64,000 bases of DNA. Source: Herbiconiux solani NBRC 106740 (GTDB lineage: Bacteria > Actinomycetota > Actinomycetes > Actinomycetales > Microbacteriaceae). Made by a program: the position numbers and the translations under genes. This document shows, in pieces, positions 1 to 64,000 of this stretch. Location of the stretch: the NCBI RefSeq assembly GCF_001571005.1, contig NZ_BCST01000006.1:1-64000 (forward strand). The letters run 5' to 3'. A model generated the notes under the pieces. That model saw nothing but the letters and a program-made list of their open reading frames with translations. It did no database searches and was not told the DNA's origin. Numbering within the stretch: position 1 is the stretch's first letter; each line of letters starts with the position of its first letter.

Positions 1-697
1 AGGCGGTCTGGGCGGCGGCGAGCTCGGCTGCGTCGAGCGGCGGGGCGTCGGCCACGGTCGCCGCGACCGCGAGACCGGCGGCCGCATCCTGCTCGTCGAG
101 CCACTCGATCAGCAGCTGGATCGTCGTGATGGCGAGTCCGTCGCGCGCGGCGGTGAGCTGGAGGTCGGGCATCCGCATCGCCGAGCCGTCCTCGCCGATC
201 ATCTCGCCGATCACGCCGACCGGGGGGAGCCCGGCGGCCTGCATGAGCTCGACCGCGGCCTCGGTGTGGCCGGCGCGGCGGCGCACCCCGCCGTCGACCG
301 CCCGCAGCGGGATGACGTGCCCGGGGCGGATGAGCGACGCGGGCGTCGAGTCGGGGTCGGCCAGCACGTTCAGCGTGCGCGCGCGGTCGTGCGCATCGAT
401 GCCGGTCGTCACGCCCGAGGCCGCGTCGACGGTGATCGTGTACGCGGTGCGGCGGCTGTCCTCGCTCTGCACGACCATCGGCGGCAGGGCCAGCCGGTCG
501 GCGAGCTCGGCGGGCATCGGCGCGCAGAGGTAGCCGGAGGTGTTGCGCACCATCCAGGCGATCCACTCGGTGCTCGCGAGGGAGGCGGCCATGATCGCGT
601 CGCCCTCGTTCTCGCGGTCGGCAGCGTCGGAGACGAGCACGGGGCGCCCGGCGCGCAGCGCCTCGAGCACCTCGGGGATGGGGGAGAAGGCTGTCAT
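1..697 (-). CDS. ribBA: 3,4-dihydroxy-2-butanone-4-phosphate synthase, probably RibBA (3' part outside window)
   Basis: This is the 5' part of the gene whose RibB domain converts ribulose 5-phosphate into the four-carbon precursor of riboflavin. The 232 visible residues carry the acidic DRENEGD motif (residues 27-33) and, further on, RPGHVIPL and GHTEAAVEL, all signatures of this domain. In actinobacteria it is usually fused to a C-terminal GTP cyclohydrolase II; that half would lie beyond base 1, so RibBA rather than RibB alone is inference from family habit and operon order. The ATG shares an ATGA overlap with the ribE stop, so translation is coupled. It is the third gene of the riboswitch-controlled ribD-ribE-ribBA operon. 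Confidence 0.9.
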   Translation of the reverse strand, partial: MTAFSPIPEVLEALRAGRPVLVSDAADRENEGDAIMAASLASTEWIAWMVRNTSGYLCAPMPAELADRLALPPMVVQSEDSRRTAYTITVDAASGVTTGIDAHDRARTLNVLADPDSTPASLIRPGHVIPLRAVDGGVRRRAGHTEAAVELMQAAGLPPVGVIGEMIGEDGSAMRMPDLQLTAARDGLAITTIQLLIEWLDEQDAAAGLAVAATVADAPPLDAAELAAAQTA

Positions 698-1293
698 GAT
701 CCACTCCTGAGGGTCAGCAGACGCTCGACGTGGCGGGCGAGGATGTCGGTCTCGAGGTTCACCCGGTCGCCGACGACGAGGGTGCCGAGCGTGGTGGCGC
801 TCAGTGTCTCGGGGATGAGGGAGACCTCGAACCAGTCGTCGCCGACGTCCGAGACCGTGAGGGAGACGCCGGAGACCGAGATCGATCCCTTCCCGACGAC
901 CAGGGGTGCGAGCTCCGGGTCGAGCGAGAAACGCAGCACGCTCCAGGCCTCTCCGGGGGTGACCGAGAGCACCGTGCCGGTGCCGTCGACGTGACCTTGC
1001 ACGATGTGGCCGCCTAGCCGGTCGCCCACGCGGGCGGCGCGCTCGAGGTTGACGCGGTCGCCGACGGCGAGGTCGCCGATCGTGCTCATCGCGAGGGTCT
1101 GCCTCATCACGTCGGCCGTGAAGGTGTCCTCGGTCTGGTCGACCACGGTGAGGCAGACGCCGGAGACGGCGATCGAGTCGCCGTGCCGGGCGTCGCTGAC
1201 CGCCAGGGGTGCGCGCACGGTGATGACGGCGGCATCCGCGGTCTCGGTCAGGGCGATCACGTCGCCCAGTTCTTCGATGATTCCGGTGAACAT
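694..1293 (-). CDS. ribE: Riboflavin synthase, alpha chain
   Basis: The enzyme dismutates two 6,7-dimethyl-8-ribityllumazine molecules to riboflavin in the cytosol. The protein has 199 residues, the usual length, starts with the diagnostic MFTGIIEE, and contains two lumazine-binding repeats; GHIVQGHVDGTG lies near residues 94-105 at the second repeat boundary. It sits 5 nt after ribD and overlaps ribBA by 4 nt, so it is the middle gene of the operon. GGAG-type bases just upstream of the ATG (minus strand, about 1300-1306) provide a ribosome binding site. No anomalies seen. Confidence 0.97.
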   Translation of the reverse strand: MFTGIIEELGDVIALTETADAAVITVRAPLAVSDARHGDSIAVSGVCLTVVDQTEDTFTADVMRQTLAMSTIGDLAVGDRVNLERAARVGDRLGGHIVQGHVDGTGTVLSVTPGEAWSVLRFSLDPELAPLVVGKGSISVSGVSLTVSDVGDDWFEVSLIPETLSATTLGTLVVGDRVNLETDILARHVERLLTLRSGS

Positions 1294-1298
1294 CGGTT

Positions 1299-2441
1299 CT
1301 ACTCCTTCGAGGGGGCGGAGGATTCCGCCGAGCCGGGGGTCGCCTCGTCGCGCAGCCGGGCGATGATCCGCAGATCCTGGCCGAGCCGGTCGAGGTGATG
1401 GATGTCGAGTCGCCGCTGGTCGTCGATCCGGGTGATCCCCAGGTCGGTGACGGCGAGACGGGGGCCGCCGATCAGGGTCGGCGCGAGGTACACGAGCACC
1501 TCGTCGGCGAGCCCGGCGGCGACGAACGCGCTGGCGAGCCTCGGCCCGCCCTCGACGAAGACCGAGCGCACCTCGTCGCGGTAGAGCTCGTCGAGCACGG
1601 CGTGGAGGTCGTGGGTGGGGAAGTGGCGGAGGGGCAGCGGATGCGCGTGCAGGCGCGACCCGGCGGGCACGGGGCGCTCGCCGATGACGACGGGGGCGGG
1701 CTGGTGGGGGTAAAGGGTGTCAGGGGTGTCGGTGTGCGTGCCGGCGTCGGTGCCGGTGCCGGCGGGCGTGCTGCTGCCGGTGGTGTCGTCGCCGGTGGCG
1801 GCTCGCGCCGTGAGCGCGGGGTCGTCGGCGAGCACGGTGCCGGTGCCGACCGCGATCACGTCGGCCTCGGAGCGGCGGAGGTGCACGTCGGCGCGGGCCT
1901 CGGGTCCGGTGATCCAGCGGCTCGAGCCGTCGGCGGCCGCGGCCCGGCCGTCCAGGCTCGACGCCCACTTCACCGTCACGAACGGGCGTCCGAGCCGCAC
2001 CGACGTGAGCCAGGGGCGGATCGCCTCCTCGACCGCGGGAGCCTCGAGGCCGTGTTCGACCCGGACGCCGGCCTCGCGCATCCGCTCGCCACCGCCCGCG
2101 GACCGGACCCCCGGGTCGGCGACGGCATAGACGACGCGGGCGATTCCAGCCTCGATCAGCGCGAGGCTGCACGGGCCGGTGCGGCCGTGGTGGTTGCAGG
2201 GTTCGAGGGTGACGACGGCGGTCGCGCCCTCGGCGCTGCCGCCCTGTTCGGCGAGCCGGGTCAGCGCCTCGATCTCGGCGTGCGGGGTGCCGGCGCCGTG
2301 GTGCCAGCCTTCGGCGAGGAGCTCGCCGGCGGGGGAGAGGATCACGCAGCCCACCTGCGGATTGACGCCGGAGCGGGGGCCCTGGAGGGCGAGTCCGAGG
2401 GCGCGACGCATCGCGTCGGTCTCGCTCAGAACTACGTTCAT
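1299..2441 (-). CDS. ribD: Bifunctional riboflavin deaminase/reductase
   Basis: RibD deaminates the pyrimidine product of GTP cyclohydrolase II and reduces its ribosyl side chain. I place the start at the ATG giving MNVVLSETDA (380 aa), preceded by AAGGACGAGGACCGG; an in-frame extension 29 codons upstream runs into the riboswitch P1 stem and is rejected. The deaminase zinc site is visible as HAEIEAL (residues 53-59) and PCNHHGRTGPC (81-91). The C-terminal reductase half begins near PFVTVKWASSLDGR. An Asp/Thr/Gly-rich insert (around residues 230-260, rich in TGTD and THTD) interrupts the reductase domain and is unusual but in frame. First gene of the FMN-riboswitch operon. Confidence 0.95.
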   Translation of the reverse strand: MNVVLSETDAMRRALGLALQGPRSGVNPQVGCVILSPAGELLAEGWHHGAGTPHAEIEALTRLAEQGGSAEGATAVVTLEPCNHHGRTGPCSLALIEAGIARVVYAVADPGVRSAGGGERMREAGVRVEHGLEAPAVEEAIRPWLTSVRLGRPFVTVKWASSLDGRAAAADGSSRWITGPEARADVHLRRSEADVIAVGTGTVLADDPALTARAATGDDTTGSSTPAGTGTDAGTHTDTPDTLYPHQPAPVVIGERPVPAGSRLHAHPLPLRHFPTHDLHAVLDELYRDEVRSVFVEGGPRLASAFVAAGLADEVLVYLAPTLIGGPRLAVTDLGITRIDDQRRLDIHHLDRLGQDLRIIARLRDEATPGSAESSAPSKE

Positions 2442-2512
2442 CCGGTCCTCGTCCTTCGACGGGCTCCGGGGTGCGCACAGAAGTGCCGGTGGGATCGCTC
2501 GCGCGACACCAC

Positions 2513-2675
2513 CCGTGCATCCTCCCATCCGGACTCGATCCGGTCTTTCGATCGGACCATCACCGTCGGTTCCGGAATTTCACCGGATCAACCTCGGAAG
2601 CACTGCAGGCAGTGTCTCGTCAGTTCGCGGACTATCACCGCCGGTTCAGATTCTCACTGACCCCGGAGCACGTTA
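2513..2675 (-). promoter_or_regulatory. FMN riboswitch (RFN element)
   Basis: Read on the minus strand, the region contains the conserved RFN blocks in order: a P1 strand with GTGCTCCGGGGTCAGTGA, GAACCGGCGGTGATAGTCCG, the variable stem, GGAACCGACGGTGATGGTCC, and GAGTCCGGATGGGAGGATG followed by the closing P1 strand GCAC. It lies 72 nt upstream of the ribD ATG. Such elements bind FMN and switch off riboflavin genes; in high-GC actinobacteria this is often at translation initiation. No poly-U terminator is evident downstream, which favours translational control (inference). Confidence 0.95.
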
Positions 2676-2686
2676 CTGATCTCTCA

Positions 2687-2692
2687 GTTATA
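2687..2692 (-). promoter_or_regulatory. Candidate -10 box of the rib operon
   Basis: TATAAC on the minus strand lies 12 nt before the riboswitch P1 stem, the right place for the rib promoter. No good TTGACA-like -35 is visible at 16-18 nt. The rest of the 2442-2776 gap holds only the riboswitch and the end of the next gene's downstream region. Confidence 0.45.
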
Positions 2693-2776
2693 CCTCAACC
2701 AGCCGTCGCACCGGATAATTCCGGGGCGGGCGCTCAGCGGCGGGCGGGCCGTTGAATGGTCGGTCGAAAGGCCGCT

Positions 2777-3541
2777 TCAGCGGCGGGCGGGCAGGGCGAG
2801 GCGCGCGGGCGCCTTGCCGACGAGGCTCGACAGGCCCCAGCCGGTGACCTTGAGCAGAGCCTCGATCACGATGCCGGTCGACATCTTCGACACGCCCTCG
2901 GCTCGCTCGACGAAGGTGATCGGGAACTCGCCGATCTTCGCGCCGGAGCGCTCGAACAGCCAGGCCATCTCGACCTGGAAGCCGTAGCCCTGCGAGTCGA
3001 CCGCGTTCATGTCGAGCGCACGCAGCGACTCGGCGCGGAAGCCGCGGTACCCACTGGTCAGGTCGTGCAGCTTCGAGCGGAGCATGAGGCGCGAGTAGAA
3101 GGTGCCGGTGCGGGAGATCGCCTTGCGGTACCAGGGCCAGTTGACGATGACGCCGCCCGGGATCCAGCGCGCGCCGATCGCCATGTCGCAGCCGTCGGCG
3201 AGGAGGGCCTGCAGCCGCGGCAGCTCCTCGGGCTGGTGCGAGCCGTCGGCGTCCATCTCCACGATGAAGTCGTAGCCGTGCTCGAGCGCCCAGCGGAAGC
3301 CGGCGCCGTAGGCGGCACCGAGGCCGTTCTTCTCGGTGCGGTGGATGACGTGGATGCGCTCGTCGTCGGCCGCCATCCGGTCGACGAGGTCGCCGGTGCC
3401 GTCGGGCGAGTTGTCGTCGACGATGAGAACGTTCGCCGCGGCGTCCGTGTTCAGGATGCGTTCGATCACGCTCGAGATCGAGCCGATCTCGTTGTAGGTC
3501 GGTATCACGACGACGGTTTTCGCCACAGTTTCCTCTATCAT
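2777..3541 (-). CDS. Polyprenol-phosphate mannosyltransferase (Ppm/DPM1 family)
   Basis: A family 2 glycosyltransferase of 254 aa that transfers mannose from GDP-mannose to polyprenyl phosphate, making the lipid-linked mannose donor used for extracytoplasmic mannosylation. Seen: the N-terminal VVVIPTYNE, VDDNSPDGTG, and the catalytic DAD metal site (residues 97-99) followed by GSHQPEELPRL; no membrane segment, so it is the catalytic domain only. The start is the first ATG (MIEETVAK); a GTG five codons in (3526) has AGAGGA 4 nt upstream and may be the true start. ManC in this window makes its donor sugar nucleotide. Divergent from the GtrA gene, a common partner of lipid-linked sugar synthesis. 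Confidence 0.9.
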   Translation of the reverse strand: MIEETVAKTVVVIPTYNEIGSISSVIERILNTDAAANVLIVDDNSPDGTGDLVDRMAADDERIHVIHRTEKNGLGAAYGAGFRWALEHGYDFIVEMDADGSHQPEELPRLQALLADGCDMAIGARWIPGGVIVNWPWYRKAISRTGTFYSRLMLRSKLHDLTSGYRGFRAESLRALDMNAVDSQGYGFQVEMAWLFERSGAKIGEFPITFVERAEGVSKMSTGIVIEALLKVTGWGLSSLVGKAPARLALPARR

Positions 3542-3679
3542 TCAATGGCCGCGAGAGTGAGCGCCGGGGAAAAGCGTATCGTTGCTTTCTGCTCTCGCTC
3601 CCCAGCAACGCTCAGCATTGCCTCGCAAGATTCGAAAAGTCCCTAGCTTCACGCATCGGTCGGAAACGGTAGTCCCTCT

Positions 3680-4171
3680 ATGAGCAGTGCTCCCGCACCG
3701 AGGTCGCGACTCCGCGTCCTCGCCACGGAGTTCATCCGATTCGGCCTGATCGGGGGCATCGGCTTCGTCGTCGACTTCGGGGTGTTCAACCTGCTGCGCA
3801 CCACGGTGATGGACCCGGAGAACATGCACGGCGGGCCCGTCATCGCCAAGCTGATCTCGACCGCGCTGGCCATCCTGGTCAACTGGCTGGGCAACCGGTT
3901 CTGGACCTTCCGCGACCGCCGCCGGCACGACGTCCTGCGCGAGAGCGTCGAGTTCTTCGCCGTGAGCATCGCCGGAATGGGCATCGGCCTCGCGTGCCTG
4001 TGGGTCTCGCACTACGTGCTGGGCTACCGGTCGCTCCTGGCCGACAACATCTCGGGAAACGTGATCGGGCTGATCCTCGGCGCCGCGTTCCGGTTCGTGC
4101 TCTACCGGGTGTGGGTGTTCGGGCCGCACCGGGTTCAGACGACGCCCTTGGTCAAGACGAAGACACAGTAG
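3680..4171 (+). CDS. GtrA family membrane protein
   Basis: A 163-aa integral membrane protein with four predicted helices (roughly residues 15-38, 55-72, 93-113 and 122-142) and the family-typical FIRFGLIGGIGFVVDF near the N-terminus and NRFWTF after helix 2. GtrA proteins are thought to help move polyprenyl-linked sugars across the membrane. Its divergent neighbour is the polyprenol-phosphate mannose synthase, which fits a role in handling lipid-linked mannose (inference). The 3' end overlaps the convergent mutarotase gene by 37 nt. Confidence 0.88.
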   Translation: MSSAPAPRSRLRVLATEFIRFGLIGGIGFVVDFGVFNLLRTTVMDPENMHGGPVIAKLISTALAILVNWLGNRFWTFRDRRRHDVLRESVEFFAVSIAGMGIGLACLWVSHYVLGYRSLLADNISGNVIGLILGAAFRFVLYRVWVFGPHRVQTTPLVKTKTQ

Positions 4172-4560
4172 GGCGCGGTCTCGAGCGTCTGCACCACCGC
4201 GAAGGCGCGGGCGGCGCGGGCGTAGAGATCGAAGCGGGGGACGACCTCGAAGCCGGTCACGTGCGGGTTCGTCGTCCTCGCCACGTCGACCACTGCGCGC
4301 TGGGTGTCGTTCTCGGCCGACGGGTCGTCGCCGATCTGCATCCGGGCCAGCGGCTGCTCGATGAAGGTGTCGAGCGGGAAGACGCTCAGGATGGCCTCGG
4401 CCGTGCGGACCACGCCGGACTCGCCCATCCAGAGCACCGGCTTGCCGCCGGCGTGGGCCGGGAAGTTGCGGTCGGCGAGCACCAACTCGTCACCGTGGCC
4501 CATCAGGTCGAGGATGCGGAGCACCTCGCCGTTCAGCAGCGGATCGATCCCTTTGAGCAC
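4135..4560 (-). CDS. RbsD/FucU family sugar mutarotase
   Basis: A 141-aa protein of the RbsD/FucU family, which interconverts anomers of ribose or fucose. It starts MLKGIDPLLNGEVLRIL and has the conserved MGHGDEL with the likely catalytic His22 and Asp30, closer to FucU (L-fucose mutarotase) than to RbsD in the first helix; the true sugar cannot be told. The GTG start is supported by GAGGAGG 5 nt upstream. No fucose or ribose catabolic genes adjoin it, so it may act in general sugar salvage. Convergent with and overlapping the GtrA gene. Confidence 0.85.
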   Translation of the reverse strand: MLKGIDPLLNGEVLRILDLMGHGDELVLADRNFPAHAGGKPVLWMGESGVVRTAEAILSVFPLDTFIEQPLARMQIGDDPSAENDTQRAVVDVARTTNPHVTGFEVVPRFDLYARAARAFAVVQTLETAPYCVFVLTKGVV

Positions 4561-4674
4561 GTCATCCTCCTCGATGCGGTCGGCCCGCGCGTCGACCGTC
4601 CTGCGGTGGACCCGCGGTGGTCCTGGGGTGGGCCCGCGGTGATCCTGCGGCCGGTCTCCAGGCCGGTTTCAGCC

Positions 4675-4687
4675 TACTGTGGAGAGG
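4675..4687 (+). promoter_or_regulatory. Leaderless-type promoter of the FUSC gene
   Basis: TACTGT (4675-4680) is followed by 7 nt and then GTG at 4688. This placement decides the start: an in-frame GTG at 4679 lies inside the hexamer itself and cannot be transcribed as a start codon. Confidence 0.55.
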
Positions 4688-5800
4688 GTGAGGTCGAACG
4701 AGAGCGCCCGGTCGCGGTGGAGTGCCGCCGCGAAGGCCACGCTCGCGCCGGCCCGGGCGTTCCAGGCCCAGCAGCGCACGCCCTTGCTCCAGGTGCTGAA
4801 GACCGCCGCGGCCGCGGTGATCGCCTGGATCCTCTGCTCGTTCATCGCCCCCGGCCAGGTGCCGGTGTTCGGCGCGATCGCCGCGATCATCGTCGTGCAG
4901 CCGAGCGTCAACCAGTCGTTCAGCCGGGCCATCGAGCGCTCGATCGGCGTGATCGTCGGGGTCGTGGTGGCGTACCTCGCCGCGCTCGTCTTCGGAGCCC
5001 CGAGTTGGCTCGTGCTCGCCGCCATCGTCATCTCGCTGCTCGTCGGCTGGGCGCTGCGGTTCCCGCAGTCCTCGACCGTGCAGATCCCGATCAGCGCGAT
5101 GCTCGTGCTCTCGATCGGCGCCCAGACCCCCGGCTACGCGGTCGAGCGGATCATCGAGACCGTGATCGGGGCGATCATCGGCGTGGTCGTCAACTGGCTG
5201 ATCGTGCCGCCGGTGGCGCTGCAGCCGGCGCACGACGCGGTCAATGCGCTCGGCCGGGAGGTCGCCCGCACGATGGACGCACTGGCGACGGTGCTCAGCG
5301 AGCCGACCGACGGGGCGTACCGCACCGGGATGCTCGTCGAGGCGCGGCTGCTGCGCCCGATGCAGGCGAAGTCGCAAGGGCTCCTGGATGCGGCCGAGGA
5401 GAGCCTGCGGTTCAACCCGCGGCGCACCGGGCATCGTGACCTGCTGAAGGCCGACCTCGAGCGCCAGGCGATGCTCGTGATCGTCGTGCAGCGGGTGCTG
5501 GGCATGGCCCGCGCGCTCAACGACCACTACGACGACACTCTGCACGAGGAGCCGACGGCGATCGGCATCGCGGATCAGCTGCGGCGGGCGGCGCACGACC
5601 TCCGGCTGGTCCTGGCGGACGAGAACGGCGGGCAGGCGGCCGCGGACGCTGCTGCCGCCGTCGCCGACGAACCCGCTCTCACGGCGCCGCTGAAGGCGAT
5701 CGTGCCGGATCCGGCCCACTGGATCCTGATCGGGTCGCTCCTGGAAGACCTGCGCCGCGTGCGCGAAGAGATCGTGGGGGCGATCGACGAGACCCGGTGA
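4688..5800 (+). CDS. FUSC family inner membrane protein
   Basis: A 370-aa membrane protein of the FUSC (fusaric acid resistance-like) family. An N-terminal block of about six closely spaced helices (residues about 35-175) begins with a KTAAAAVIAWILC segment and contains VQPSVNQSFSRAIERSIG, a family motif; the remainder is a soluble helical domain ending in IVGAIDETR. Family members are proposed aromatic-compound exporters, but the substrate here is unknown. It stands alone between the mutarotase and trpS. The GTG start at 4688 was chosen from the TANNNT box 7 nt upstream. Confidence 0.82.
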   Translation: MRSNESARSRWSAAAKATLAPARAFQAQQRTPLLQVLKTAAAAVIAWILCSFIAPGQVPVFGAIAAIIVVQPSVNQSFSRAIERSIGVIVGVVVAYLAALVFGAPSWLVLAAIVISLLVGWALRFPQSSTVQIPISAMLVLSIGAQTPGYAVERIIETVIGAIIGVVVNWLIVPPVALQPAHDAVNALGREVARTMDALATVLSEPTDGAYRTGMLVEARLLRPMQAKSQGLLDAAEESLRFNPRRTGHRDLLKADLERQAMLVIVVQRVLGMARALNDHYDDTLHEEPTAIGIADQLRRAAHDLRLVLADENGGQAAADAAAAVADEPALTAPLKAIVPDPAHWILIGSLLEDLRRVREEIVGAIDETR

Positions 5801-5824
5801 CGACCGGAGCGGGGTGGGCTCGAC

Positions 5825-6838
5825 TCAGCGCACCCGGCGGAGGAACCCGACGCGGTCGTAGACCGTGTCGAGCGTCTGCTGGGCGACCTCGTTGGCGCGC
5901 TCGGCGTTGAGGCCCAGGATGCGGTCGAGCTCGCCCGGGTCGTCGAGCAGCTCGAGGGTACGCGCGCGGATGGGCTCGAGCGTGCCGACGACCACCTCGG
6001 CCAGCGCCTTCTTGAGGGCGCCGTAGCCGCCGCCCGCGAACTCCTCGACGACGGACTCGATCGACCGGTTGTCGAGGATCGCGAAGATCGTCAGCAGGTT
6101 CGCCAGGCCCGGCTTCGCCTCGCGGTCGTAGCGGACCTCGCCGTCGGTGTCGGTGACGGCGCGCATGATCTTCTTCGCCGTGACCTTCGGCTCGTCCATC
6201 AGCCAGATCAGGCCGGCGTGCGACTCGGCCGACTTCGACATCTTCGACGACGGGTTCTGCAGGTCGAAGATCTTCGCCGTGTCCTTCAGGATGTAGGGCT
6301 TCGGCACCGTGAAGGTGTCGCCGAACCGCGAGTTGAAGCGGCCCGCGAGATCGCGCGTCAGCTCGATGTGCTGCCGCTGGTCTTCGCCCACGGGCACGTC
6401 GACGGCCTGGTAGAGCAGGATGTCGCCGGCCTGCAGGATCGGGTAGGTGAACAGGCCCACGGATGCGGCCTCCTGGCCCTGCTTGGCCGCCTTGTCCTTG
6501 AACTGGGTCATCCGCGACGCCTCGCCGAAGCCGGTGAGGGTGTTCAGCACCCAGGCCAGCTCGGCGTGGGCGGGCACCTGCGACTGCACGAAGAGTGTGG
6601 AGCGCGAGGGGTCGATGCCGGCCGCGATGTACTGCGCCGTGGTGCGGCGGGTGTTCGCGCGCAGCAGCTCGGGCTCCTGGGGCACGGTGATCGCGTGCAG
6701 GTCGGCGAGGAAGAAGAAGGCGTCGTGCGTCTCTTGCAGGGCCTTCCAGCTGAGGAGGGCGCCGATGTAGTTGCCCAGGTGGAGGGAGTCGGCGGAGGGC
6801 TGCATGCCCGAGAGGAGGCGCGGTTTCGGTTCAGTCAT
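5825..6838 (-). CDS. trpS: Tryptophan-tRNA ligase
   Basis: Charges tRNA-Trp in the cytosol. The 337-aa protein (start MTEPKPRLL) is a normal class I bacterial TrpRS with the HIGH-type HLGN (residues 20-23), [15 protein letters not shown] in the mid part, and KMSKS (199-203). GGAG lies 5 nt before the ATG. A longer in-frame extension of 43 residues is low complexity and is rejected. Its 3' end faces the FUSC gene, with only 24 nt between them. Upstream lies exonuclease III in the same direction, separated by 159 nt of repeat-rich DNA. Confidence 0.97.
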
Positions 6839-6997
6839 GGCATCTCCGAGCGTAGTCGTGGTGCGCGGCGTCGCAGAAGCGGCGGCGCGCCCGGGGAGGT
6901 TCGGTGGCGGCGACCGTGAGGCGGTGCGCCTACAGGTCGTGGCCGGCCGCAGGTCGTGGTCGGCCACGACCTGTCGGGGACTACCGGTAGAACTCGA
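6839..6997 (-). other. Intergenic spacer with short repeats of CAGGTCGT
   Basis: The 159 nt between xthA and trpS hold several copies of a CAGGTCGTGG/CAGGTCGTAG word in direct and inverted orientation (about 6928-7015), which can pair into a stem such as GTGGCCGG...CCGGCCAC-like arms. It starts inside the last codons of the exonuclease gene. It may act as a terminator; no gene is visible. Confidence 0.4.
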
Positions 6998-7834
6998 CTA
7001 CAGGTCGTAGTCGACGACGACCGGGGCGTGATCGCTCCACCGGGCCTCGTGCGAGGCGGCGCGGTCGATCGTGTACGAGGTGGCCGTTGCGGCCAGCTCG
7101 GAGGTGGCGAGCTGGTAGTCGATGCGCCAGCCGGTGTCGTTGTCGAAGGCGCGGCCGCGCTGCGACCACCAGGTGTACGGGCCCTCGACCTCGCCCTCGA
7201 AGCGACGATGCAGGTCGACCCAGCCGAGGCCGGCACCCGCGTTGTACTGCGGGTCGTCCTCCGCGCCGACGAAGCGGTCGAAATAGGCGCGTTCGGTGGG
7301 CAGGAAGCCCGCCTTCTTCTGGTTGCCGCGCCAGTTGCGGATGTCGATGCGCCGGTGCCCGACGTTCAGGTCGCCGACGACGAGCGACAACGGGTTGTGG
7401 GCGTGGAGTTTCGGCAGGTGCTCCTCCATCGCGTCGAGGAACTTGTACTTCTCGACCTGCTTGGGCGTGCCGTCTTCTCCCGAGTGCACGTAGGTCGAGA
7501 CGACGGTGACAAGTTTCTCGCCCCACTCGTAGTCGGCCTCGAGCCAGCGCCCGGCGCTGTCGAAGTCGTCGGGGCCGAGGGTGACCCGGTGGATGTTCGC
7601 CTTGTCGCGGCTGAGCAGCGCAACCCCGGCGCGGCCCTTGGCCGTGGCCGGGTCGTGCAGGATGTTCCAGTCGTCGCCGACCAGCGCCTCGATGTCCTCC
7701 GTCTGGGCCCGGACCTCCTGCAGCGCGAGGATGTCGACACCTCGCCCGTCGAGCCAGTCGGCCATCCCGTTGCGGAAGGCGGCGCGGATGCCGTTGACGT
7801 TGACGGAGGCGATTCTGAGGGGCTTGCTGGGCAT
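6998..7834 (-). CDS. xthA: Exodeoxyribonuclease III / AP endonuclease
   Basis: Repairs abasic sites and trims 3' ends; a 278-aa member of the endonuclease/exonuclease/phosphatase fold. Seen: IASVNVNGIRAA at the N-terminus, LALQEVRAQ with the metal-binding Glu, VVGDLNVGH, WRIDYQLAT, and the terminal DHAPVVVDYDL with catalytic Asp-His. The ATG is preceded by TACAGT and 6 nt, so it is probably leaderless. Runs in the same direction as trpS and the YihY gene. Length and motifs are normal. Confidence 0.93.
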   Translation of the reverse strand: MPSKPLRIASVNVNGIRAAFRNGMADWLDGRGVDILALQEVRAQTEDIEALVGDDWNILHDPATAKGRAGVALLSRDKANIHRVTLGPDDFDSAGRWLEADYEWGEKLVTVVSTYVHSGEDGTPKQVEKYKFLDAMEEHLPKLHAHNPLSLVVGDLNVGHRRIDIRNWRGNQKKAGFLPTERAYFDRFVGAEDDPQYNAGAGLGWVDLHRRFEGEVEGPYTWWSQRGRAFDNDTGWRIDYQLATSELAATATSYTIDRAASHEARWSDHAPVVVDYDL

Positions 7835-7909
7835 GACTCAACTGTATCGGGGGCCTCCGACACCGGGCCGCGCGAGGCTGCCGGCCCTCGGCGCCCCCGC
7901 CCTCGCCGC

Positions 7910-9103
7910 CTAGCGCTTCTTGGTGAGCTCCACCGCGCGGGCCTCGTCGAGCCGCTCGAGGCGTTCGAGCTTCTTGCGGATCCGGCGGTGCACGAGCCCG
8001 TGGGTCGTGGCCAGCTCGGCGGTGAGCCGCTCGCGCTCGGCCGCGACCAGGGTGTCGCGCGCATCCGCCACCCGCTTCTCGCGCTCGATCTCCTGCTGCT
8101 CCGGTGTGAGGGCGCGGGCGTCGATGCCGGCGTCGTCCATGCCCACGGCGATCCAGGTCGCCGAGATCAGGATGACGCGGCAGACCAGGTTGAGGAAGAT
8201 CATGATCCCGATGATCACCGCGAACGAGGCCAGCAGGGGGTTGGAGGTGGCCCCGCCGAGGAGCTGGCTGCCGAGGATCTTCAGCACGCCGAGCGCGGCA
8301 CCGCCGATGGCGGCTCCCGCGAGGAGTCGCTTGCGGGGGATCTTGACGCCCGAGAGCACGCGGAAGGCCGCGGCCAGCACGAGGCTGTCGAAGACGAACA
8401 CCACGAGCACGCCGACGAGCCAGCCGACGAAGCCGGCGAAGGGGGAGTCGGTGTCGATCCCGAGCAGGTCGAAGGCGAGCGAGAGGCCCTGGTTGCTGAT
8501 CAGGCTGACCACGGAGGAGAGCACGATCGCGATGCCGAAGCCCAGAGCGAGACCGAAGTCCTTGAGCTTGAGCACGACCGGATTGGTCTTGGGCGGGTCG
8601 AGCTTGAAGATCCGCCGCACCGAGTCCCGGGTCGATGCCAGCCAGCCGACCGCGGTGAGCACCAGACCGACCAGGGCGATCGCGCCGGTCCAGCCGAGGA
8701 TCCGCGCCTCGGAGAGCGCCTCCGGCTTGATCGCGCCGTTCTCTCCGATGAGTCCCGGGATGGCGCTGCCGAGCTGGTCGACCACCGCTTTCAGCAGATC
8801 CGGGTTTCCGGCCAGCACGATCCCGAAGATCGAGAAACCGACCCAGATACCCGCGAAGATCGCGAACACGGCCTGGAACGACATGCCCGACGCCATGATC
8901 TCGCCGCCGCTCGCGCCGAAGCGCAGGAAGACCCGCACCGGCCGCAGCGCCATCACCCAGGCGATGAACTTCTGGATGCCGGTCTTTGGCTTCTCGACCT
9001 CGGTCTTCTTCTCGACCTCGATCGTGGGCTTGCCGGCGACGCTGCTCTCGGTCGTGGCCTTGTCGTCCTTCACGGCGGTGCCGCCGCGCCCCTGATCGCT
9101 CAT
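7910..9103 (-). CDS. YihY/BrkB family inner membrane protein
   Basis: A 397-aa membrane protein of the YihY (formerly called RNase BN) family, with six helices between about residues 65 and 330 and the conserved FGASGGEIMASGMSFQAVFAIFAG region at helix 1. The charged N-terminal 45 residues (Lys/Glu/Thr rich) and C-terminal 70 residues (Arg/Glu rich, helical) are cytosolic. Function is unknown; the old ribonuclease claim does not hold for this family. TAGGCT plus 6 nt precedes the ATG, so the mRNA is probably leaderless. A YihY gene next to trpS is also, from memory, the arrangement in mycobacteria. Confidence 0.85.
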   Translation of the reverse strand: MSDQGRGGTAVKDDKATTESSVAGKPTIEVEKKTEVEKPKTGIQKFIAWVMALRPVRVFLRFGASGGEIMASGMSFQAVFAIFAGIWVGFSIFGIVLAGNPDLLKAVVDQLGSAIPGLIGENGAIKPEALSEARILGWTGAIALVGLVLTAVGWLASTRDSVRRIFKLDPPKTNPVVLKLKDFGLALGFGIAIVLSSVVSLISNQGLSLAFDLLGIDTDSPFAGFVGWLVGVLVVFVFDSLVLAAAFRVLSGVKIPRKRLLAGAAIGGAALGVLKILGSQLLGGATSNPLLASFAVIIGIMIFLNLVCRVILISATWIAVGMDDAGIDARALTPEQQEIEREKRVADARDTLVAAERERLTAELATTHGLVHRRIRKKLERLERLDEARAVELTKKR

Positions 9104-9161
9104 GCCCCGAGCCTAGAACGGTCGGCCCGCGCCCGCCCGTCCTCCGCCCCGCGGCTGGGCC

Positions 9162-9207
9162 CAAAACGACGGAGCCTCGGTCCGGGAGGGGACCGAGGCT
9201 CCGTCGT
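9162..9207 (-). terminator. Rho-independent terminator of the sdh operon
   Basis: An 18-bp perfect inverted repeat (arms 9166-9183 and 9190-9207, loop GGGAGG) followed on the minus strand by TTTT. It lies 36 nt after the sdhB stop and before the leaderless YihY promoter, so it separates the two units. Confidence 0.88.
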
Positions 9208-9243
9208 CAGCGCCCGAGAGCGGGCCGCACGCAGGGGAAGCCG

Positions 9244-10014
9244 CTACGGCTTGCCGCGCATGATGGCCTGCTTGACCTCGGCGATCGCCTGGGTCACCTG
9301 GATGCCGCGGGGGCAGGCATCCGTGCAGTTGAAGGTCGTGCGGCAGCGCCACACGCCTTCCTTGTCGTTCAGGATGTCGAGCCGCGTCTGCGCCGCGTCG
9401 TCGCGCGAGTCGAAGATGAAGCGGTGCGCGTTGACGATCGCGGCGGGGCCGAAGTACTGCCCGTCTGTCCAGAACACGGGGCACGACGAGGTGCACGCGG
9501 CGCAGAGGATGCACTTGGTGGTGTCGTCGAAGCGGGCGCGGTCGGCGACCGACTGGATGCGCTCCTTGTCCTTCGGCGGCGCCGAGTTGGACTGCAGGAA
9601 GGGCTGCACCTCACGGAAGGACTCGAAGAACGGGTCCATGTCGACGATCAGGTCCTTCTCCAGCGGCAGGCCCTTGATGGCCTCGACGTAGATCGGCTTC
9701 GAGATGTCGAGGTCTTTGATCAGCGTCTTGCAGGCCAGCCGGTTGCGGCCGTTGATCCGCATCGCGTCCGAGCCGCAGATGCCGTGCGCACAGGAGCGGC
9801 GGAAGGTCAGCGACCCGTCCTGCTCCCACTTGATCTTGTGCAGCGCGTCGAGGATGCGGTCGGTCGCGAACATCTCGACGTCGAAGTCCTGCCAGCGCGG
9901 CTCGGTGTCGGTGTCGGGGTCGAAGCGACGGATGATCAGGGTGACGGTGAACGCCTCGATGGGCGCTTCGGGTGCCGGGCCGCCCGCGGGGGCCTCGTCG
10001 ATAACCATCGACAT
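9244..10014 (-). CDS. sdhB: Succinate dehydrogenase iron-sulfur subunit
   Basis: Carries electrons from the flavin of SdhA to the membrane subunits through three Fe-S clusters. The 256-aa protein (start MSMVIDEAP) has the 2Fe-2S ligand region SCAHGICGSDAM plus NRLAC, and the two C-terminal clusters at CILCAACTSSCPVFW and CRTTFNCTDACPRGI. The sdhA stop and sdhB start share one base (TGATG), so translation is coupled. An upstream in-frame extension overlaps sdhA and is rejected. Last gene of sdhCDAB. Confidence 0.97.
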   Translation of the reverse strand: MSMVIDEAPAGGPAPEAPIEAFTVTLIIRRFDPDTDTEPRWQDFDVEMFATDRILDALHKIKWEQDGSLTFRRSCAHGICGSDAMRINGRNRLACKTLIKDLDISKPIYVEAIKGLPLEKDLIVDMDPFFESFREVQPFLQSNSAPPKDKERIQSVADRARFDDTTKCILCAACTSSCPVFWTDGQYFGPAAIVNAHRFIFDSRDDAAQTRLDILNDKEGVWRCRTTFNCTDACPRGIQVTQAIAEVKQAIMRGKP

Positions 10015-11825
10015 CAGTACTTCCTCTCCATCGGCTGGTAGCGCGTCACGACGACGGGCTTCCAATCGAGCCGGATGTGGTCGGCGGCGTCGCTCGAGTG
10101 CGGATCACCCGAGAGGTACGCCATCGTGTGCTTCATGTAGGTCTCGTCGTCGCGCTTGGGGTAGTCGTCGCGCATGTGACCGCCGCGGCTCTCCTGGCGG
10201 TTGCGCGCCGAGTACACGACGACCTCGGCCAGGTCGAGCAGGAACCCGAGCTCGATGGCCTCGAGCAGGTCGGTGTTGAACCGCTTGCCCTTGTCCTGCA
10301 CCTGGATGTTGCGGTAGCGCTCGCGCAGGCGGTGGATCGTCGCCGTCACCGAGGCGAGCGACTCGTCGGTGCGGAACACCTGGGCGTTCTTGTCCATCTC
10401 GTCCTGCAGCTCCTTGCGGATCGCGGAGATCCGCTCGGTGCCGGTGCCGGCCCGAAGGGAGGCGACGAGGTCGACGATGGCCTTGGCCGGGTCGACGGGC
10501 AGCGGGGTGAAGTCGACGGTCTGCACGTAGTCGGCCGCGTTGTTGCCCGAGCGCTTGCCGAACACGTTGATGTCGAGCAGCGAGTTGGTGCCGAGGCGGT
10601 TCGAGCCGTGCACCGAGACGCAGGCGCACTCGCCGGCGGCGTAGAGGCCCGGCACGACGGTGTCGTTGTCCGAGAGCACCTCGGCCTTGATGTTGGTCGG
10701 GATGCCGCCCATCGCGTAGTGCGCGGTCGGCATCACGGGCACCGGCTCGACGACCGGGTCGACGCCCAGGTAGGTGCGGGCGAACTCGGTGATGTCGGGG
10801 AGCTTGGTCTCGAGCACCTCGGCGCCCAGGTGGGTGCAGTCGAGGAGCACGTAGTCCTTGTGCGGGCCGGCGCCGCGACCCTCGGCGACCTCCTGGACCA
10901 TGCAGCGGGCGACGATGTCGCGGGGTGCGAGGTCTTTGATCGTGGGGGCGTAGCGCTCCATGAACCGCTCGCCCGAGGCGTTGCGGAGGATCGCGCCCTC
11001 GCCTCGCGCTCCCTCGGTGAGGAGGATGCCGAGGCCGGCGAGGCCCGTCGGGTGGAACTGGAAGAACTCCATGTCCTCCAGCGGCAGGCCCTTCCGCCAG
11101 ATGATGCCGACGCCGTCACCGGTGAGGGTGTGGGCGTTCGAGGTGGTCTTGTAGATCTTGCCGAAGCCGCCGGTGGCGAAGATGACGGCCTTCGCCTGGA
11201 AGACGTGGATCTCGCCGGTCGACAGCTCGAAGGCCACGACGCCTGAGGGCTTCTTGACGCCGTCGACCTCGGTCATGACCAGGTCGAGCACGTAGTACTC
11301 GTTGAAGAAGTTGATGCCGAGCTTGACGCAGTTCTGGAACAGCGTCTGCAGGATCATGTGACCCGTGCGGTCGGCCGCGTAGCAGGCTCGGCGCACGGGC
11401 GCCTTGCCGTGGTCGCGGGTGTGACCGCCGAAGCGCCGCTGGTCGATCTTGCCCTCGGGGGTGCGGTTGAAGGGGAGGCCCATGTTCTCGAGGTCGATGA
11501 CCGCGTCGATGGCCTCCTTCGCGAGGATCTCGGCGGCATCCTGGTCGACCAGGTAGTCACCGCCCTTGACGGTGTCGAAGGTGTGCCACTCCCAGTTGTC
11601 CTCCTCGACGTTCGCGAGGGCGGCGGCCATGCCGCCCTGCGCCGCTCCGGTGTGGGAGCGGGTCGGGTAGAGCTTGGAGATGACGGCGGTCTTGGCCTTG
11701 GGGCCCGCCTCGATCGCGGCGCGCATGCCGGCACCGCCGGCACCCACGATCACGATGTCGAACTGGTGGTAGTGCACGCCGTCGATCACGGCACCGTCTT
11801 CGAACTGCATCACAGATTCACTCAC
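10014..11825 (-). CDS. sdhA: Succinate dehydrogenase flavoprotein subunit
   Basis: Oxidises succinate to fumarate in the citric acid cycle. The 603-aa protein has the FAD dinucleotide motif in [12 protein letters not shown], the flavinylation site [24 protein letters not shown], and HPTGL, plus the late [12 protein letters not shown]; all active-site blocks are present. I start at GTG ([11 protein letters not shown]); an ATG five codons later (11810) is an alternative, and neither has a strong Shine-Dalgarno. It is 29 nt after sdhD and overlaps sdhB. Confidence 0.96.
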
Positions 11826-11854
11826 GCTGATACTTGGCCTGATCTTGATAGGGA

Positions 11855-12307
11855 CTACTGGTTGACCGGGCAGAACGACGGCAGCAGATCGGCCGGCGAG
11901 CCCGCGGGGCACGGATCGAACGCGAAGATCACGACGGTGCCGAGCACGATCTCGGCCACGACCGAGAACAGGATGGCGCCGAGCAGGATCTTGCGGGTCA
12001 GGGGGCGCGTCGCGTAGTCGTTCACGATCGTGCGCATTCCGTTGCCGCCGTGGATGAACGCGAGCCAGAGCATCAACAGGTCCCAGACCTGCCAGAACGG
12101 GTTCGCCCACTTGCCGGCGACGAATCCGAAGTCGATGCCCTTGATGCCCTCGCCCAGGAGGAGGTTCACGAAGAGGTGGCCGAAGATCAGGATGATCAGG
12201 AGCACGCCCGAAGCGCGCATGTAGATCCATCCCCACTTCTCCCAGTTCACGCCGCGCTTGCGGGGAACCGAGTACGGGGTGCGCGGGGATTCGATCGTCG
12301 TCGCCAT
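11855..12307 (-). CDS. sdhD: Succinate dehydrogenase membrane anchor subunit
   Basis: A 150-aa protein with three membrane helices (about residues 28-50, 70-92 and 108-130) that with SdhC anchors the complex and binds haem/quinone. The His in [10 protein letters not shown] is a plausible haem ligand and [12 protein letters not shown] is family-like. Start MATTIESPR was chosen because it overlaps the sdhC stop by one base (TGATG). Third helix is followed by a short periplasmic tail ending CPVNQ. Confidence 0.93.
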
Positions 12308-12720
12308 CAGTGCCCCATCTCGCTGAACACGTTGATCAGGTGGCGCGGCGCGAAGCCGAGCATCGCCACGACCCACAGTCCGATCACGACGTAGAACATC
12401 ACCCGCTGGTACTTGGCACCCTTCGACCACAGGTCGATCAGGATGATTCGGATTCCGTTGAACGCGTGGAACACGATGGCCGCGACCAGCGCGGTCTCAC
12501 CGAGCCCCATGATCGGGTTCTTGTAGGTGTCGATCACCGCGTTGTACGCACCGGGAGCGACGGCCACCATCGAGCTGTCGAGCACGTGCACGAGTAGGAA
12601 GAAGAAAATCGCGACGCCGGTGATGCGGTGCAGAACCCACGACCACATGCCTTCACGGCCGCGATAGAGAGTGCCAGCGGGCCGCCTCGGCGTCATCGTT
12701 CCTGCCGAATTCTCAGGCAT
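12307..12720 (-). CDS. sdhC: Succinate dehydrogenase cytochrome b556 subunit
   Basis: A 137-aa three-helix membrane subunit; the family motif [10 protein letters not shown] and the haem-ligand region LLVHVLDSS are visible, with [14 protein letters not shown] before the last helix. The ATG was chosen over a TTG two codons upstream because AAGGAGG sits 7 nt before it. First gene of the operon sdhCDAB; every junction downstream is overlapping or short. Confidence 0.94.
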
Positions 12721-12798
12721 GAACAACCCTCCTTGGCTTCATTCGAATCGTGCCGCTCGCACGTGGAAGGGGTGCGGATCCGGTCGACGACCTTCTTC

Positions 12799-12804
12799 AG
12801 TCTA
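12799..12804 (-). promoter_or_regulatory. Candidate -10 of the sdh operon
   Basis: TAGACT on the minus strand would give a 5' leader of about 70 nt before sdhC. No convincing -35. Further upstream, TGTATACA (12845-12852) is a palindrome that could be a regulator site; both calls are weak. Confidence 0.3.
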
Positions 12805-12899
12805 TGCTCTGTTCGTCCGAAGCGGGGATTAGGAGGGCCTTAGTTGTATACACGGCCCCCGTTCGAGGCGATCCGCGGGATCATGCGGCGGAACGGCTT

Positions 12900-12921
12900 C
12901 TGAATACCCCGATGTATTCAG
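12900..12921 (-). terminator. Small hairpin at the 3' end of the mannosyltransferase gene
   Basis: CTGAATAC and GTATTCAG are perfect 8-bp arms around CCCGAT; the right arm contains the stop codon of the glycosyltransferase gene. It may be a weak terminator or a protein site between that gene and the sdh promoter. No U-tract follows. Confidence 0.35.
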
Positions 12922-14072
12922 GAGTGTGAGCCGGCCGGAGTGCGCTTGCGCACGAGGAGGACGGGGGCGGCGACGGATCGGTAGTGCCCGAGCAGCTCGT
13001 CGCAGAGCGTCGCCCACGACTTGCCGAGCACCGCCCGGCGCCCCGCCTCGCCCATCCGGAGCCGCAGCGCAGGATCGGCGACGAGGCCGCCCACGCGCAT
13101 CCGGAAGTCGTCTGGGTCGTCGGGGTCGAAGAGGTAGCCGTCGACGCCGTGCTCGACCAGGTCGAGGGGCCCGCCGACCGCGGGGGCGACGACCGGGAGG
13201 CCCGCCGCGTGCGCCTCCTGCAGCGTCTGCCCGAAGGTCTCCTCGGTGCCGGTGTGCGCGAAGACGTCGAAGCTCGCGTAGGCGTCGGCGAGGTCGTCGC
13301 CGGAGAGCCGGCCGAGGAAGGTCGCCGGCATCCCGCGGAGGAGCCCGCGCAGGTGGTCGTCGCTCGGACCCTCGCCGACGATGGCGAGATGGATGCCGGT
13401 CATCCCGTGCAATGCGCGCAGGCGCTCGAGCCCTTTCTCCGGTGCGAGCCGGCCGACGTACCCGACCACTGTGTCGGCGCCGCTCCGGGACAGCAGGGTG
13501 CGGAGGGCCTGCGCGGTCGGACGCGCGCGGTGGTTCGGGTGGTAGCGCGTCAGGTCGACCCCGCGCCCCCAGAGGCGGATGCGGTCGACGCCCGCCCGCT
13601 CGAGGTCGCGGCGCGACGCCTGCGAGGGGGCGAGCGTCAGGTCGGCTCCGTCGTGGATCCACTTGACGAAGCGCCAGGCGAGCCGCGAGGCCGAGCCGAG
13701 CTTGTTGCGGCGGGCGTAGCCGGCGACATCCGTCTGGAAGACCGCCACCGACGGGATGCCGAGGCGGTTGGCCGCGGCGATGCCCTGCGCGCCGAGGAGG
13801 AAGGGGGACGCGGCGTGCAGCACATCCGGCTGGAAGCGGGCGAGCAGCCGCGCGACCTGGGCGTTCGGGATGCCCACCGGGAACTGACGGTAGGCCACCG
13901 CGGGCACCTGGTGCACGGGGAACCCCCGGTAGGTCGCGGGGGAACCGGCCGCGGGGGCGATCACGATGGCGTCGTGCCCGTGGTCGGCCAGGTGGTCGAG
14001 CACCTTGCAGACGCTGTTGGTGACGCCGTTGACGGTGGGTAGGAAACTCTCGCTGATGATCGCTACGCGCAT
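12918..14072 (-). CDS. GDP-mannose-dependent alpha-mannosyltransferase, GT4 family (MgtA-like)
   Basis: A 384-aa cytosolic or membrane-associated GT-B glycosyltransferase. The N-terminal domain starts MRVAIISESFLPTVNGVTNSV, typical of mannosyltransferases of the MgtA/PimB type; the C-terminal nucleotide-sugar domain has GYVGRLAPEKGLERL, the E-x7-E type region TGTEETFGQTLQEA, and GGPLDLV. Likely adds mannose to a glycolipid (inference). GGAGG lies 7 nt before the ATG. Divergent from manC, which makes GDP-mannose; the 148-nt gap holds both promoters. Confidence 0.85.
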   Translation of the reverse strand: MRVAIISESFLPTVNGVTNSVCKVLDHLADHGHDAIVIAPAAGSPATYRGFPVHQVPAVAYRQFPVGIPNAQVARLLARFQPDVLHAASPFLLGAQGIAAANRLGIPSVAVFQTDVAGYARRNKLGSASRLAWRFVKWIHDGADLTLAPSQASRRDLERAGVDRIRLWGRGVDLTRYHPNHRARPTAQALRTLLSRSGADTVVGYVGRLAPEKGLERLRALHGMTGIHLAIVGEGPSDDHLRGLLRGMPATFLGRLSGDDLADAYASFDVFAHTGTEETFGQTLQEAHAAGLPVVAPAVGGPLDLVEHGVDGYLFDPDDPDDFRMRVGGLVADPALRLRMGEAGRRAVLGKSWATLCDELLGHYRSVAAPVLLVRKRTPAGSHS

Positions 14073-14207
14073 GACGTGCCTCCGCAGTCGCCGTACGGCC
14101 TCAACCGGCCACGTTCGAAGGTTAGGAAGGAGAGGTGGACCGATGGTGTCGAGGACGTGGCGGGGGAGTGAGCGGATGATGGCGGGGACGGTGCGGGGGT
14201 CGGCGGT

Positions 14208-14220
14208 TAGGCTGTGGCCT
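14208..14220 (+). promoter_or_regulatory. Leaderless-type promoter of manC
   Basis: TAGGCT (14208-14213) plus 7 nt to the ATG at 14221. This decides against longer in-frame starts that read through the divergent promoter region. Confidence 0.6.
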
Positions 14221-15342
14221 ATGAACTCCCCCTCCTCCCCGCTCGAGCGGCTCTACAGCGTCATCCCCGCCGGAGGCATCGGCTCCCGGCTGTGGCCGCT
14301 CTCCCGGGCCGATGCGCCGAAGTTCCTGCACGACCTGAGCGGCTCCGGTCAGAGCCTGCTCCGCGACACCTGGGACCGGCTCGCGCCGCTCTCCGGATCG
14401 CACCGCATCATGGTCGTCACCGGCCGCGCCCACCGCGCCGCCGTCGAGGAGCAGCTGCCCGAGCTGCAGGACGTGAACGTCGTGCTCGAGAGCGAGCCGC
14501 GCGACTCCACCGCGGCCATCGCCCTCGCCGCCGCCATCCTGGAGCGCCGCGAGCCCGGCGTGATCATCGGCTCGTTCGCCGCCGACCACGTGATCACCAA
14601 CCCCGACCGCTTCCGCGCCGCAGTCGCGCAGGCCGTGATCGTGGCCGACCAGGGCTACATCACCACCATCGGCATCACCCCGACGGATGCGGCGGTCGGC
14701 TTCGGCTACATCCGCTGCGCCGAGCCCATGCAGGTCGAGGGCGCCCCCAGCGCTCTGCGCGTCGACAACTTCGTCGAGAAGCCGGACCTCGCCACCGCCA
14801 AGCGCTACCTCAAGGCGGGCAACTACCTCTGGAACGCGGGGATGTTCATCACCCGCGCCGACCGCCTGCTCGAGCAGCTCGGCGCCTCCGAGCCCGAACT
14901 GCTCGCCGGTGTGCTCGAGCTCGCCGACGCGTGGGACACCCCGCGGCGCGGCGAGGTCGTCGACAAGGTCTGGCCGACGCTGAAGAAGATCGCGATCGAC
15001 TACTCGGTGGCCGAGCCGGCCGCCGCCGCGGGCACCCTCGCCGTCATCCCGAGCGACTTCGACTGGGACGACGTGGGCGACTTCGCCTCCATCGCCAAGC
15101 TGCACAGCTCGGGCCGCGGCACCGACCTGGCCATCCTCGGCAAGAACGCCCGCGTGCTCGCCGACTCGTCCAGCGGCATCGTCGTCTCGCAGTCCAAGCG
15201 CGTGATCAGCCTGATCGGCGTCACCGACATCGTCGTGGTCGACACCCCGGATGCGCTGCTGGTGACCACCAGCGAGCACGCCCAGCGGGTCAAGTCGGTC
15301 GTCGACGCCCTGCGCGCCGGCGGCTCGGGGGACGTGCTGTAG
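14221..15342 (+). CDS. manC: Mannose-1-phosphate guanylyltransferase
   Basis: Makes GDP-mannose from GTP and mannose 1-phosphate. The 373-aa protein has the nucleotidyltransferase signature PAGGIGSRLWPLSR, ESEPRDSTAAIALAA, FVEKPD and NAGMF, and IDYSVAE, all family-typical; it lacks the isomerase half of the bifunctional ManC/AlgA enzymes. GDP-mannose feeds the Ppm and MgtA enzymes in the window. The first BMP lipoprotein gene follows after 3 nt, so it may share this transcript. Confidence 0.93.
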   Translation: MNSPSSPLERLYSVIPAGGIGSRLWPLSRADAPKFLHDLSGSGQSLLRDTWDRLAPLSGSHRIMVVTGRAHRAAVEEQLPELQDVNVVLESEPRDSTAAIALAAAILERREPGVIIGSFAADHVITNPDRFRAAVAQAVIVADQGYITTIGITPTDAAVGFGYIRCAEPMQVEGAPSALRVDNFVEKPDLATAKRYLKAGNYLWNAGMFITRADRLLEQLGASEPELLAGVLELADAWDTPRRGEVVDKVWPTLKKIAIDYSVAEPAAAAGTLAVIPSDFDWDDVGDFASIAKLHSSGRGTDLAILGKNARVLADSSSGIVVSQSKRVISLIGVTDIVVVDTPDALLVTTSEHAQRVKSVVDALRAGGSGDVL

Positions 15343-15345
15343 ATC

Positions 15346-16428
15346 ATGGCGACCTCGACGACCTCCCGGATCCTCCGCACCGGCGCCCTGCTCGGCGCCC
15401 TCGCCCTGCTCGTCACGGGATGCGCGGACGCGCCGGCCCCGTCCGGCAGCGACTCCGCCACCTCCGCCGCGGGCGACTACTGCGCCCGCATGGTCACGAA
15501 CTCCGGCGGCCTCGACGACCGCTCGTTCAACCAGTCGAGCTGGGAGGGCCTGGAGAAGGCCCAGTCGCAGTTCGGGATCGACGCGCAGGTGCTGGTCTCC
15601 ACGAACGAGACCGACCTGGCGCCCAACGTGTCTCAGGCGGTCGACAGCGGATGCGGCTTCGTGCTCACGGTCGGCTACGAGCTCGCCGACGCGACGCTCG
15701 CCGAGGCCGGCAGCAACCCGGACACGCACTTCGCGATCGTCGACGAGACCGTCGAGGCCCCGAACGTGAAGCCCATCCTCTTCGACACGGCCCAGGCCTC
15801 CTACCTCGCCGGCTACCTCGCCGCCGGGGTGACGAAGACCGGCAGGGTCGCGACCTTCGGCGGGGGCAACCAGCCCCCGGTGACCCTGTTCATGGACGGC
15901 TTCGTCGACGGCGTCGCGAAGTACAACGAGGTGCACGGCACGCAGGTGCAGGCGCTCGGCTGGGACAAGAACGCCCAGGACGGCGTGTTCACCGGCGACT
16001 TCGAGGACATCAACAAGGGCAAGACGGTCACGCAGAGCTTCATCGACCAGGGCGTGGACATCATCCTGCCGGTCGCCGGCCAGGTCGGCGAGGGCGCGGC
16101 CGCCGCGGCCCTGGAGAACTCGGGCGTCTCGATCATCTGGGTCGACAACGACGGCTACGACACCCTCCCGGCCGAGTACAAGCCGCTGCTCCTGACCAGC
16201 GTGATGAAGAACACCGGTGACGCGGTCGTCGAGATCGTCGGGGCGGACATCGGCGGGGACTTCTCGCCGGAGCCGTTCGTCGGCACCCTGGGCAACGGGG
16301 GAGTGGCGCTCGCGCCCTTCCACGACCAGGAGTCGAACGTCCCCACCGAGCTCAGCAGCGAGATCGCCGACCTGTCCTCGCAGATCACCGCGGGGTCGAT
16401 CACGGTGCAGTCGCCGAGCACGCCGTAG
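15346..16428 (+). CDS. BMP family nucleoside-binding lipoprotein (copy 1)
   Basis: A 360-aa substrate-binding lipoprotein of an ABC transporter. Signal peptide II: hydrophobic GALLGALALLVTGC with Cys26 as the lipid-anchored residue. The mature part has the BMP-family blocks GGLDDRSFNQSSWEG, PILFDTAQASYLAGYLAA, FMDGFVDGVAKYN and VDNDGYD. BMP proteins bind purine and pyrimidine nucleosides, consistent with the ABC genes downstream. Only 3 nt after manC and closed by its own terminator, so it is expressed separately from copy 2. It is a clear paralogue of the next gene with matching C-terminal VQSPSTP/VESPSTP. Confidence 0.92.
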   Translation: MATSTTSRILRTGALLGALALLVTGCADAPAPSGSDSATSAAGDYCARMVTNSGGLDDRSFNQSSWEGLEKAQSQFGIDAQVLVSTNETDLAPNVSQAVDSGCGFVLTVGYELADATLAEAGSNPDTHFAIVDETVEAPNVKPILFDTAQASYLAGYLAAGVTKTGRVATFGGGNQPPVTLFMDGFVDGVAKYNEVHGTQVQALGWDKNAQDGVFTGDFEDINKGKTVTQSFIDQGVDIILPVAGQVGEGAAAAALENSGVSIIWVDNDGYDTLPAEYKPLLLTSVMKNTGDAVVEIVGADIGGDFSPEPFVGTLGNGGVALAPFHDQESNVPTELSSEIADLSSQITAGSITVQSPSTP

Positions 16429-16449
16429 GCGCAGGAGATCCGGCTGAGG

Positions 16450-16480
16450 AGGCCTCCGCGTCACGGCGCGGAGGCCTTCG
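16450..16480 (+). terminator. Terminator after BMP copy 1
   Basis: Perfect 11-bp stem AGGCCTCCGCG/CGCGGAGGCCT (arms 16450-16460 and 16467-16477) with a 6-nt loop. A second copy of the same CGGAGGCCTCCGCG word lies at 16491-16504. The U-tract is poor, as is common in high-GC actinobacteria. Confidence 0.7.
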
Positions 16481-16654
16481 CGTTCCCCTGCGGAGGCCTC
16501 CGCGTTGCATTGCGGATGCCTTCGCGTTCCAGCGCGGGGGCCTGGACATTTCGCGCAGATTACAACGTGGTCGCGGCTTTGTAACGCTTCCGACCCGATG
16601 CCGTCCTCGCCCTGCCCCGAGGCGTAACTTTCGGTAACGTGTTCAGTCACACAG

Positions 16655-16690
16655 CCCCTGCGCTTCTGAGGCAGGGCAGCATCTTGGAGG
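16655..16690 (+). promoter_or_regulatory. Leader hairpin and ribosome binding site of BMP copy 2
   Basis: CCCTGC/GCAGGG (16656-16661 and 16671-16676) form a small stem just before GGAGG (16686-16690), which is 5 nt from the TTG start. Upstream, TAACGT (16635-16640) is a candidate -10, and TTACAA/TTGTAA (16560-16565, 16579-16584) an inverted repeat. Control is inferred only. Confidence 0.35.
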
Positions 16691-16695
16691 ACATC

Positions 16696-17778
16696 TTGAG
16701 CATCAACCTGCGCCGCGTCAGCGTGGCCGGCTTCGCCACCCTGGGCGTGGCCGCCCTTCTCGCCGGATGCGCGTCCGCTCCGTCGGACACCGCGTCCACC
16801 GGCAGCGCCGCCGCCGGGGGCGACTTCATCCCCTGCATGGTCTCCGACTCGGGCGGGTTCGACGACAAGTCGTTCAACCAGGCCGGCTACGAGGGCATCA
16901 ACGACGCCGCTGACGCCCTCGGCGTCAAGGCCGTCACCGTCGAGTCCTCGGCCGACACCGACTTCGCGCCGAACATCGACAACCTCATCTCGCAGGACTG
17001 CAACCTGATCATCTCGGTCGGCTTCCTCCTCGCCGACGCGACCAAGGCCGCGGCCGAGGCGAACCCCGAGACCAGCTTCTCGATCATCGACGACTCGTCG
17101 ATCGACCTGCCGAACGTCAAGCCGATCGTCTTCGACACCGCTCAGGCCGCGTTCCTGGCCGGCTACACCGCCGCCAGCTACAGCACCTCCGGCACCGTCG
17201 GAACCTTCGGTGGCATGCAGATCCCGTCGGTCACCATCTTCATGGACGGCTTCGTCGACGGCGTCAACTACTACAACCAGGAGAAGGGCAAGAGCGTCAA
17301 GGCCATCGGCTGGGACGTCGCAGCCCAGACCGGTTCGTTCACCGGTGGCTTCGCCGCCGGCGTCGAGGCCAAGACCGCCGCTCAGTCGCTCATCGACCAG
17401 GGCGCGGACGTCATCCTGCCCGTCGGTGGACCGATCTTCCTCTCCGCCGGTGAGGCCGTTCGCGACTCGGGCAAGAACATCGCCCTCGTCGGTGTCGACT
17501 CCGACAACTACGAGACCGCTCCGGACCTCAAGGACCTCTTCCTCACCTCGGTGCTGAAGGGCGTCAAGGCCGGTGTGGTCGACGTGACCGACACCGCCGC
17601 CGACGGCAAGTTCGACGCCACCCCGTTCGTGGGCACGCTCGAGAACGACGGCGTCGGAATCGCCCCGTTCCACGACTTCGAGAGCAAGGTCTCGAGCGAC
17701 CTGCAGGGTGAGCTGGACAAGATCAAGGCCGGCATCATCGACGGCAGCATCAAGGTCGAGTCGCCCTCGACCCCGTAA
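16696..17778 (+). CDS. BMP family nucleoside-binding lipoprotein (copy 2)
   Basis: A 360-aa lipoprotein, the likely main binding protein of the nucleoside ABC transporter. I start at TTG (LSINLRRVS), because GGAGG is 5 nt upstream and this gives a normal signal peptide ending in AALLAGC (Cys25); the upstream in-frame GTG overlaps the promoter. Mature-part blocks: GGFDDKSFNQAGYEG, PIVFDTAQAAFLAGYTAA, FMDGFVDGVNYYN, VDSDNYE. Codon use is cleaner and more biased than in copy 1, suggesting higher expression. A strong terminator follows, before the ATPase gene's own promoter. Confidence 0.92.
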   Translation: MSINLRRVSVAGFATLGVAALLAGCASAPSDTASTGSAAAGGDFIPCMVSDSGGFDDKSFNQAGYEGINDAADALGVKAVTVESSADTDFAPNIDNLISQDCNLIISVGFLLADATKAAAEANPETSFSIIDDSSIDLPNVKPIVFDTAQAAFLAGYTAASYSTSGTVGTFGGMQIPSVTIFMDGFVDGVNYYNQEKGKSVKAIGWDVAAQTGSFTGGFAAGVEAKTAAQSLIDQGADVILPVGGPIFLSAGEAVRDSGKNIALVGVDSDNYETAPDLKDLFLTSVLKGVKAGVVDVTDTAADGKFDATPFVGTLENDGVGIAPFHDFESKVSSDLQGELDKIKAGIIDGSIKVESPSTP

Positions 17779-17805
17779 CACCCACGCGTTCGACGAACGC
17801 GGATC

Positions 17806-17845
17806 GGTCGGGGGGACCAGCCATGCTGGTTCCCCCGACCTCTTT
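17806..17845 (+). terminator. Terminator after BMP copy 2
   Basis: Inverted repeat GGTCGGGGG-ACCAGC / GCTGGT-TCCCCCGACC (17806-17840) with a short CATG-type loop, followed by a T-rich TCTTTCACTT. It lets the abundant binding protein be made in excess over the transporter core. Confidence 0.82.
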
Positions 17846-17905
17846 CACTTAAATGACACCCTTATATTGGATGCGGCTCGGTGCGGGCCTGGATCGTGGA
17901 GTAGG

Positions 17906-17917
17906 TAGATTACCTCT
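17906..17917 (+). promoter_or_regulatory. Leaderless-type promoter of the nucleoside ABC operon
   Basis: TAGATT (17906-17911) then 6 nt then ATG at 17918. Confidence 0.55.
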
Positions 17918-19447
17918 ATGAAGCTCGAACTGCGGGGCATCACGAAGCGCTTCGGTGCCCTGACCGCGAACGACCACATCGACCTCACCGTCGAGCCGGG
18001 CGAGATCCACTGTCTCCTCGGCGAGAACGGTGCCGGCAAGTCCACCCTGATGAACGTGCTCTACGGCCTGTACCAGGCCGACGAGGGCGAGATCGTGCTC
18101 GACGACGTCGTCCAGCACTTCGCAGGCCCGGGCGACGCCATGAACGCCGGCATCGGGATGGTGCACCAGCACTTCATGCTGATCCCCGTCTTCACCGTCG
18201 CCGAGAACGTGATGCTCGGTCACGAGAAGACCGGGTTCGCCGGCCGCCTCGACCTCGCCGCCGCCCGCAAGCAGGTGCGCGAGATCAGCGAGCGGTTCGG
18301 CTTCGACGTCGATCCGGATGCGCTGGTCGACGACCTCCCCGTCGGTGTGCAGCAGCGGGTCGAGATCATCAAGGCCCTGTCGCGCGACGCGAAGGTGCTC
18401 GTCTTCGACGAGCCCACCGCGGTGCTGACGCCGCAGGAGACCGACGAGCTGATGGAGATCATGCGCCTCCTCAAGGAGCGCGGCACCTCGATCGTCTTCA
18501 TCACGCACAAGCTGCGCGAGGTGCGCGAGGTCGCCGACCGCATCACGGTCATCCGTCTCGGCAAGGTCGTCGGCGAGGCCTCGCCCACCGCGACCAACGC
18601 CGAGCTCGCGTCGCTCATGGTCGGGCGCTCGGTCGAGCTCACGGTTCAGAAAGACCCGGCCACGCTCGGTGCCTCGGCCCTCCAGGTCGAGAACCTCTCG
18701 GTGATCGACGCGCGCGGCCAGGTCGTCGTCAACGACGTGACCTTCGACGTGAAGGCGGGGGAGATCCTCGCCATCGCCGGCGTGCAGGGCAACGGCCAGA
18801 CCGAGCTCACCGAGGCCCTGATGGGGCTGCAGGACAGGGTCACCGGCACGGTCTCGCTCGACGGGCGACCGCTCGCCGGGCTCAGCACCCGCAAGGTGCT
18901 GGACGCGGGGGTCGGCTTCGTGCCCGAGGACCGCAAGGAGGACGGGCTGGTCGGCGAGTTCACCATCTCCGAGAACCTCATGCTCGACCGCTCGGAGGGG
19001 CGGCCCTTCGTCAAGGGCGGTTCGCTCCAGCTCTCGTACCTCTCGACCTTCGCCGAGGAGAAGTCGCGCGAGTTCGACGTGCGCTCGCAGGGCATCACGA
19101 CCGAGGTCGGCCGGCTCTCCGGCGGTAACCAGCAGAAGGTCGTCCTGGCCCGCGAGCTGTCGCGTGAGCTGCGCCTCTTCGTGGCGGCGCAGCCCACCCG
19201 CGGCATCGACGTCGGCTCGATCGAATTCGTGCACAAGCGCATCGTCGCGACCCGTGACGAGGGCATCCCGGTGATCGTGGTCTCGACCGAGCTCGACGAG
19301 GTCGTCGCGCTCGCCGACCGCATCGCGGTGATGTACCGCGGCGGGATCGTCGGCATCGTGCCCGGGAACACCTCGCGCGATGTGCTGGGACTCATGATGG
19401 CCGGAGAGATCCCGGCTGGAATCGAACTGGAAGGATCGGCCGCGTGA
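17918..19447 (+). CDS. Nucleoside ABC transporter, double ATPase subunit (NupA-like)
   Basis: A 509-aa protein with two nucleotide-binding domains in tandem, as in the BMP-dependent sugar/nucleoside importers (NupA, YufO). Domain 1 has a good Walker A, GENGAGKST (residues 35-43), signature LPVGVQQRVEI and VLVFDEPTAVL. Domain 2 (from about residue 250) has a degenerate Walker A, GVQGNGQTE, but an intact LSGGNQQKVVLAREL, the asymmetry usual in this family; its Walker B reads RLFVAAQPTRG. It powers import through the two permeases encoded next, with which it overlaps by 4 nt (GTGA). Confidence 0.94.
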   Translation: MKLELRGITKRFGALTANDHIDLTVEPGEIHCLLGENGAGKSTLMNVLYGLYQADEGEIVLDDVVQHFAGPGDAMNAGIGMVHQHFMLIPVFTVAENVMLGHEKTGFAGRLDLAAARKQVREISERFGFDVDPDALVDDLPVGVQQRVEIIKALSRDAKVLVFDEPTAVLTPQETDELMEIMRLLKERGTSIVFITHKLREVREVADRITVIRLGKVVGEASPTATNAELASLMVGRSVELTVQKDPATLGASALQVENLSVIDARGQVVVNDVTFDVKAGEILAIAGVQGNGQTELTEALMGLQDRVTGTVSLDGRPLAGLSTRKVLDAGVGFVPEDRKEDGLVGEFTISENLMLDRSEGRPFVKGGSLQLSYLSTFAEEKSREFDVRSQGITTEVGRLSGGNQQKVVLARELSRELRLFVAAQPTRGIDVGSIEFVHKRIVATRDEGIPVIVVSTELDEVVALADRIAVMYRGGIVGIVPGNTSRDVLGLMMAGEIPAGIELEGSAA

Positions 19448-20805
19448 GCGACACCGAGAACACGCCCGACCCTCAGGCTCCCGCCGGATCGGCCATCCCG
19501 GCGCCGGCGACGGTCCCGGCCGGCGCGCCCACGGGTGCCACCGTCTCCGGTCAGCCCGCCGCCGGACAGCCGGCGGAGCCGCCGTCGCGCTGGCGCCTGG
19601 CGTTCAACGAGATCATCGGCGGATCCGTGATGATCTCGATCCTCGCGGTCGTGCTCGCGATGGTGGCCGGCGGCATCCTGATCGCCGTGACCGACGAGAA
19701 CGTGCAGAAGGCGGCCGGCTACTTCTTCGCCCGCCCCGGTGACACCTTCGCCGAGATTTGGAAGGCCGTTTCGGGCGCCTACGTCGCCCTCTTCCAGGGC
19801 TCGGTGTTCAACCCGAACCGCAAGGACTTCGTCGACGTGATCAAGCCGATCACCGAGACGCTCACCTTCGCCACTCCGCTGATCGCGGCCGGTCTCGGCG
19901 TCGGCCTGGCGTTCCGCGTAGGCATGTTCAACATCGGTGGCCGCGGCCAGATGCTGATCGCCGCGGCCTGCGCCGGCTGGGTGGGCTTCACCCTGCACCT
20001 GCCCTGGGGCATCCACCTCGTCGTCGCCATCATCGCCGGCGTCGTCGGCGGTGGGATCTGGGGCGGTATCGCGGGTCTGTTGAAGGCCCGCACCGGCGCC
20101 CACGAGGTGATCGTCACGATCATGCTCAACTACGTCGCCTTCTACCTCGTCTCCTACCTCCTCCGCACCCCGGTGCTGCAGGCGCCGGGATCGAACAACC
20201 CGAAGTCGCCGCCCATCGACCCGACCGCGGTGCTGCCCGACATCCTGGGCCCGCAGTTCAACCTGCATCTCGGGTTCATCCTGGTGATCGCGGCCACGGT
20301 GTTCGTCTGGTGGCTGCTCAACCGTTCGGCGCTCGGCTTCAAGTTCCGGGCCGTGGGCCTCAACCCGAACGCCGCCCGGGTCGCCGGTATCGACGTGAAG
20401 AACATGTACGTCTACGCGATGCTCATCTCGGGCGGGCTCGTCGGTCTCGCCGGCGTCTTCCAGGTGCTCGGGACCGTGACCACCGGCTTCAGCTCGGGCA
20501 TCGACGCAGGCATCGGCTTCGACGCGATCACCGTCGCACTGCTCGGCCGCTCGAAGCCGTGGGGCATCTTCATCGCCGGCATCCTCTTCGGTGCGTTCAA
20601 GGCCGGCGGATTCGCGATGCAGGCCTCGCAGGGCATCCCGATCGACATCGTGCTCGTCGTGCAGTCGCTGATCGTGCTCTTCATCGCCGCCCCGCCGCTC
20701 GTGCGCGCGGTGTTCCGCCTGCCGGATCCGGCCAACCCCAAGAAGCCGAAGGCGCCCAAGTCGCCTCGACCGGCTGTGACCCGTGAGGCGGTGGCCGCGA
20801 AATGA
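19444..20805 (+). CDS. Nucleoside ABC transporter permease 1
   Basis: A 453-aa inner membrane permease of the BPD_transp_2 type. A Pro/Ala-rich cytosolic N-terminus of about 50 residues precedes eight or more helices; the family blocks AGLGVGLAFRVGMFNIGGRGQM and GFKFRAVGLNPNAARVAGI are present. Forms a heterodimer with permease 2. GTG start overlaps the ATPase gene; the stop overlaps the next ATG (ATGA). The C-terminal tail is Lys/Pro rich. Confidence 0.93.
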   Translation: MSDTENTPDPQAPAGSAIPAPATVPAGAPTGATVSGQPAAGQPAEPPSRWRLAFNEIIGGSVMISILAVVLAMVAGGILIAVTDENVQKAAGYFFARPGDTFAEIWKAVSGAYVALFQGSVFNPNRKDFVDVIKPITETLTFATPLIAAGLGVGLAFRVGMFNIGGRGQMLIAAACAGWVGFTLHLPWGIHLVVAIIAGVVGGGIWGGIAGLLKARTGAHEVIVTIMLNYVAFYLVSYLLRTPVLQAPGSNNPKSPPIDPTAVLPDILGPQFNLHLGFILVIAATVFVWWLLNRSALGFKFRAVGLNPNAARVAGIDVKNMYVYAMLISGGLVGLAGVFQVLGTVTTGFSSGIDAGIGFDAITVALLGRSKPWGIFIAGILFGAFKAGGFAMQASQGIPIDIVLVVQSLIVLFIAAPPLVRAVFRLPDPANPKKPKAPKSPRPAVTREAVAAK

Positions 20806-22130
20806 GCGAGAACGTGTCGACCAACAACCTGGCCTCCTCGGCCGGCCTGCCGCCGACCGAGCACAACCACCCCGACTCGGACTCCGGGCTCGCGCGGGTT
20901 CTCGTCAAGAGCTGGAAGGCGCCGATCGCGTTCGGCATCTTCGCGCTCGGTGCGATCATCCTCTTCGTCGTGTTCGGGCGTGACGGCGACTCGACCTTCC
21001 GGCTGTCGACCGACTCGGACCTGATCCAGCTGCCCGAGGTCGTGCTGCCGACGCGCGGAACCGGGCTCGTCATCTCGTTCGTGCTGGTGCTCCTCGCGCT
21101 GTACTCGGTCTGGCTCGTCTCCCGGGCCCGCAAGGTGCGGATCTGGCTGATGGCCGTGTTCGCGGTGCTCTTCCTGATCGCGTTCCTGGCGTGGGCCTCG
21201 GCTGGCCAGACGCTGCCGGTGCCCGGCCTCCTGATCGGAACCGTCTCGCTCAGCGTGCCGCTGATCTTCGGTGCCCTCGGTGGCGTGATCTCCGAGCGCG
21301 TCGGCGTCGTGAACGTCGCGATCGAGGCCCAGCTGCTGGGAGGCGCGTTCGTCTCGGCGGTCGTCGCCTCCGTCACCGGCAACCCGTTCGTCGGGCTCGT
21401 CGGCGCGATCGTCGCCGGTGTGCTCGTCTCCTTCGTGCTCGCCGCGTTCTCGATCAAGTACCTGGTCGATCAGGTGATCGTCGGTGTCGTGCTGAACGTG
21501 CTCGTCACCGGGCTCACCTCGTTCCTCTACTCGCAGGTGCTCACGAACAACGCCGCGGTGCTCAACTCGCCGCCGCGGTTCGACCGGTGGGACATCCCGC
21601 TGCTGTCCGAGATCCCGGTCATCGGGCCGACCCTGTTCCGCCAGACGGTCATCGTGTACCTGATGTACATCGCGGTCGCCGTGGTGTTCTACGGACTGTT
21701 CAAGACCCGCTGGGGGCTCCGTGTGCGGGCCGTGGGCGAGCATCCTCAGGCCGCCGACACCGTGGGCATCAAGGTCAACCGCACCCGGTTCTGGACCGTG
21801 TCGCTCGCCGGCGCGATCGCCGGCCTCGGCGGCGCGTACTTCACGCTCGGCTCGGTGGGTGCGTTCAACAAGGAGATGACCGCGGGCATGGGTTATATCG
21901 CCCTGGCCGCGGTGATCTTCGGCCGGTGGGATCCCATCCGTGCCACGCTCGCCGCCCTGCTGTTCGGCTTCGCGTCGAACCTGCAGAACGTGCTGGGCGT
22001 GATCGGGTCGCCCGTGCCCTCGGAGTTCATGCTGATGCTGCCGTACGTCGTGACGATCTTCGCGGTGGCGGGGCTGGTCGGGCGGGTCCGCGGGCCCGCC
22101 GCATCCGGCAAGCCGTACATCGGGTCGTAG
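20802..22130 (+). CDS. Nucleoside ABC transporter permease 2
   Basis: A 442-aa BPD_transp_2 permease with a cytosolic N-terminus of about 40 residues and about ten helices. Typical blocks are GALGGVISERVGVVNVAIEAQ and WGLRVRAVGEHPQAADTVG. Pairs with permease 1 for nucleoside import. Ten nt separate it from cdd, so uptake and breakdown genes share one transcript. Confidence 0.93.
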   Translation: MSENVSTNNLASSAGLPPTEHNHPDSDSGLARVLVKSWKAPIAFGIFALGAIILFVVFGRDGDSTFRLSTDSDLIQLPEVVLPTRGTGLVISFVLVLLALYSVWLVSRARKVRIWLMAVFAVLFLIAFLAWASAGQTLPVPGLLIGTVSLSVPLIFGALGGVISERVGVVNVAIEAQLLGGAFVSAVVASVTGNPFVGLVGAIVAGVLVSFVLAAFSIKYLVDQVIVGVVLNVLVTGLTSFLYSQVLTNNAAVLNSPPRFDRWDIPLLSEIPVIGPTLFRQTVIVYLMYIAVAVVFYGLFKTRWGLRVRAVGEHPQAADTVGIKVNRTRFWTVSLAGAIAGLGGAYFTLGSVGAFNKEMTAGMGYIALAAVIFGRWDPIRATLAALLFGFASNLQNVLGVIGSPVPSEFMLMLPYVVTIFAVAGLVGRVRGPAASGKPYIGS

Positions 22131-22139
22131 GAGGCAGAG

Positions 22140-22556
22140 ATGGCTGAGATCGATTGGGATTCGCTGCGCGCCGTCGCGCTCGAGGCGATGGAGAAGGCCT
22201 ACGTGCCGTACTCCAAGTTCCCCGTGGGAGTGGCGGCGATCGTCGACGACGGGCGGACCATCTCGGGCTGCAACGTCGAGAACGCCTCGTACGGCCTGAC
22301 GCTCTGCGCCGAGTGCACGCTGGTGTCGACGCTGATGATGACCGGCGGCGGCAAGCTCGTCGCGTTCACCTGCGTCGACGGCCACGGCGGCGCGCTCATG
22401 CCGTGCGGTCGCTGCCGTCAGCTGCTGTTCGAGCACTCGGCCGAGGGGATGCTGCTCGAGACCGTCTCCGGCATCAAGACGATCGACGAGGTGATCCCGG
22501 ATGCGTTCGGGCCGCGCACGCTCGTCGAGTACCGCGAGGAGTCGCTCGCCGAGTAG
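22140..22556 (+). CDS. cdd: Cytidine deaminase
   Basis: Deaminates cytidine and deoxycytidine to uridine forms. The 138-aa protein is the short tetrameric type: CNVENASYG (44-52), the zinc/proton-shuttle motif CAE (56-58) and PCGRC (88-92) give three Cys ligands and the catalytic Glu57. AGGAGG lies 5 nt before the ATG. It feeds uridine forms to the thymidine/uridine phosphorylase pathway downstream. Confidence 0.96.
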   Translation: MAEIDWDSLRAVALEAMEKAYVPYSKFPVGVAAIVDDGRTISGCNVENASYGLTLCAECTLVSTLMMTGGGKLVAFTCVDGHGGALMPCGRCRQLLFEHSAEGMLLETVSGIKTIDEVIPDAFGPRTLVEYREESLAE

Positions 22557-22593
22557 GCGGTGCGGCTCAGCAACAGTTAGGAACCACCTGCTC

Positions 22594-23883
22594 ATGGCCG
22601 AGAAGTTCGATGTCGTCGACCTCATCCGCACGAAGCGCGACAAGGGTTCGCTCACGACCGCCGAGATCAACTGGCTGATCGACGCGTACACCCGCGGCTA
22701 CGTCGGCGACGAGCAGATGGCCGCCTTCGCCATGGCCGTGACCTTGAACGGCATGACCCGCGACGAGGTGCGCGACCTGACGCTCGCGATGATCGCCTCG
22801 GGGGAGCGGATGGACTTCTCGTCGCTCGGCAAGCCGACCGTCGACAAGCACTCGACCGGCGGAGTGGGCGACAAGATCACGCTGCCGCTGATGCCCCTCG
22901 TGGCCTCGTTCGGCGTCGCGGTTCCGCAGCTCTCGGGCCGCGGGCTCGGGCACACCGGGGGCACGCTCGACAAGCTCGAGTCGATCCCGGGCTGGCGGGC
23001 GTCCCTCACCAATGACGAGATCTTCGCGCAGCTTTCATCGGTGGGCGGGGTCATCTGCGCCGCCGGGTCTGGGCTCGCGCCGGCCGACAAGAAGCTCTAC
23101 GCCCTACGGGACATCACGGGCACGGTCGAGGCCATCCCGCTGATCGCGTCGTCGATCATGTCGAAGAAGATCGCCGAGGGCACCGACTCGCTCGTGCTCG
23201 ACGTGAAGTTCGGCTCGGGCGCGTTCATGCAGGACATCGCGCTCTCGCGGGAGCTCGCGCAGACGATGGTCGACCTCGGCAACGACGCCGGCGTGCGCAC
23301 CACGGCGCTGCTGACGAACATGCACGTGCCGCTGGGGCTCGCGATCGGCAATGCCAACGAGGTGCGCGAGTCGGTCGAGGTGCTCGCCGGCGGCGGGCCC
23401 GCGGATGTCGTGGAGCTGACGCTGGCTCTGGCCTCGGAGATGCTGCGCCTGGCCGGGCAGCCGGATGCCGACGTGGCCGCCGCGCTGAAGGATGGCCGGG
23501 CCATGGACACCTGGCGCCGGGTGATCGAGGCCCAGGGCGGCGACCCGGACGGTGCGCTGCCGACCCCGCGCGAGACGATGACCGTGACGGCGCCGTCGTC
23601 CGGCGTGCTGCTGCGGCAGGATGCGCTGTCGTTCGGCATCGCCGCGTGGCGGCTCGGCGCGGGTCGTGCCCGGGCGGCCGACCCGGTGGTGCACGCTGCG
23701 GGGATCGACCTGCTGGCGAAGCCGGGCGACACGGTCGTCGAGGGGCAGCCGCTGTTCACGCTGTCCGGCGACGACCCGGCGCGGTTCGAGCGGGCGCTCG
23801 AGTCGCTGGAGGGTGCGTGGAGCATCGGGCCGGCGAGCGATTACTTCGGCGAGGCGCCGTTGGTGGCGGAGCGGATCTCGTAG
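22594..23883 (+). CDS. deoA: Thymidine phosphorylase
   Basis: Phosphorolyses thymidine and deoxyuridine to base plus deoxyribose 1-phosphate. 429 aa; family blocks LIRTKRDKGSLTTAEI, the phosphate-binding KHSTGGVGDKITL (about 87-99), SGRGLGHTGGTLDKLES and VLDVKFGSGAFM are all present, as is the C-terminal pyrimidine nucleoside phosphorylase domain (HAAGIDLLAKPGD). Start at MAEKFDVVDL; AGGA is rather far upstream (about 13 nt). Last gene of the transporter operon; a 31-bp tandem repeat begins at its stop codon. Confidence 0.95.
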   Translation: MAEKFDVVDLIRTKRDKGSLTTAEINWLIDAYTRGYVGDEQMAAFAMAVTLNGMTRDEVRDLTLAMIASGERMDFSSLGKPTVDKHSTGGVGDKITLPLMPLVASFGVAVPQLSGRGLGHTGGTLDKLESIPGWRASLTNDEIFAQLSSVGGVICAAGSGLAPADKKLYALRDITGTVEAIPLIASSIMSKKIAEGTDSLVLDVKFGSGAFMQDIALSRELAQTMVDLGNDAGVRTTALLTNMHVPLGLAIGNANEVRESVEVLAGGGPADVVELTLALASEMLRLAGQPDADVAAALKDGRAMDTWRRVIEAQGGDPDGALPTPRETMTVTAPSSGVLLRQDALSFGIAAWRLGAGRARAADPVVHAAGIDLLAKPGDTVVEGQPLFTLSGDDPARFERALESLEGAWSIGPASDYFGEAPLVAERIS

Positions 23884-23945
23884 GGCTGGGTGGTCGGACC
23901 TCGGCTCGCTGGCTGGCTGGGTGGTCGGCTTTCGGCTCGCCGGCT
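23884..23945 (+). repeat. 31-bp tandem repeat starting at the deoA stop
   Basis: Two copies of a GGCTGGGTGGTCGG...TCGGCTCGC unit, offset by 31 bp (23884 and 23915), with four or so mismatches, begin at the base after the TAG. No gene in the 150-nt spacer. Confidence 0.75.
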
Positions 23946-24033
23946 GGCGTCATCGCTGTTCGTGGCAGGAAGTGCGGGCGGGTTGGCAGCCGGGCTGTGG
24001 TGATCGCCTCGGGCGTGATGCCAGGCTCGGGGC

Positions 24034-24552
24034 ATGACGATCGTTCCCGACGAGAAGAACTGGACCTGGGTGCTCGAGCGCCGCTGCGAGGAGTGCGGCT
24101 TCGACTCCTCCGCGACGTCGGCGAGCTCGGTGCCCGCCCTCATCCGTGAGAACGCGGCGGCCTGGCCGACCGTGCTCGACCGCGCCGACGTGCGGGAGCG
24201 GCCGGATGCGAGCACCTGGTCGGCGCTGGAGTACGGCGCCCACGTGCGGGACGTGTTCCGGATCTTCGACGGGCGGCTCGCGCTCATGCTCGACGAGGAC
24301 GATCCCGAGTTCGAGAACTGGGATCAGGATGCGACGGCGGTCGCCGAGCGGTACTCGGAGCAGGACCCGGCCGTCGTGGCCGCCGAGCTGACGGCCGCCG
24401 CGGAGACGCTGGCGCAGGCGTTCGAGCGGGTCCCGGCGGACTCGTGGGACCGGCGCGGTTTCCGCGGCGACGGCTCGGCCTTCACGGTCGACACCCTCGC
24501 CCGCTACTTCATCCACGACCCGGTCCACCACCTCCACGACGTCCGCGGCTGA
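24034..24552 (+). CDS. DinB-like / mycothiol-dependent-type four-helix protein
   Basis: A 172-aa protein of the DinB/YfiT four-helix-bundle superfamily, shown by EYGAHVRDVFRIF with a metal-ligand His, the central acidic LALMLDEDD stretch and the terminal RYFIHDPVHHLHDV, where the remaining His ligands lie. Members are metal-binding, often thiol-dependent transferases; the reaction here is unknown. The ATG is 6 nt after CAGGCT, an imperfect -10, so it may be leaderless. Not clearly linked to the nucleoside genes on either side. Confidence 0.78.
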   Translation: MTIVPDEKNWTWVLERRCEECGFDSSATSASSVPALIRENAAAWPTVLDRADVRERPDASTWSALEYGAHVRDVFRIFDGRLALMLDEDDPEFENWDQDATAVAERYSEQDPAVVAAELTAAAETLAQAFERVPADSWDRRGFRGDGSAFTVDTLARYFIHDPVHHLHDVRG

Positions 24553-24636
24553 CCCCGCCGCGCGCGCCCCTTGCCTGGCCCATCCCACCTGGCACCCGCG
24601 CGCCGAGCCTCGCGCGCCCGAGCCCTGGCATCCTCA

Positions 24637-24712
24637 CCCACCCCGCCGAGAAGTCACTTTTACGTCCACCGCGCGGGTTTTGGACGTGAAAGTGACTTCT
24701 CGGTGGGGTGGG
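24637..24712. repeat. Long intergenic palindrome (32-bp arms) between convergent genes
   Basis: Arms 24637-24668 and 24681-24712 are complementary over 32 positions; the only two mismatches become G-U pairs in RNA. The 12-nt loop is CCGCGCGGGTTT. It lies between the ends of the DinB-like and nucleoside hydrolase genes, so it can act as a bidirectional terminator, but the arm is far longer than needed and contains a CGAGAAGTCACTTTTACGTC core unlike the surrounding GC-rich DNA. It may be a dispersed REP-type element. Confidence 0.8.
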
Positions 24713-24718
24713 GCGGGG

Positions 24719-25663
24719 CTAGGCGGGGTCGCCGATGCGCTCGAGGGCGTCGACGATGAGCGCCCAGAAGGCCTCGTGGTCGAGGTCGACCGCGACCTGG
24801 GTGTGGCAGTCGGCCGGAGCGGGAGCGCGGAAGTCGGCCACCGTCATCCCGAGTGTGAGGGTTCCGGTCAGCTCGATGTCGATCGGCACGCGACGGGCCG
24901 AGACGACGTCGGGGGCGATCACGCGGGCGACGGCGCAGGGGTCGTGCACGGGCGGGTGCAGGAAGCCCTGTGCCTCGAGGTAGGTCGACGCGAAGAACTG
25001 CAGCAGCTCGACCACGAACTGCGCGGGGCCGGTGCCGATCTGCTGGATGCGAGCAACCACCTCAGGTGTCGCCAGCGCCTGATGCGTCAGGTCGAGCCCG
25101 ACCATGGTGAGGGGCCAGGACTCGTTGAAGACGATGTGCGCCGCCTCCGGGTCGATGATGATGTTGAACTCGCTCGTCGCGCTCCAGTTGCCGCCGGCGT
25201 AGCCGCCGCCCATCAGCACGACCTCCTTCACGCGAGGCACGATCCGCGGCTCCTTGCGCGCCGCCATCGCGATGTTCGTGAGGCCGCCGGTCGGCACGAG
25301 CGTGATCGTGCCCGGCTCGTGGCTCATGATCGTCTCGATGATCAGGTCGACGGCGTGCCGCTCGTCGAGCTCGAGCGTCGGCTCGGGGAGCACCGGCCCG
25401 TCGAGCCCCGACTCGCCGTGGATGTCGGGCGCGACCTCGACCGTGCGCACGAGCGGCCGCGCGCAGCCGGCGGCGAAGGGGATGCCCTTGATCCCCGCGA
25501 CCCGCGCCACCGAGAGGGCGTTGCGGGTGACCTTCTTGAGGGTCTGGTTGCCCACGACGGTCGTCACGGCGAGCAGCTCGATCGAGGGATTGCCGTGCGC
25601 GAGCAGGATGGCGATCGCGTCGTCGTGACCCGGATCGCAGTCGAGGATGATCTTCTGAGGCAT
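24719..25663 (-). CDS. Inosine-uridine preferring nucleoside hydrolase
   Basis: Hydrolyses the N-glycosidic bond of ribonucleosides. The 314-aa protein has the calcium-binding LDCDPGHDDA with Asp8, Asp10, Asp14 and Asp15, the late HDPCAV with the catalytic-type His, and family blocks GNQTLKKVTRNAL, VPTGGLTNIA, LMGGGYAGGNW and SEFNIIIDPEAA. The ATG lies 7 nt after TAGGCT. Its promoter is back-to-back with that of the adenosylhomocysteinase-like gene across a palindromic operator, so the two are likely co-regulated. Which nucleosides it prefers cannot be told. Confidence 0.93.
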   Translation of the reverse strand: MPQKIILDCDPGHDDAIAILLAHGNPSIELLAVTTVVGNQTLKKVTRNALSVARVAGIKGIPFAAGCARPLVRTVEVAPDIHGESGLDGPVLPEPTLELDERHAVDLIIETIMSHEPGTITLVPTGGLTNIAMAARKEPRIVPRVKEVVLMGGGYAGGNWSATSEFNIIIDPEAAHIVFNESWPLTMVGLDLTHQALATPEVVARIQQIGTGPAQFVVELLQFFASTYLEAQGFLHPPVHDPCAVARVIAPDVVSARRVPIDIELTGTLTLGMTVADFRAPAPADCHTQVAVDLDHEAFWALIVDALERIGDPA

Positions 25664-25670
25664 GCCACTG

Positions 25671-25726
25671 AGCCTATACGACTTTTCACAGATGAAATCG
25701 AGTTTCATCTGTGCGATACTCGGATC
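25671..25726. promoter_or_regulatory. Divergent leaderless promoters flanking a palindromic operator
   Basis: On the minus strand TAGGCT (25671-25676) is 7 nt from the hydrolase ATG. On the plus strand GATACT (25715-25720) is 6 nt from the ATG at 25727. Between them lies the 27-bp palindrome listed separately, which covers both -35 regions. Confidence 0.65.
25687..25713. promoter_or_regulatory. Palindromic operator, CACAGATGAAA-N5-TTTCATCTGTG
   Basis: Perfect 11-bp arms with the 5-nt centre TCGAG. The site is AT-rich in a GC-rich genome, symmetric, and placed where a repressor would block both divergent genes. The IclR gene 1.2 kb away, in the same transcript as the right-hand gene, is the obvious candidate regulator (inference). 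Confidence 0.75.
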
Positions 25727-26938
25727 ATGACCGATCTCGCCATCTCCGCCGACCTCGCCGCCGCGGGGGCCGCCCGCGTCGAGTGGATCCGCTCCCGCAT
25801 GCCCCTCCTCGCCGCAGCCCGCGAGGAGCTCGCCCGCACCCGTCCCTTCGCCGGGCACCGGATCGGCATGTCCCTGCATATCGAGCCGAAGACGGCGGTG
25901 CTGCTCGAGACGCTCGCCGCGGGCGGCGCCGAGATCGTCGGCACCGGTAACCACGGGTCGACCCAAGACGACGTGGTCGAGTTCCTCCGCGCATCCTCCG
26001 CCGAGGCCGGCCAGCCGATGACGCTGTTCGGCCGCCGAGACGACACGCTCGACGAGCACCACGCCAACATCGCCCGCGTGCTCGACGCCGAGCCCGACAT
26101 GCTGCTCGACAACGGGGGAGACCTCGCGGCCGGGGTCGTGGCGCGCGGCGCCACCGCAAGCATCCTCGGCGGCACCGAGGAGACCACCTCGGGCGGAGAC
26201 CGCCTGCGCGGCGGCCTCGCGGGGGCCGTTCCGTTCCCGATGATCGTGATCAACGACAGCCTGCTCAAGGCGATCGGCGAGAACAAGCACGCGGTCGGCC
26301 AGTCGGTCGTCGAGAGCTTCATGCGCATCACCAACCTGATGGTGCCGGGGCGCCGCTTCGTGGTCTTCGGCTACGGCTGGTGCGGCCGAGGTGTCGCGCA
26401 CTACCTCCGCGCGCTCGGCGGCAAGGTCGCGGTCGTCGAGATCGACGAGCTCAAGGCCTTCGAGGCCGCGCTCGACGGGTTCCGGGTGTCGACGGCGCTC
26501 GACCTCGCGCCCTGGGGTGATGTCTTCATCACCGCCACCGGGCACGCCGACGTGCTGACGGTCGACGCGATCGAGCTCATGCACGACGGAGCGGTCCTCG
26601 CCAACTGCGGCCACTTCCCCTGGGAGATCGACGTTGCGGGCCTCCGTGCCGCCGCGACCGGCAGCCGCGAGATCGTCGACGCGGTCGAGCGCATCGACCT
26701 GCCCAACGGCCGGCACGTGGTGCTGCTCGCGGGCGGGCGCATGTTCAACCTCGCCGGGCGCGAGCCCAAAGGCAACTCGCTCGAGTCGATGGATCTCGGT
26801 TTCCTTCTCCAGACCCTCTCGCTCGAGCGCGTGGCGACGGATGCGGAGTCGCTGGTCCCCGGCGCCCAGCCGGTGCCCGACGACATCGACCGCACGATCG
26901 CCCGGCGGATGCTCGCGGCGATGAACGCGGCCGAGTAG
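25727..26938 (+). CDS. Adenosylhomocysteinase-like NAD-dependent hydrolase (divergent paralogue)
   Basis: A 403-aa protein of the S-adenosylhomocysteine hydrolase fold. Seen: His51 in SLHIEP, STQD (78-81), Asp132 in LLDNGGDL, EETT (151-154), NDSLLK with Lys181, the NAD motif GYGWCG (215-220), and NCGHF with His296. These match the catalytic set of true SahH (H55, D131, E156, K186, H301 in the human enzyme, from memory), but Asp190 is replaced by Glu185, the adenine-contacting Thr57/Glu59 correspond to Glu53/Lys55, and the GHP loop before MD is changed to EPKGNSLES. It also lacks the C-terminal Lys-x-x-x-Tyr arm. So the reaction type is probably kept while the base recognised differs, perhaps hypoxanthine (S-inosylhomocysteine) or another nucleoside thioether (inference). 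Divergent to a nucleoside hydrolase, 2 nt ahead of an IclR gene. Confidence 0.85.
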   Translation: MTDLAISADLAAAGAARVEWIRSRMPLLAAAREELARTRPFAGHRIGMSLHIEPKTAVLLETLAAGGAEIVGTGNHGSTQDDVVEFLRASSAEAGQPMTLFGRRDDTLDEHHANIARVLDAEPDMLLDNGGDLAAGVVARGATASILGGTEETTSGGDRLRGGLAGAVPFPMIVINDSLLKAIGENKHAVGQSVVESFMRITNLMVPGRRFVVFGYGWCGRGVAHYLRALGGKVAVVEIDELKAFEAALDGFRVSTALDLAPWGDVFITATGHADVLTVDAIELMHDGAVLANCGHFPWEIDVAGLRAAATGSREIVDAVERIDLPNGRHVVLLAGGRMFNLAGREPKGNSLESMDLGFLLQTLSLERVATDAESLVPGAQPVPDDIDRTIARRMLAAMNAAE

Positions 26939-26940
26939 CC

Positions 26941-27648
26941 ATGCCGCCGGAGTACGCGGTCCCGGCGCTGGAGAAGGCCCTCGACATCCTCGAGACGCTC
27001 GCCGAGACCCCCGAAGCGATGAGCCAGCTCGAGATCGCGCTGGCGGTCGACCGGTCGCCGAGCCAGATCTTCCGCGTGCTGACCACGCTCGAGCGCCGCG
27101 GCTACCTCTACCGCGACCCGCAGAGCGGCGCGTACTCCCTGTCGCTCCGCCTGTTCGACCTCTCCCACCGGCAGGAGCCGCTGCGGTCGCTCACGGAGGC
27201 GGCACTCGGGCCGATGCGCGAGCTCGCGGCGGCGACCGGTCAGTCGTGCAACCTCAGCGTGCGCGAGGGCGGCGGAGTGCGCGTCGTGGCGCAGGTCGAG
27301 AGCCCGGCCGACTTCGGCTTCCGGGTGCGGGTGGGGGCGCTGTTCCCGCTCGAGACGACGGCGACGGGTGCCGTGCTCGCGGCCTTCGCCGGCGACGGCG
27401 GCGCGGATGCGGGAGCGGTTGCGGATGCGCGTGCGCGCATCCGTGCCGACGGGCATCTCGAGCGGTCAGACTCATTGCAGCCGTCGATCACCGACCTGGT
27501 CTTCCCGGTGCTCAACCGGCAACGGGTCGCGCTCGCGGCCCTCACGGTGCCCTACGTGGCGACGAGCTTCAGCACGGTTCCCGCCGATCGCGTCCGCGAC
27601 CTCACCGGCCGCGCGGCCGCGGCGATCGGCGCCGCCCTGGGCCTCTAG
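26941..27648 (+). CDS. IclR family transcriptional regulator
   Basis: A 235-aa repressor/activator with an N-terminal winged helix-turn-helix (residues about 5-65, including MSQLEIALAVDRSPSQIFRVL and the wing RRGYLYRDPQSGAYSLS) and a C-terminal IclR effector domain (about 80-235). It starts 2 nt after the adenosylhomocysteinase-like stop, so it is co-transcribed, and probably binds the palindrome upstream of that gene. The effector is likely a nucleoside or thioether derived from the neighbouring enzymes (inference). Confidence 0.9.
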   Translation: MPPEYAVPALEKALDILETLAETPEAMSQLEIALAVDRSPSQIFRVLTTLERRGYLYRDPQSGAYSLSLRLFDLSHRQEPLRSLTEAALGPMRELAAATGQSCNLSVREGGGVRVVAQVESPADFGFRVRVGALFPLETTATGAVLAAFAGDGGADAGAVADARARIRADGHLERSDSLQPSITDLVFPVLNRQRVALAALTVPYVATSFSTVPADRVRDLTGRAAAAIGAALGL

Positions 27649-27771
27649 GGCGAGCTGCTCTGTGTCGCCGAAGTGGGAACGAGCCGCCGGCTCAGCGGAT
27701 TCACGTGTGGTCGCTTCCGGGAGCTTGCGAGTGGCTGGCGGCGCGAACCCACGGCGTCCGGGGGGTCGACG

Positions 27772-27930
27772 GTCAGCGGAACTGGCCGGCGGCCAGCGTG
27801 CCTGCGGAGCCAGCGGGTCCCCGGGTCAGCGGAACTGGCTGGCGGCCAGCGCGCCTGCGGAGTCAGCGGGTCAGTGGCACGGGCCGGCGGTCGGCGCAGC
27901 TGCGGAGTCGACGGGTCAGCGGCACTGGCC
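27772..27930 (-). repeat. Four degenerate tandem copies of a gene 3' end (45-53 bp)
   Basis: On the minus strand a unit containing GGCCAGTGCCGCTGACCC occurs at the stop codon of the metallopeptidase-like gene and recurs three more times downstream, at spacings of 45, 45 and 53 bp, each ending in a decayed copy of the stop region. The rest of the 27649-27915 spacer contains nothing else recognisable. Confidence 0.75.
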
Positions 27931-29466
27931 GGCTACCTCGATCTGCTCGTCGGTGGGGCGGCCGTAGGCCTCGATGCCCGAGCCCGGGACGTCGAAGCCC
28001 TGGCTGATCGCCCAGGCTGTGGCCCACATCTCGTGGTCCTCCGAGAACACCGGGCCCGAGAAAAGGGGCCAGCAGTTCTCGCGGTAGACCTGGGTGTGGC
28101 CGACCTCGTGCGTCACGACGGCCTGAGGATTGGTGTCGCTGCCCCACTCCTCCTCGACAGGGAAGTTGAGGCTGATGATGGCCCAGCCGCCGTCGGAATC
28201 CCAGGTCTGCGCGGTACCGGAGAGCCAGCCCTCGCCGAGTCCGCTCACCTCGGGCGCCCAGACGAAGTCGAGCGTGATGCCGTTGCTGATCGACCGCGCG
28301 TAGGCCTCGATCTCGTGGCGGGTTGCGAGCGACGGGTCGTCCTGCTCGGCGGCCAGCTGCACCTGCGAGTCGCGCACCGCCTGCTCGGCGGCCGCGAATG
28401 CTGCGACGAAGGCTCCGTCGCGGGAGGCACTCGCCGTGCTGTCCTCCGCGATCTCGATCTGACGGGTGAGGTCGACCTGGGACGACTTCGTCGACAGGGG
28501 ATTGGCCGCGATCGTCTGCTCGGCCTGGTCGGCGCGGGCGGCGAAGTAAGCGCCCTCGGTGTCCTCGGCCGTCTTCTCGGAGGTCGCGGCGGACTCGGCC
28601 GAGTCCTCCAGGAGCGCGGTGACCGCGCGGGTCTGGCGGGCGAGGTCGTCGGCCTCGGCGGCGGCGGCCTGCACGTCCCACGGCAATCGGTAGCCGCCGT
28701 CGTCGACGGATACGGACGCCGTGCCGATGGCCGCCGCCACCTCCACAGAGGCGGTCGCGGGTGGTGGGACGGGCGCGGTCGTCTGCCCGGCAGCTTCGAG
28801 CGCGATGACCGCCGCGCGGAAGGGCTCGGCCTCGGGCGAGGCGTCGGCCGCGAACTGCGGCGCCGCCACGACCGTGCGCACGCGGGCCAGCAGGGTCGAG
28901 ACGCTGCGCATCCGGGCCTCGAAGGCGCGCTCGGCCGAGTCGTGCTCGTCGACAGCTGAGACCAGCCGATCGTCGGCGCCCCGGAGCTGGGTCTCGGCGA
29001 GCACGCTCCACCCGAAGAAGGCGCCGGCCAGCACGACGATCGCCCCCAGCGAGATCCCGATGACGGCGAGCGGACGTCGCGCCCGCGATCGCGATCGGTG
29101 CGGCTCGCTCGGCGGCAGTCCCTCCGATACGCGCACCCCGAACGCGGGCCCCTCCGGCACCCGCACTCCGAACGCCGGCTCCTGCAAGACGCGCACTCCG
29201 TACGCGGGCCCCGATGCCACGGGCTCTGCCATAGCCGGCCGCGTTGCCATGGGCTCTGCCGACGCCGGCCCCGATGCCACGGGCTCTGCCATAGCCGGCC
29301 GCGCTGCCACAGGCGCCACCGATGGCGACCCGGCCGACACAGGCCCCTCCGGCGACATCCCGGTCGACCCAGACGCCTCCGACGACGGAACCGCTGCCGC
29401 AGGAGCCTCCGGCCCCTGCCCCGACTCGCTTCCGGGCAGGCCCGAACCGGGCGCCTCCTGGCTCAT
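27916..29466 (-). CDS. Membrane-anchored protein with extracellular HExxH (zinc peptidase-like) domain
   Basis: 516 aa, not assignable to a named family. Residues 1-125 are a cytosolic Pro/Ala/Gly-rich region with internal repeats (PAMAEPVASGP twice, AFGVRVPEG-like three times). One membrane helix follows a basic patch (RSRSRARR, then about 131-153). Residues 155-390 are Ala/Glu-rich and helical, probably coiled coil. The C-terminal domain carries THEVGH (His453, Glu454, His457) and EDHEMWA with Glu479 as a plausible third zinc ligand, the gluzincin pattern; Cys465 and Cys515 could form a disulfide. The protein thus looks like a surface metallopeptidase facing the cell wall. Start at the ATG; no strong Shine-Dalgarno. 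Confidence 0.75.
   Translation of the reverse strand: MSQEAPGSGLPGSESGQGPEAPAAAVPSSEASGSTGMSPEGPVSAGSPSVAPVAARPAMAEPVASGPASAEPMATRPAMAEPVASGPAYGVRVLQEPAFGVRVPEGPAFGVRVSEGLPPSEPHRSRSRARRPLAVIGISLGAIVVLAGAFFGWSVLAETQLRGADDRLVSAVDEHDSAERAFEARMRSVSTLLARVRTVVAAPQFAADASPEAEPFRAAVIALEAAGQTTAPVPPPATASVEVAAAIGTASVSVDDGGYRLPWDVQAAAAEADDLARQTRAVTALLEDSAESAATSEKTAEDTEGAYFAARADQAEQTIAANPLSTKSSQVDLTRQIEIAEDSTASASRDGAFVAAFAAAEQAVRDSQVQLAAEQDDPSLATRHEIEAYARSISNGITLDFVWAPEVSGLGEGWLSGTAQTWDSDGGWAIISLNFPVEEEWGSDTNPQAVVTHEVGHTQVYRENCWPLFSGPVFSEDHEMWATAWAISQGFDVPGSGIEAYGRPTDEQIEVAGQCR
29135..29335 (-). repeat. Coding repeats in the 5' part of the HExxH protein gene
   Basis: Three copies of a 30-bp unit around CGCACTCCGAACGC (29135-29215) and a 60-bp unit around GGGCTCTGCCATAGCCGGCC repeated about one and a half times (29215-29320). 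They keep the reading frame and give the repeated peptide segments, so they are probably variable in length between strains. Confidence 0.75.
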
Positions 29467-29583
29467 TCCCCACGCACACTCTCCGCCGCGTGCTGTCGCG
29501 GCACCCTCATCCTAGAGGCGCTGAACAACACCTGTCGGTCCCTTGTGCTCGGCGCATCCGAGACGCCGGGGCACCCCGGCACC

Positions 29584-29595
29584 TAAGGTGGGAGC
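29584..29595 (+). promoter_or_regulatory. Leaderless-type promoter of add
   Basis: TAAGGT (29584-29589) then 6 nt then ATG at 29596. Confidence 0.55.
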
Positions 29596-30717
29596 ATGAC
29601 CGCAGCGCCAGAGGAATACCTCGTCCCCGGAACCGCAATCAGCTTCAACTCGCTTCCGAAAGTGTCGCTCCACGATCATCTCGACGGGGGTCTCCGGGCC
29701 TCCACGATCATCGAGCTCGCCGACGAGATCGGGCTCGAACTGCCCTCCACCGACGAGTTCGATCTCGCCGACTGGTTCGAGGAGAACGCCGACTCCGGTT
29801 CGCTGACCGACTACATCGCGACCTTCGACCTGACCATCGGAGTCATGCAGACCCGCGCCGGCCTCATCCGCGTCGCACGGGAGTTCGTCACCGACCTCGC
29901 CGCCGACGGAGTGGTCTACGGCGAGGTGCGCTGGGCTCCCGAGCAGCACCTCACCCAGGGACTCTCGCTCGACGAGGTCGTCGAGGCCGTGCAGGAGGGC
30001 ATCGAGCTCGGCACCGACGACGCGCGCGGCGAGGGCCGAAGCATCCGGGTCGGCCAGCTGCTCTCGGCCATGCGCCATCAGCGTCGGGGCCTCGAGATCG
30101 CCGAGCTCGCGGTGCGTCACCGCGACGCCGGAGTCGTCGGCTTCGACATCGCCGGCCCCGAGCTCGGCTACCCGGCCAAGGACCAGCTCGCGGCCTTCGA
30201 CTACCTCGCCCAGAACTTCATGCCGGCCACGGTGCACGCCGGCGAGGCCGACGGGCTCGACAGCATCCGCGGTGCGCTCTTCGACGGCCGTGCGCTCCGC
30301 CTCGGCCACGGTGTGCGGATCGCCGAGGACATCGAGATCGAGCGCCAGGACGACGACAACACCTACGTCTCGCTGGGGCTGCTCTCGCAGTGGGTCAAGG
30401 ATCGCGAGATCGCCCTCGAGCTCTCGCCGTCGTCGAACCTGCAGACCGGCGCCATCGCCGAGTGGGGCGACGAGCTCGCCGACCACCCGTTCGACCTGCT
30501 CTACCAGCTCGGCTTCCAGGTCACGGTGAACACCGACAACCGCCTGATGAGCAACACCTCGATCAGCCGCGAGCTCGCGCTGCTGACGGATGCGTTCGGC
30601 TACGACCTCGCCGACATCGAGGTCTTCCAGCTCAACGCCGCCGCCGCCGCGTTCCTCCCGGTCGAGGACCGCGAGGATCTGGCCGACGCGATCTCGGAGG
30701 GCTTCGACGCCCTCTGA
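29596..30717 (+). CDS. add: Adenosine deaminase
   Basis: Deaminates adenosine and deoxyadenosine to inosine forms. The 373-aa protein has the zinc-binding HDHLDGGLR (His26 and His28), the catalytic VHAGEADG, RLGHGVRI and the final NTDNRLMSNT with the Asp ligand pair. Its product inosine is the substrate of the PNP and, possibly, of the nucleoside hydrolase in the window. Stand-alone transcript with its own leaderless promoter. Confidence 0.96.
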   Translation: MTAAPEEYLVPGTAISFNSLPKVSLHDHLDGGLRASTIIELADEIGLELPSTDEFDLADWFEENADSGSLTDYIATFDLTIGVMQTRAGLIRVAREFVTDLAADGVVYGEVRWAPEQHLTQGLSLDEVVEAVQEGIELGTDDARGEGRSIRVGQLLSAMRHQRRGLEIAELAVRHRDAGVVGFDIAGPELGYPAKDQLAAFDYLAQNFMPATVHAGEADGLDSIRGALFDGRALRLGHGVRIAEDIEIERQDDDNTYVSLGLLSQWVKDREIALELSPSSNLQTGAIAEWGDELADHPFDLLYQLGFQVTVNTDNRLMSNTSISRELALLTDAFGYDLADIEVFQLNAAAAAFLPVEDREDLADAISEGFDAL

Positions 30718-30802
30718 TCTCCGGCGAGCCGGCCGGATGCCCGCACTCCGTCAGGATGCGCGCTCCGGCCTGATGCACGCACGGCGCTGATGCGCGCCCC
30801 AC

Positions 30803-31177
30803 TCAGCGGTGCGGCAGCTCCTGCAGCGACCACGAGTTGCCATCGGGGTCGCTGAAGTACACGAAGCGACCCCAGTCGAGGTCGGTGACCGGGCTGCACT
30901 CGACGCCGCGGGAGACGAGGTGGGCGTGTGCCTCGTCGGCCGAGGGCACGACGATCTGCACGGCTCGCAGCGCGCCGGGCGTCATCTCCGAGACGCCCTT
31001 CCCGAAGGCGATCGAGCAGGCCGACCCCGGCGGGGTGACCTGCACGTAGCGGATCTCCTCGGTGGGCGAGGCGTCGTGGTCGGCGGTCCAGCCGAGCGTC
31101 TCGACGTAGAACGCCTTCGCGCGGTCGATGTCGGCGACGGGGAAGGCGATGAGTTCGATCTTCCAGTTCTCGATCAT
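30803..31177 (-). CDS. VOC/glyoxalase superfamily protein
   Basis: A 124-aa single-module vicinal-oxygen-chelate protein: IELIAFPVADIDRAKAFYVETLGW at the N-terminus and YFSDPDGNSWSLQEL with the Glu metal ligand at the C-terminus. The substrate is unknown. GAGAGGACCC precedes the ATG; a long upstream ORF extension is rejected because it runs antisense through the WYL gene. Divergent from the WYL regulator across a perfect palindrome, so it is the likely target of that regulator. Confidence 0.87.
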   Translation of the reverse strand: MIENWKIELIAFPVADIDRAKAFYVETLGWTADHDASPTEEIRYVQVTPPGSACSIAFGKGVSEMTPGALRAVQIVVPSADEAHAHLVSRGVECSPVTDLDWGRFVYFSDPDGNSWSLQELPHR

Positions 31178-31224
31178 GATGGGTCCTCTCAACGGTGTCG
31201 TGACTTCTAGACCACGGTAGAAGT

Positions 31225-31251
31225 CAATCAGGACGCTTCTCGTCCTGATTG
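31225..31251. promoter_or_regulatory. Palindromic operator CAATCAGGAC-N7-GTCCTGATTG
   Basis: Perfect 10-bp arms (31225-31234, 31242-31251) in the VOC/WYL intergenic region. TTGACT on the minus strand (31222-31227), a candidate -35 for the VOC gene, overlaps the left arm. Likely bound by the WYL-domain regulator 17 nt away (inference). Confidence 0.7.
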
Positions 31252-31267
31252 GCGAGAGAATCGGGGT

Positions 31268-32401
31268 ATGTCGACGACGGCGTCCCGCATCCTGAGCCTG
31301 CTCGACCTGCTGCAGACCCATCGGCAGTGGGCCGGCCCCGAGCTGGCGCGCCGGCTCGAGGTGACCGAGCGGACCTTGCGCCGCGACATCGAACGCCTGC
31401 GCGAGCTCGGCTACCACGTCACGGCCAGCCGCGGTTCGGCGGGCGGGTACCGGCTCGAGGCCGGATCCGAACTGCCGCCGCTGCTGCTCAGCGACGAGGA
31501 GGCGGTCACGATGGCGATCGGCCTGCGGCTCGCCGCCATGCAGGGTGTGGTCGACGGCGAGCGGACCACGCTCGGCGCCCTCGCGAAGTTCGAGCAGGTG
31601 CTGCCCGCCGAGCTCCGCCGCCGGGTCAACGCGCTCGCCGGGCACGTCCAGCCCGAGGGTCCGCGTCCCGGAGCCTGGAACACGGGCTCGCCGCCGCCGC
31701 CCGTTCCTCAGGAACTGCTCGGCGCGCTCGCCCTCGCCTGCCGTGACCACGAGCGCGTGCGGCTGCACTACACCGCGGCCGACGGCAGCGAGACCGACCG
31801 GCAGGTCGAACCGCACACGCTCGTCGCGTCGGGGCAGGTCTGGTTCCTGGTCTGCTGGGACCTCGGGCGGGATGCCTGGCGCACCCTGCGCGTCGACCGG
31901 ATGAGCCGGCTCACCGGCACCCGGGTGCGTGCCCATCCGCGCGCGCTGCCCGCCGACGACGCTGCTGCCTTCGTGCGCACGGCTGTCGAGGGTCTGCGGC
32001 GCCGGCGCACCGCCGAGGTGCACCTGCGGCTTCCGCTCGCCGCGATGCGTGAACGCTTCGGCCGCTACGGCGACGATGCCTGGAGCCTGGATGCCGACAC
32101 GACGGTCTGGCCCATCCACGGCGAGACGGTGGCCGCGCTCGCCGCCTGGCTGCCCTGGATCCCGGCCGACCTGGAGTACACGCTGCACGGCGACGACGAG
32201 CTGCTCGCCCACGTGCGGGCGACGGCGGCCAGGATGCGCGACGCGAGTGCAGCGGGTGGGAGTGCAGGCGCGGGTGCGCGTGCAGATGCGGGCGCGAAGC
32301 CAGGTGCGGGTGCGAGCCGAGGTGGGGGTGCGAGCTCAGGTGCGGGTACGACCGCGAGCACAGGTGCAGCGAACTCCCCGGTAGCACCCGGCGCGGACTG
32401 A
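31268..32401 (+). CDS. WYL-domain transcriptional regulator (YafY/DeoR-type)
   Basis: 377 aa: an N-terminal HTH_11 domain (residues 1-60, including GPELARRLEVTERTLRRDI), a WYL ligand-binding domain in the middle (about 135-210, LHYTAADG and WFLVCWDL) and a C-terminal WCX-type segment. After about residue 325 follows an Ala/Gly-rich low-complexity tail (GAGARADAGAKPGAGASRGG) of unknown purpose made of repeated GGTGCGGGTGCGAGC-type DNA, possibly strain-variable. It probably controls itself and the divergent VOC gene. Confidence 0.9.
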   Translation: MSTTASRILSLLDLLQTHRQWAGPELARRLEVTERTLRRDIERLRELGYHVTASRGSAGGYRLEAGSELPPLLLSDEEAVTMAIGLRLAAMQGVVDGERTTLGALAKFEQVLPAELRRRVNALAGHVQPEGPRPGAWNTGSPPPPVPQELLGALALACRDHERVRLHYTAADGSETDRQVEPHTLVASGQVWFLVCWDLGRDAWRTLRVDRMSRLTGTRVRAHPRALPADDAAAFVRTAVEGLRRRRTAEVHLRLPLAAMRERFGRYGDDAWSLDADTTVWPIHGETVAALAAWLPWIPADLEYTLHGDDELLAHVRATAARMRDASAAGGSAGAGARADAGAKPGAGASRGGGASSGAGTTASTGAANSPVAPGAD

Positions 32402-32416
32402 GATGATGTCGAGGAG

Positions 32417-32890
32417 ATGTCCCAGATCCTCCCGCTCGATCAGCTCCCCGATCCGGCGATCGCACTGAAGGCGGTCGCACCGGACTGGCGCTCGGCCGTG
32501 CGTGCCGCCGCGGCGGCGCTCGAGGCCTCGGGGTCGGCCGACGCGGCCTATGGCGAACGGATGATCGCGATGGTCGAGGAGTACGGGCCCTACATCGTGA
32601 TCGCGCCCGGACTCGCGATGGCGCACGCGCGGCCCGGGCCCGACGTGCACGCCCCCGGGGTGGTGCTCGTGACGCTCGCGGAGCCGGTCGCGTTCGGGCA
32701 CGCCCACAACGACCCGGTGTCGGTGGTGATCGGGCTCGCCGCGACCGAGGCCGACCAGCACGTGGCATCCGTCGCCGCCCTCGCGAACGTGTTCAACGAC
32801 GAGTCGGTCGTCCCGGCGCTCGCCGCCGCCACGACCCGGGATGAGGTGCGGGCGCTGCTCGCCGCCACCGGTGCGGGGTCAGGCGCGTGA
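32417..32890 (+). CDS. PTS EIIA component, fructose/ascorbate type
   Basis: A 157-aa phosphocarrier of the PTS EIIA-2 family; His70 in GLAMAHARP is the phosphorylation site, and the family end-block DEVRALLAATG is present. GAGGAG abuts the ATG, 15 nt after the WYL gene, so it could share that transcript. No membrane EIIC gene is nearby; the EIIB protein is encoded next. The sugar is unknown and a purely regulatory role is possible. Confidence 0.88.
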   Translation: MSQILPLDQLPDPAIALKAVAPDWRSAVRAAAAALEASGSADAAYGERMIAMVEEYGPYIVIAPGLAMAHARPGPDVHAPGVVLVTLAEPVAFGHAHNDPVSVVIGLAATEADQHVASVAALANVFNDESVVPALAAATTRDEVRALLAATGAGSGA

Positions 32891-32975
32891 TGCGGATCGG
32901 GCGCATGAAGCAGCTCGTGCCCGTAAGGCGGATGGAATGCGGAACCCGGCTCGACGCCCCCGCGTCCCCAGCCGC

Positions 32976-32987
32976 TATCCTGAACCC
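32976..32987 (+). promoter_or_regulatory. Leaderless-type promoter of the EIIB gene
   Basis: TATCCT (32976-32981) then 6 nt then GTG at 32988. This rejects an in-frame start about 147 nt upstream that would give an unrelated Arg-rich leader. Confidence 0.6.
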
Positions 32988-33260
32988 GTGAAGATCGTCG
33001 CCATCTGCGGAGCGGGAATCGGGACCTCGGAGATCCTGAGGATCAACGCCGTGCGCGCCCTCGAGCGGCTCGGCATCGACGCCGAGGTCAGCGCCACCGA
33101 CGTCGGCAGCGTGGGTGTGGCTGCGGCCGACGCCCAGGTCATCCTCTCGTCGGCCGAGCTCGTCTCGGCCATCGGCCGCACGAACGCCGACGTCGTCGTG
33201 ATCGACAACTATTTCGATCTCGAGGAGATCACCGCCAAGCTCGAGATCGCGGTCGGCTGA
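32988..33260 (+). CDS. PTS EIIB component, lactose/cellobiose-ascorbate (UlaB-like) type
   Basis: A 90-aa phosphotransfer protein with the phosphocysteine loop CGAGIGTSE (Cys7) at the end of the first strand, as in UlaB/GatB-type EIIB domains. It stands 97 nt after the EIIA gene with its own leaderless promoter. Without an EIIC neighbour the pair may feed a permease encoded elsewhere or signal to another protein. Confidence 0.86.
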   Translation: MKIVAICGAGIGTSEILRINAVRALERLGIDAEVSATDVGSVGVAAADAQVILSSAELVSAIGRTNADVVVIDNYFDLEEITAKLEIAVG

Positions 33261-33296
33261 CCCTCAGCGGAACCCGCAGCTGAACCCTCAGCTGAA
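33261..33296 (-). repeat. 12-bp tandem repeat (three copies) spanning the poxB stop
   Basis: On the minus strand TTCAGCTGAGGG, TTCAGCTGCGGG and TTCCGCTGAGGG follow each other exactly; the first copy encodes the last codons and the stop of pyruvate oxidase. The array fills the 27-nt gap to the convergent EIIB gene. Confidence 0.85.
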
Positions 33297-35021
33297 CAGC
33301 CGCCGGAACACGTTCGTGTCGGCCAGGTCGATCAGCTCGTCGCCACGCCCCGACAGCAGGGTGCGGATGGCGTAGAGCGTGAAGCCCTTGGCCTGCTCGG
33401 CCGTGATGGTCGGCGGGATCGACAGCTCCTGCTGCGCGGTCACGATGTCGACGAGCGCGGGCCCGTCGTGCGCGAACGCAGCACGGAGCGCGCCCTCGAG
33501 GTCATCCGGCTTCTCGACCCGCTGGCCGTGGATGCCGATCGCGTTCGCCAGCGCCGCGAAATCAGGGTTGTCGAGCTGGGTGCCGAAGTTGACGATCCCG
33601 GCCGCCTTCATCTCGAGTTCGACGAAGTTCAGAGACGAGTTGTTGAACAGCACGATCTTCACCGGCAGCTTGTTCTGGCGCACGGTGAGCAGCTCGCCGA
33701 GCAGCATGGCGAGCCCGCCGTCGCCGGAGAGGGCGATGATCTGGCGATCCGGGAACGCCGTCTGCGCCCCGATCGCCTGCGGCAGCGCGTTGGCCATCGA
33801 GCCGTGGCTGAACGAGCCGATCAGCCGGCGCGAACCGTTCATCTTCAGGTAGCGGGCCGCCCACACGACGGGGGAACCGACATCCGGGATGAAGACCGCG
33901 TCCTCGGTCGCCAGCTCGCTGACCAGCCGGGCCACGTACTGCGGGTGGATGGGCGTGCGGTTGCGGTCGTTGTCGGCGAGGTCGTCGAGCTCCTTGCGCG
34001 TCTTGGCGTAGTGCTCGGTGCTCGCGTCCAGGTGCCGCGTGTTCGTCTTGGTCTCGAGCAGGGGCAGCAGGGCGTCGATGGTGTCACCCACGTCGCCGAC
34101 CAGCGCGAGGTCGACCGGGGTGCGCTTGCCGATCTGCTCGCCGCGGAGGTCGACCTGGATGACCTTCGCCTTCGACGGGAAGAACTGCGGGTACGGGAAG
34201 TCGGTGCCGAGCATCAGGAGCACGTCGCAGCTCTCCATCGCGCGGTAGCCCGACGCGAAGCCGAGGAGGCCGGTCATGCCCACGTCATAGGGGTTGTCGT
34301 ACTCGAGGAACTCCTTGCCGCGGAGCGCGTGCACGATCGGCGCCTTGAGCGTCTCGGCCAGTGCGATCACCTTCGCGTGCGCGCCCTCGGTGCCCGCCCC
34401 GCCGAGGATCGTGACCTTCTTCGTACCGTTCAGCAGCGCCGCGGCCTCGGCCAGCTGGTCGTCGGCCGGCCGCACGATGCTCCGCGTCGCGACGATCGGG
34501 GCCGAGCGGCCCTTGCCCTCGTGTTCCTTGAGGAAGATCTCGCCCGGAATGACCACGACAGCGACCCCGCGCTTCTCGATCGCCGCGCGCATCGCGATCT
34601 CGAGCACGCGTGGAAGCTGCTCGGGGGTGCTCACCATCTCGACGTACACACTGCACTCGCGGAACAGCTCCTGCGGGTGCGTCTCCTGGAAGTACCCGGT
34701 GCCGATCTCGCTCGCCGGGATGTGCGCGGCGATCGCCAGCACCGGCACCCGGCTGCGGTTCGCGTCGTAGAGACCGTTGATCAGGTGCAGGTTGCCGGGG
34801 CCGCAGCTGCCGGCGCAGACCGCGAGCTCGCCCGTGAGGGCGGCGTCGGCCGCGGCGGCGAAGGCGGCGGCCTCCTCGTGACGGACGTGCTGCCAGGAGA
34901 TCGAGTCCCGGCGGCGGATGGCGTCGGTGAAGCCGTTCAACGAGTCGCCCGGCAGACCGTAGACCCGCTCCACTCCCGCTTCGGCGATGACGTCGACGAT
35001 CTTCTCAGCGATTGTGCTCAT
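33288..35021 (-). CDS. poxB: Pyruvate dehydrogenase (quinone) / pyruvate oxidase
   Basis: A 577-aa ThDP- and FAD-dependent enzyme that oxidises pyruvate to acetate and CO2 at the membrane. The catalytic Glu of the ThDP Pyr domain lies in VRHEEAAAFAA (residues 46-56), the FAD/central domain in the middle third, and the ThDP motif GDGGLAMLLGE...NNSSLNF in the C-terminal domain; GSFSHGSMANALPQAIG is also PoxB-like. ATG lies 6 nt after TAGATT, so probably leaderless. Likely a stationary-phase or overflow route. Monocistronic. Confidence 0.93.
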   Translation of the reverse strand: MSTIAEKIVDVIAEAGVERVYGLPGDSLNGFTDAIRRRDSISWQHVRHEEAAAFAAAADAALTGELAVCAGSCGPGNLHLINGLYDANRSRVPVLAIAAHIPASEIGTGYFQETHPQELFRECSVYVEMVSTPEQLPRVLEIAMRAAIEKRGVAVVVIPGEIFLKEHEGKGRSAPIVATRSIVRPADDQLAEAAALLNGTKKVTILGGAGTEGAHAKVIALAETLKAPIVHALRGKEFLEYDNPYDVGMTGLLGFASGYRAMESCDVLLMLGTDFPYPQFFPSKAKVIQVDLRGEQIGKRTPVDLALVGDVGDTIDALLPLLETKTNTRHLDASTEHYAKTRKELDDLADNDRNRTPIHPQYVARLVSELATEDAVFIPDVGSPVVWAARYLKMNGSRRLIGSFSHGSMANALPQAIGAQTAFPDRQIIALSGDGGLAMLLGELLTVRQNKLPVKIVLFNNSSLNFVELEMKAAGIVNFGTQLDNPDFAALANAIGIHGQRVEKPDDLEGALRAAFAHDGPALVDIVTAQQELSIPPTITAEQAKGFTLYAIRTLLSGRGDELIDLADTNVFRRLFS

Positions 35022-35027
35022 GCATCG

Positions 35028-35033
35028 AATCTA
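35028..35033 (-). promoter_or_regulatory. Leaderless-type -10 of poxB
   Basis: TAGATT on the minus strand, with CGATGC (6 nt) before the ATG ending at 35021. Confidence 0.55.
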
Positions 35034-35095
35034 CGGCCGGGGCGGATGCTTCGCATCCGTCAACAGTCGAACCGCCCACCTGAGAGCGGCACCCG

Positions 35096-36904
35096 CTACG
35101 AGAGCCGGTCCCGCATCCCGCCCTCGAGCTTCTGAAGCAGCTCGACCACCGCGTCGCGACGGTCGGCCAGGCTGCCGTCGTCGTTCCACGCGTCCAGGTA
35201 GATCTTGAGCTTCGGCTCGGTACCGCTCGGCCGCACCATCACCCGGGCACCCGGGAGCACGATCCGCAGCACGTCGCTCGGCGGCACCCCGCCGTCGCCG
35301 CGGCTGAGGTCGTCGATCCGTTCGACCGGCAGGCCGCCGAGCTCGGCCGGCGGATCCTCCCGGAGCGCCGACATGACCGCGTCGATCTGCGCCAGATCGG
35401 TCACCCGCAGCGAGATCTGCGCCGAGCCGTAGTGCCCGAAGCGCCCGCTGAACTCGTCGAGCCGGTCGGCGATCGTGCGGCCGGAGGCGGCGAGCTCGGT
35501 CGCGAGGTCGAGCAGTGCGATCGCGGCCGAGATGCCGTCCTTGTCGCGCACGGTCGCCGGGTTCACCAGGTAGCCCAGCGCCTCCTCGTACCCGAAGACC
35601 AGGCCGGGGGCGCGGGAGACCCACTTGAACCCGGTGAGCGTCTCGGTGAAGCCGAGGCCGTACTCCCGGGCCACGGCGCCGAGCGCGGGCGACGAGACGA
35701 TCGAGCAGGCGAGGGTGGCCGAAGGCTCCTCGTCGAGGAGGTCGTCACCGGGCTCGACGGATGCTCCGGCAGCCGCTTCGGCCGCGCGCCAGCCGAGCAG
35801 CTGCCCGACCTCGTTGCCGGTGAGCGAGCGGTAGCCGCTGGCCGACGAGCCGTCCGGGATGGCGATGGCCAGCCGGTCGGCGTCGGGGTCGTTGGCGACG
35901 ATGAGGTGCGCGCCGACGGCCCGGGCGGTCTCGAACGCGAGGTCGAGGGCACCCGGCTCCTCGGGGTTCGGGAAGGCCACGGTCGGGAACGCCGGATCCG
36001 GCTCGATCTGCGCCTCCACGATCACCGGGCGGGCGAAGCCGGCGCGGTCGAGCACGCGGGAGAAGGTCTCCCAGCCGACGCCGTGCATCGCCGTGTAGGC
36101 GACCGTGAGGCCGGCCCCCGCATCCTGTCGCAGTTCGCGGGGAGTCGTGGCGACGGCCGCGGTCGCCTCGACGTACCGCTCGACGAGGCTCTCGTCGGCG
36201 ATCTCGTACTCGCCCGATCGCGGCAGCTCGAGCACGTCGAGGGTGGCGGCGACCCGGTCGATCTGCGCGGCGATCTCGGCGTCGGCCGGCGGCACGATCT
36301 GCGAGCCGTCGTCGCCGTCCCCGAGGTAGACCTTGTAGCCGTTGTCGCGGGGCGGGTTGTGCGAGGCCGTCACCATGACGCCCGCCGAGACCCCGAGATC
36401 CCGGACGGCGAAAGCGACCAGAGGGGTCGGCAGCAGGCGCGGCAAGAGCACCGCGCGGATGCCGGCGCCCGCCATGATCTCGGCCGTGTCGATCGCGAAG
36501 ACGCGCGAGTTCTTGCGGCCGTCGTAGCCGATCACGATCGACGGGCGGGTGTCGGGATGCGCGCGCTCGAGCAGGAACGCGGCGAGCCCGGCGGCCGCCT
36601 GCGAGACCAGCACCCGGTTCATCCGGTTCGGCCCGGCGGCCAGCTCGCCGCGGAGGCCCGCGGTGCCGAAGGCCAGCCGGGAGCCGAAGCGGGAGCGGAG
36701 GTCGTCGGCGGCGCCGGGGAGGCTCGCGCCGACGCGGCGGAGCAGTGCGGCCAGCTCGTCGCGGGTCTCGGGATCGGGATCCTGCGCCATCCACGCCATC
36801 GCGGCGTCGACGAGCACCTCGACGTCGTTGCGCGACTCGGGACCGGCGTGGGGGGCTTCAGTGTTCTGGCCCTCCGTGTTCTGGCCCTCGGCGTTCTCGC
36901 TCAT
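35096..36904 (-). CDS. Phospho-sugar mutase (phosphomannomutase/phosphoglucomutase/phosphopentomutase family)
   Basis: A 602-aa alpha-D-phosphohexomutase. Four-domain blocks are visible: GTAGLRGELAAGPNRMN, the phosphoserine loop TASHNPPRDNGYKVY (Ser171), the metal loop NDPDADRLAIA, the sugar-binding GYEEALGY and the phosphate loop RPSGTEPKLKIYL. The length and GTAGLR motif are those of the PmmB/PGM2-like group, which includes phosphopentomutases; with PNP directly upstream, a role in ribose 1-phosphate use is plausible (inference). GAAGGAG is 5 nt before the ATG. The N-terminus holds an EGQNTEGQNTE repeat. Follows PNP after 34 nt, same operon. Confidence 0.92.
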   Translation of the reverse strand: MSENAEGQNTEGQNTEAPHAGPESRNDVEVLVDAAMAWMAQDPDPETRDELAALLRRVGASLPGAADDLRSRFGSRLAFGTAGLRGELAAGPNRMNRVLVSQAAAGLAAFLLERAHPDTRPSIVIGYDGRKNSRVFAIDTAEIMAGAGIRAVLLPRLLPTPLVAFAVRDLGVSAGVMVTASHNPPRDNGYKVYLGDGDDGSQIVPPADAEIAAQIDRVAATLDVLELPRSGEYEIADESLVERYVEATAAVATTPRELRQDAGAGLTVAYTAMHGVGWETFSRVLDRAGFARPVIVEAQIEPDPAFPTVAFPNPEEPGALDLAFETARAVGAHLIVANDPDADRLAIAIPDGSSASGYRSLTGNEVGQLLGWRAAEAAAGASVEPGDDLLDEEPSATLACSIVSSPALGAVAREYGLGFTETLTGFKWVSRAPGLVFGYEEALGYLVNPATVRDKDGISAAIALLDLATELAASGRTIADRLDEFSGRFGHYGSAQISLRVTDLAQIDAVMSALREDPPAELGGLPVERIDDLSRGDGGVPPSDVLRIVLPGARVMVRPSGTEPKLKIYLDAWNDDGSLADRRDAVVELLQKLEGGMRDRLS

Positions 36905-36938
36905 CGCATCTCCTTCTGCAGGGGCCGTCGGGCGGCCG

Positions 36939-37772
36939 TCACAGCGCGCCGACGACGCGGGCGAGCATCCCGCCGATCGCGGCCTCGGCATTGCGGCCGG
37001 CCTCGATCACCTCTTCGTGGCTCAGCGGGGTCTTCTGGATGCCGGCGGCGAGGTTCGTGATCAGCGAGAAGCCGATGATCTCCATCCCGGCCTGGCGGGC
37101 CGCGATCGCCTCGAGGGCGGTCGACATGCCGACGATGTGGCCGCCGATGGCCTTCGCCATCTGCACCTCGGCCGGCGTCTCGTAGTGCGGGCCGCGGAAC
37201 TGCACGTACACGCCCTCGTCGAGCGACGGCTCGACGCTCCGGGCGAGGTCGCGGAGGCGCGTGGAGTAGAGGTCGGTGAGGTCGATGAAGGTGGCGCCCT
37301 CGAGCGGGGAGTCGGCGGTCAGGTTGATGTGGTCGCTGATCAGCACGGGGGTGCCCGGGGTCCAGGTCTCCTTGATGCCGCCGGCGCCGTTCGTGAGGAT
37401 CAACGTCGAGGCTCCGGTGGCGGCCGCGGTACGCACCGCGTGCACGACCCGGCGCACGCCGTGGCCCTCGTAGTAGTGGGTGCGCGCTCCGATCACCAGG
37501 GCGTGCTTGCCGGTCGGCAGCAGGATCGAGCGCAGCGTGCCGACGTGGCCGGGCACGGCCGGCATCCCGAAGCCGACCACCTCGGTGGCCGGGATCGTCG
37601 CGACGGTCTCGCCGATCAGGTCGGCGGCCTTGCTCCAGCCGCTGCCGAGCACGAGGGCGAGATCGTGGCGCTCGACGCCCGTCAGCTCGGCGATCTGCGC
37701 CGCGGCGGCGTCGGCCACCTCGAAGGGGTCGGTGTCGGGCAGATCCAGGGGATTCGAGGTCGTGGAGGACAT
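36939..37772 (-). CDS. Purine nucleoside phosphorylase (trimeric class)
   Basis: Phosphorolyses (deoxy)inosine and guanosine to base plus pentose 1-phosphate. The 277-aa protein is PNP of the PunA/DeoD trimeric type: LVLGSGWSKAAD with the phosphate-binding Ser, RTHYYEGHGVRRVVHAVR, LTNGAGGIKETWTPG, FRGPHYETPAEV and VGMSTALEAIAAR with the Met near the ribose, and SLITNLAAGI with the purine-binding Asn. ATG lies 6 nt after TAGAGT. First gene of the PNP-mutase operon and divergent from lpdA. Confidence 0.95.
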   Translation of the reverse strand: MSSTTSNPLDLPDTDPFEVADAAAAQIAELTGVERHDLALVLGSGWSKAADLIGETVATIPATEVVGFGMPAVPGHVGTLRSILLPTGKHALVIGARTHYYEGHGVRRVVHAVRTAAATGASTLILTNGAGGIKETWTPGTPVLISDHINLTADSPLEGATFIDLTDLYSTRLRDLARSVEPSLDEGVYVQFRGPHYETPAEVQMAKAIGGHIVGMSTALEAIAARQAGMEIIGFSLITNLAAGIQKTPLSHEEVIEAGRNAEAAIGGMLARVVGAL

Positions 37773-37778
37773 CCATCC

Positions 37779-37869
37779 ACTCTATTCAGTCGGACGCGCG
37801 CGCGGTGCCCGGGGATCGTTCGTCATCCGTTGGTTTTGCGGGCTTCCGCCGACACAGGACAATGGAGGC
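37779..37869. promoter_or_regulatory. Divergent leaderless-type promoters of PNP and lpdA
   Basis: Minus strand: TAGAGT (37779-37784), 6 nt before the PNP ATG. Plus strand: GACAAT (37858-37863), 6 nt before the lpdA ATG at 37870, with TTGCGG 16 nt upstream as a -35 candidate. For lpdA, the GGAGGC spacer could instead act as a ribosome binding site. Confidence 0.5.
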
Positions 37870-39309
37870 ATGGGCAATGCATTCGAGCGCAAGCAGAGGG
37901 TCGCCGTCGTCGGGGGAGGCCCCGGGGGCTACGAGGCCGCGATCGCCGGAGCGCAGCTCGGGGCCGAGGTCACGCTGATCGAACAGGTCGGCGTGGGCGG
38001 ATCGGCCGTCATCACCGACGTCGTGCCCTCGAAGACCCTGATCGCCGTGGCCGAAGCCACCAACGCGATCGGTGAGGCCGCCGACCTCGGCGTGCAGTTC
38101 TTCGCCCGCAACGAGACCACCGGCCGGCCGGTTCGCCCCGAGGTCGCCGTCAACCTGGCGCAGGTCAACAAACGGCTGCTCGGCCTCGCCCGGCAGCAGT
38201 CGGAGGACATGCGGGCCAGCCTCATCCGTGCCGGCGTCAAGATCGTCAGCGGCCACGGTCGCCTCGACGGCCCCGACTCGATCATCGTCTCGACCGGCGC
38301 CGGAGCCGACGGCGTCGACTTCGACCACATCGACGCCGACACGATCGTCGTCTCGGTCGGCGCGAGCCCGCGACTGCTGCCGAGCGCCATGCCCGACGGC
38401 GAGCGGATCTTCACCTGGACCCAGCTCTACGGCCTCACCGACGTGCCCGAGCACCTCATCGTCGTCGGGTCGGGTGTCACCGGCGCCGAGTTCGCCTCGG
38501 CCTACCGGGCGCTGGGCTCGCAGGTGACGCTGATCTCCTCGCGCGACCAGGTGCTGCCGGGTGAGGATGCGGATGCCGCCGCCGTGATCGAGAACGTCTT
38601 CAAGCGCAACGGGATGACCGTGCTCTCGAAGTCCCGCGCCGACTCGGTCGAGCGCACCGCGACCGGAGTGGTCGCCACCCTGTCGGACGGCACGAAGGTC
38701 GAGGGCTCGCACTGCCTGATGGCGGTCGGCTCGATCCCGAACACGCGGGGCATCGGCCTGGAGGAGGCGGGCATCCAGCTCTCCGAGTCGGGGCACATCC
38801 GCGTGAACCGCGTCGCCCGCACGAGCGCGCCGAACATCTACGCCGCCGGAGACTGCACCACGTTCCTGCCGCTGGCCTCGGTCGCGTCGATGCAGGGCCG
38901 CACGGCGATGTTCCACGCGATGGGGGATGCGGTGAACCCGACCGAGCTCCGCAACGTCGCGTCGAACATCTTCACCCAGCCGCAGATCGCGACCGTGGGC
39001 TGGACCCAGCGGCAGATCGAGGAGGGCATCGCCCAGGGCGACATCTACAAGCTGCCGCTCTCGTCGAACCCGCGCGCCAAGATGATGGGCATCAAGGACG
39101 GCTTCGTGAAGCTGTTCGCCCGCACCGGTTCGGGCACGGTCATCGGCGGCGTCGTCGTGGCGCCCAACGCCTCCGAGCTCATCTTCCCGATCGCGCTCGC
39201 GGTCGAGCACCGCCTCACGGTCGACCAGGTCTCCCGTGCCTTCACGGTGTACCCGTCGCTCTCGGGCAGCATCTCGGATGCGGCCCGGGCCATGCACATC
39301 GTGCTCTAG
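37870..39309 (+). CDS. lpdA: LpdA-type FAD-dependent NAD(P)H-quinone reductase
   Basis: A 479-aa flavoprotein of the dihydrolipoamide-dehydrogenase fold. FAD motif GGGPGGYEAA (N-terminus), NAD motif VVGSGVTGAEFASAY (middle), IYAAGDCTTFLPL and the C-terminal dimerisation domain. The redox Cys pair is missing: the usual GGTCLNVGC is GGSAVITDV, and the C-terminal His-Glu pair is replaced (PSLSGSISDAAR). That is the hallmark of mycobacterial LpdA (Rv3303c), a quinone reductase rather than a lipoamide dehydrogenase. Divergent from PNP, the same arrangement I recall for M. tuberculosis. Confidence 0.9.
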   Translation: MGNAFERKQRVAVVGGGPGGYEAAIAGAQLGAEVTLIEQVGVGGSAVITDVVPSKTLIAVAEATNAIGEAADLGVQFFARNETTGRPVRPEVAVNLAQVNKRLLGLARQQSEDMRASLIRAGVKIVSGHGRLDGPDSIIVSTGAGADGVDFDHIDADTIVVSVGASPRLLPSAMPDGERIFTWTQLYGLTDVPEHLIVVGSGVTGAEFASAYRALGSQVTLISSRDQVLPGEDADAAAVIENVFKRNGMTVLSKSRADSVERTATGVVATLSDGTKVEGSHCLMAVGSIPNTRGIGLEEAGIQLSESGHIRVNRVARTSAPNIYAAGDCTTFLPLASVASMQGRTAMFHAMGDAVNPTELRNVASNIFTQPQIATVGWTQRQIEEGIAQGDIYKLPLSSNPRAKMMGIKDGFVKLFARTGSGTVIGGVVVAPNASELIFPIALAVEHRLTVDQVSRAFTVYPSLSGSISDAARAMHIVL

Positions 39310-39344
39310 CGGCTCCGCGTGGCTGGGCGTCGACCGTCGGCCGG

Positions 39345-40862
39345 TTAGAGGATCGTCTCGACCCGGAAGACGGTCGTCACGAGCGGGCCCGGATCGGTCG
39401 CCGTCCACTCCGGGTCGGCGAGGTGGTCGCGCACGGCCTCCGTCAGAGTGCCGAAGTAGGCGACGTGCGCGGCGCGCCAGTCGTCCAGCGACGAGGACTC
39501 GTGCGAGGCCAGGTCGAGCGTGATGCTGCCGAGGGTGGTGTCGGCCACCTCGAGGTACTCGATCACCGCGACGGGCTCGCCCGAGGAGCCGATCAGCGCG
39601 CGGCGCTCGCCGACGACGGGCACCGGCTGCGCGCGATCGTGCAGCTCGTAGGCGACGCGCAGGGTGGTCGAGCCGGTCTTGCGGCCGCTCAGGATGAGGT
39701 CGACGAGCTGGTCGCGGAAGGCTCCGGGCGTGCCGAACTCGAGCCGTTCGAGCGTCGACGGGTCGGTGTGGGCGGCGGCGGCCGCTGAGGCGGCCAGGAT
39801 GTCGTCCACGAGCTGCATGGTGCCCACGTTGTCCCAAGCGTCGCTGGGCCGGTCGTCGTCGGCGTCGGTACCGGTGCCGGCGGTGGATGTCGTGTCGTCC
39901 TCGGCGCCCGCGTGTGCGGCGACCACGTCGGCGAAGGCCCGCAGCTCGCCCACGAAGCCGCGCAGGTACAGGTCGCGACCGATGCCCGACATGGCGCTCT
40001 CCGCGGGGCGGTGCACGGTGACGACTTCGGGCAGCGACTGCCAGCCGGGGGCCGCGGAAGGCGCATCCGGTGTCGTGTGCACCCGCAGTTCCACCGCATC
40101 CTGGGTCTCGGCGAAGCCGCGATCGCCCGAGACGCGGAGGCTCTCGGTCTCGTTCGAGCGGCTGGGCAGGCCGGTGAGGTCGAGGGTGCCCGCCACGCCC
40201 GAGGCGAAGCGGAGGGTGATCGAGAGGGCCACGTTGGCGCCCTCGCCCGAGTTCACGGCGCTGACCGAGACGGCTTCGCCGAACAGGTAGCGCACCAGGT
40301 CGACGAGGTGGATGGCGGCGAACTTGAGGTAATCCTCCTCGTCGCGGCAGAACGGGGTGCTGTCGCAGGCGAAGTGCACCGAGAAGGAGCACAGGGTGCC
40401 GAGCTCGCCGTCGTCGAGCAGGGCGCGCAGTCGCCGGTACACCGGAGCGTGCCGCTTCATGAAGCCGACCCGCACGGGCACTCCGGCGGCCTCGGCCTCG
40501 CGGGCGATCACGCGGGCCTCGGCGGCGTTCCAGCCGAGCGGCTTGTCGGCGAACACGGGGCGGCCCGCGGCGATCGACTCCCGCGCGAGCCGCGCCTGAT
40601 CGGCGGCCTGCGCCACCACGATCACGCCGTCGAGCGAGTCGTCGGCGAGCAGTTCGGCGGCCGAGCCGTAGGGCGTGGCCTCGGGGGCGCCGAAGCGGAT
40701 GAGCGCCTCGGCCGAGCGCGCGGCGTCGCGGGTGGCGAGCGCGGCGAGCGACACCCCGGCGAGGCCGAGGGCGGGCAGGATGTTCGTGGTGGCGTGGAAG
40801 CCGGCACCGATCATCCCGATCCGCGGTTCGGGGCGCTCGTCGTGGTGCTGCTGCGGATCCAT
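39345..40862 (-). CDS. Gfo/Idh/MocA oxidoreductase fused to a C-terminal ASCH domain
   Basis: A 505-aa protein. Residues 12-360 form a Gfo/Idh/MocA dehydrogenase: NAD motif IGMIGAGFHA, the DKPLGWNAAEA block with the sugar-contacting Lys, FAAIHLVDLVRYLFGE with the catalytic His, and the C-terminal DNVGTMQLVDDILAASAA. From about 372 it continues as an ASCH domain: LEFGTPGAFRDQLVDLILSGRKTGSTT, RRALIGSSGEPVAVIEYLEV, and LDDWRAAHVAYFG. ASCH is a beta-barrel related to PUA that binds RNA or nucleosides. A linker rich in Asp/Thr/Gly (TSTAGTGTDADDDRP) lies inside the first domain. Both ATGs (40868, 40862) are possible; the second has GAGGG at 6-8 nt. I know no described fusion of this kind. Confidence 0.82.
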   Translation of the reverse strand: MDPQQHHDERPEPRIGMIGAGFHATTNILPALGLAGVSLAALATRDAARSAEALIRFGAPEATPYGSAAELLADDSLDGVIVVAQAADQARLARESIAAGRPVFADKPLGWNAAEARVIAREAEAAGVPVRVGFMKRHAPVYRRLRALLDDGELGTLCSFSVHFACDSTPFCRDEEDYLKFAAIHLVDLVRYLFGEAVSVSAVNSGEGANVALSITLRFASGVAGTLDLTGLPSRSNETESLRVSGDRGFAETQDAVELRVHTTPDAPSAAPGWQSLPEVVTVHRPAESAMSGIGRDLYLRGFVGELRAFADVVAAHAGAEDDTTSTAGTGTDADDDRPSDAWDNVGTMQLVDDILAASAAAAAHTDPSTLERLEFGTPGAFRDQLVDLILSGRKTGSTTLRVAYELHDRAQPVPVVGERRALIGSSGEPVAVIEYLEVADTTLGSITLDLASHESSSLDDWRAAHVAYFGTLTEAVRDHLADPEWTATDPGPLVTTVFRVETIL

Positions 40863-40923
40863 GGTCATCCCTCGTTCGTCGTGATGGTGGCGCTCCGCCG
40901 CGCGCCCGCGGACGACCGCTCAG

Positions 40924-40980
40924 CCGATGATGGTCAGGCGGTGATGGTCACGCCGGCGACGGTCAGCCGGTGATGGTCAG
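40924..40980 (-). repeat. 14-bp tandem repeat (four copies) spanning the accA stop
   Basis: On the minus strand CTGACCATCACCGG is followed by CTGACCGTCGCCGG, a 15-bp variant and CTGACCATCATCGG. The first copy encodes the last residues of the biotin carboxylase/carrier protein, the second starts at its stop codon. Confidence 0.85.
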
Positions 40981-42756
40981 CAGTACGTGGCCCGACGAGA
41001 CCGTGGCGCCGACGGTGGCGGCGAGGTTCGTGACCACGCCGTCTTTGTGGGCGGTGATGGGCTGCTCCATCTTCATGGCCTCGAGCACGAGCACGAGGTC
41101 GCCCTTGACGACCGTGTCGTCTTCGGCGACAGCCAGCTTCACCACGGTGGCCTGCATGGGGGCCTTCACCGCGTCGCCGCTGGCGCTGCTGGACGAGGCC
41201 GACGAGACTCCGTGACGGGTGGGGGCCGCGCCCGAGGTGGCGGATCCGCCGGACGACGCCGAGCCCGACCGGGCGCCGGCCGCGAGCAGGCGGGCCGGGA
41301 GGGCTACCTCGACGCGCTTGCCGTCGACCTCGACGACGACGGTGCGGCGCTCGGGTGCGGGAGCCGCATCCTCGAGCGACCCGCTCCACGGCTCGGCCGG
41401 GTTGTCGTACTCGGTCTCGATCCAGCGGGTGTAGATGGAGAAGGGCGTGCCCTCCTCGGGCGCGAAGGCCGGGTTGCGCACCACGTCGCGGTGGAAGGGC
41501 AGCACCGTGGGCAGGCCGGCCACCTCGAACTCGTCGAGGGCGCGGCGGGAGCGCTCCAGCGCATCCTCTCGCGACGACCCCGTCACGATGAGCTTGGCGA
41601 GCAGGGAGTCGAACGAGCCCGAGATCACGTCGCCGGCCTGCACGCCGGAGTCGACGCGGACGCCGGGACCGCCGGCGGGCTTGAAGACGTGCACGGGGCC
41701 GGGGGAGGGGAGGAAGGAGCGACCCGGATCCTCACCGTTGATGCGGAACTCGAAGGAGTGGCCGTGCGGCGCGGGGTCGTCATAGTCGAGCACGCCGCCC
41801 TCGGCGAGGCGGAACTGCTCGCGCACCAGGTCGATTCCAGTGACCTCTTCGGAGACCGGGTGCTCGACCTGCAGGCGGGTGTTGACCTCGAGGAACGACA
41901 CCGTTCCGTCTTTGCCGACGAGGAACTCGCAGGTGCCGGCGCCGAGGTAGCCGACCTCTTTGAGGATCGCCTTCGACGCGGAGTAGAGCAGCGCGTTCTG
42001 CTCGTCCGAGAGGAAGGGCGCGGGGGCCTCCTCGACGAGCTTCTGGTGCCGGCGCTGCAGCGAGCAGTCGCGGGTCGAGACGACGACCACGTTGCCGTGC
42101 GCGTCGGCGAGGCATTGGGTCTCGACGTGCCGGGGGCGGTCGAGGTACTTCTCGACGAAGCACTCACCGCGGCCGAAGGCGGCGATCGCCTCGCGGGTGG
42201 CGGACTCGAACTGCTCGGGGACCTCTTCGATCGTGCGGGCGACCTTGAGGCCGCGGCCGCCGCCGCCGAACGCCGCCTTGATCGCGACGGGCAGACCGTG
42301 CTCGGCGACGAAGGCGAGCACCTCCTCGGCGCCGTTCACGGGGTCGATCGTTCCCGGAGCGAGCGGAGCGCCGACCTTCTCGGCGACGTGACGGGCCGAG
42401 ACCTTGTCGCCGAGCTTCTCGATCGCCTCGGGGCTCGGGCCGATCCAGATCAGGCCCGCGTCGATCACTGCGCGGGCGAAGTCGGCGTTCTCGGCGAGGA
42501 AGCCGTAGCCGGGGTGCACGGCGTCGGCGCCGGAGCGACGGGCGACCGAAAGGATCTTGTCGATCACGAGGTAGGTCTCGGCGCTGGTCGTGCCGTCGAG
42601 GGCGTAGGCCTCGTCGGCCAGCTGCACGTGCAGCGCATCCCGATCCTGGTCGGCGTAGACGGCGACGGAGAGGATTCCGCTGTCGCGAGCGGCCCGGATG
42701 ACCCGGACGGCGATCTCGCCTCGGTTGGCGATGAGGACCTTGGAGATACGAGGCAT
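40963..42756 (-). CDS. accA3: Acyl-CoA carboxylase alpha subunit (biotin carboxylase + biotin carrier)
   Basis: 597 aa. Biotin carboxylase domains fill residues 1-450 ([32 protein letters not shown], the ATP loop [27 protein letters not shown] with the catalytic region), followed by a linker and the biotinyl domain with EAMKMEQP near residue 562, where BirA attaches biotin to Lys. Supplies carboxybiotin to AccD for malonyl-CoA and methylmalonyl-CoA synthesis. The ATG lies 7 nt after TAAGCT, rejecting a 22-residue extension. accD and accE lie 7-11 kb away on the same strand, separated by unrelated genes. Confidence 0.95.
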
Positions 42757-42763
42757 AATCTCA

Positions 42764-42769
42764 AGCTTA
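42764..42769 (-). promoter_or_regulatory. Leaderless-type -10 of accA3
   Basis: TAAGCT on the minus strand, 7 nt (TGAGATT) before the ATG ending at 42756. Confidence 0.55.
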
Positions 42770-42834
42770 TTGCCGCGGTGCATAACCCTTTTGGCATGTG
42801 GCGACAAAAATGCCGCCGTCACTGCTCGCAGTGT

Positions 42835-43545
42835 CTACAACGAACCGTGCTCGCGGGGCCGGTTCCAGAGGTCGGTCCAGTCGACGCCGGCTTCGCGGAG
42901 GAGGTCGCGAACCACTGGCAGGGACATCCCGATCACCGCCGACGGGGCGCCCGTGATGGTGCGGATGAACGGGGCCGCGAGCCCGTCGATGGTGAAGGCT
43001 CCGGCCACCAGCAGGGGTTCGCCCGAACCGACGTAGGCGTCGATCTCGGCGTCGGTGATGTCGTCGGCGAAGGTGAGCTCGGCGTGGTCGGTGCGACCGG
43101 CGGCCCCACGCCGCTGTCCGCCCCGGTGATCGATCAGCCAGTGCCCCGAGTGCAGCACGCCGGTGCGGCCGCGCTGTCCGATCCAGCGCTCGCGGGCGAC
43201 GTCAGGACGGTGCGGCTTGCCGTAGGCGATTCCGTCGAGCTCGAACGCGGAGTCGCCGCCGAGGATGAAGCCGTCCACGGGCTGCGGGTCGGCCGCGAGG
43301 GAGTCGGCCGCGCCCTGGTGGGGGACGTAGCCGCCCGCTCGGGCGACGGCGTCGGCCACCGCTTCGGCCTTGGCCTCGGCGAGCAGCTGCACCATCTCGG
43401 CGGTGGTCAGCGGGCCGCGCTCGGCGACCGCGCGCTCGACGGCCGCATCCTCGTCGACCTCGGAGGGCAGCACGACCGGCTCGATGCCGATCTGGCGCAG
43501 CAGGGCGAGGCGGGCGGGCGAGGTCGAGGCGAGGTAGAGGCGCAC
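42835..43545 (-). CDS. maf: Maf family nucleoside triphosphate pyrophosphatase
   Basis: Hydrolyses non-canonical or modified nucleotides (m5UTP, dTTP, UTP in various members). The 236-aa protein has LYLASTSPARLALL with the substrate Ser/Arg, EKAEA-type EAKAEAVA, LGGDSAFELDG with the catalytic Asp, and EIDAYVGSGEP and GMSLPVV. I start at GTG 43545 because TAGGCT lies 6 nt before it; the GTG two codons upstream would abut the -10. A stretch GGYVPHQGAADSLAADPQP (about 75-95) is longer than usual. Stands between accA and the RNA methyltransferase. Confidence 0.92.
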   Translation of the reverse strand: MRLYLASTSPARLALLRQIGIEPVVLPSEVDEDAAVERAVAERGPLTTAEMVQLLAEAKAEAVADAVARAGGYVPHQGAADSLAADPQPVDGFILGGDSAFELDGIAYGKPHRPDVARERWIGQRGRTGVLHSGHWLIDHRGGQRRGAAGRTDHAELTFADDITDAEIDAYVGSGEPLLVAGAFTIDGLAAPFIRTITGAPSAVIGMSLPVVRDLLREAGVDWTDLWNRPREHGSL

Positions 43546-43594
43546 GCGCACAGCCTAAGGGGAGTCTCGGATCGCGGTGTGGGATGCTCGCAGG
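43546..43594. promoter_or_regulatory. Divergent leaderless-type promoters of maf and the RNA methyltransferase
   Basis: Minus strand: TAGGCT (43552-43557), 6 nt before the maf GTG. Plus strand: GATGCT (43583-43588), 6 nt before the ATG at 43595. These decide both starts. Confidence 0.55.
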
Positions 43595-45085
43595 ATGGCC
43601 GAACAACGCTCTTCCTCCTCGTCTTCCTCCTCGTCTTCGTCGTCCGCTTCGTCGTCCGCCCCGTCGGTCGAGTCGCCCGTCGAACTGCAGATCGACTCGA
43701 TCGCGCACGGCGGAGTCTCCGTGGCCCGTCTCGACGGGCGGGTCGTCTTCGTGGCCGACGCGATCCCGGGCGAGCGGGTGCTGGCTCGGGTGACCGACGA
43801 CGGCAAGAGCTCGTTCTGGCGCGCCGAGACGGTCGAGGTGCTCGACGCCTCGCCGGACCGCGTGCCGCACGTGTGGTCGGCCGCGTCGATCGAGCGTGAC
43901 CCGCGGGCTCGTGCCGGGGGTGCCGAGTTCGGGCACATCTCGCTTCCGCGTCAGCGGGCGCTGAAGGCCGAGGTGCTGACGGATGCGCTGCACCGGTTCG
44001 GCGGGCTCGACCGGTCGGTGCCGCTCGAGGTGGAGGTGGAGCCGATCGGAAGCGGCGCGCTGCGCGAGGACGGGACGCGCTGGCGTTCGCGCATCCGCCT
44101 GCACCGCGGGGCCGACGGACGCTTCGGGCCGTACGCGGCTCGCTCGCACACGGTCGTGCCGGTCGAGGACCTGCCCCTGGCCACCGCTGCGGTGGAGGAG
44201 GCCGTGGCCTTCGGGCGTCGGATGGACGATGTGGATGCCGCGGCGATCGAGATCGTGGAGACCTCGGAGGGCGAGGTGCGGGTGCTCGAGGTCGCCGAGG
44301 AGCGGTCGAAGACCGGGCGCGGCGGCCGAGGGGCTCGTGGCTCCGGTGGTCGTGGGGCGTCGGCTCATGGTGCCGGCGGGCGGGGGCGACGGGATGCGGG
44401 ACGCTCCGGTTCTGCCGGTTCGGGTGCGGGCGCCTCGGACCGCGATGGCTCGGAGGGCTCGGCGCCGAAGACGGCCGCCACGATCGTGGAGCGGGTCGGT
44501 GACCGGGAGTTCCGCCTCGCGGAGAACGGGTTCTGGCAGGTGCACGTCGATGCCGCCCGCACCTTGACCGAGGTGGTGCAGTCGCAGACCCGCGCCGACC
44601 TCTTCGACCCGCGCGCGGCGAACCAGGACCTGTACGGCGGAGTGGGCCTGCTCGCCGCCGCGATCGCCGACCGCTTCGGCCCGGCGACCCGCATCACGAG
44701 TGTCGAGAGCGACCCGATGGCCACCGATCACGCCGCCGAGAACCTCGCCGAATGGCTCGGCGCTCGGGCGGTCACCGGCCGGGTCGACCGTTACCTCGCC
44801 GAGCTCGAGCGCACCGCCGCCGGCTCGGCCGAGGACCGCCGCCGCCTGGCCGCGGCCACCGTCGTGATCGACCCGCCGCGTTCGGGGGCCGGCCGGCAGG
44901 TGGTCGAGTCGCTGGCCCGTCTCGACGTCGCCCAGGTCGTCTACGTCGCCTGCGACCCGGTCGCCTTCGCCCGCGACCTCGCCACCTTCCGGGAGGCGGG
45001 CTACGAGCTCGACGCCCTTCGTGCGTTCGACCTCTTCCCGCACACCCACCACTTCGAAACCGTAGGCACCCTCGTCCGCGCCTGA
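43595..45085 (+). CDS. Class I SAM-dependent RNA (uracil-C5) methyltransferase, TrmA/RlmD family
   Basis: A 496-aa RNA methyltransferase. An N-terminal run of about a dozen Ser precedes a TRAM domain (SPVELQIDSIAHGGVSVARLDGRVVF...), then the catalytic domain with DLYGGVGLLAAAIA (SAM site), VVIDPPRSGAGRQVVE and YVACDPVAFARDL, whose Cys is the catalytic nucleophile. Unusual features are the poly-Ser head and a Gly/Arg/Ser-rich insert (about 255-305, GGRGARGSGGRGA type), which could bind RNA. The start follows GATGCT by 6 nt. It probably methylates rRNA or tRNA; which one is not visible. Confidence 0.88.
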   Translation: MAEQRSSSSSSSSSSSSASSSAPSVESPVELQIDSIAHGGVSVARLDGRVVFVADAIPGERVLARVTDDGKSSFWRAETVEVLDASPDRVPHVWSAASIERDPRARAGGAEFGHISLPRQRALKAEVLTDALHRFGGLDRSVPLEVEVEPIGSGALREDGTRWRSRIRLHRGADGRFGPYAARSHTVVPVEDLPLATAAVEEAVAFGRRMDDVDAAAIEIVETSEGEVRVLEVAEERSKTGRGGRGARGSGGRGASAHGAGGRGRRDAGRSGSAGSGAGASDRDGSEGSAPKTAATIVERVGDREFRLAENGFWQVHVDAARTLTEVVQSQTRADLFDPRAANQDLYGGVGLLAAAIADRFGPATRITSVESDPMATDHAAENLAEWLGARAVTGRVDRYLAELERTAAGSAEDRRRLAAATVVIDPPRSGAGRQVVESLARLDVAQVVYVACDPVAFARDLATFREAGYELDALRAFDLFPHTHHFETVGTLVRA

Positions 45086-45101
45086 CCGGACGCACGGACC
45101 C

Positions 45102-45127
45102 CGACGACCGGTATAGGCCGGTCGTCG
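45102..45127. terminator. Bidirectional terminator between convergent genes
   Basis: Perfect 10-bp stem CGACGACCGG/CCGGTCGTCG with a TATAGG loop, 16 nt after the methyltransferase stop and 16 nt after the stop of the opposite CWB2 gene. Confidence 0.7.
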
Positions 45128-45143
45128 AGGCGCGGCTGCCCGC

Positions 45144-46208
45144 CTAGCGCGTGCGGATCACCTCGTACCGCGAGAGCTGATCCACGACGTCGTCCGAGAT
45201 CGTCAGCGGACCGCCCAGCACGATCACGCGATCCGGCTCCAGCGTTTCGAGTGTCGCGGCGACCGACGACGGAATCGCCCGGTCCTGCACCAGCAGCACC
45301 GGTGAGTCCTGTCTGATCGCGGCAGCCGACGCGGTCAGCGCATCCGGGAACTGCTGGCCCGAGGCAATGTAGACGGTTCCGCCCCGCTGACCCGAGAAGG
45401 CGAGATCGGCGACGGCGGCCGAGGTCGCGTACCGATCGGCCCCGGAGACCCGTACAACTGTGGCCACCGCATTCAACTGCTGTACGGCGGTCTCCGCCAC
45501 CGTGTTGACCCCACCGACCACGACGATCCGGCCCGGCTGAAGCGCGCGGATGCGATCGAGCACCACCTGAGGCACCGTGTCTTTCTGCGTCAGCAGCACC
45601 GGCGAGTCCTTTCCGGCGCCTGCCCCGGCGCTCAGCGAGTCCGCGGCGAGTTCGCCCGACGCGACGAAGACCACCGGAGCGGTGTTGAATGTCGCCCCAG
45701 CGATCGCGGCAGAGACCTCGTACCGGTCCGCGCCTCCGATCCGGTCGACCGTCAGCCCGCGGGCCAGCAGTGCGTTCTGAACGACAGGGCTCACACTCGA
45801 GGGCCCGCCGAGGATGACAACCCGATCGGCCCCCATCCGCGAGATCCGCTCGAGCGTGTTGTCGCTGATCGAGTCCCGCTGCGTCAGCAACACGGGGGCG
45901 TTCGCGGCCCCCGCGGCGACCGATCCGCTGAGGGCGTCGGGGAAGGTCTCGCCGGACGCGAGGAACACCGTCCTGACCGGGTCGCGGAAGATCTCGTACG
46001 CGAGTGCGTTCGCCGTCTCGTACCTATCGGTGCCGCTGATCCGCTCGGCACCACGACCGTCCTCTCCGCTCCGGACGAGCGTCTGATCGACGGACTGGAT
46101 CCCGCCGAGGGCGGGAGGCGCGGCGTGGGCCGCGGGCGTACCGGTGAGCAGGGCCGCCAGGGCCCCGAAGGTGATCGCACCGGCGAGCGATCTGATGTGT
46201 CGGGTCAT
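45144..46208 (-). CDS. Cell-wall-binding repeat 2 (CWB2) surface protein
   Basis: A 354-aa exported protein: signal peptide (MTRHIRSLAGAITFGALAALL, cleaved near AHA-APP), then three CWB2 repeats, each running from GTDRYETAN-like start (RISGTDRY, RIGGADRYEV, VSGADRYATS) through FLASGETFPDALSG-like and PVLLTQRDSI-like blocks to VILGGPSSV. CWB2 domains attach proteins to anionic wall polymers. There is no other domain, so it may be an accessory wall protein. I start at the ATG 7 nt after TATTTT; an upstream ATG twelve codons earlier lies inside the promoter. Lower GC than most neighbours. Confidence 0.87.
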   Translation of the reverse strand: MTRHIRSLAGAITFGALAALLTGTPAAHAAPPALGGIQSVDQTLVRSGEDGRGAERISGTDRYETANALAYEIFRDPVRTVFLASGETFPDALSGSVAAGAANAPVLLTQRDSISDNTLERISRMGADRVVILGGPSSVSPVVQNALLARGLTVDRIGGADRYEVSAAIAGATFNTAPVVFVASGELAADSLSAGAGAGKDSPVLLTQKDTVPQVVLDRIRALQPGRIVVVGGVNTVAETAVQQLNAVATVVRVSGADRYATSAAVADLAFSGQRGGTVYIASGQQFPDALTASAAAIRQDSPVLLVQDRAIPSSVAATLETLEPDRVIVLGGPLTISDDVVDQLSRYEVIRTR

Positions 46209-46215
46209 ACCTGAG

Positions 46216-46221
46216 AAAATA
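46216..46221 (-). promoter_or_regulatory. Leaderless-type -10 of the CWB2 gene
   Basis: TATTTT on the minus strand, 7 nt (CTCAGGT) before the ATG ending at 46208. It decides the start. Confidence 0.55.
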
Positions 46222-46311
46222 TCACTGCAGGTGTCGAGAAGCACGACTTTCCTGAGAATTCGTCGAAAATATCACGGTCGTAGGATAGGCGCAGGTCGAC
46301 GAGGGGTGACG

Positions 46312-47013
46312 GTGCACGTGGAGACGACGGATGCGCGAACCGACGGACCCACCCCACCCACCACCCCCGTCCGCGTTGCGATCGTCGACGACCACGAGTC
46401 CGTGCGCCTGGGCATCCGCGCCGCCTGCCAGGAGGCGGGCTTCGAGGTCGTCGCGGCCGCCGCATCCGTGAGCGAGCTCTGGGTGGCGCTCGCGGGGAAG
46501 CAGTGCGACGTCGTCGTGCTCGACCTCAGCCTCGGCGACGGGTTCAGCGTCACCGAGAACGTGCAGCACGCCCGTTCGATGGGCGCCGCCGTGCTCGTGC
46601 ACAGCATCGCCGACCGGGTCGGGCTGGTGCGCGAGGCGCTCGCCGCGGGCGCCGCCGGCGTCATCCCGAAGTCGGCCGCCACGAGCGCGGTGATCGGTGC
46701 CGTCGCGGCTGTCGCCCGGGGCGACGTGCTCAACAACCTCGAGTGGGCGAGCGCGATCGACGCCGACCGCGAGTTCGGCAAGGCCCAGCTCGCCCAGCGC
46801 GAGCGCGACGTGCTGCACCTGTACGCCTCCGGCCTCCCGCTCTCCCAGGTCGCGCTGAAGCTCGGCATCAAGACCTCGACCGCCAAGGAGTACCTCGACC
46901 GCATCCGCGCGAAGTACGTCGAGGTCGGCCGCCCGGCCCGGTCGAAGGTCGAGCTGCTGCGCCGCGCCGTCGAAGACGGCATCCTCGCGCTGGACGACAC
47001 AGGGCAGAACTGA
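46312..47013 (+). CDS. NarL/LuxR-type response regulator
   Basis: 233 aa: receiver domain with the acidic pocket IVDDHES (Asp26, Asp27), phosphoacceptor Asp71 in VVLDLSLGDG and KSAA as the conserved Lys, then a LuxR-type HTH at the C-terminus (LAQRERDVLHLYASGLPLSQVALKLGI). GTG start with GAGGGG 5 nt upstream; upstream in-frame ORF is non-coding. First gene of a three-gene module with a histidine kinase and a membrane protein. Confidence 0.9.
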   Translation: MHVETTDARTDGPTPPTTPVRVAIVDDHESVRLGIRAACQEAGFEVVAAAASVSELWVALAGKQCDVVVLDLSLGDGFSVTENVQHARSMGAAVLVHSIADRVGLVREALAAGAAGVIPKSAATSAVIGAVAAVARGDVLNNLEWASAIDADREFGKAQLAQRERDVLHLYASGLPLSQVALKLGIKTSTAKEYLDRIRAKYVEVGRPARSKVELLRRAVEDGILALDDTGQN

Positions 47014-47021
47014 CCGGCGCC

Positions 47022-48335
47022 ATGTCGACCGAAGCCGGCCCCCCGCTCAGTCGCCCGCGCTTCAGCCGGGCCCAGATCGACAGCACCCTCGCGCGCCTCG
47101 AGGGCCTGTTCGGGTTCGGGTTCGCGCTGCTGTCGCTCCCGGTGCTGAGCGCCTCCCTCGACACGCTCAAGCCCGAGTGGGCCTGGGGCGTGGCGATCGT
47201 GACCTTCGGATCGATCGCCGTGGCGTTCGCCTGCTCGCTGGTCGGTCGCGGCATCCGTATCAGCATGGCCCTCGTCGCCCTGCTCTTCGTCCTCACCCTG
47301 CTGCTCTGGCCGCTCGCGGTGCGCACGCCGGATGCCGCGCTCGGCGTCCAGCCCTGGCTCTGGTACATCGTGATCGTCGCGATCGGAGCGGCCGGCATCT
47401 CGTTCCCGACGAGGTGGGCGGCCGTCTACACGGTCGCGGTCCCGGCGATGTTCGCGGTGCTCCGCATCCTGCCCGCGGGTGGTGGCGTCGGCTGGGAGCT
47501 CGCGGGGCTCGACGCGGTCTACGCGCTCGTGCTCGGCTCGTTCGTCGTCATCGTCATCACCACGCTGCGGACGGCGGCGTCCCAGGTGGATGCGGCGCAG
47601 ACGCTGGCCGCGCGCCGCTACGCCGACGCCGCGAAGCGCCACGCGACCGAGCAGGAACGCACCCGGGTCGACACGGTCATCCATGACCGCGTGCTCTCGT
47701 CCTTGCTCGCTGCGGCCCGCGCCGCCACCCCCGCCGACCGGACTCTCGCCGTGCAGATGGCCGAGCAGGCGCTGGTCGCGCTGCACAGCGCCGACGCCGA
47801 GTCCGACGGCGCGGCCGACCAGCCCGTCGTGGTGCTGGTCGAGCGCCTTCGCGCCCTCAGCGGCACCCTCGACGCGGAGATCGCCTTCGAGCAGGAGGGC
47901 GACCTCGGCGGCGTCCTGCCAGCGCGGGTGCTCGAGGGGATGTACGCGGCGGCGGTGCAGGCCGTGGTCAACAGCATCCGGCACGCCGACCCCGACGAGC
48001 GTCCGGCCCCCGCAGCCCCCGCCGGCAACGTCGGCCCCGCTGACACCACCGCCCACCTCGACATCGAGGACACCGTCCCCCTCGCCCCCGCCGGCCCTCG
48101 CCGCGTGACCCGCAGCATCCGGATGCACGGCTGGGGCGTCGCCGGCCTCACCGTGGTGATCGCCGACACCGGAGCCGGGTTCGACGTCGATGCGGTGCCG
48201 GCCGACCGGCTCGGTCTCCGCATCTCGATCCGCGAACGCCTGAGCGCCGTCGGGGGAGCAGCCCACGTCCGCTCGGCGCCCGGCGCCGGCACCTCCGTCA
48301 TCCTCGAGTGGCCGGACGAGGGGGTCCACGCGTGA
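47022..48335 (+). CDS. Membrane sensor histidine kinase
   Basis: 437 aa: five or six helices in residues 28-185, no extracytoplasmic sensor domain of size, a dimerisation/phosphoacceptor helix with TVIHDRVLSSLLAA (His221) of the DesK/HisKA_3 type, and a HATPase_c domain with AAVQAVVNSIRHADPD (N-box, here interrupted by a Pro/Ala-rich loop up to about 370), VVIADTGAGFD (G1) and GLRISIRERL. Nine nt after the response regulator gene and overlapping the next by 4 nt. Senses an unknown membrane or envelope signal. Confidence 0.87.
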   Translation: MSTEAGPPLSRPRFSRAQIDSTLARLEGLFGFGFALLSLPVLSASLDTLKPEWAWGVAIVTFGSIAVAFACSLVGRGIRISMALVALLFVLTLLLWPLAVRTPDAALGVQPWLWYIVIVAIGAAGISFPTRWAAVYTVAVPAMFAVLRILPAGGGVGWELAGLDAVYALVLGSFVVIVITTLRTAASQVDAAQTLAARRYADAAKRHATEQERTRVDTVIHDRVLSSLLAAARAATPADRTLAVQMAEQALVALHSADAESDGAADQPVVVLVERLRALSGTLDAEIAFEQEGDLGGVLPARVLEGMYAAAVQAVVNSIRHADPDERPAPAAPAGNVGPADTTAHLDIEDTVPLAPAGPRRVTRSIRMHGWGVAGLTVVIADTGAGFDVDAVPADRLGLRISIRERLSAVGGAAHVRSAPGAGTSVILEWPDEGVHA

Positions 48336-49393
48336 TCGCGATGCCCCGCGCCATCCTGGTGGGCCTGGCGGCCCTGTTCTCGGGGTTGCACATCGTCCTC
48401 GGCATCTCGGCCCTCGACGCACCCGACTCGCCATGGCCCGCGGTGGTCGCCATGGTGCTCTACGCGGCCGCGACCGTCGTGAGCCTCGCGCCCTCCGGCC
48501 GGGTCAGGATGCCCGCCGGCATGGCCGCCGCCAACATCGCGGTGATCTCGGTCGGGCTGATCCTGGTGCTGACCCAGCTCGATCCGGGGAAGCAGAACGG
48601 TTATGCCACCTGGATCGTCGGCGCCGTCGGCACCCTCATGACGATCACGGCCGTGCGGCAGCGGCCCTGGTTCGCCTGGGCCGGGATCGCCCTGATGCTG
48701 CTGGCCATGCTGATCTGGTCGCGGAACATCCTCGAGCTGCCGGCACTCGGAGCGATCGGCGGCCCGGTGTGGGTGGGCGTCGCGCACGCCACCTCGGTCG
48801 CGATCGCGCGTGCCGCCCGGGATGCCCGACTGCTCGAGCAGGCCGAGCAGCGTGCGGCTGAGTGGCAGGCCCAGGAGGAGGCCGAGTTCTTCGAACGACG
48901 GATGCGGCTGGCGCAGATGAACCGCCGGGTCGAGCCCATGCTCCGCACGATCGTCACCTCGGAGGGTGCGCTCGACGACGAGCAACGCCGCGAGTGCCTG
49001 CACCTGGAGGCGGCGATGCGGGACGAGATCCGTGGCCGGCGGCTGCTCGACGACCGGGTGCGCACCGAGGTCATGCTCGCCCGGCGCCGTGGTGTCGAGG
49101 TGACGCTGCTGGACGACGGCGGCATCGACGAGCTCGACAGGGAGGACCACGCCCGGGTCACCGCCGCGATCGCGCGGGAGATCGGCGGGACGACGGCCGA
49201 TCGCGTGGTGGTGCGCACAGCGCACGACGACGAGACGGTCGCGGTGACGATCGTGGGGCTCACGGCCACGGCGGAGAGTGCGGCCGACGATCCCGAGGTC
49301 GCCCTCTGGGTGGAGGTGCCGCGCACGGCCGAGCCGCACACTGCCGAACCGTCCGGACGGGCCCCGGACGAAGAAGTGCCGGGGGCCGACTGA
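48332..49393 (+). CDS. Membrane protein resembling a degenerate histidine kinase
   Basis: A 353-aa protein not assigned to a family. Residues 1-165 contain five or six helices similar in layout to the kinase next door. A long helix (about 168-215, Glu/Arg rich) and a compact domain (220-330; RRECLHLEAAMRDEIRGRRLLDD, then AAIAREIGG) follow the outline of a DHp-HATPase pair, but no phosphoacceptor His motif and no N or G boxes are seen. The GTG start overlaps the kinase stop (GTGA). It may be a pseudokinase that tunes the partner kinase (inference). Confidence 0.72.
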   Translation: MIAMPRAILVGLAALFSGLHIVLGISALDAPDSPWPAVVAMVLYAAATVVSLAPSGRVRMPAGMAAANIAVISVGLILVLTQLDPGKQNGYATWIVGAVGTLMTITAVRQRPWFAWAGIALMLLAMLIWSRNILELPALGAIGGPVWVGVAHATSVAIARAARDARLLEQAEQRAAEWQAQEEAEFFERRMRLAQMNRRVEPMLRTIVTSEGALDDEQRRECLHLEAAMRDEIRGRRLLDDRVRTEVMLARRRGVEVTLLDDGGIDELDREDHARVTAAIAREIGGTTADRVVVRTAHDDETVAVTIVGLTATAESAADDPEVALWVEVPRTAEPHTAEPSGRAPDEEVPGAD

Positions 49394-49632
49394 CGTCGAC
49401 CCCCGGCGAGTCTTCGAGTCAGGACGACAACCCGAATATCGCCCTGACTCGCCCCCGGAAACGAGCCCGCTTACCCTAGTCGACCCGTTCCGGCGGTGCC
49501 CCTCCAGAAGAGAGACACCTTGCGATACCTATTCTGATGATCCGGATGCAAGCGCACAGTCGGTCTTTCGGAGGACATTTTCGCGGGCGCTCTCAGCCAG
49601 CGCCCAACCAGCATCCAGATGGATGGGACAGC
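49394..49632. other. Spacer without a recognised gene
   Basis: 239 nt between the third signalling gene and the convergent accE. TACCCT near 49480 is a lone -10-like word on the plus strand, and the five-codon frame TTGCGATACCTATTCTGA is seen at 49519, but neither supports a gene. Confidence 0.5.
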
Positions 49633-49857
49633 TCAGGCGCTGAAGCCCCGCCACTGCCCGGCACCCGGCTGAAGCGGCGCGCGCACGGTGCGCTGACTGC
49701 GCTCCCAGGCGGAGGGATTGATCCTGACGCCGGAGTGCAGCTCGTCGAGCTCCTCCTCCACGGCGGCCTCGACGACCGCGACCACGGCCGCGAGCTCATC
49801 GGGGGAGAGGGCTGGTGTCAGCACGCGCAGGGGCGTGGCATCCGTCGTCTCGTCCAC
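49633..49857 (-). CDS. accE: Acyl-CoA carboxylase epsilon subunit
   Basis: A 74-aa protein identified by its ends: LRVLTPALSPDELAAVVAVVEAA at the N-terminus and WERSQRTVRAPLQPGAGQWRGF at the C-terminus, the conserved pattern W-x-x-R-x-R-x-V-R-x-x-L-x-P-G-x-G-x-W-R of actinobacterial epsilon subunits. These stabilise the carboxylase with AccA and AccD. GTG start lies 7 nt after TAGCCT. It lies opposite to an open frame upstream of the MprF-like gene and would be missed by length-based gene calling. accD is 2.6 kb upstream, accA 7 kb downstream on the same strand. Confidence 0.85.
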   Translation of the reverse strand: MDETTDATPLRVLTPALSPDELAAVVAVVEAAVEEELDELHSGVRINPSAWERSQRTVRAPLQPGAGQWRGFSA

Positions 49858-49864
49858 AGGGTCG

Positions 49865-49870
49865 AGGCTA
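49865..49870 (-). promoter_or_regulatory. Leaderless-type -10 of accE
   Basis: TAGCCT on the minus strand, 7 nt (CGACCCT) before the GTG ending at 49857. It gives accE its own promoter. Confidence 0.55.
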
Positions 49871-49938
49871 CATTAGATCCAGGCCGCAGCAGGCCAGCGG
49901 AACGGGGCGGAAACCCGGCCCGCAGAGGGGACCGGGGA

Positions 49939-52455
49939 ATGAAGAACACGCTCGACTTCGCGGGGAGGTACCTGCGCACGGTGCCCTTCAGCATCGCGTT
50001 CGCCGCGATCATCCTCGTCACCGCGCTCGTCGCCGGGACGTTCTTCGGCACCGCGTCGGCCGACACGCAGGCCGCCTGGGCTGCGGGGGTCACGACGACC
50101 GTCGACCTCGGCACCTGGTGGTCGGTGTTCACGGCGCTGTTCATCCCGTGGGATCCGTTCCAGCTGGTCTGGGGCATCGTCGGCTCGCTCGTGCTGCTCG
50201 GCGTCGCCGAGCGCCACCTCGGCCGCCGGCGCCTGGTGCCGGTGTTCTTCGCGACCGGTCTCCTCGGGGTGGGGCTCGGTGTGGTGGTGCAGTGGGCCGG
50301 CTCGCTCTTCGGCGAGTGGTGGGCCGCGGGCACGAGCGCCGACCTGACCATGGATCCGCTCACGCCGATCGTCGGCTCGCTGCTCACCGCGAGTGCGTTC
50401 ATGACCGCGCTCTGGCGCCGCCGCGTCCGGCTGGTCGCGTTCGGCCTGTTGATCATGTTCGCCCTCTACGACGGCGACACCTCGACCGTGTACCGCCTGA
50501 TCGCCGGCATCGCGGGGCTCGTGATCGGCCACTTCCTCTCCGGCCGCGCGCACCGGGTCGTGTTCCTCAAGAGCTCGTTCGGCGAGGTGCGCCTCCTGAT
50601 CGCCACGATCGTGCTGATCACCGCCGTCGGCCCCCTGGTCTCGCTCCTCAACCCCGACGGCAACGGCGCCTTCGGGCTGGCCGGCAGCTTCTACGGCGAC
50701 ATCTTCCCGAGCGCCGCCGCGATCAACGAGCTCTGCGACACCGCGACCTCCGCGGCCTGCGACGACATGCGCCGGCTCGCCGCCCTCGGGGGCATCGGCC
50801 CGATCGTGCAGACCTTCGTCCCGCTCGCGCTGCTTCTGGTCGCCGCGTGGGGCCTCCGCCGCGGTCGGCGTTTCGCGCTCTGGCTCGCCGTGCTGACGAA
50901 CATCGCGCAGATCGTGCTGGCCTTCGTCTTCCTCGGTCTGGCCGCCTCGTTCGTCCCGCTCGTCGACGGCGACACCAGCGAGCTGCAGGCCGTCGACATC
51001 GGCGAGTACATCGTCTGGGGCGGGTCGACGGTGCTCGTTCCCCTGGCCGTCGCCATCCTCCTCGTGATCGCGCGGAAGCGGTTCGCCGTGCGGGCGCCGC
51101 GGGAGGCCGTCATCCGCTTCGCCGTCATCGTGATCGGGAGCTTCCTCGCGCTGTCGCTGGTCTACCTCGTCGCCGGCGGCATCACGATCGGGCAGTTCAC
51201 GCCCGGCGGGATCACGATCGTCGACCTCGTCTTCGACCTCCCGCGGCGCTTCCTGCCGGTCACGATGATCGGGGTCACCGGCGACGTCGTCGTGCCCTCG
51301 GCCGGGGTGACGCTGTTCCTCTTCCAGTGGATGGGCCCGGTCTTCTGGGCCGTCTTCACAGTGGCCTCCTTCCAGCTGCTCGCCTCGATGGAGCAGTCGG
51401 TGACCGTCGGCGATCACCAGCGCATCCGCGCCCTGCTGCGCCGTGGCGGTGGCGGGACGCTCGGCTGGATGGCCACCTGGCCCGGCAACGTCTACTGGTT
51501 CAACGAGGCGGGGGATGCGGCGGTCGCCTACCGGGTCATCAACGGTGTCGCCATCACGATGAGCGACCCCGTGTGCCGGCCGGGCGACGAGGGGCGCACG
51601 GTGCGCGACTTCGTGGCGTTCTGCGACGCCCGCGGCTGGATCCCGGTCTTCTACAGCGTGCACGAGCAGTTCCTGCCGGTCTTCGACGAACTCGAGTGGC
51701 AGTACATGTCCGTGGGTGAGGAGACTCTGATGCACCCGCAGTCGCTCGAGATGACGGGCAAGTCCTGGCAGAACGTGCGCTCGTCGCTGAACCGCGGCGT
51801 CCGCGAGGGCATGACCACGGTCTGGACCACCTACGACGAGCTCTCCCGCTCGTACATCTCGCAGATCAATGCGATCTCCGAGGCCTGGGTCTCGGAGAAG
51901 GAGCTGCCCGAGATGGGCTTCACCCTCGGAGCGCTCGAGGAGATCAAGGATCCGGACGTCAAGCTCATGCTCGCGATCGATGCCGAGGGGCGGATCGCGG
52001 CGGTCACCAGCTGGCTGCCCGAGTTCCGTGACGGTGTGCCGGTCGGCTACACGCTCGACTTCATGCGTCGGGCCGACGGCTCGATGGGCGGCACGATGGA
52101 GTTCCTGATCGCCTCCTCGGCGCTGCACATGAAGGAGGAGGGCGTCGAGGTGCTCTCGCTCTCCGGGGCACCGCTCGCGGTCGCGCCCGTGCCCAAGGGC
52201 GAGGAGCCGCCGGCGCCGACCGTGATGACCGGGCTCGCCGAGTTCCTGGCGAAGGCGCTCGAGCCGGCCTACGGCTTCTCGTCGCTGTTCAAGTTCAAGG
52301 CGAAGTTCAACCCCACCTACTCGACCATCTACATGGCCTACCCGAACCCGCTCGCGCTGCCCACGATCGGCGGGGCGATCGGCAAGGCCTACCTGCCGTC
52401 GATGAGCGGCAAGGAGGCGGTCTCGCTGGTGCGCACCCTCATCCCGCGCCGCTGA
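49939..52455 (+). CDS. MprF-like protein: rhomboid-like membrane head, LPG-synthase membrane part and DUF2156 acyltransferase domain
   Basis: An 838-aa membrane protein. Residues 1-200 resemble a rhomboid bundle (WWSVFTALFIPWDPFQLVWGIVGS, GVAERHLGRRRLVPVFFATGLLG) but lack a GxSG nucleophile, so are probably inactive. Further helices to about 490 follow. The C-terminal DUF2156/GNAT-fold half (about 520-825) has TWPGNVYWFNEAGDAAVAYR, TMSDPVCR, ARGWIPVFYSVHEQ, WQNVRSSLNR and FKFKAKFNPTYSTIYMAYP, as in lysyl-phosphatidylglycerol synthases that modify membrane lipids and resist cationic peptides. ATG start after GAGGGGACCGGGG. It is inserted between accD and accE on the opposite strand. Confidence 0.85.
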   Translation: MKNTLDFAGRYLRTVPFSIAFAAIILVTALVAGTFFGTASADTQAAWAAGVTTTVDLGTWWSVFTALFIPWDPFQLVWGIVGSLVLLGVAERHLGRRRLVPVFFATGLLGVGLGVVVQWAGSLFGEWWAAGTSADLTMDPLTPIVGSLLTASAFMTALWRRRVRLVAFGLLIMFALYDGDTSTVYRLIAGIAGLVIGHFLSGRAHRVVFLKSSFGEVRLLIATIVLITAVGPLVSLLNPDGNGAFGLAGSFYGDIFPSAAAINELCDTATSAACDDMRRLAALGGIGPIVQTFVPLALLLVAAWGLRRGRRFALWLAVLTNIAQIVLAFVFLGLAASFVPLVDGDTSELQAVDIGEYIVWGGSTVLVPLAVAILLVIARKRFAVRAPREAVIRFAVIVIGSFLALSLVYLVAGGITIGQFTPGGITIVDLVFDLPRRFLPVTMIGVTGDVVVPSAGVTLFLFQWMGPVFWAVFTVASFQLLASMEQSVTVGDHQRIRALLRRGGGGTLGWMATWPGNVYWFNEAGDAAVAYRVINGVAITMSDPVCRPGDEGRTVRDFVAFCDARGWIPVFYSVHEQFLPVFDELEWQYMSVGEETLMHPQSLEMTGKSWQNVRSSLNRGVREGMTTVWTTYDELSRSYISQINAISEAWVSEKELPEMGFTLGALEEIKDPDVKLMLAIDAEGRIAAVTSWLPEFRDGVPVGYTLDFMRRADGSMGGTMEFLIASSALHMKEEGVEVLSLSGAPLAVAPVPKGEEPPAPTVMTGLAEFLAKALEPAYGFSSLFKFKAKFNPTYSTIYMAYPNPLALPTIGGAIGKAYLPSMSGKEAVSLVRTLIPRR

Positions 52456-52487
52456 CGCGGGCCCTCGTCCCGCGCCGCTGAGGCGGA
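52436..52487 (+). repeat. 26-bp tandem repeat spanning the MprF-like stop
   Basis: CCCTCATCCCGCGCCGCTGA, containing the stop, recurs 26 bp on as CCCTCGTCCCGCGCCGCTGA, giving a second TGA in the intergenic gap to accD. Confidence 0.8.
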
Positions 52488-52489
52488 CC

Positions 52490-54106
52490 CTACAGCGGGA
52501 TGTTGCCGTGCTTCTTCGGGGGCAGGCTCGCGCGCTTCGTCTTGAGGGCCCGCAGGGCCTTCGTGATCGCGACCCGCGTCGCGGCCGGCTCGATCACGCC
52601 GTCGAGCTCGCCGCGCTCGGCCGCGAGGAAGGGCGAGGCCACGTTGTAGGTGTACTCGTTGGCGAGCTTGGTGCGCACCGCCGCGACATCCTCACCGGCT
52701 TCCTCGGCCCGCTTGATCTCGCCGCGGTAGAGGATGTTGACGGCGCCCTGGCCACCCATCACCGCGATCTCGGCCGTCGGCCAGGCGAAGTTGATGTCGG
52801 CTCCGAGCTGCTTCGAGCCCATCACGATGTACGCGCCGCCGTAAGCCTTCCGCAGGATGACCGTGACCAGCGGCACGGTCGCCTCGGCGTACGCGTAGAG
52901 CAGCTTCGCGCCGCGGCGGATGACGCCGGTCCACTCCTGGTCGGTGCCCGGCAGGTAACCCGGGACATCCACCAGCGTGAGGATCGGGATCGAGAACGCG
53001 TCGCAGAACCGCACGAAGCGCGAGGCCTTCTCGCCGGCCTCGATGTTGAGGGTTCCGGCCATGGCGCTCGGCTGGTTCGCGACGATGCCGACGCTGCGGC
53101 CCTCGATCCTCGCGAAGCCGACGACGATGTTCGGGGCGTACAGCGGCTGCGTCTCGAGGAAGTCACCGTTGTCGACGAGGTGCTCGATCACGGTGTGCAC
53201 GTCGTAGGGCTGGTTCGGCGAGTCCGGGATGATCGTGTTGAGCTTGCGGTCCGCATCCGTCACCTCGAGCTCGACGGCGCTGTCGTAGACCGGGAGCTCG
53301 GCGAGGTTGTTGTCGGGCAGGAAGCTGAGGAGGGCGCGGGCGTAGTCGAGCGCGTCGTCCTCGTCGCTGGCCAGGTAGTGCGAGACGCCCGAGATCTTGT
53401 TGTGGGTGAGCGCGCCGCCGAGCTCCTCCATGCCGACGTCTTCACCGGTGACGGTCTTGATCACGTCGGGGCCGGTGACGAACATCTGGCTGGTCTTGTC
53501 GACCATGATCACGAAGTCGGTGAGGGCGGGGGAGTAGACCGCGCCGCCCGCGGCCGGGCCCATGATGATCGAGATCTGGGGGATGACACCGCTGGCGGCG
53601 GTGTTGCGGCGGAAGATCTCGCCGTACTTGCCGAGCGCGACGACGCCCTCCTGGATGCGCGCGCCACCCGAGTCGAGCATCCCGATGATCGGCACGCCGG
53701 TCTTCAGCGCCAGATCCATCACCTTGATGATCTTCTCGCCCGCGACTTCGCCGAGCGAGCCGCCGAAGATCGTGAAGTCCTGCGCGTAGACCGCGACCTG
53801 ACGGCCGTGGATCGTGCCGGTTCCCGTGACGACCGCGTCGCCGTAGGGGCGGGACTTCTCCATGCCGAAGGCGTGGGTGCGGTGACGCACGAACTCGTCG
53901 ATCTCGACGAAGGAGCCGTGGTCGAGCAGCTGCTCGATCCGCTCACGCGCGGTCTTCTTGCCGCGCTTGTGCTGCTTCTCGATCGCGGCCTCGCCCGAGG
54001 CGGTCACGGCCTCGTGATAGCGGTTCTTGAGATCGGCCAGTTTTCCCGCCGTCGTCATCATGTCGGGAATGGTCGTGCCGGGCTCGGTCGTCTGGTCGTC
54101 GCTCAC
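52490..54106 (-). CDS. accD5: Acyl-CoA carboxylase beta subunit (carboxyltransferase)
   Basis: 538 aa, the carboxyltransferase that moves CO2 from biotin to acetyl- or propionyl-CoA. Crotonase-fold N- and C-halves: [47 protein letters not shown] (oxyanion region), [17 protein letters not shown], then [34 protein letters not shown] and [23 protein letters not shown]. Asp or Cys at the substrate-selecting position was not judged. GTG start 7 nt after TAGAGT rejects an 11-residue longer start. Works with accA3 and accE of this window. Confidence 0.95.
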
Positions 54107-54113
54107 GCCGTTC

Positions 54114-54119
54114 ACTCTA
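54114..54119 (-). promoter_or_regulatory. Leaderless-type -10 of accD5
   Basis: TAGAGT on the minus strand, 7 nt (GAACGGC) before the GTG ending at 54106. Confidence 0.55.
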
Positions 54120-54248
54120 CCGGCCAGTCCAGAGGCCACCTCGTTGATGAAACCCTACAAAACCGCGGCCGGATCTCAGTCAGAACCTCCTCGACCGTTG
54201 CTCGGCCGCTTTCGTCGGTAGCGTTGCGCTGAGTGCACTAACCTGAGA

Positions 54249-54260
54249 TATGCTCACTCC
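54249..54260 (+). promoter_or_regulatory. Leaderless-type promoter of propeller/CWB2 gene 1
   Basis: TATGCT (54249-54254) then CACTCC then ATG at 54261. The same word TATGCTCA.TCC.ATG precedes the paralogue at 59126. Confidence 0.6.
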
Positions 54261-56210
54261 ATGACTTCTTCAGCACTGCGCCGGTTGCCTCTCGCCGGTC
54301 TCGCCGCGGCCGTCCTGCTCGCCGGCGTCGCCGTCGCTCCGGCGGGGGCTTCGGCGACCGAAGCGCCCCGGCGGATCACCTTCGACCGACTTCACGAACT
54401 GAGCTACGGGTCGGATGCGGTCGGTCCTGTGGTCGTCGATCCCGCCACCGACCGCGCGTACGTGACCACACGGGACGAGGGCCGCGTCGATGCCTTCGAC
54501 ATCTCCGGTGGCGCGATGACCAGCCTCGCGACCATCACCGACGACATCGACCGGCCCGTGGCCGCAGCGCTGAACGGGCGGACCCACGTGCTGGTCGTCG
54601 TCGATGCCGCGGCCAGCCAGATGGTGCGTCTGGTCGACGTGAACCCCGCCTCCGCGACGGTCAACCGGGTCCTCCGATCGATCCCCACAGGAGGAATGGG
54701 TGCGGTCGATGTCGGAGTGGATGCCTCGACGAACACGGCCTACGTGGTGAATCAGGGCAGCGACAACACGACCGTCGTCGACCTGGCCACCGGCGCGACG
54801 CGTCTCGTCGCGACCGGATGGTCGCCCGTCTCCGTCTCCGTCGACGAGGTCGGCCACCGCGCGTTCGTGACGAGCACCCGACGGCAGGAGGTCACCGTCG
54901 TCCGTGCCGACGGCTCGTCCGTGGTGTTTCCGCTCGACGCGGGCGCTGGCGCCTCCGCGATCTCCGGGGGGCTGCTCTATCTCGGGATGCAGGTCTCGGG
55001 TGCGCGGAGGGTCGAGACCTATGACCTCGACACGATGGATCTGGTCGGGTCATCACCTCTGCTGCCGGACGTTCCCGTCGACATCGCGATCGATAACAGT
55101 CGACGGGTGGTCTATCTGGCACTTCCTTCTGCGGTCCAGACGCTCCGAGTCGACACGCTCGTTCCGGACACCGTTCAACCGCTCTCCGCGCAGAACTCCG
55201 GAGTGGCGGTCCACCCCGTCACCCACCGTCTCTTCGTCAGCTGGCTCGATTCGCCGCGGAATTCACATCTCGCGCTCTACGACATCCACGCGAGCCCGGT
55301 CCCGTCCGCGGACCGCATCGGCGGAGCAGATCGGTACGCCGTCGCAGCGTCCGCGTCTGCCGACACCTTCTCCTCCGGGGTGCCGGTCGCCTACGTGGCT
55401 TCCGGCGAGAAGTTCCCGGACGCGCTCTCCGGCTCGGCAGCGGCCGGGGCTCGAGGCGGGCCGGTGCTGCTCGTGATGAACGATTCCGTCCCGGCGAGCA
55501 CCGCGGCCGAACTCAAGCGGCTGAAGCCCCGGTCGATCGTGCTGCTCGGCGGGCTCGCGTCCGTCACGGCCGGTGTCGAGGCGACCCTCCGCACCTTCTC
55601 GCCCACGGTCAGCAGAATCGCGGGCGTCGACCGGTATGCCGTGTCCGCGGCGGTCTCGGAAGCGGCGTTCTCCCGCGGCGCTCCCGTCGCCTTTCTCGCC
55701 TCGGGCGAGGTCTTCCCCGACGCGCTCTCGGCCTCCGCAGCCGCGGGCCGCGCCGGTTCCCCGGTGCTGCTCGTGCAGAAGGACGCGGTCCCCGCGGCGA
55801 TCCTGGCGGAACTCCGACGACTCGGAGCGTTGAAGGTCGTCGTGCTCGGCGGGGCGAACACGATCGCCGAAAGCGTGCTGACCACGCTGCGGTCGGAATT
55901 CGTCACGGAGCGGATCGACGGATCGGATCGCTTCGCGGTATCTGCATCCGTCGCCTCGTCGACCTTCCCCCACGGGGCGTACACGGTCTACGTGGCCTCG
56001 GGCGAGGTCTTCCCCGACGCCTTGAGCGGGGCGGCGGCAGCGGTGGCACACTCGGCGCCGGTGCTGCTGGTCAACCGGGACTCCATCCCGCCGGCCGTCT
56101 CGACAGCCCTCGATGGCCTCAAGCCGTATCGGATCGTCGTGCTGGGCGGCGAGGCGACCGTCAGCGACGCCGTTCTCGCGGCCTTGGAATCGAAGTTGAC
56201 GGCGTACTGA
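54261..56210 (+). CDS. Exported beta-propeller plus CWB2 surface protein (paralogue 1)
   Basis: 649 aa. Signal peptide (MTSSALRRLPLAGLAAAVLLAG..., cleaved near GASA-TEA). Residues 40-340 are YVTN/SMP-30-like repeats with recurring VVVDPATDRAYVT, VGVDASTNTAYVVNQ, AVHPVTHRLFVSW motifs, the mark of a seven-bladed-type propeller. From about 350, three CWB2 repeats follow (RIGGADRYAVAAS, RIAGVDRYAVSAA, RIDGSDRFAVSAS, each with the FPDALS block and PVLLV). It should sit in the wall through the CWB2 part with the propeller free to bind partners. A leaderless promoter identical in design to that of the 59-kb paralogue suggests common control. Confidence 0.87.
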   Translation: MTSSALRRLPLAGLAAAVLLAGVAVAPAGASATEAPRRITFDRLHELSYGSDAVGPVVVDPATDRAYVTTRDEGRVDAFDISGGAMTSLATITDDIDRPVAAALNGRTHVLVVVDAAASQMVRLVDVNPASATVNRVLRSIPTGGMGAVDVGVDASTNTAYVVNQGSDNTTVVDLATGATRLVATGWSPVSVSVDEVGHRAFVTSTRRQEVTVVRADGSSVVFPLDAGAGASAISGGLLYLGMQVSGARRVETYDLDTMDLVGSSPLLPDVPVDIAIDNSRRVVYLALPSAVQTLRVDTLVPDTVQPLSAQNSGVAVHPVTHRLFVSWLDSPRNSHLALYDIHASPVPSADRIGGADRYAVAASASADTFSSGVPVAYVASGEKFPDALSGSAAAGARGGPVLLVMNDSVPASTAAELKRLKPRSIVLLGGLASVTAGVEATLRTFSPTVSRIAGVDRYAVSAAVSEAAFSRGAPVAFLASGEVFPDALSASAAAGRAGSPVLLVQKDAVPAAILAELRRLGALKVVVLGGANTIAESVLTTLRSEFVTERIDGSDRFAVSASVASSTFPHGAYTVYVASGEVFPDALSGAAAAVAHSAPVLLVNRDSIPPAVSTALDGLKPYRIVVLGGEATVSDAVLAALESKLTAY

Positions 56211-56340
56211 GGCTGAGCCCGGGTTCGCTGGCGCCGCCATCGACACGGGTCGGTCGCCTTGACGGGCCGGCGAGGTCACCAGACCGCCGGGCCGGCGGAA
56301 TCGGCACCCGCCACGCTCGGCGGCGCGGCTTGTCACGAAG

Positions 56341-56352
56341 TAGCGTGGGGCC
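56341..56352 (+). promoter_or_regulatory. Leaderless-type promoter of birA
   Basis: TAGCGT (56341-56346) then 6 nt then ATG at 56353. Confidence 0.55.
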
Positions 56353-57252
56353 ATGGATCTGCCGCTCTCCGCTCCTCTGACGCCCAAGCTGGTCTGGATG
56401 GCGCAGGCCGGCTCCACGAACGACGTGCTCGCGCAGGCCGCGACCGGGCCGACGGGCTCGGACTGGCCCGACCTCTCCGTCGTCGCGACCGACGACCAGG
56501 TTGCGGGGCGCGGGCGACTCGGGCGGGTGTGGGCGGCGCCGGCGGGGCGCTCGCTTGCCGTGTCGGTGCTGCTGCGGCCGCCGGTCGAGATCGACCGGGA
56601 TCGGTGGGGGCTGGTGCCGCTGATCGCGGGGCTGGCGATGGCCCGGGCGGTGCGGGGGTTCGTGCCGGAGGGTTCGGGAGGGGCGGGCGCGGGCGGCGTT
56701 GGCGCGGCTTCAGATGCGGTCGGCGGTGGCGGTGCGCGCGGCGGCGCGGCAGCGTCGGGCGCTGCGGGCGCGGGCGCGGTCGCGCTCAAGTGGCCGAACG
56801 ACGTGCTCGTGGGTGGCCTCAAGGTGTCCGGCATCCTCGGCGAACTGCTGCCGGATGCCGCGGGCATCGTGATCGGCGCCGGCGTCAACCTCTCCCTCAC
56901 CTCCGACGAGCTGCCCACCCCCGCCGCGACCTCGCTCGTGCTCGCGGGTGCCGACCCGGCGGCGGTGACCGTGGATGCGGTGCTCGCGGCCTATCTGCAC
57001 GAACTCACCCAGCTCATCCACGACTGGGCGGCGCACCGCGGCGACCCCGAGGCGAGCGGCCTGCTGGCGGCGCTGATTCGGGAGTCGGCGACCCTTGGCC
57101 GGGCCGTGCGGGTGGAGCTGCCCGGTCCGTCGTTCCGCACGGGGACGGCCCGCACGATCGATCCTGGGGGGCGGCTCGTGGTCGACACGGACGAGGGTGA
57201 GCTCGTGGTCGCGGCGGGCGATGTGACGCATCTCCGGCATCGCGACAGCTGA
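56353..57252 (+). CDS. birA: Biotin-protein ligase
   Basis: Activates biotin with ATP and attaches it to AccA. The 299-aa protein is the short type without a DNA-binding N-terminal domain. Motifs: STNDVLAQ, the biotinyl-AMP loop GRGRLGRVW (about 55-63), and KWPNDVLVGGLKVSGILGE. Between the first two blocks and KWPND an Ala/Gly-rich insert (about 97-145, GGVGAASDAVGGGG type) is longer than in most homologues. Lies next to accD5, its partner pathway. Confidence 0.94.
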   Translation: MDLPLSAPLTPKLVWMAQAGSTNDVLAQAATGPTGSDWPDLSVVATDDQVAGRGRLGRVWAAPAGRSLAVSVLLRPPVEIDRDRWGLVPLIAGLAMARAVRGFVPEGSGGAGAGGVGAASDAVGGGGARGGAAASGAAGAGAVALKWPNDVLVGGLKVSGILGELLPDAAGIVIGAGVNLSLTSDELPTPAATSLVLAGADPAAVTVDAVLAAYLHELTQLIHDWAAHRGDPEASGLLAALIRESATLGRAVRVELPGPSFRTGTARTIDPGGRLVVDTDEGELVVAAGDVTHLRHRDS

Positions 57253-57281
57253 TTCCGGGCCTGACCGGTGAGAATGTGCAC

Positions 57282-57959
57282 ATGGCCAGGCGGAACGACG
57301 AGACGGAGCGCTTCGGCTGGGGCGCGCCCGGAACGCCCGGCGGGCCCGCCGCATCCGGCGCACCCGCATCCGGTGCCCCCGCCTTCGACGACCTGCTCGG
57401 CGGCACCCCCCAGCCCTACGGCTTCGCCGGTCACACCGATTACACGACCAACGTCGAGCGGGTGCGCGACGCGGCGCCCGAGCGCATCCTGTTGCGGGTA
57501 CGCCCACACGCCCGCCGGCTCGTGCTGCCGGTGCTCGTGCTCTTCGCGACCGTGACGGCGTTCGGCTGGTTCGGCGGCCGGTTCGCCGAGGAGTGGCAGA
57601 ACTGGCTGGCGCTCGGCGTCGCCGCGGCGCTCCTCTTCTTCTGCACCCTGGTGCCCTTCTTCGCCTGGCTCGGCCACCGCTACACGATCACCGATCGGCG
57701 GATCATCGCGCGCAGCGGCTTCCTCGTCCGGCACCGGCAGGACCTTTATCTCGCCCGCGTGACCGACGTGCGGCTGCGGCGCGGGCCGCTGCAGGCGATG
57801 GCGGGCTCGGGCGACGTGCGGGTGGTCGCCGGGCCCGACCTGACGCTGGTGCTCCGCGACGTGCCGAGCGCGCGGCTGGTGGCGGCGCTCCTCGGGGAGC
57901 TGACCGAGCATCCGACCCCCGCGACGCCGCACTACGGCGCCGGTAGGCTGGTGCCGTGA
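57282..57959 (+). CDS. PH-domain membrane protein
   Basis: 225 aa: a Gly/Pro/Ala-rich N-terminal 60 residues, two membrane helices (about 88-108 and 117-138), and a cytosolic bacterial PH-like (bPH2) domain from about 140 (GHRYTITDRRIIARSGFLVRHRQDLYLARVTDVRLRR). Function is unknown; a gene of this kind lies beside birA/purK in mycobacteria too (Rv3278c, from memory). ATG lies 6 nt after GAGAAT, an imperfect -10. The stop overlaps the purK GTG by 4 nt (GTGA). Confidence 0.85.
   Translation: MARRNDETERFGWGAPGTPGGPAASGAPASGAPAFDDLLGGTPQPYGFAGHTDYTTNVERVRDAAPERILLRVRPHARRLVLPVLVLFATVTAFGWFGGRFAEEWQNWLALGVAAALLFFCTLVPFFAWLGHRYTITDRRIIARSGFLVRHRQDLYLARVTDVRLRRGPLQAMAGSGDVRVVAGPDLTLVLRDVPSARLVAALLGELTEHPTPATPHYGAGRLVP
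57944..57955 (+). promoter_or_regulatory. Leaderless-type promoter of purK inside the PH gene
   Basis: TAGGCT (57944-57949) then 6 nt then GTG at 57956. It lies in the last codons of the upstream gene, so purK can be expressed alone. Confidence 0.55.
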
Positions 57960-59092
57960 CTTCTCGTGTGGGTGTGATCGGTGGCGGACAACTCGCGAGG
58001 ATGATGATCCCTCCCGCGATCGAGCTGGGGATCGACATTCGCGTGCTGGCCGAGGCCGAGGGCATGTCGGCCGCGATCGCGGCCACCGAGGTCGGTGACT
58101 ACACGGATGCGGCGACGGTCCTCGGGTTCGCCCGCGACGTCGACGTGGTGACCTTCGACCACGAGCACGTGCCGCAGACCGTGCTCCGTGCGCTCGTCGA
58201 TGCGGGCATCAGCGTTCAGCCCGGTCCGGATGCGCTGCAGTTCGCCCAGGACAAGCTGGCCATGCGCGAGCGGCTCGGTGAGCTCGGCGTGCCGATGCCC
58301 GACTGGGCGAGGGTCGCGGATGCAGACGAGCTCGACGCGTTTCTCGCCGATCACGGCGGGCAGGCGGTCGTGAAGACGGCCCGCGGCGGCTACGACGGCA
58401 AGGGCGTGCGGGTCGTGACGGCGGCCGAGCAGGCCGAGGACTGGTTCCGGGCGCTCGACGAAGACGGAAACGGCGGAGCACTGCTCGCCGAGGAGCTCGT
58501 CGACTTCCGTCGCGAGCTCGCCCAGCTCGTCGCCCGCCGCCCGAGCGGCGACTTGACCCTGTGGCCCGTGGTCGAGTCGATCCAGCGCGACGGCGTCTGC
58601 GCCGAGGTCATCGCCCCGGCTCCGGGGGCGTCGCTCCGCCTGGCCGAGATGGCGGCGCAGATCGGCACCACGATCGCCGAGTCGCTCGGGGTCACCGGCG
58701 TGCTCGCGGTCGAGCTCTTCGAGACGACGGATGACCGCATCCTGGTCAACGAGCTGGCGATGCGCCCGCACAACACCGGCCACTGGACCATCGACGGCTC
58801 GACCACCAGCCAGTTCGAGCAGCACCTGCGGGCCGTGCTCGACCTGCCGTTCGGTGCGACCGGCATCCGGGAGCCCTGGGCGGTCATGGTGAACATCCTC
58901 GGCGGCCCGGCCGACGGCGACCTCGACGGCCCCGCCGCCCGGGCCCTCGCCGACCAGCCCACGGTCAAGTTGCACCTCTACGGCAAGTCGCCGCGGCCCG
59001 GGCGCAAGATCGGGCACGTCACGGCGGTCGGCGACGATCTCGACGACGTCGTCTTCCGAGCGCGTGCCGCTGCCGCCTTCTTCGCCGGCTGA
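57956..59092 (+). CDS. purK: N5-carboxyaminoimidazole ribonucleotide synthase
   Basis: ATP-grasp enzyme that carboxylates AIR in purine synthesis. 378 aa; N-terminal GVIGGGQLARMM, DHEHVP, the ATP-grasp blocks DKLAMRERLGELGVPMPDW, VVKTARGGYDGKGVR, FRRELAQLVARR and ELAMRPHNTGHWTIDGSTTSQFEQHLRAV. Product goes to PurE, encoded 2 kb downstream beyond the inserted CWB2 gene. GTG start. Confidence 0.96.
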   Translation: MTSRVGVIGGGQLARMMIPPAIELGIDIRVLAEAEGMSAAIAATEVGDYTDAATVLGFARDVDVVTFDHEHVPQTVLRALVDAGISVQPGPDALQFAQDKLAMRERLGELGVPMPDWARVADADELDAFLADHGGQAVVKTARGGYDGKGVRVVTAAEQAEDWFRALDEDGNGGALLAEELVDFRRELAQLVARRPSGDLTLWPVVESIQRDGVCAEVIAPAPGASLRLAEMAAQIGTTIAESLGVTGVLAVELFETTDDRILVNELAMRPHNTGHWTIDGSTTSQFEQHLRAVLDLPFGATGIREPWAVMVNILGGPADGDLDGPAARALADQPTVKLHLYGKSPRPGRKIGHVTAVGDDLDDVVFRARAAAAFFAG

Positions 59093-59113
59093 GCTTTTCT
59101 CGCGAAGCTGAGC

Positions 59114-59125
59114 TATGCTCATTCC
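59114..59125 (+). promoter_or_regulatory. Leaderless-type promoter of propeller/CWB2 gene 2
   Basis: TATGCT (59114-59119) then CATTCC then ATG at 59126; near-identical to the 54.2-kb promoter. Confidence 0.6.
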
Positions 59126-61072
59126 ATGAGTGAGCATATTCGGCGTGTTCTTGCGTTCTTCACGGGCATCGCGCTCTTGATTACGTTTCAAGCGACCATC
59201 CTCCCGGCTGCGAATGCGGCGCCCACGCGCAGTCGAGCGATCTCGGCTGAGCTCGTGGCCGAGGTCGGCCAGCCGGCGGGGATACCCCAAGGCCTTGTCT
59301 TGGACCATTTCACGCAGCGCGCCTATGCGCTCGACGCCGAGAACGACAAGCTATTCGTCTACGACACCACCGGCAACGGGCTGAGCCTGGTCACGACTCT
59401 TCCAACGAGCTCCGATGCGGCGGCGCTCTCAGTGAACCGTGTCACCCATCGATTGTTCCTTGTTGATTCTCTGCAGGCGGAGGTCACCGTGATCGACGGG
59501 GACCCGACGTCATCCACGGCCTATCGGGTGCTCGAAAAGCTGCCCACTGGCGGAAGCCGGCCGACGATGATGGCGGTGGACGAGGTGGCGAACATGCTCT
59601 TCGTCGCCAACTCGGTCTCCATGAACGTCGCGGTGATCGATCTCGATTCGGGCGAGCGCCGGATGGCTGAAACAGGGTCGCGACCGGTCGACATCGTGGT
59701 GGACCCGAAACGTCACAAGGCATTCATTGCGAGCTACATGCCCGCTCATATCGCTGTGGTCGGAGAGGACGGGTCCTTCCTGACGTCGCCCACCGAGGCT
59801 TTGCCCGTAAGCCTCGCAGTGGGCGCAGGACAGCTGTTCGTCGGGTTCAGTACGCCGACGCACCACCTCGAGCGATTCGACACCGCAGACCTTTCACCGA
59901 CCGGCCGTTCGACAGCGCTCGAAAACAACATCAACGGAATCGCGATCGATGAAGCCCTCAAAATCGTCTATGTCATCCAGTTCGACTTCGGCAAGCCCTC
60001 GATCGAGACGCTGAATCTGATCACGCTCGAGGTCGATCAACCTTTCAGCGTGACGGAACTATGGGTTCCCGAGATCACGATCGATCCGCAGACTCACGAT
60101 CTCTACTTCGCGCGGAGAGACGCTCAGACTCTGATCTCGCGGTATCACCCGACGGTGAACCCTGCCCCGTCGGTCGAGCGGCTCGGGGGCGCGGACCGGT
60201 ACGTGGTCGCGGCCGCGGCGTCGGCGGATACGTTCGCTCCCGGAGTGCCGGTGGTGTTCGTGGCCTCGGGCGAAGGGTTCGCCGATGCGCTCTCCGGTTC
60301 GGTGGCCGCCGGCGTCAGACGCGGTCCGGTGTTGCTGGTCAGGAAGAACGACGTACCGGCGTCGACCGCGGAAGAACTCCGTCGACTGAACCCCCAGAAG
60401 ATCATCGTCCTGGGCGGTGAGGCGACGATCGCTGCGTCCGTGGAGGTGGCGCTCGGTGAATTCAGCCGGAGCGTGACGAGGGTGGCCGGACCGGATCGGT
60501 ACGCCGTGTCGTCCGCAATCTCCCAGATGGCCTTCGCCGGTGGAGCGTCGATGGCGTACATCGCTTCGGGCGAGACGTTCCCCGATGCCCTGTCCGCCTC
60601 TCCCATGAGCGGATTCGAGCGAGGCCCCGTGCTGCTGACGCAGAAAGACACCTTGCCGGCAGCCGTGTCGACTGAACTCCGCCGCTTGGCTGTTTCGTAC
60701 GTGATCGTCGTGGGAGGGCCGAACACCGTGAGCCCGCCTGTCGCCGAAGCGATCGAGACGATCGCGCCGGTGATCCGGATCGATGGTCCGGACCGCTTCG
60801 CCGTCTCGGCGGCGGCCTCCACCCGGTCGTTCGAACACGGCGTCTACACCGTGTACATCGCCTCGGGCGAGGTCTTCCCCGATGCCCTGTCCGGCGCTCC
60901 GGCGGCCATCGCGAACAGCGCACCTGTCCTGCTGGTGAATCGCGACAGCATCCCCTCGTCCGTCGCGCTCGAACTCCGTCGGCTCGCGCCGTACCGCATC
61001 GTCGTCCTGGGGGGGCCGAACACCGTCACGGATCGCGTCGTGGCTGAACTGGGCAGGTACCTGACGAGGTGA
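59126..61072 (+). CDS. Exported beta-propeller plus CWB2 surface protein (paralogue 2)
   Basis: 648 aa, the same design and length as paralogue 1: signal peptide (hydrophobic FFTGIALLITFQATILPAANA), YVTN-like propeller to about 345 (LDHFTQRAYALD, MAVDEVANMLFVANS, VVDPKRHKAFIAS), then three CWB2 repeats (RLGGADRYVVAAA, RVAGPDRYAVSSA, RIDGPDRFAVSAA). The first 1 kb looks lower in GC than the neighbouring housekeeping genes, which may mean horizontal gain or relaxed codon use in a surface protein. It splits purK from purE, which are usually adjacent. Confidence 0.87.
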   Translation: MSEHIRRVLAFFTGIALLITFQATILPAANAAPTRSRAISAELVAEVGQPAGIPQGLVLDHFTQRAYALDAENDKLFVYDTTGNGLSLVTTLPTSSDAAALSVNRVTHRLFLVDSLQAEVTVIDGDPTSSTAYRVLEKLPTGGSRPTMMAVDEVANMLFVANSVSMNVAVIDLDSGERRMAETGSRPVDIVVDPKRHKAFIASYMPAHIAVVGEDGSFLTSPTEALPVSLAVGAGQLFVGFSTPTHHLERFDTADLSPTGRSTALENNINGIAIDEALKIVYVIQFDFGKPSIETLNLITLEVDQPFSVTELWVPEITIDPQTHDLYFARRDAQTLISRYHPTVNPAPSVERLGGADRYVVAAAASADTFAPGVPVVFVASGEGFADALSGSVAAGVRRGPVLLVRKNDVPASTAEELRRLNPQKIIVLGGEATIAASVEVALGEFSRSVTRVAGPDRYAVSSAISQMAFAGGASMAYIASGETFPDALSASPMSGFERGPVLLTQKDTLPAAVSTELRRLAVSYVIVVGGPNTVSPPVAEAIETIAPVIRIDGPDRFAVSAAASTRSFEHGVYTVYIASGEVFPDALSGAPAAIANSAPVLLVNRDSIPSSVALELRRLAPYRIVVLGGPNTVTDRVVAELGRYLTR

Positions 61073-61140
61073 GCGCCGTACCCGGGCGAGAGTGCGGGAC
61101 GACGCGCGTGCCGCTGACCGGATCTGGGGGAGGGCGCACT

Positions 61141-61153
61141 TAGCATGGGCGTC
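61141..61153 (+). promoter_or_regulatory. Leaderless-type promoter of purE
   Basis: TAGCAT (61141-61146) then 7 nt then ATG at 61154. An in-frame ATG at 61145 overlaps the hexamer and is rejected. Confidence 0.55.
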
Positions 61154-61654
61154 ATGCCCTCCGAACAGCCGCTCGTGGGCGTCGTCATGGGGTCGGATTC
61201 CGACTTCTCGGTCATGAGCGACGCCGTGCAGGTTCTCCGTGACTTCGGTGTGCCCTTCGAGGTGCAGGTCGTCTCCGCCCACCGCACCCCTGAGAAGATG
61301 ATCGAGTACGGGCGCAGTGCCCGGTCGCGCGGCCTCAAGGTCGTCATCGCCGGTGCCGGCGGTGCGGCGCATCTGCCCGGCATGATCGCCGCCGTCACGA
61401 CCCTCCCGGTCGTCGGGGTGCCTGTGCCTCTCGCCCGGCTCGACGGCCTCGACTCGCTGCTGTCGATCGTGCAGATGCCCGCGGGTATCCCGGTCGCGAC
61501 CGTCTCGATCGGCGGCGCGAAGAACGCGGCGCTGGTGGCTGTCAGCATTCTCTCGACCGCCGATGGTGAGCTAGCCGACGCGCTGGACGCCTACCGCGCC
61601 GGGCTCACCGAGCTCGTCGAACAGAAGAACGCAGACCTGCAGACCCGCCTATGA
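61154..61654 (+). CDS. purE: N5-carboxyaminoimidazole ribonucleotide mutase
   Basis: Converts N5-CAIR to CAIR in purine synthesis. 166 aa, class I PurE length; [36 protein letters not shown] and [20 protein letters not shown] all present. Overlaps the LCP gene by 4 nt (ATGA). Separated from purK by the CWB2 paralogue 2. Confidence 0.96.
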
Positions 61655-63024
61655 CCACGATGACCGCGAACTCGACCGCGAGCCCGATCCGCTACCCGGA
61701 CACCAGCTCCCCGAAGGCCATGACGGTCAGGGGCTGGTGGCTGGTGGTGCTCAACTTCCTGATCCCGGGCTCGGCCCAGGTGCTGGCGGGCAACCGCAAG
61801 CTCGGGCGGTTCGGGCTGTACTTCACGTTCGCGCTCTGGATCCTGGCCATCCTCGGCATCGTGATCTACCTGATCTGGCCGCAGGTCATCTTCTCGGTCG
61901 CCACGAACCCGGTGCCGCTCACGATCGTGCAGGGCGTCCTGGTCGCCTACGCGGTGCTCTGGGTCATCCTCACGCTCGACACGCTGCGGCTCGTGCGCCT
62001 GGTCAACGTCGGCACCCGGGCCCGGCCGGCGCTCGCGCTGTTCTCGGTGCTGCTGCTCGTCGTCACGTCCGGCGGGGCCGCAGGCGCCGCGTACCTGGCG
62101 AACGTGGCGCAGTCCGGGCTCAGCTCGGTGTTCTCGGCCCAGGCCGCGGCCGAGCCTCCGGTCGACGGCCGCTACAACATCCTGCTGCTCGGCGGCGACG
62201 CCGGCCCCGACCGCGACGGGATGCGGCCCGACAGCATGACCGTGGTCAGCATCGACGCCGACACCGGCAAGGCCACCATGATCGGCATCCCGCGCAACCT
62301 CGAGCAGGTTCCGCTGCGCGAGGGTTCGCCGCTGATCGGCACCGACTACGCGCCCGACGGCAATTACGACTGCGGCAGCGACTGCCAGATCAGCTTCCTC
62401 TACCCCCGCGTCGAGGCCTTCGATCAGGATCTCTACCCGAACGCCGACGCCGAGGGGTCGAACCCGGGCGTCGAGGCGACGAAGGATGCGGTCGAGGGGG
62501 CCCTCAACATCACCATCCAGTACTACGTGATGATCGACATGCAGGGCTTCTCCGACCTGATCGACGCACTCGGCGGCGTCGACATCAACGTCACCGAGAA
62601 GCTCCCGATGGGCGGCGACGAGGACGGCAACGAGATCGAGGGCTGGATCTGGCCCGGCGAGCAGCACATGAACGGCTACACGGCCCTCTGGTACGCGCGC
62701 TCGCGGCACACCACGAGCGACTACGACCGGATGCAGCGCCAGGGCGAGCTGCAGACCGCGATCCTGAACCAGTTCCAGCCGGTGAACGTGCTCACGAAGT
62801 TCCAGGGCATCGTCGAGGCGGGCACGCAGGTGGTGCAGACCGACATCCCCCAGTCGACCCTCTCGTACTTCCTCGACCTGGCCCTCAAGACCAAGTCGCA
62901 GCCCATCGACCGCATCGACCTCACGCCCCCGCTCATCGACCCGGAGGACCCGGACTGGGACCTCGTGCGGACGACGGTGCAGGCTGCGCTGAACCCCACC
63001 CCCAGCACGGACACCGCCGGCTGA
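61651..63024 (+). CDS. LytR-CpsA-Psr (LCP) family cell-wall polymer ligase
   Basis: 457 aa. Four membrane helices in the first 150 residues (an N-terminal extension beyond the single helix of most LCP proteins), then an extracytoplasmic LCP domain: [63 protein letters not shown], and [20 protein letters not shown] with the conserved Arg pair. LCP enzymes transfer lipid-linked glycopolymers onto peptidoglycan; CWB2 proteins encoded nearby would bind such polymers. The ATG overlaps the purE stop. Confidence 0.93.
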
Positions 63025-63034
63025 CATCTGGCTG

Positions 63035-63126
63035 CCGGCAGGTGAAGGCACCGAAAACGGCGTCTCACGTCCCGGCAGGTGAAGGCCCCAAAATGGTCTC
63101 TCACGCCCCGGCAGGTGAAGGCACCA
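63035..63126 (+). repeat. 36-37-bp tandem repeat (2.6 copies) downstream of the LCP gene
   Basis: CCGGCAGGTGAAGGC recurs at 63035, 63072 and 63108, each followed by a similar CCNAAAA...TCTCACG stretch. It begins 11 nt after the stop. The array lies in the 318-nt gene-free stretch 63025-63342. Confidence 0.85.
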
Positions 63127-63137
63127 AGGCCCACGAC

Positions 63138-63186
63138 CCGTCACTTGTTGTCGCTATACGCACCCTTTAGCGACAACAACTGACGG
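63138..63186. repeat. Long intergenic palindrome (19-bp arms)
   Basis: Arms 63138-63156 and 63168-63186 match at 18 of 19 positions (CCGTCACTTGTTGTCGCTA against the opposite CCGTCAGTTGTTGTCGCTA), loop 11 nt. It is AT-richer than its surroundings. The remaining 63187-63342 shows nothing recognisable. Possibly a terminator for the convergent LCP and glycosyltransferase genes or a dispersed REP-like element. Confidence 0.75.
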
Positions 63187-63342
63187 ATCGAGGACAGTCG
63201 GTCGGCACGGAACACAAACGCAACAGGCCCTACTCGACGACCCAGGGTGAGCGCGTCGAGTCGCGGCACGACCGAAGGCCGCGCCGCGAGACGGCACGCG
63301 AACATGTCGCCCGCGCCGCAGAGGCGGCGGCGCGGCAACTAG

Positions 63343-64000
63343 CTACAGATCAGCGTGCAGCTGCCAGACCTTGTCCGCCGAGTCGCGCCAGGAGAAAGCT
63401 CGGGCTCGGTCCAGGCCCGAGATCGAGAGACGGGTGCGGAGCGAGGAGTCGGTGACGACGGCGCCGATGGCCTCGGCGAGCTGGCCCGCGTAGGCGTCGG
63501 CGGTGGTGCGGGTGACGACGAACGTCGATCCGGCCGCGACCTCGACGAGGGCGGGCACGTCGGCGTGGATGACGGGGGTGCCGAAGTTGAAAGCCTCCAC
63601 GAGCGGCAGCCCGAACCCCTCGGCGAGGCTGGGGTAGACGAACACCGTGGCCCGGTCGACGAGCAGGGCGAGGTCACTGTCGCTGACGAATCCGAGAACG
63701 CGGATGCGCGACGCATCCACTCCGGCGGCAGCCGCGACCGAAGCCACGTCGAACTCGCCCCAGCCATCGGGCCCAGCGATCAGAAGCGGCAGGTCGCCGG
63801 TGGCGGGGTGCGCGAGCGCCTGGATGAGGGCGCTGAGGCCCTTCCGCGGCTCGAGCGTTCCGACGGCGAGGATGTACTGGGCCGGCAGATCGAGCTCGGC
63901 CGCGCGGGCCGAGGGCTCGGCGGGCAGGCGCAGCAGCTCGCTGACCGCGCCGCCGATCACCCGAACGCGGTCGCCGAAGTTGAAGTACTTGGACAGGTCC
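63343..64000 (-). CDS. GT4-family glycosyltransferase (5' part outside window)
   Basis: The C-terminal 219 residues of a GT-B glycosyltransferase. Seen: YILAVGTLEPRKGLSALIQAL (start of the nucleotide-sugar domain), LPLLIAGPDGWG, RIRVLGFVSDSDLALLVDRA, and the E-x7-E type YPSLAEGFGLPLVEAFNFGTPVIHADVPALVEV. The reading frame stays open to the window edge, so the acceptor domain lies beyond 64000. Probably acts in wall polysaccharide assembly, next to the LCP gene (inference). Confidence 0.9.
   Translation of the reverse strand, partial: DLSKYFNFGDRVRVIGGAVSELLRLPAEPSARAAELDLPAQYILAVGTLEPRKGLSALIQALAHPATGDLPLLIAGPDGWGEFDVASVAAAAGVDASRIRVLGFVSDSDLALLVDRATVFVYPSLAEGFGLPLVEAFNFGTPVIHADVPALVEVAAGSTFVVTRTTADAYAGQLAEAIGAVVTDSSLRTRLSISGLDRARAFSWRDSADKVWQLHADL

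Follow-up and report, generated by a model that had tools for sequence, protein, structure and literature searches.

An SAHH-like protein with two replaced active-site acids is encoded among nucleoside-catabolism genes in Herbiconiux solani and relatives

Introduction

The mechanism and key residues of SAHH are described as exceptionally conserved (PMC13406329, partial text), and Asp190 of the enzyme contacts the 2'-OH (PMC4647836, partial text). HxExK, in place of the canonical HxTxE/Q, is the published base fingerprint of SAHHs that prefer hypoxanthine, i.e. S-inosylhomocysteine (SIH), and a short C-terminus is known from archaeal SAHHs (PMC10978960, partial text). SIH-preferring enzymes (SIHHs; PDB 3x2e, 7r37, 7r3a) are found in Thermotoga and Euryarchaeota. 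AgmF (angustmycin dehydratase), the one SAHH relative that we found with another reaction, has a changed substrate and tightly bound NAD, belongs to a biosynthetic cluster, acts on an adenine nucleoside and requires Asp129 and Asp188 (PMC8599513, partial text). Here, we analysed positions 1 to 64,000 of contig NZ_BCST01000006.1 of Herbiconiux solani NBRC 106740 (called the window), in which a first-pass annotation had proposed a salvage unit for SIH or another nucleoside adduct, made up of an altered SahH-like protein (SahHL), a nucleoside hydrolase and an IclR regulator.

Results

The gene set at 24719-27648 is real, and its Pfam domains, the score of the hydrolase and a perfect palindrome confirm the proposed arrangement of a SahH-like frame divergent from the hydrolase over one operator and followed by IclR (Table 1). 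Nucleoside hydrolases of the UriH type are known from Corynebacterium; the neighbour of SahHL passes the equivalog cut-off for this type and differs in that its palindrome is common to an SAHH-like gene. On sequence grounds the palindrome is probably an operator shared by UriH and SahHL, and IclR would be its candidate ligand. Similar sites with the core ATGAA-N7-TTCAT precede the SahHL gene in 13 of the 20 relatives in which the hydrolase is directly divergent and in 0 of the 14 in which it is not (34 loci, L033-L067 less L054). Allowing up to 3 mismatches, we detected no further copies in the window, and a search of the relatives' loci that required at least 11 of the 13 half-site positions to match gave none elsewhere. 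Where records with this operon are named, they come from genera that we take to be Microbacteriaceae.

Table 1. Features of the SahHL locus and the neighbouring genes in the window
Feature	Coordinates	Strand	Remarks
Substrate-binding protein, Bmp/PnrA-like (second)	15346..16428	+	Pfam PF02608
Substrate-binding protein, Bmp/PnrA-like	16639..17778	+	Pfam PF02608; nucleoside as presumed ligand
ABC ATPase	17918..19447	+	
ABC permease (BPD_transp_2)	19444..20805	+	
ABC permease (BPD_transp_2)	20802..22130	+	
Cytidine deaminase	22140..22556	+	Pfam PF00383, PF08211
Thymidine/pyrimidine-nucleoside phosphorylase	22594..23883	+	NCBIfam NF004490, 613.3 bits (cut-off 269); scanned as 22582-23883
UriH, uridine-preferring nucleoside hydrolase	24719..25663	-	Divergent to SahHL; Pfam IU_nuc_hydro; NCBIfam NF052221, 519.1 bits (equivalog cut-off 450, passed)
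Perfect palindrome, 27 bp	25687..25713		Between UriH and SahHL; 11-nt arms, 5-nt spacer; 0 matches in 100 shuffles
SahHL, SAHH-like protein	25727..26938	+	403 aa; HxExK; no C-terminal arm; Pfam AdoHcyase, AdoHcyase_NAD
IclR-family regulator	26941..27648	+	Pfam HTH_IclR, IclR_C; begins 2 bp past the SahHL stop codon
Adenosine deaminase	29596..30717	+	NCBIfam NF006847, 528.6 bits (cut-off 412)

Both its domains and its fold place SahHL in the SAHH superfamily; the predicted model has a pLDDT of 96.3 and superimposes on 7r39 with an rmsd of 1.4 A over 389 residues. The alignments agree with the first-pass description of an altered adenine pocket, a swap of human Asp190 for Glu185, an altered GHP loop and a missing C-terminal arm. 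The base fingerprint reads HIEPK (His51-Glu53-Lys55) and fits HxExK, the pattern of 51 of 53 distinct family rows (HxDxK in 2/53), and the chain stops where the long arm of canonical SAHH would start. Neither the Glu53/Lys55 pair nor the short C-terminus is in itself a novelty, because the enzymes of T. maritima and P. furiosus carry the pair and archaeal SAHHs have a short end; for the latter reason the short end would not by itself exclude SAH activity. The catalytic residues had also been listed as kept, which holds for His51, Glu152, Lys181 and His296 but not for the acid: the Asp132 named there aligns with human Asp134, and the true catalytic residue, Asp131, aligns with Asn129, so the set is incomplete. 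Thr153, Asn186 and the NAD motif are conserved too, human Phe189 is replaced by Gly184 and His353 by Asn350.

Asn for Asp131 and Glu for Asp190 are jointly fixed across one clade, with 40/40 sampled members against 0/31 other sequences (L124 was left out of the residue counts); the clade spans Actinomycetota, Rhizobiales, Vibrio and others. Within it, the Phe189 position is Gly, Ala, Val, Ile or Leu and His353 is lost in 39/40 members. The branch separating the clade has a support of 100/99, and SahHL rows do not group with SIHH-type rows, which fall on the opposite side of a tree that has a midpoint root only; positions 131 and 190 are both Asp in each of the 8 SIHH-type rows, Asp131 being part of the criterion by which they were selected. 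By tree and alignment, SahHL is best described as a branch of its own within the SAHH superfamily. Among the matches listed from the open-licence literature, none described the Asn/Glu clade. Automatic annotation still names clade members adenosylhomocysteinase.

SIHHs resemble SahHL in fold, HxExK, the lack of a 40-aa insert and the short C-terminus, at about 40% identity, whereas those of T. maritima and P. furiosus keep Asp131, Asp190, His353 and GHP. Canonical bacterial SahH shares with SahHL the superfamily, the NAD site and His55, Glu156, Lys186 and Asn191 (human numbering), but has HxTxQ, Asp131 and Asp190, is about 80 residues longer, ends in nearly all rows in a HYRY arm and lies in another genomic context. 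AgmF, also an SAHH relative, differs in keeping the two Asp residues where SahHL has Asn and Glu (PMC8599513, partial text).

The conserved residues also bear on whether SahHL is an enzyme at all. It could have lost catalysis and bind nucleosides in a regulatory capacity, in the manner of animal AHCYL proteins, and the loss of the catalytic Asp agrees with this; His55, Glu156, Lys186, Asn191 (human numbering) and the NAD motif are, however, kept in the clade alignments and the gene sits with enzymes, and we regard this reading as highly improbable.

The genomic context speaks for the explanation that we consider rather probable, namely that SahHL is an NAD-dependent nucleoside-salvage enzyme that works beside a deaminase and has its place in nucleoside catabolism rather than in the methyl cycle. 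Nucleoside genes lie within 5 kb of 27 of 41 SahHL loci in the family, compared with 0/18 for canonical SAHH; at the same distance IclR was found in 29/41 and adenosine deaminase in 25/41. Independent contexts agree with this. On a plasmid of Vibrio nigripulchritudo, where the SahHL residues were typed, the order is nucleoside hydrolase, SahHL, adenosine deaminase and ribokinase with NupC nearby, and V. splendidus has SahHL-NupC. L069, from a genome of the window's family, reads Cdd-SahHL-ribokinase-hydrolase, and two alphaproteobacterial records (L122, L124) have Cdd-SahHL. Adenosine deaminase and a nucleoside hydrolase share an operon with SahHL in two phyla. Against this explanation, most members that lack the kind of operon seen in the window's family have uninformative surroundings: informative neighbours occur at only 3 of the 23 remaining genome-contig loci and at 1 of 6 Asn/Glu-type plasmid loci, and around the Rhizobium gene the gene calls held nothing informative and a nucleoside-gene panel gave 0 matches. 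At the corresponding place, plasmid records of Photobacterium and of rhizobia bear no annotation. The hydrolase of the window, moreover, prefers uridine, and its operon is largely pyrimidine-directed and not obviously hypoxanthine-directed. An amidohydrolase on a Roseateles plasmid was considered as a SAH deaminase and rejected, all deaminase-model scores being far under the cut-offs.

Canonical SAHH was counted as present where PF05221 matched with an E-value of roughly 1e-60 or lower; four genomes are doubtful by this measure (G082, G197, G104, G256). The first-pass annotation had expected a second, canonical SahH elsewhere in the genome and had named its absence as a refutation of the proposal; literally this is the outcome, since the window's genome has none. 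The salvage idea is not refuted by it, because the same genome carries MTA/SAH nucleosidase and LuxS and because 50 of 62 SahHL-bearing genomes of the family possess canonical SahH in addition. SahHL occurs independently of canonical SAHH, and in some genomes it is the sole SAHH-family gene. The latter, together with 374 bits against NF004005 (adenosylhomocysteinase; cut-off 275), would suit an ordinary methyl-cycle SAHH of archaeal type, as backup or replacement for canonical SahH. Residues, context and co-occurrence led us to reject this as the main reading, and we hold it to be very unlikely: the base fingerprint is wrong, Asn stands for Asp131, the TIGR00936 score is under its cut-off (348.8 versus 497.6), and SahHL is kept beside canonical SAHH or, in its own genome, LuxS, and next to nucleoside genes.

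Four SahHL-bearing genomes (G145, G242, G064, G264) gave no match for canonical SAHH, for LuxS or for the MTA/SAH nucleosidase model, a pattern to be expected if SahHL itself disposed of SAH and one that weighs against salvage. Among genomes without canonical SAHH, LuxS is present in 4/12 with SahHL versus 43/66 without it (p=0.055, the genomes not being independent), and the contrast falls to p=0.16 when the four doubtful genomes are removed. Because these counts are only suggestive, and because LuxS is also missing from 17 of the 46 genomes of the family in which no SAHH-family gene was matched (26/46 identified by elimination), we do not use the pattern as proof, in either direction, that SahHL replaces SAH disposal.

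Discussion

Under the salvage explanation, we infer the substrate, the 3'-oxidation and the order of steps as follows. The importer would take up nucleosides, and a deaminase (adenosine deaminase or, in some operons, a cytidine-deaminase-type enzyme) would convert them to the keto-base form, which Glu53/Lys55 may bind. The bound NAD+ would then oxidise the ribose 3'-OH, SahHL would remove or correct a change on the sugar, and the 3'-ketone would be re-reduced by SahHL, leaving an ordinary nucleoside of the inosine type for the nucleoside hydrolase and ribokinase. Of the route off the methyl cycle proposed in the first-pass annotation, the salvage role is supported by operon context against the canonical control and the hypoxanthine-type pocket by HxExK; cleavage of SIH or of any other 5'-thioether is a hypothesis. 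The residue responsible for the C4' proton in such cleavage is Asn in all typed clade members.

Two versions of this salvage explanation can be distinguished. The single most likely substrate, named tentatively, is SIH from imported SAH. SahHL might accordingly be a dedicated hydrolase of SIH or another 5'-thio-inosine, in which imported SAH is deaminated and homocysteine is eliminated through a 3'-keto/C4'-carbanion with another group replacing Asp131, a version to which we give less than an even chance. The HxExK enzymes tested prefer SIH (PMC10978960, partial text), and the shared operons in two phyla, the genomes without a known SAH route and the LuxS contrast point the same way. The loss of Asp131 in all 40 members argues against ordinary thioether cleavage, the corresponding D129A exchange abolished the activity of AgmF (PMC8599513, partial text), the scanned operon genes of the window include no dedicated SAH deaminase, and the LuxS contrast weakens as described.

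In the other version, likewise plausible but short of probable, 3'-oxidation is kept, the C4' base is lost and SahHL acts elsewhere on the sugar, e.g. by cleaving sugar-modified nucleosides (arabino-, 2'-O-methyl- or others) or epimerising them at the 2' position. The joint fixation of Asn and of Glu at the 2'-OH contact (role as in PMC4647836, partial text) favours it, as do the replaced Phe189, the loss of His353 and partners that are an ordinary hydrolase, deaminase and ribokinase. No precedent was found in the literature searched, and AgmF keeps the Asp (PMC8599513, partial text). It is conceivable that a widespread SAHH-fold family no longer abstracts the C4' proton or cleaves thioethers, and that transient 3'-oxidation by bound NAD+ repairs or dismantles arabino-, 2'-O-methyl- or similar nucleosides after deamination and so feeds the nucleoside hydrolase, a reaction that would be new to nucleoside catabolism. 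Nucleoside hydrolases themselves are not known to accept such sugar-modified nucleosides.

Two active-site acids are replaced in a well-supported multi-phylum clade, many members of which lie in nucleoside-catabolic operons. Metabolic models that trust the name adenosylhomocysteinase would assign to such genomes a methyl-cycle step that they may not have. If SahHL handles SIH, the deamination route would also exist in mesophilic bacteria, in the form of a catabolic module; otherwise, SahHL would represent a new NAD-dependent step of nucleoside breakdown.

Gene neighbourhood of SahHL

The gene SahHL encodes a 403-residue homologue of SAH hydrolase (SAHH), as judged from the ORF call and Pfam; among NCBIfam models, NF004005 (adenosylhomocysteinase) scored above and TIGR00936 below the cut-off. 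The arrangement proposed in the first-pass annotation, i.e. a divergent hydrolase, a putative shared operator and an IclR gene, was recovered, and the gap of 63 bp between SahHL and UriH contains the whole palindrome. Among relatives with at least 62% identity, the divergent pair is retained in 20/34 loci and missing from the other 14, and an IclR match was found in 28/34. Of the 20 relatives with a directly divergent hydrolase, 13 have a palindrome-like site upstream of SahHL; none of the 14 without such a hydrolase has one.

The neighbourhood is a nucleoside unit encoding two Bmp-type binding proteins, an ATPase, two permeases, cytidine deaminase (Cdd), pyrimidine-nucleoside phosphorylase and, downstream of SahHL, adenosine deaminase (ADA). 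The two binding proteins may differ in substrate. The hairpin beside UriH is a possible two-way terminator, and the 516-residue protein, with its HEVGH motif and an Ala/Pro-rich, repeat-like N-terminal part, may be metalloprotease-like.

Features at and around SahHL in the window
Feature	Position	Strand or orientation	Remarks
Two Bmp/PnrA-like binding proteins	15346-17778		in tandem, ahead of one ABC ATPase and two permeases
Long hairpin	24637-24712		32-nt arms, 94% complementary, 12-nt loop; between 3' ends of DinB-like gene and UriH
UriH-type nucleoside hydrolase	24719-25663	divergent from SahHL	domain and NCBIfam match
Perfect palindrome, 27 bp	25687-25713		between SahHL and UriH; absent from 100 shuffles
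SahHL	25727-26938	+	both AdoHcyase domains
IclR gene	26941-27648	downstream of SahHL	domain match
Imperfect repeat, 3-4 copies	27771-27933		45-53 bp spacing; extends into 3' end of next gene
516-aa protein	27916-29466	-	no Pfam match; HEVGH present

Nucleoside or ribose genes occur within 5 kb of SahHL in 27/41 Microbacteriaceae loci (40 from the family search plus the window; two share one genome) and are missing there from 14/41. Within this distance we counted ADA at 25 loci, hydrolase at 24, phosphorylase at 22, Cdd at 21, nucleoside-type ABC at 19 and IclR at 29. As a control, we took 18 canonical SAHH loci, each in a genome with SahHL as well; 10 of them belong to genomes represented in the set of 41. 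None had such a nucleoside or ribose gene within that distance (0/18). Because the 41 loci share ancestry, independent contexts weigh more. A Vibrio nigripulchritudo plasmid carries nucleoside hydrolase, SahHL, adenosine deaminase and ribokinase genes with overlaps or few-base gaps and DeoR and NupC close by; V. splendidus has SahHL-NupC, a family genome (L069) Cdd-SahHL-ribokinase-hydrolase, and an alphaproteobacterium (L122) an ABC-Cdd-SahHL run with a LacI gene facing it. Cdd lies upstream of the SahHL-like gene in L124, and RbsD/FucU upstream in L143.

Active-site residues

In the alignment anchored on PDB 1li4 (human numbering), SahHL retains His55, Glu156, Thr157, Lys186, Asn191, His301 and Phe302. 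The earlier claim that the catalytic residues are kept thus stands for His55, Glu156, Lys186 and His301 and fails for Asp131, which is Asn129 in SahHL; the 'Asp132' named there corresponds to human Asp134, so that the central catalytic change was missed. In mouse SAHH, Asp131 is reported as proton donor to C4' and 5'-OH ligand, and Glu156 and Asp190 as 2'-OH ligands (PMC4647836); a 2026 review ascribes C4'-proton abstraction in the lupin enzyme to Asp139 (PMC13406329), in our reading the equivalent of Asp131. Further changes are Phe189 to Gly184, Asp303 to Pro298 and, as previously noted, Thr57 to Glu53 and Glu59 to Lys55 in the base pocket, Asp190 to Glu185 and loss of the C-terminal arm. The GHP loop is altered as described, with His353 replaced by Asn350 and two more residues than in the P. 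furiosus enzyme.

Among 18 enzymes assayed by Koeppl et al. (2024; PMC10978960), those with HxExK are reported to favour S-inosylhomocysteine (SIH) and those with HxTxE/Q SAH. SahHL carries HIEPK, so a hypoxanthine-type pocket is a sound prediction. A short C-terminus is not peculiar to SahHL; enzymes having one were mostly thermophilic in that report. Unlike SahHL, the T. maritima and P. furiosus enzymes, the two of the 18 that were compared, retain Asp131.

A clade with Asn and Glu at the catalytic positions

Asn at Asp131 together with Glu at Asp190 (Asn/Glu type) was found in 53/53 distinct rows from the family (at least 42% identity). A genome_contigs profile scan (query, a 10-member alignment) gave 31/79 among the best 80 of at least 593 candidates, L124 being omitted since its reading frame was not recovered. 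A 74-row tree computed without the five trait columns placed the 40 Asn/Glu rows on one side of a single branch (bootstrap 100, SH-aLRT 99), separate from SAH- and SIH-type rows; a quick tree required a single change for each residue. With three VxExK rows excluded, Asn129 and Glu185 occur in 40/40 clade rows versus 0/31 SAH- and SIH-type rows, and Asn350 in 39/40 versus 0/31. Nothing else argues as strongly for SahHL catalysing a reaction other than SAH or SIH cleavage as this fixed loss of Asp131 and exchange of Asp190 for Glu.

Titles on the records of typed members include Cellulomonas, Streptomyces, Amycolatopsis (MAG), Rhizobium, Devosia (MAG), Vibrio, Armatimonadetes (MAG) and Acidimicrobiia (MAG); the V. 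nigripulchritudo plasmid protein is also Asn/Glu type. Among the open-licence papers listed by our searches, we saw no description of the clade. Outside window-type operons the neighbours of most members are not telling: they were telling in 3/23 scan loci (31 minus eight window-like operons, from the best 80 of at least 593 candidates) and at 1/6 Asn/Glu-type plasmid loci. In a separate SAHH-like paralogue group (L089, L091, L092 and L259 9206-10441), Val replaces catalytic His55 (VLEPKT) and the GHF gate is altered; L089 and a Roseateles plasmid each have this paralogue next to an HxExK SAHH in a tandem pair, and the plasmid copy has ABC, amidohydrolase and nucleoside hydrolase genes nearby.

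SAH disposal and the role of SahHL

The first-pass annotation expected a canonical SAHH elsewhere in the genome. None was found: in the assembly (99.92% complete) PF05221 matches SahHL alone, and SahHL is the sole PF00670 match above cut-off. The genome encodes MTA/SAH nucleosidase and LuxS. Canonical SAHH is present in 221/299 family genomes, LuxS in 5 of these 221 and in 47 of the 78 others. SahHL (at least 63% identity) occurs in 62 family genomes, alongside canonical SAHH in 50, with no dependence on it (p=0.20). Where canonical SAHH is missing, LuxS was found in 4/12 genomes with SahHL versus 43/66 without (p=0.055; p=0.16 after removing four doubtful genomes).

Four genomes (G145, G242, G064 and G264) carry SahHL yet gave no match to canonical SAHH, LuxS or MTA/SAH nucleosidase models, which points to some activity directed at SAH or SIH and weighs more than any other result against a changed chemistry; LuxS is also absent from 17 of 46 family genomes without any SAHH-family match. 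For the proposed SIH route, the hypoxanthine pocket speaks in favour, and the residues fixed at Asp131 and Asp190 make the ordinary reaction doubtful. SIH is the leading single candidate substrate, and we divide our expectation about evenly between this route and a changed reaction. There is good support for SahHL as a nucleoside-salvage enzyme, with a deaminase and a nucleoside hydrolase acting alongside it.
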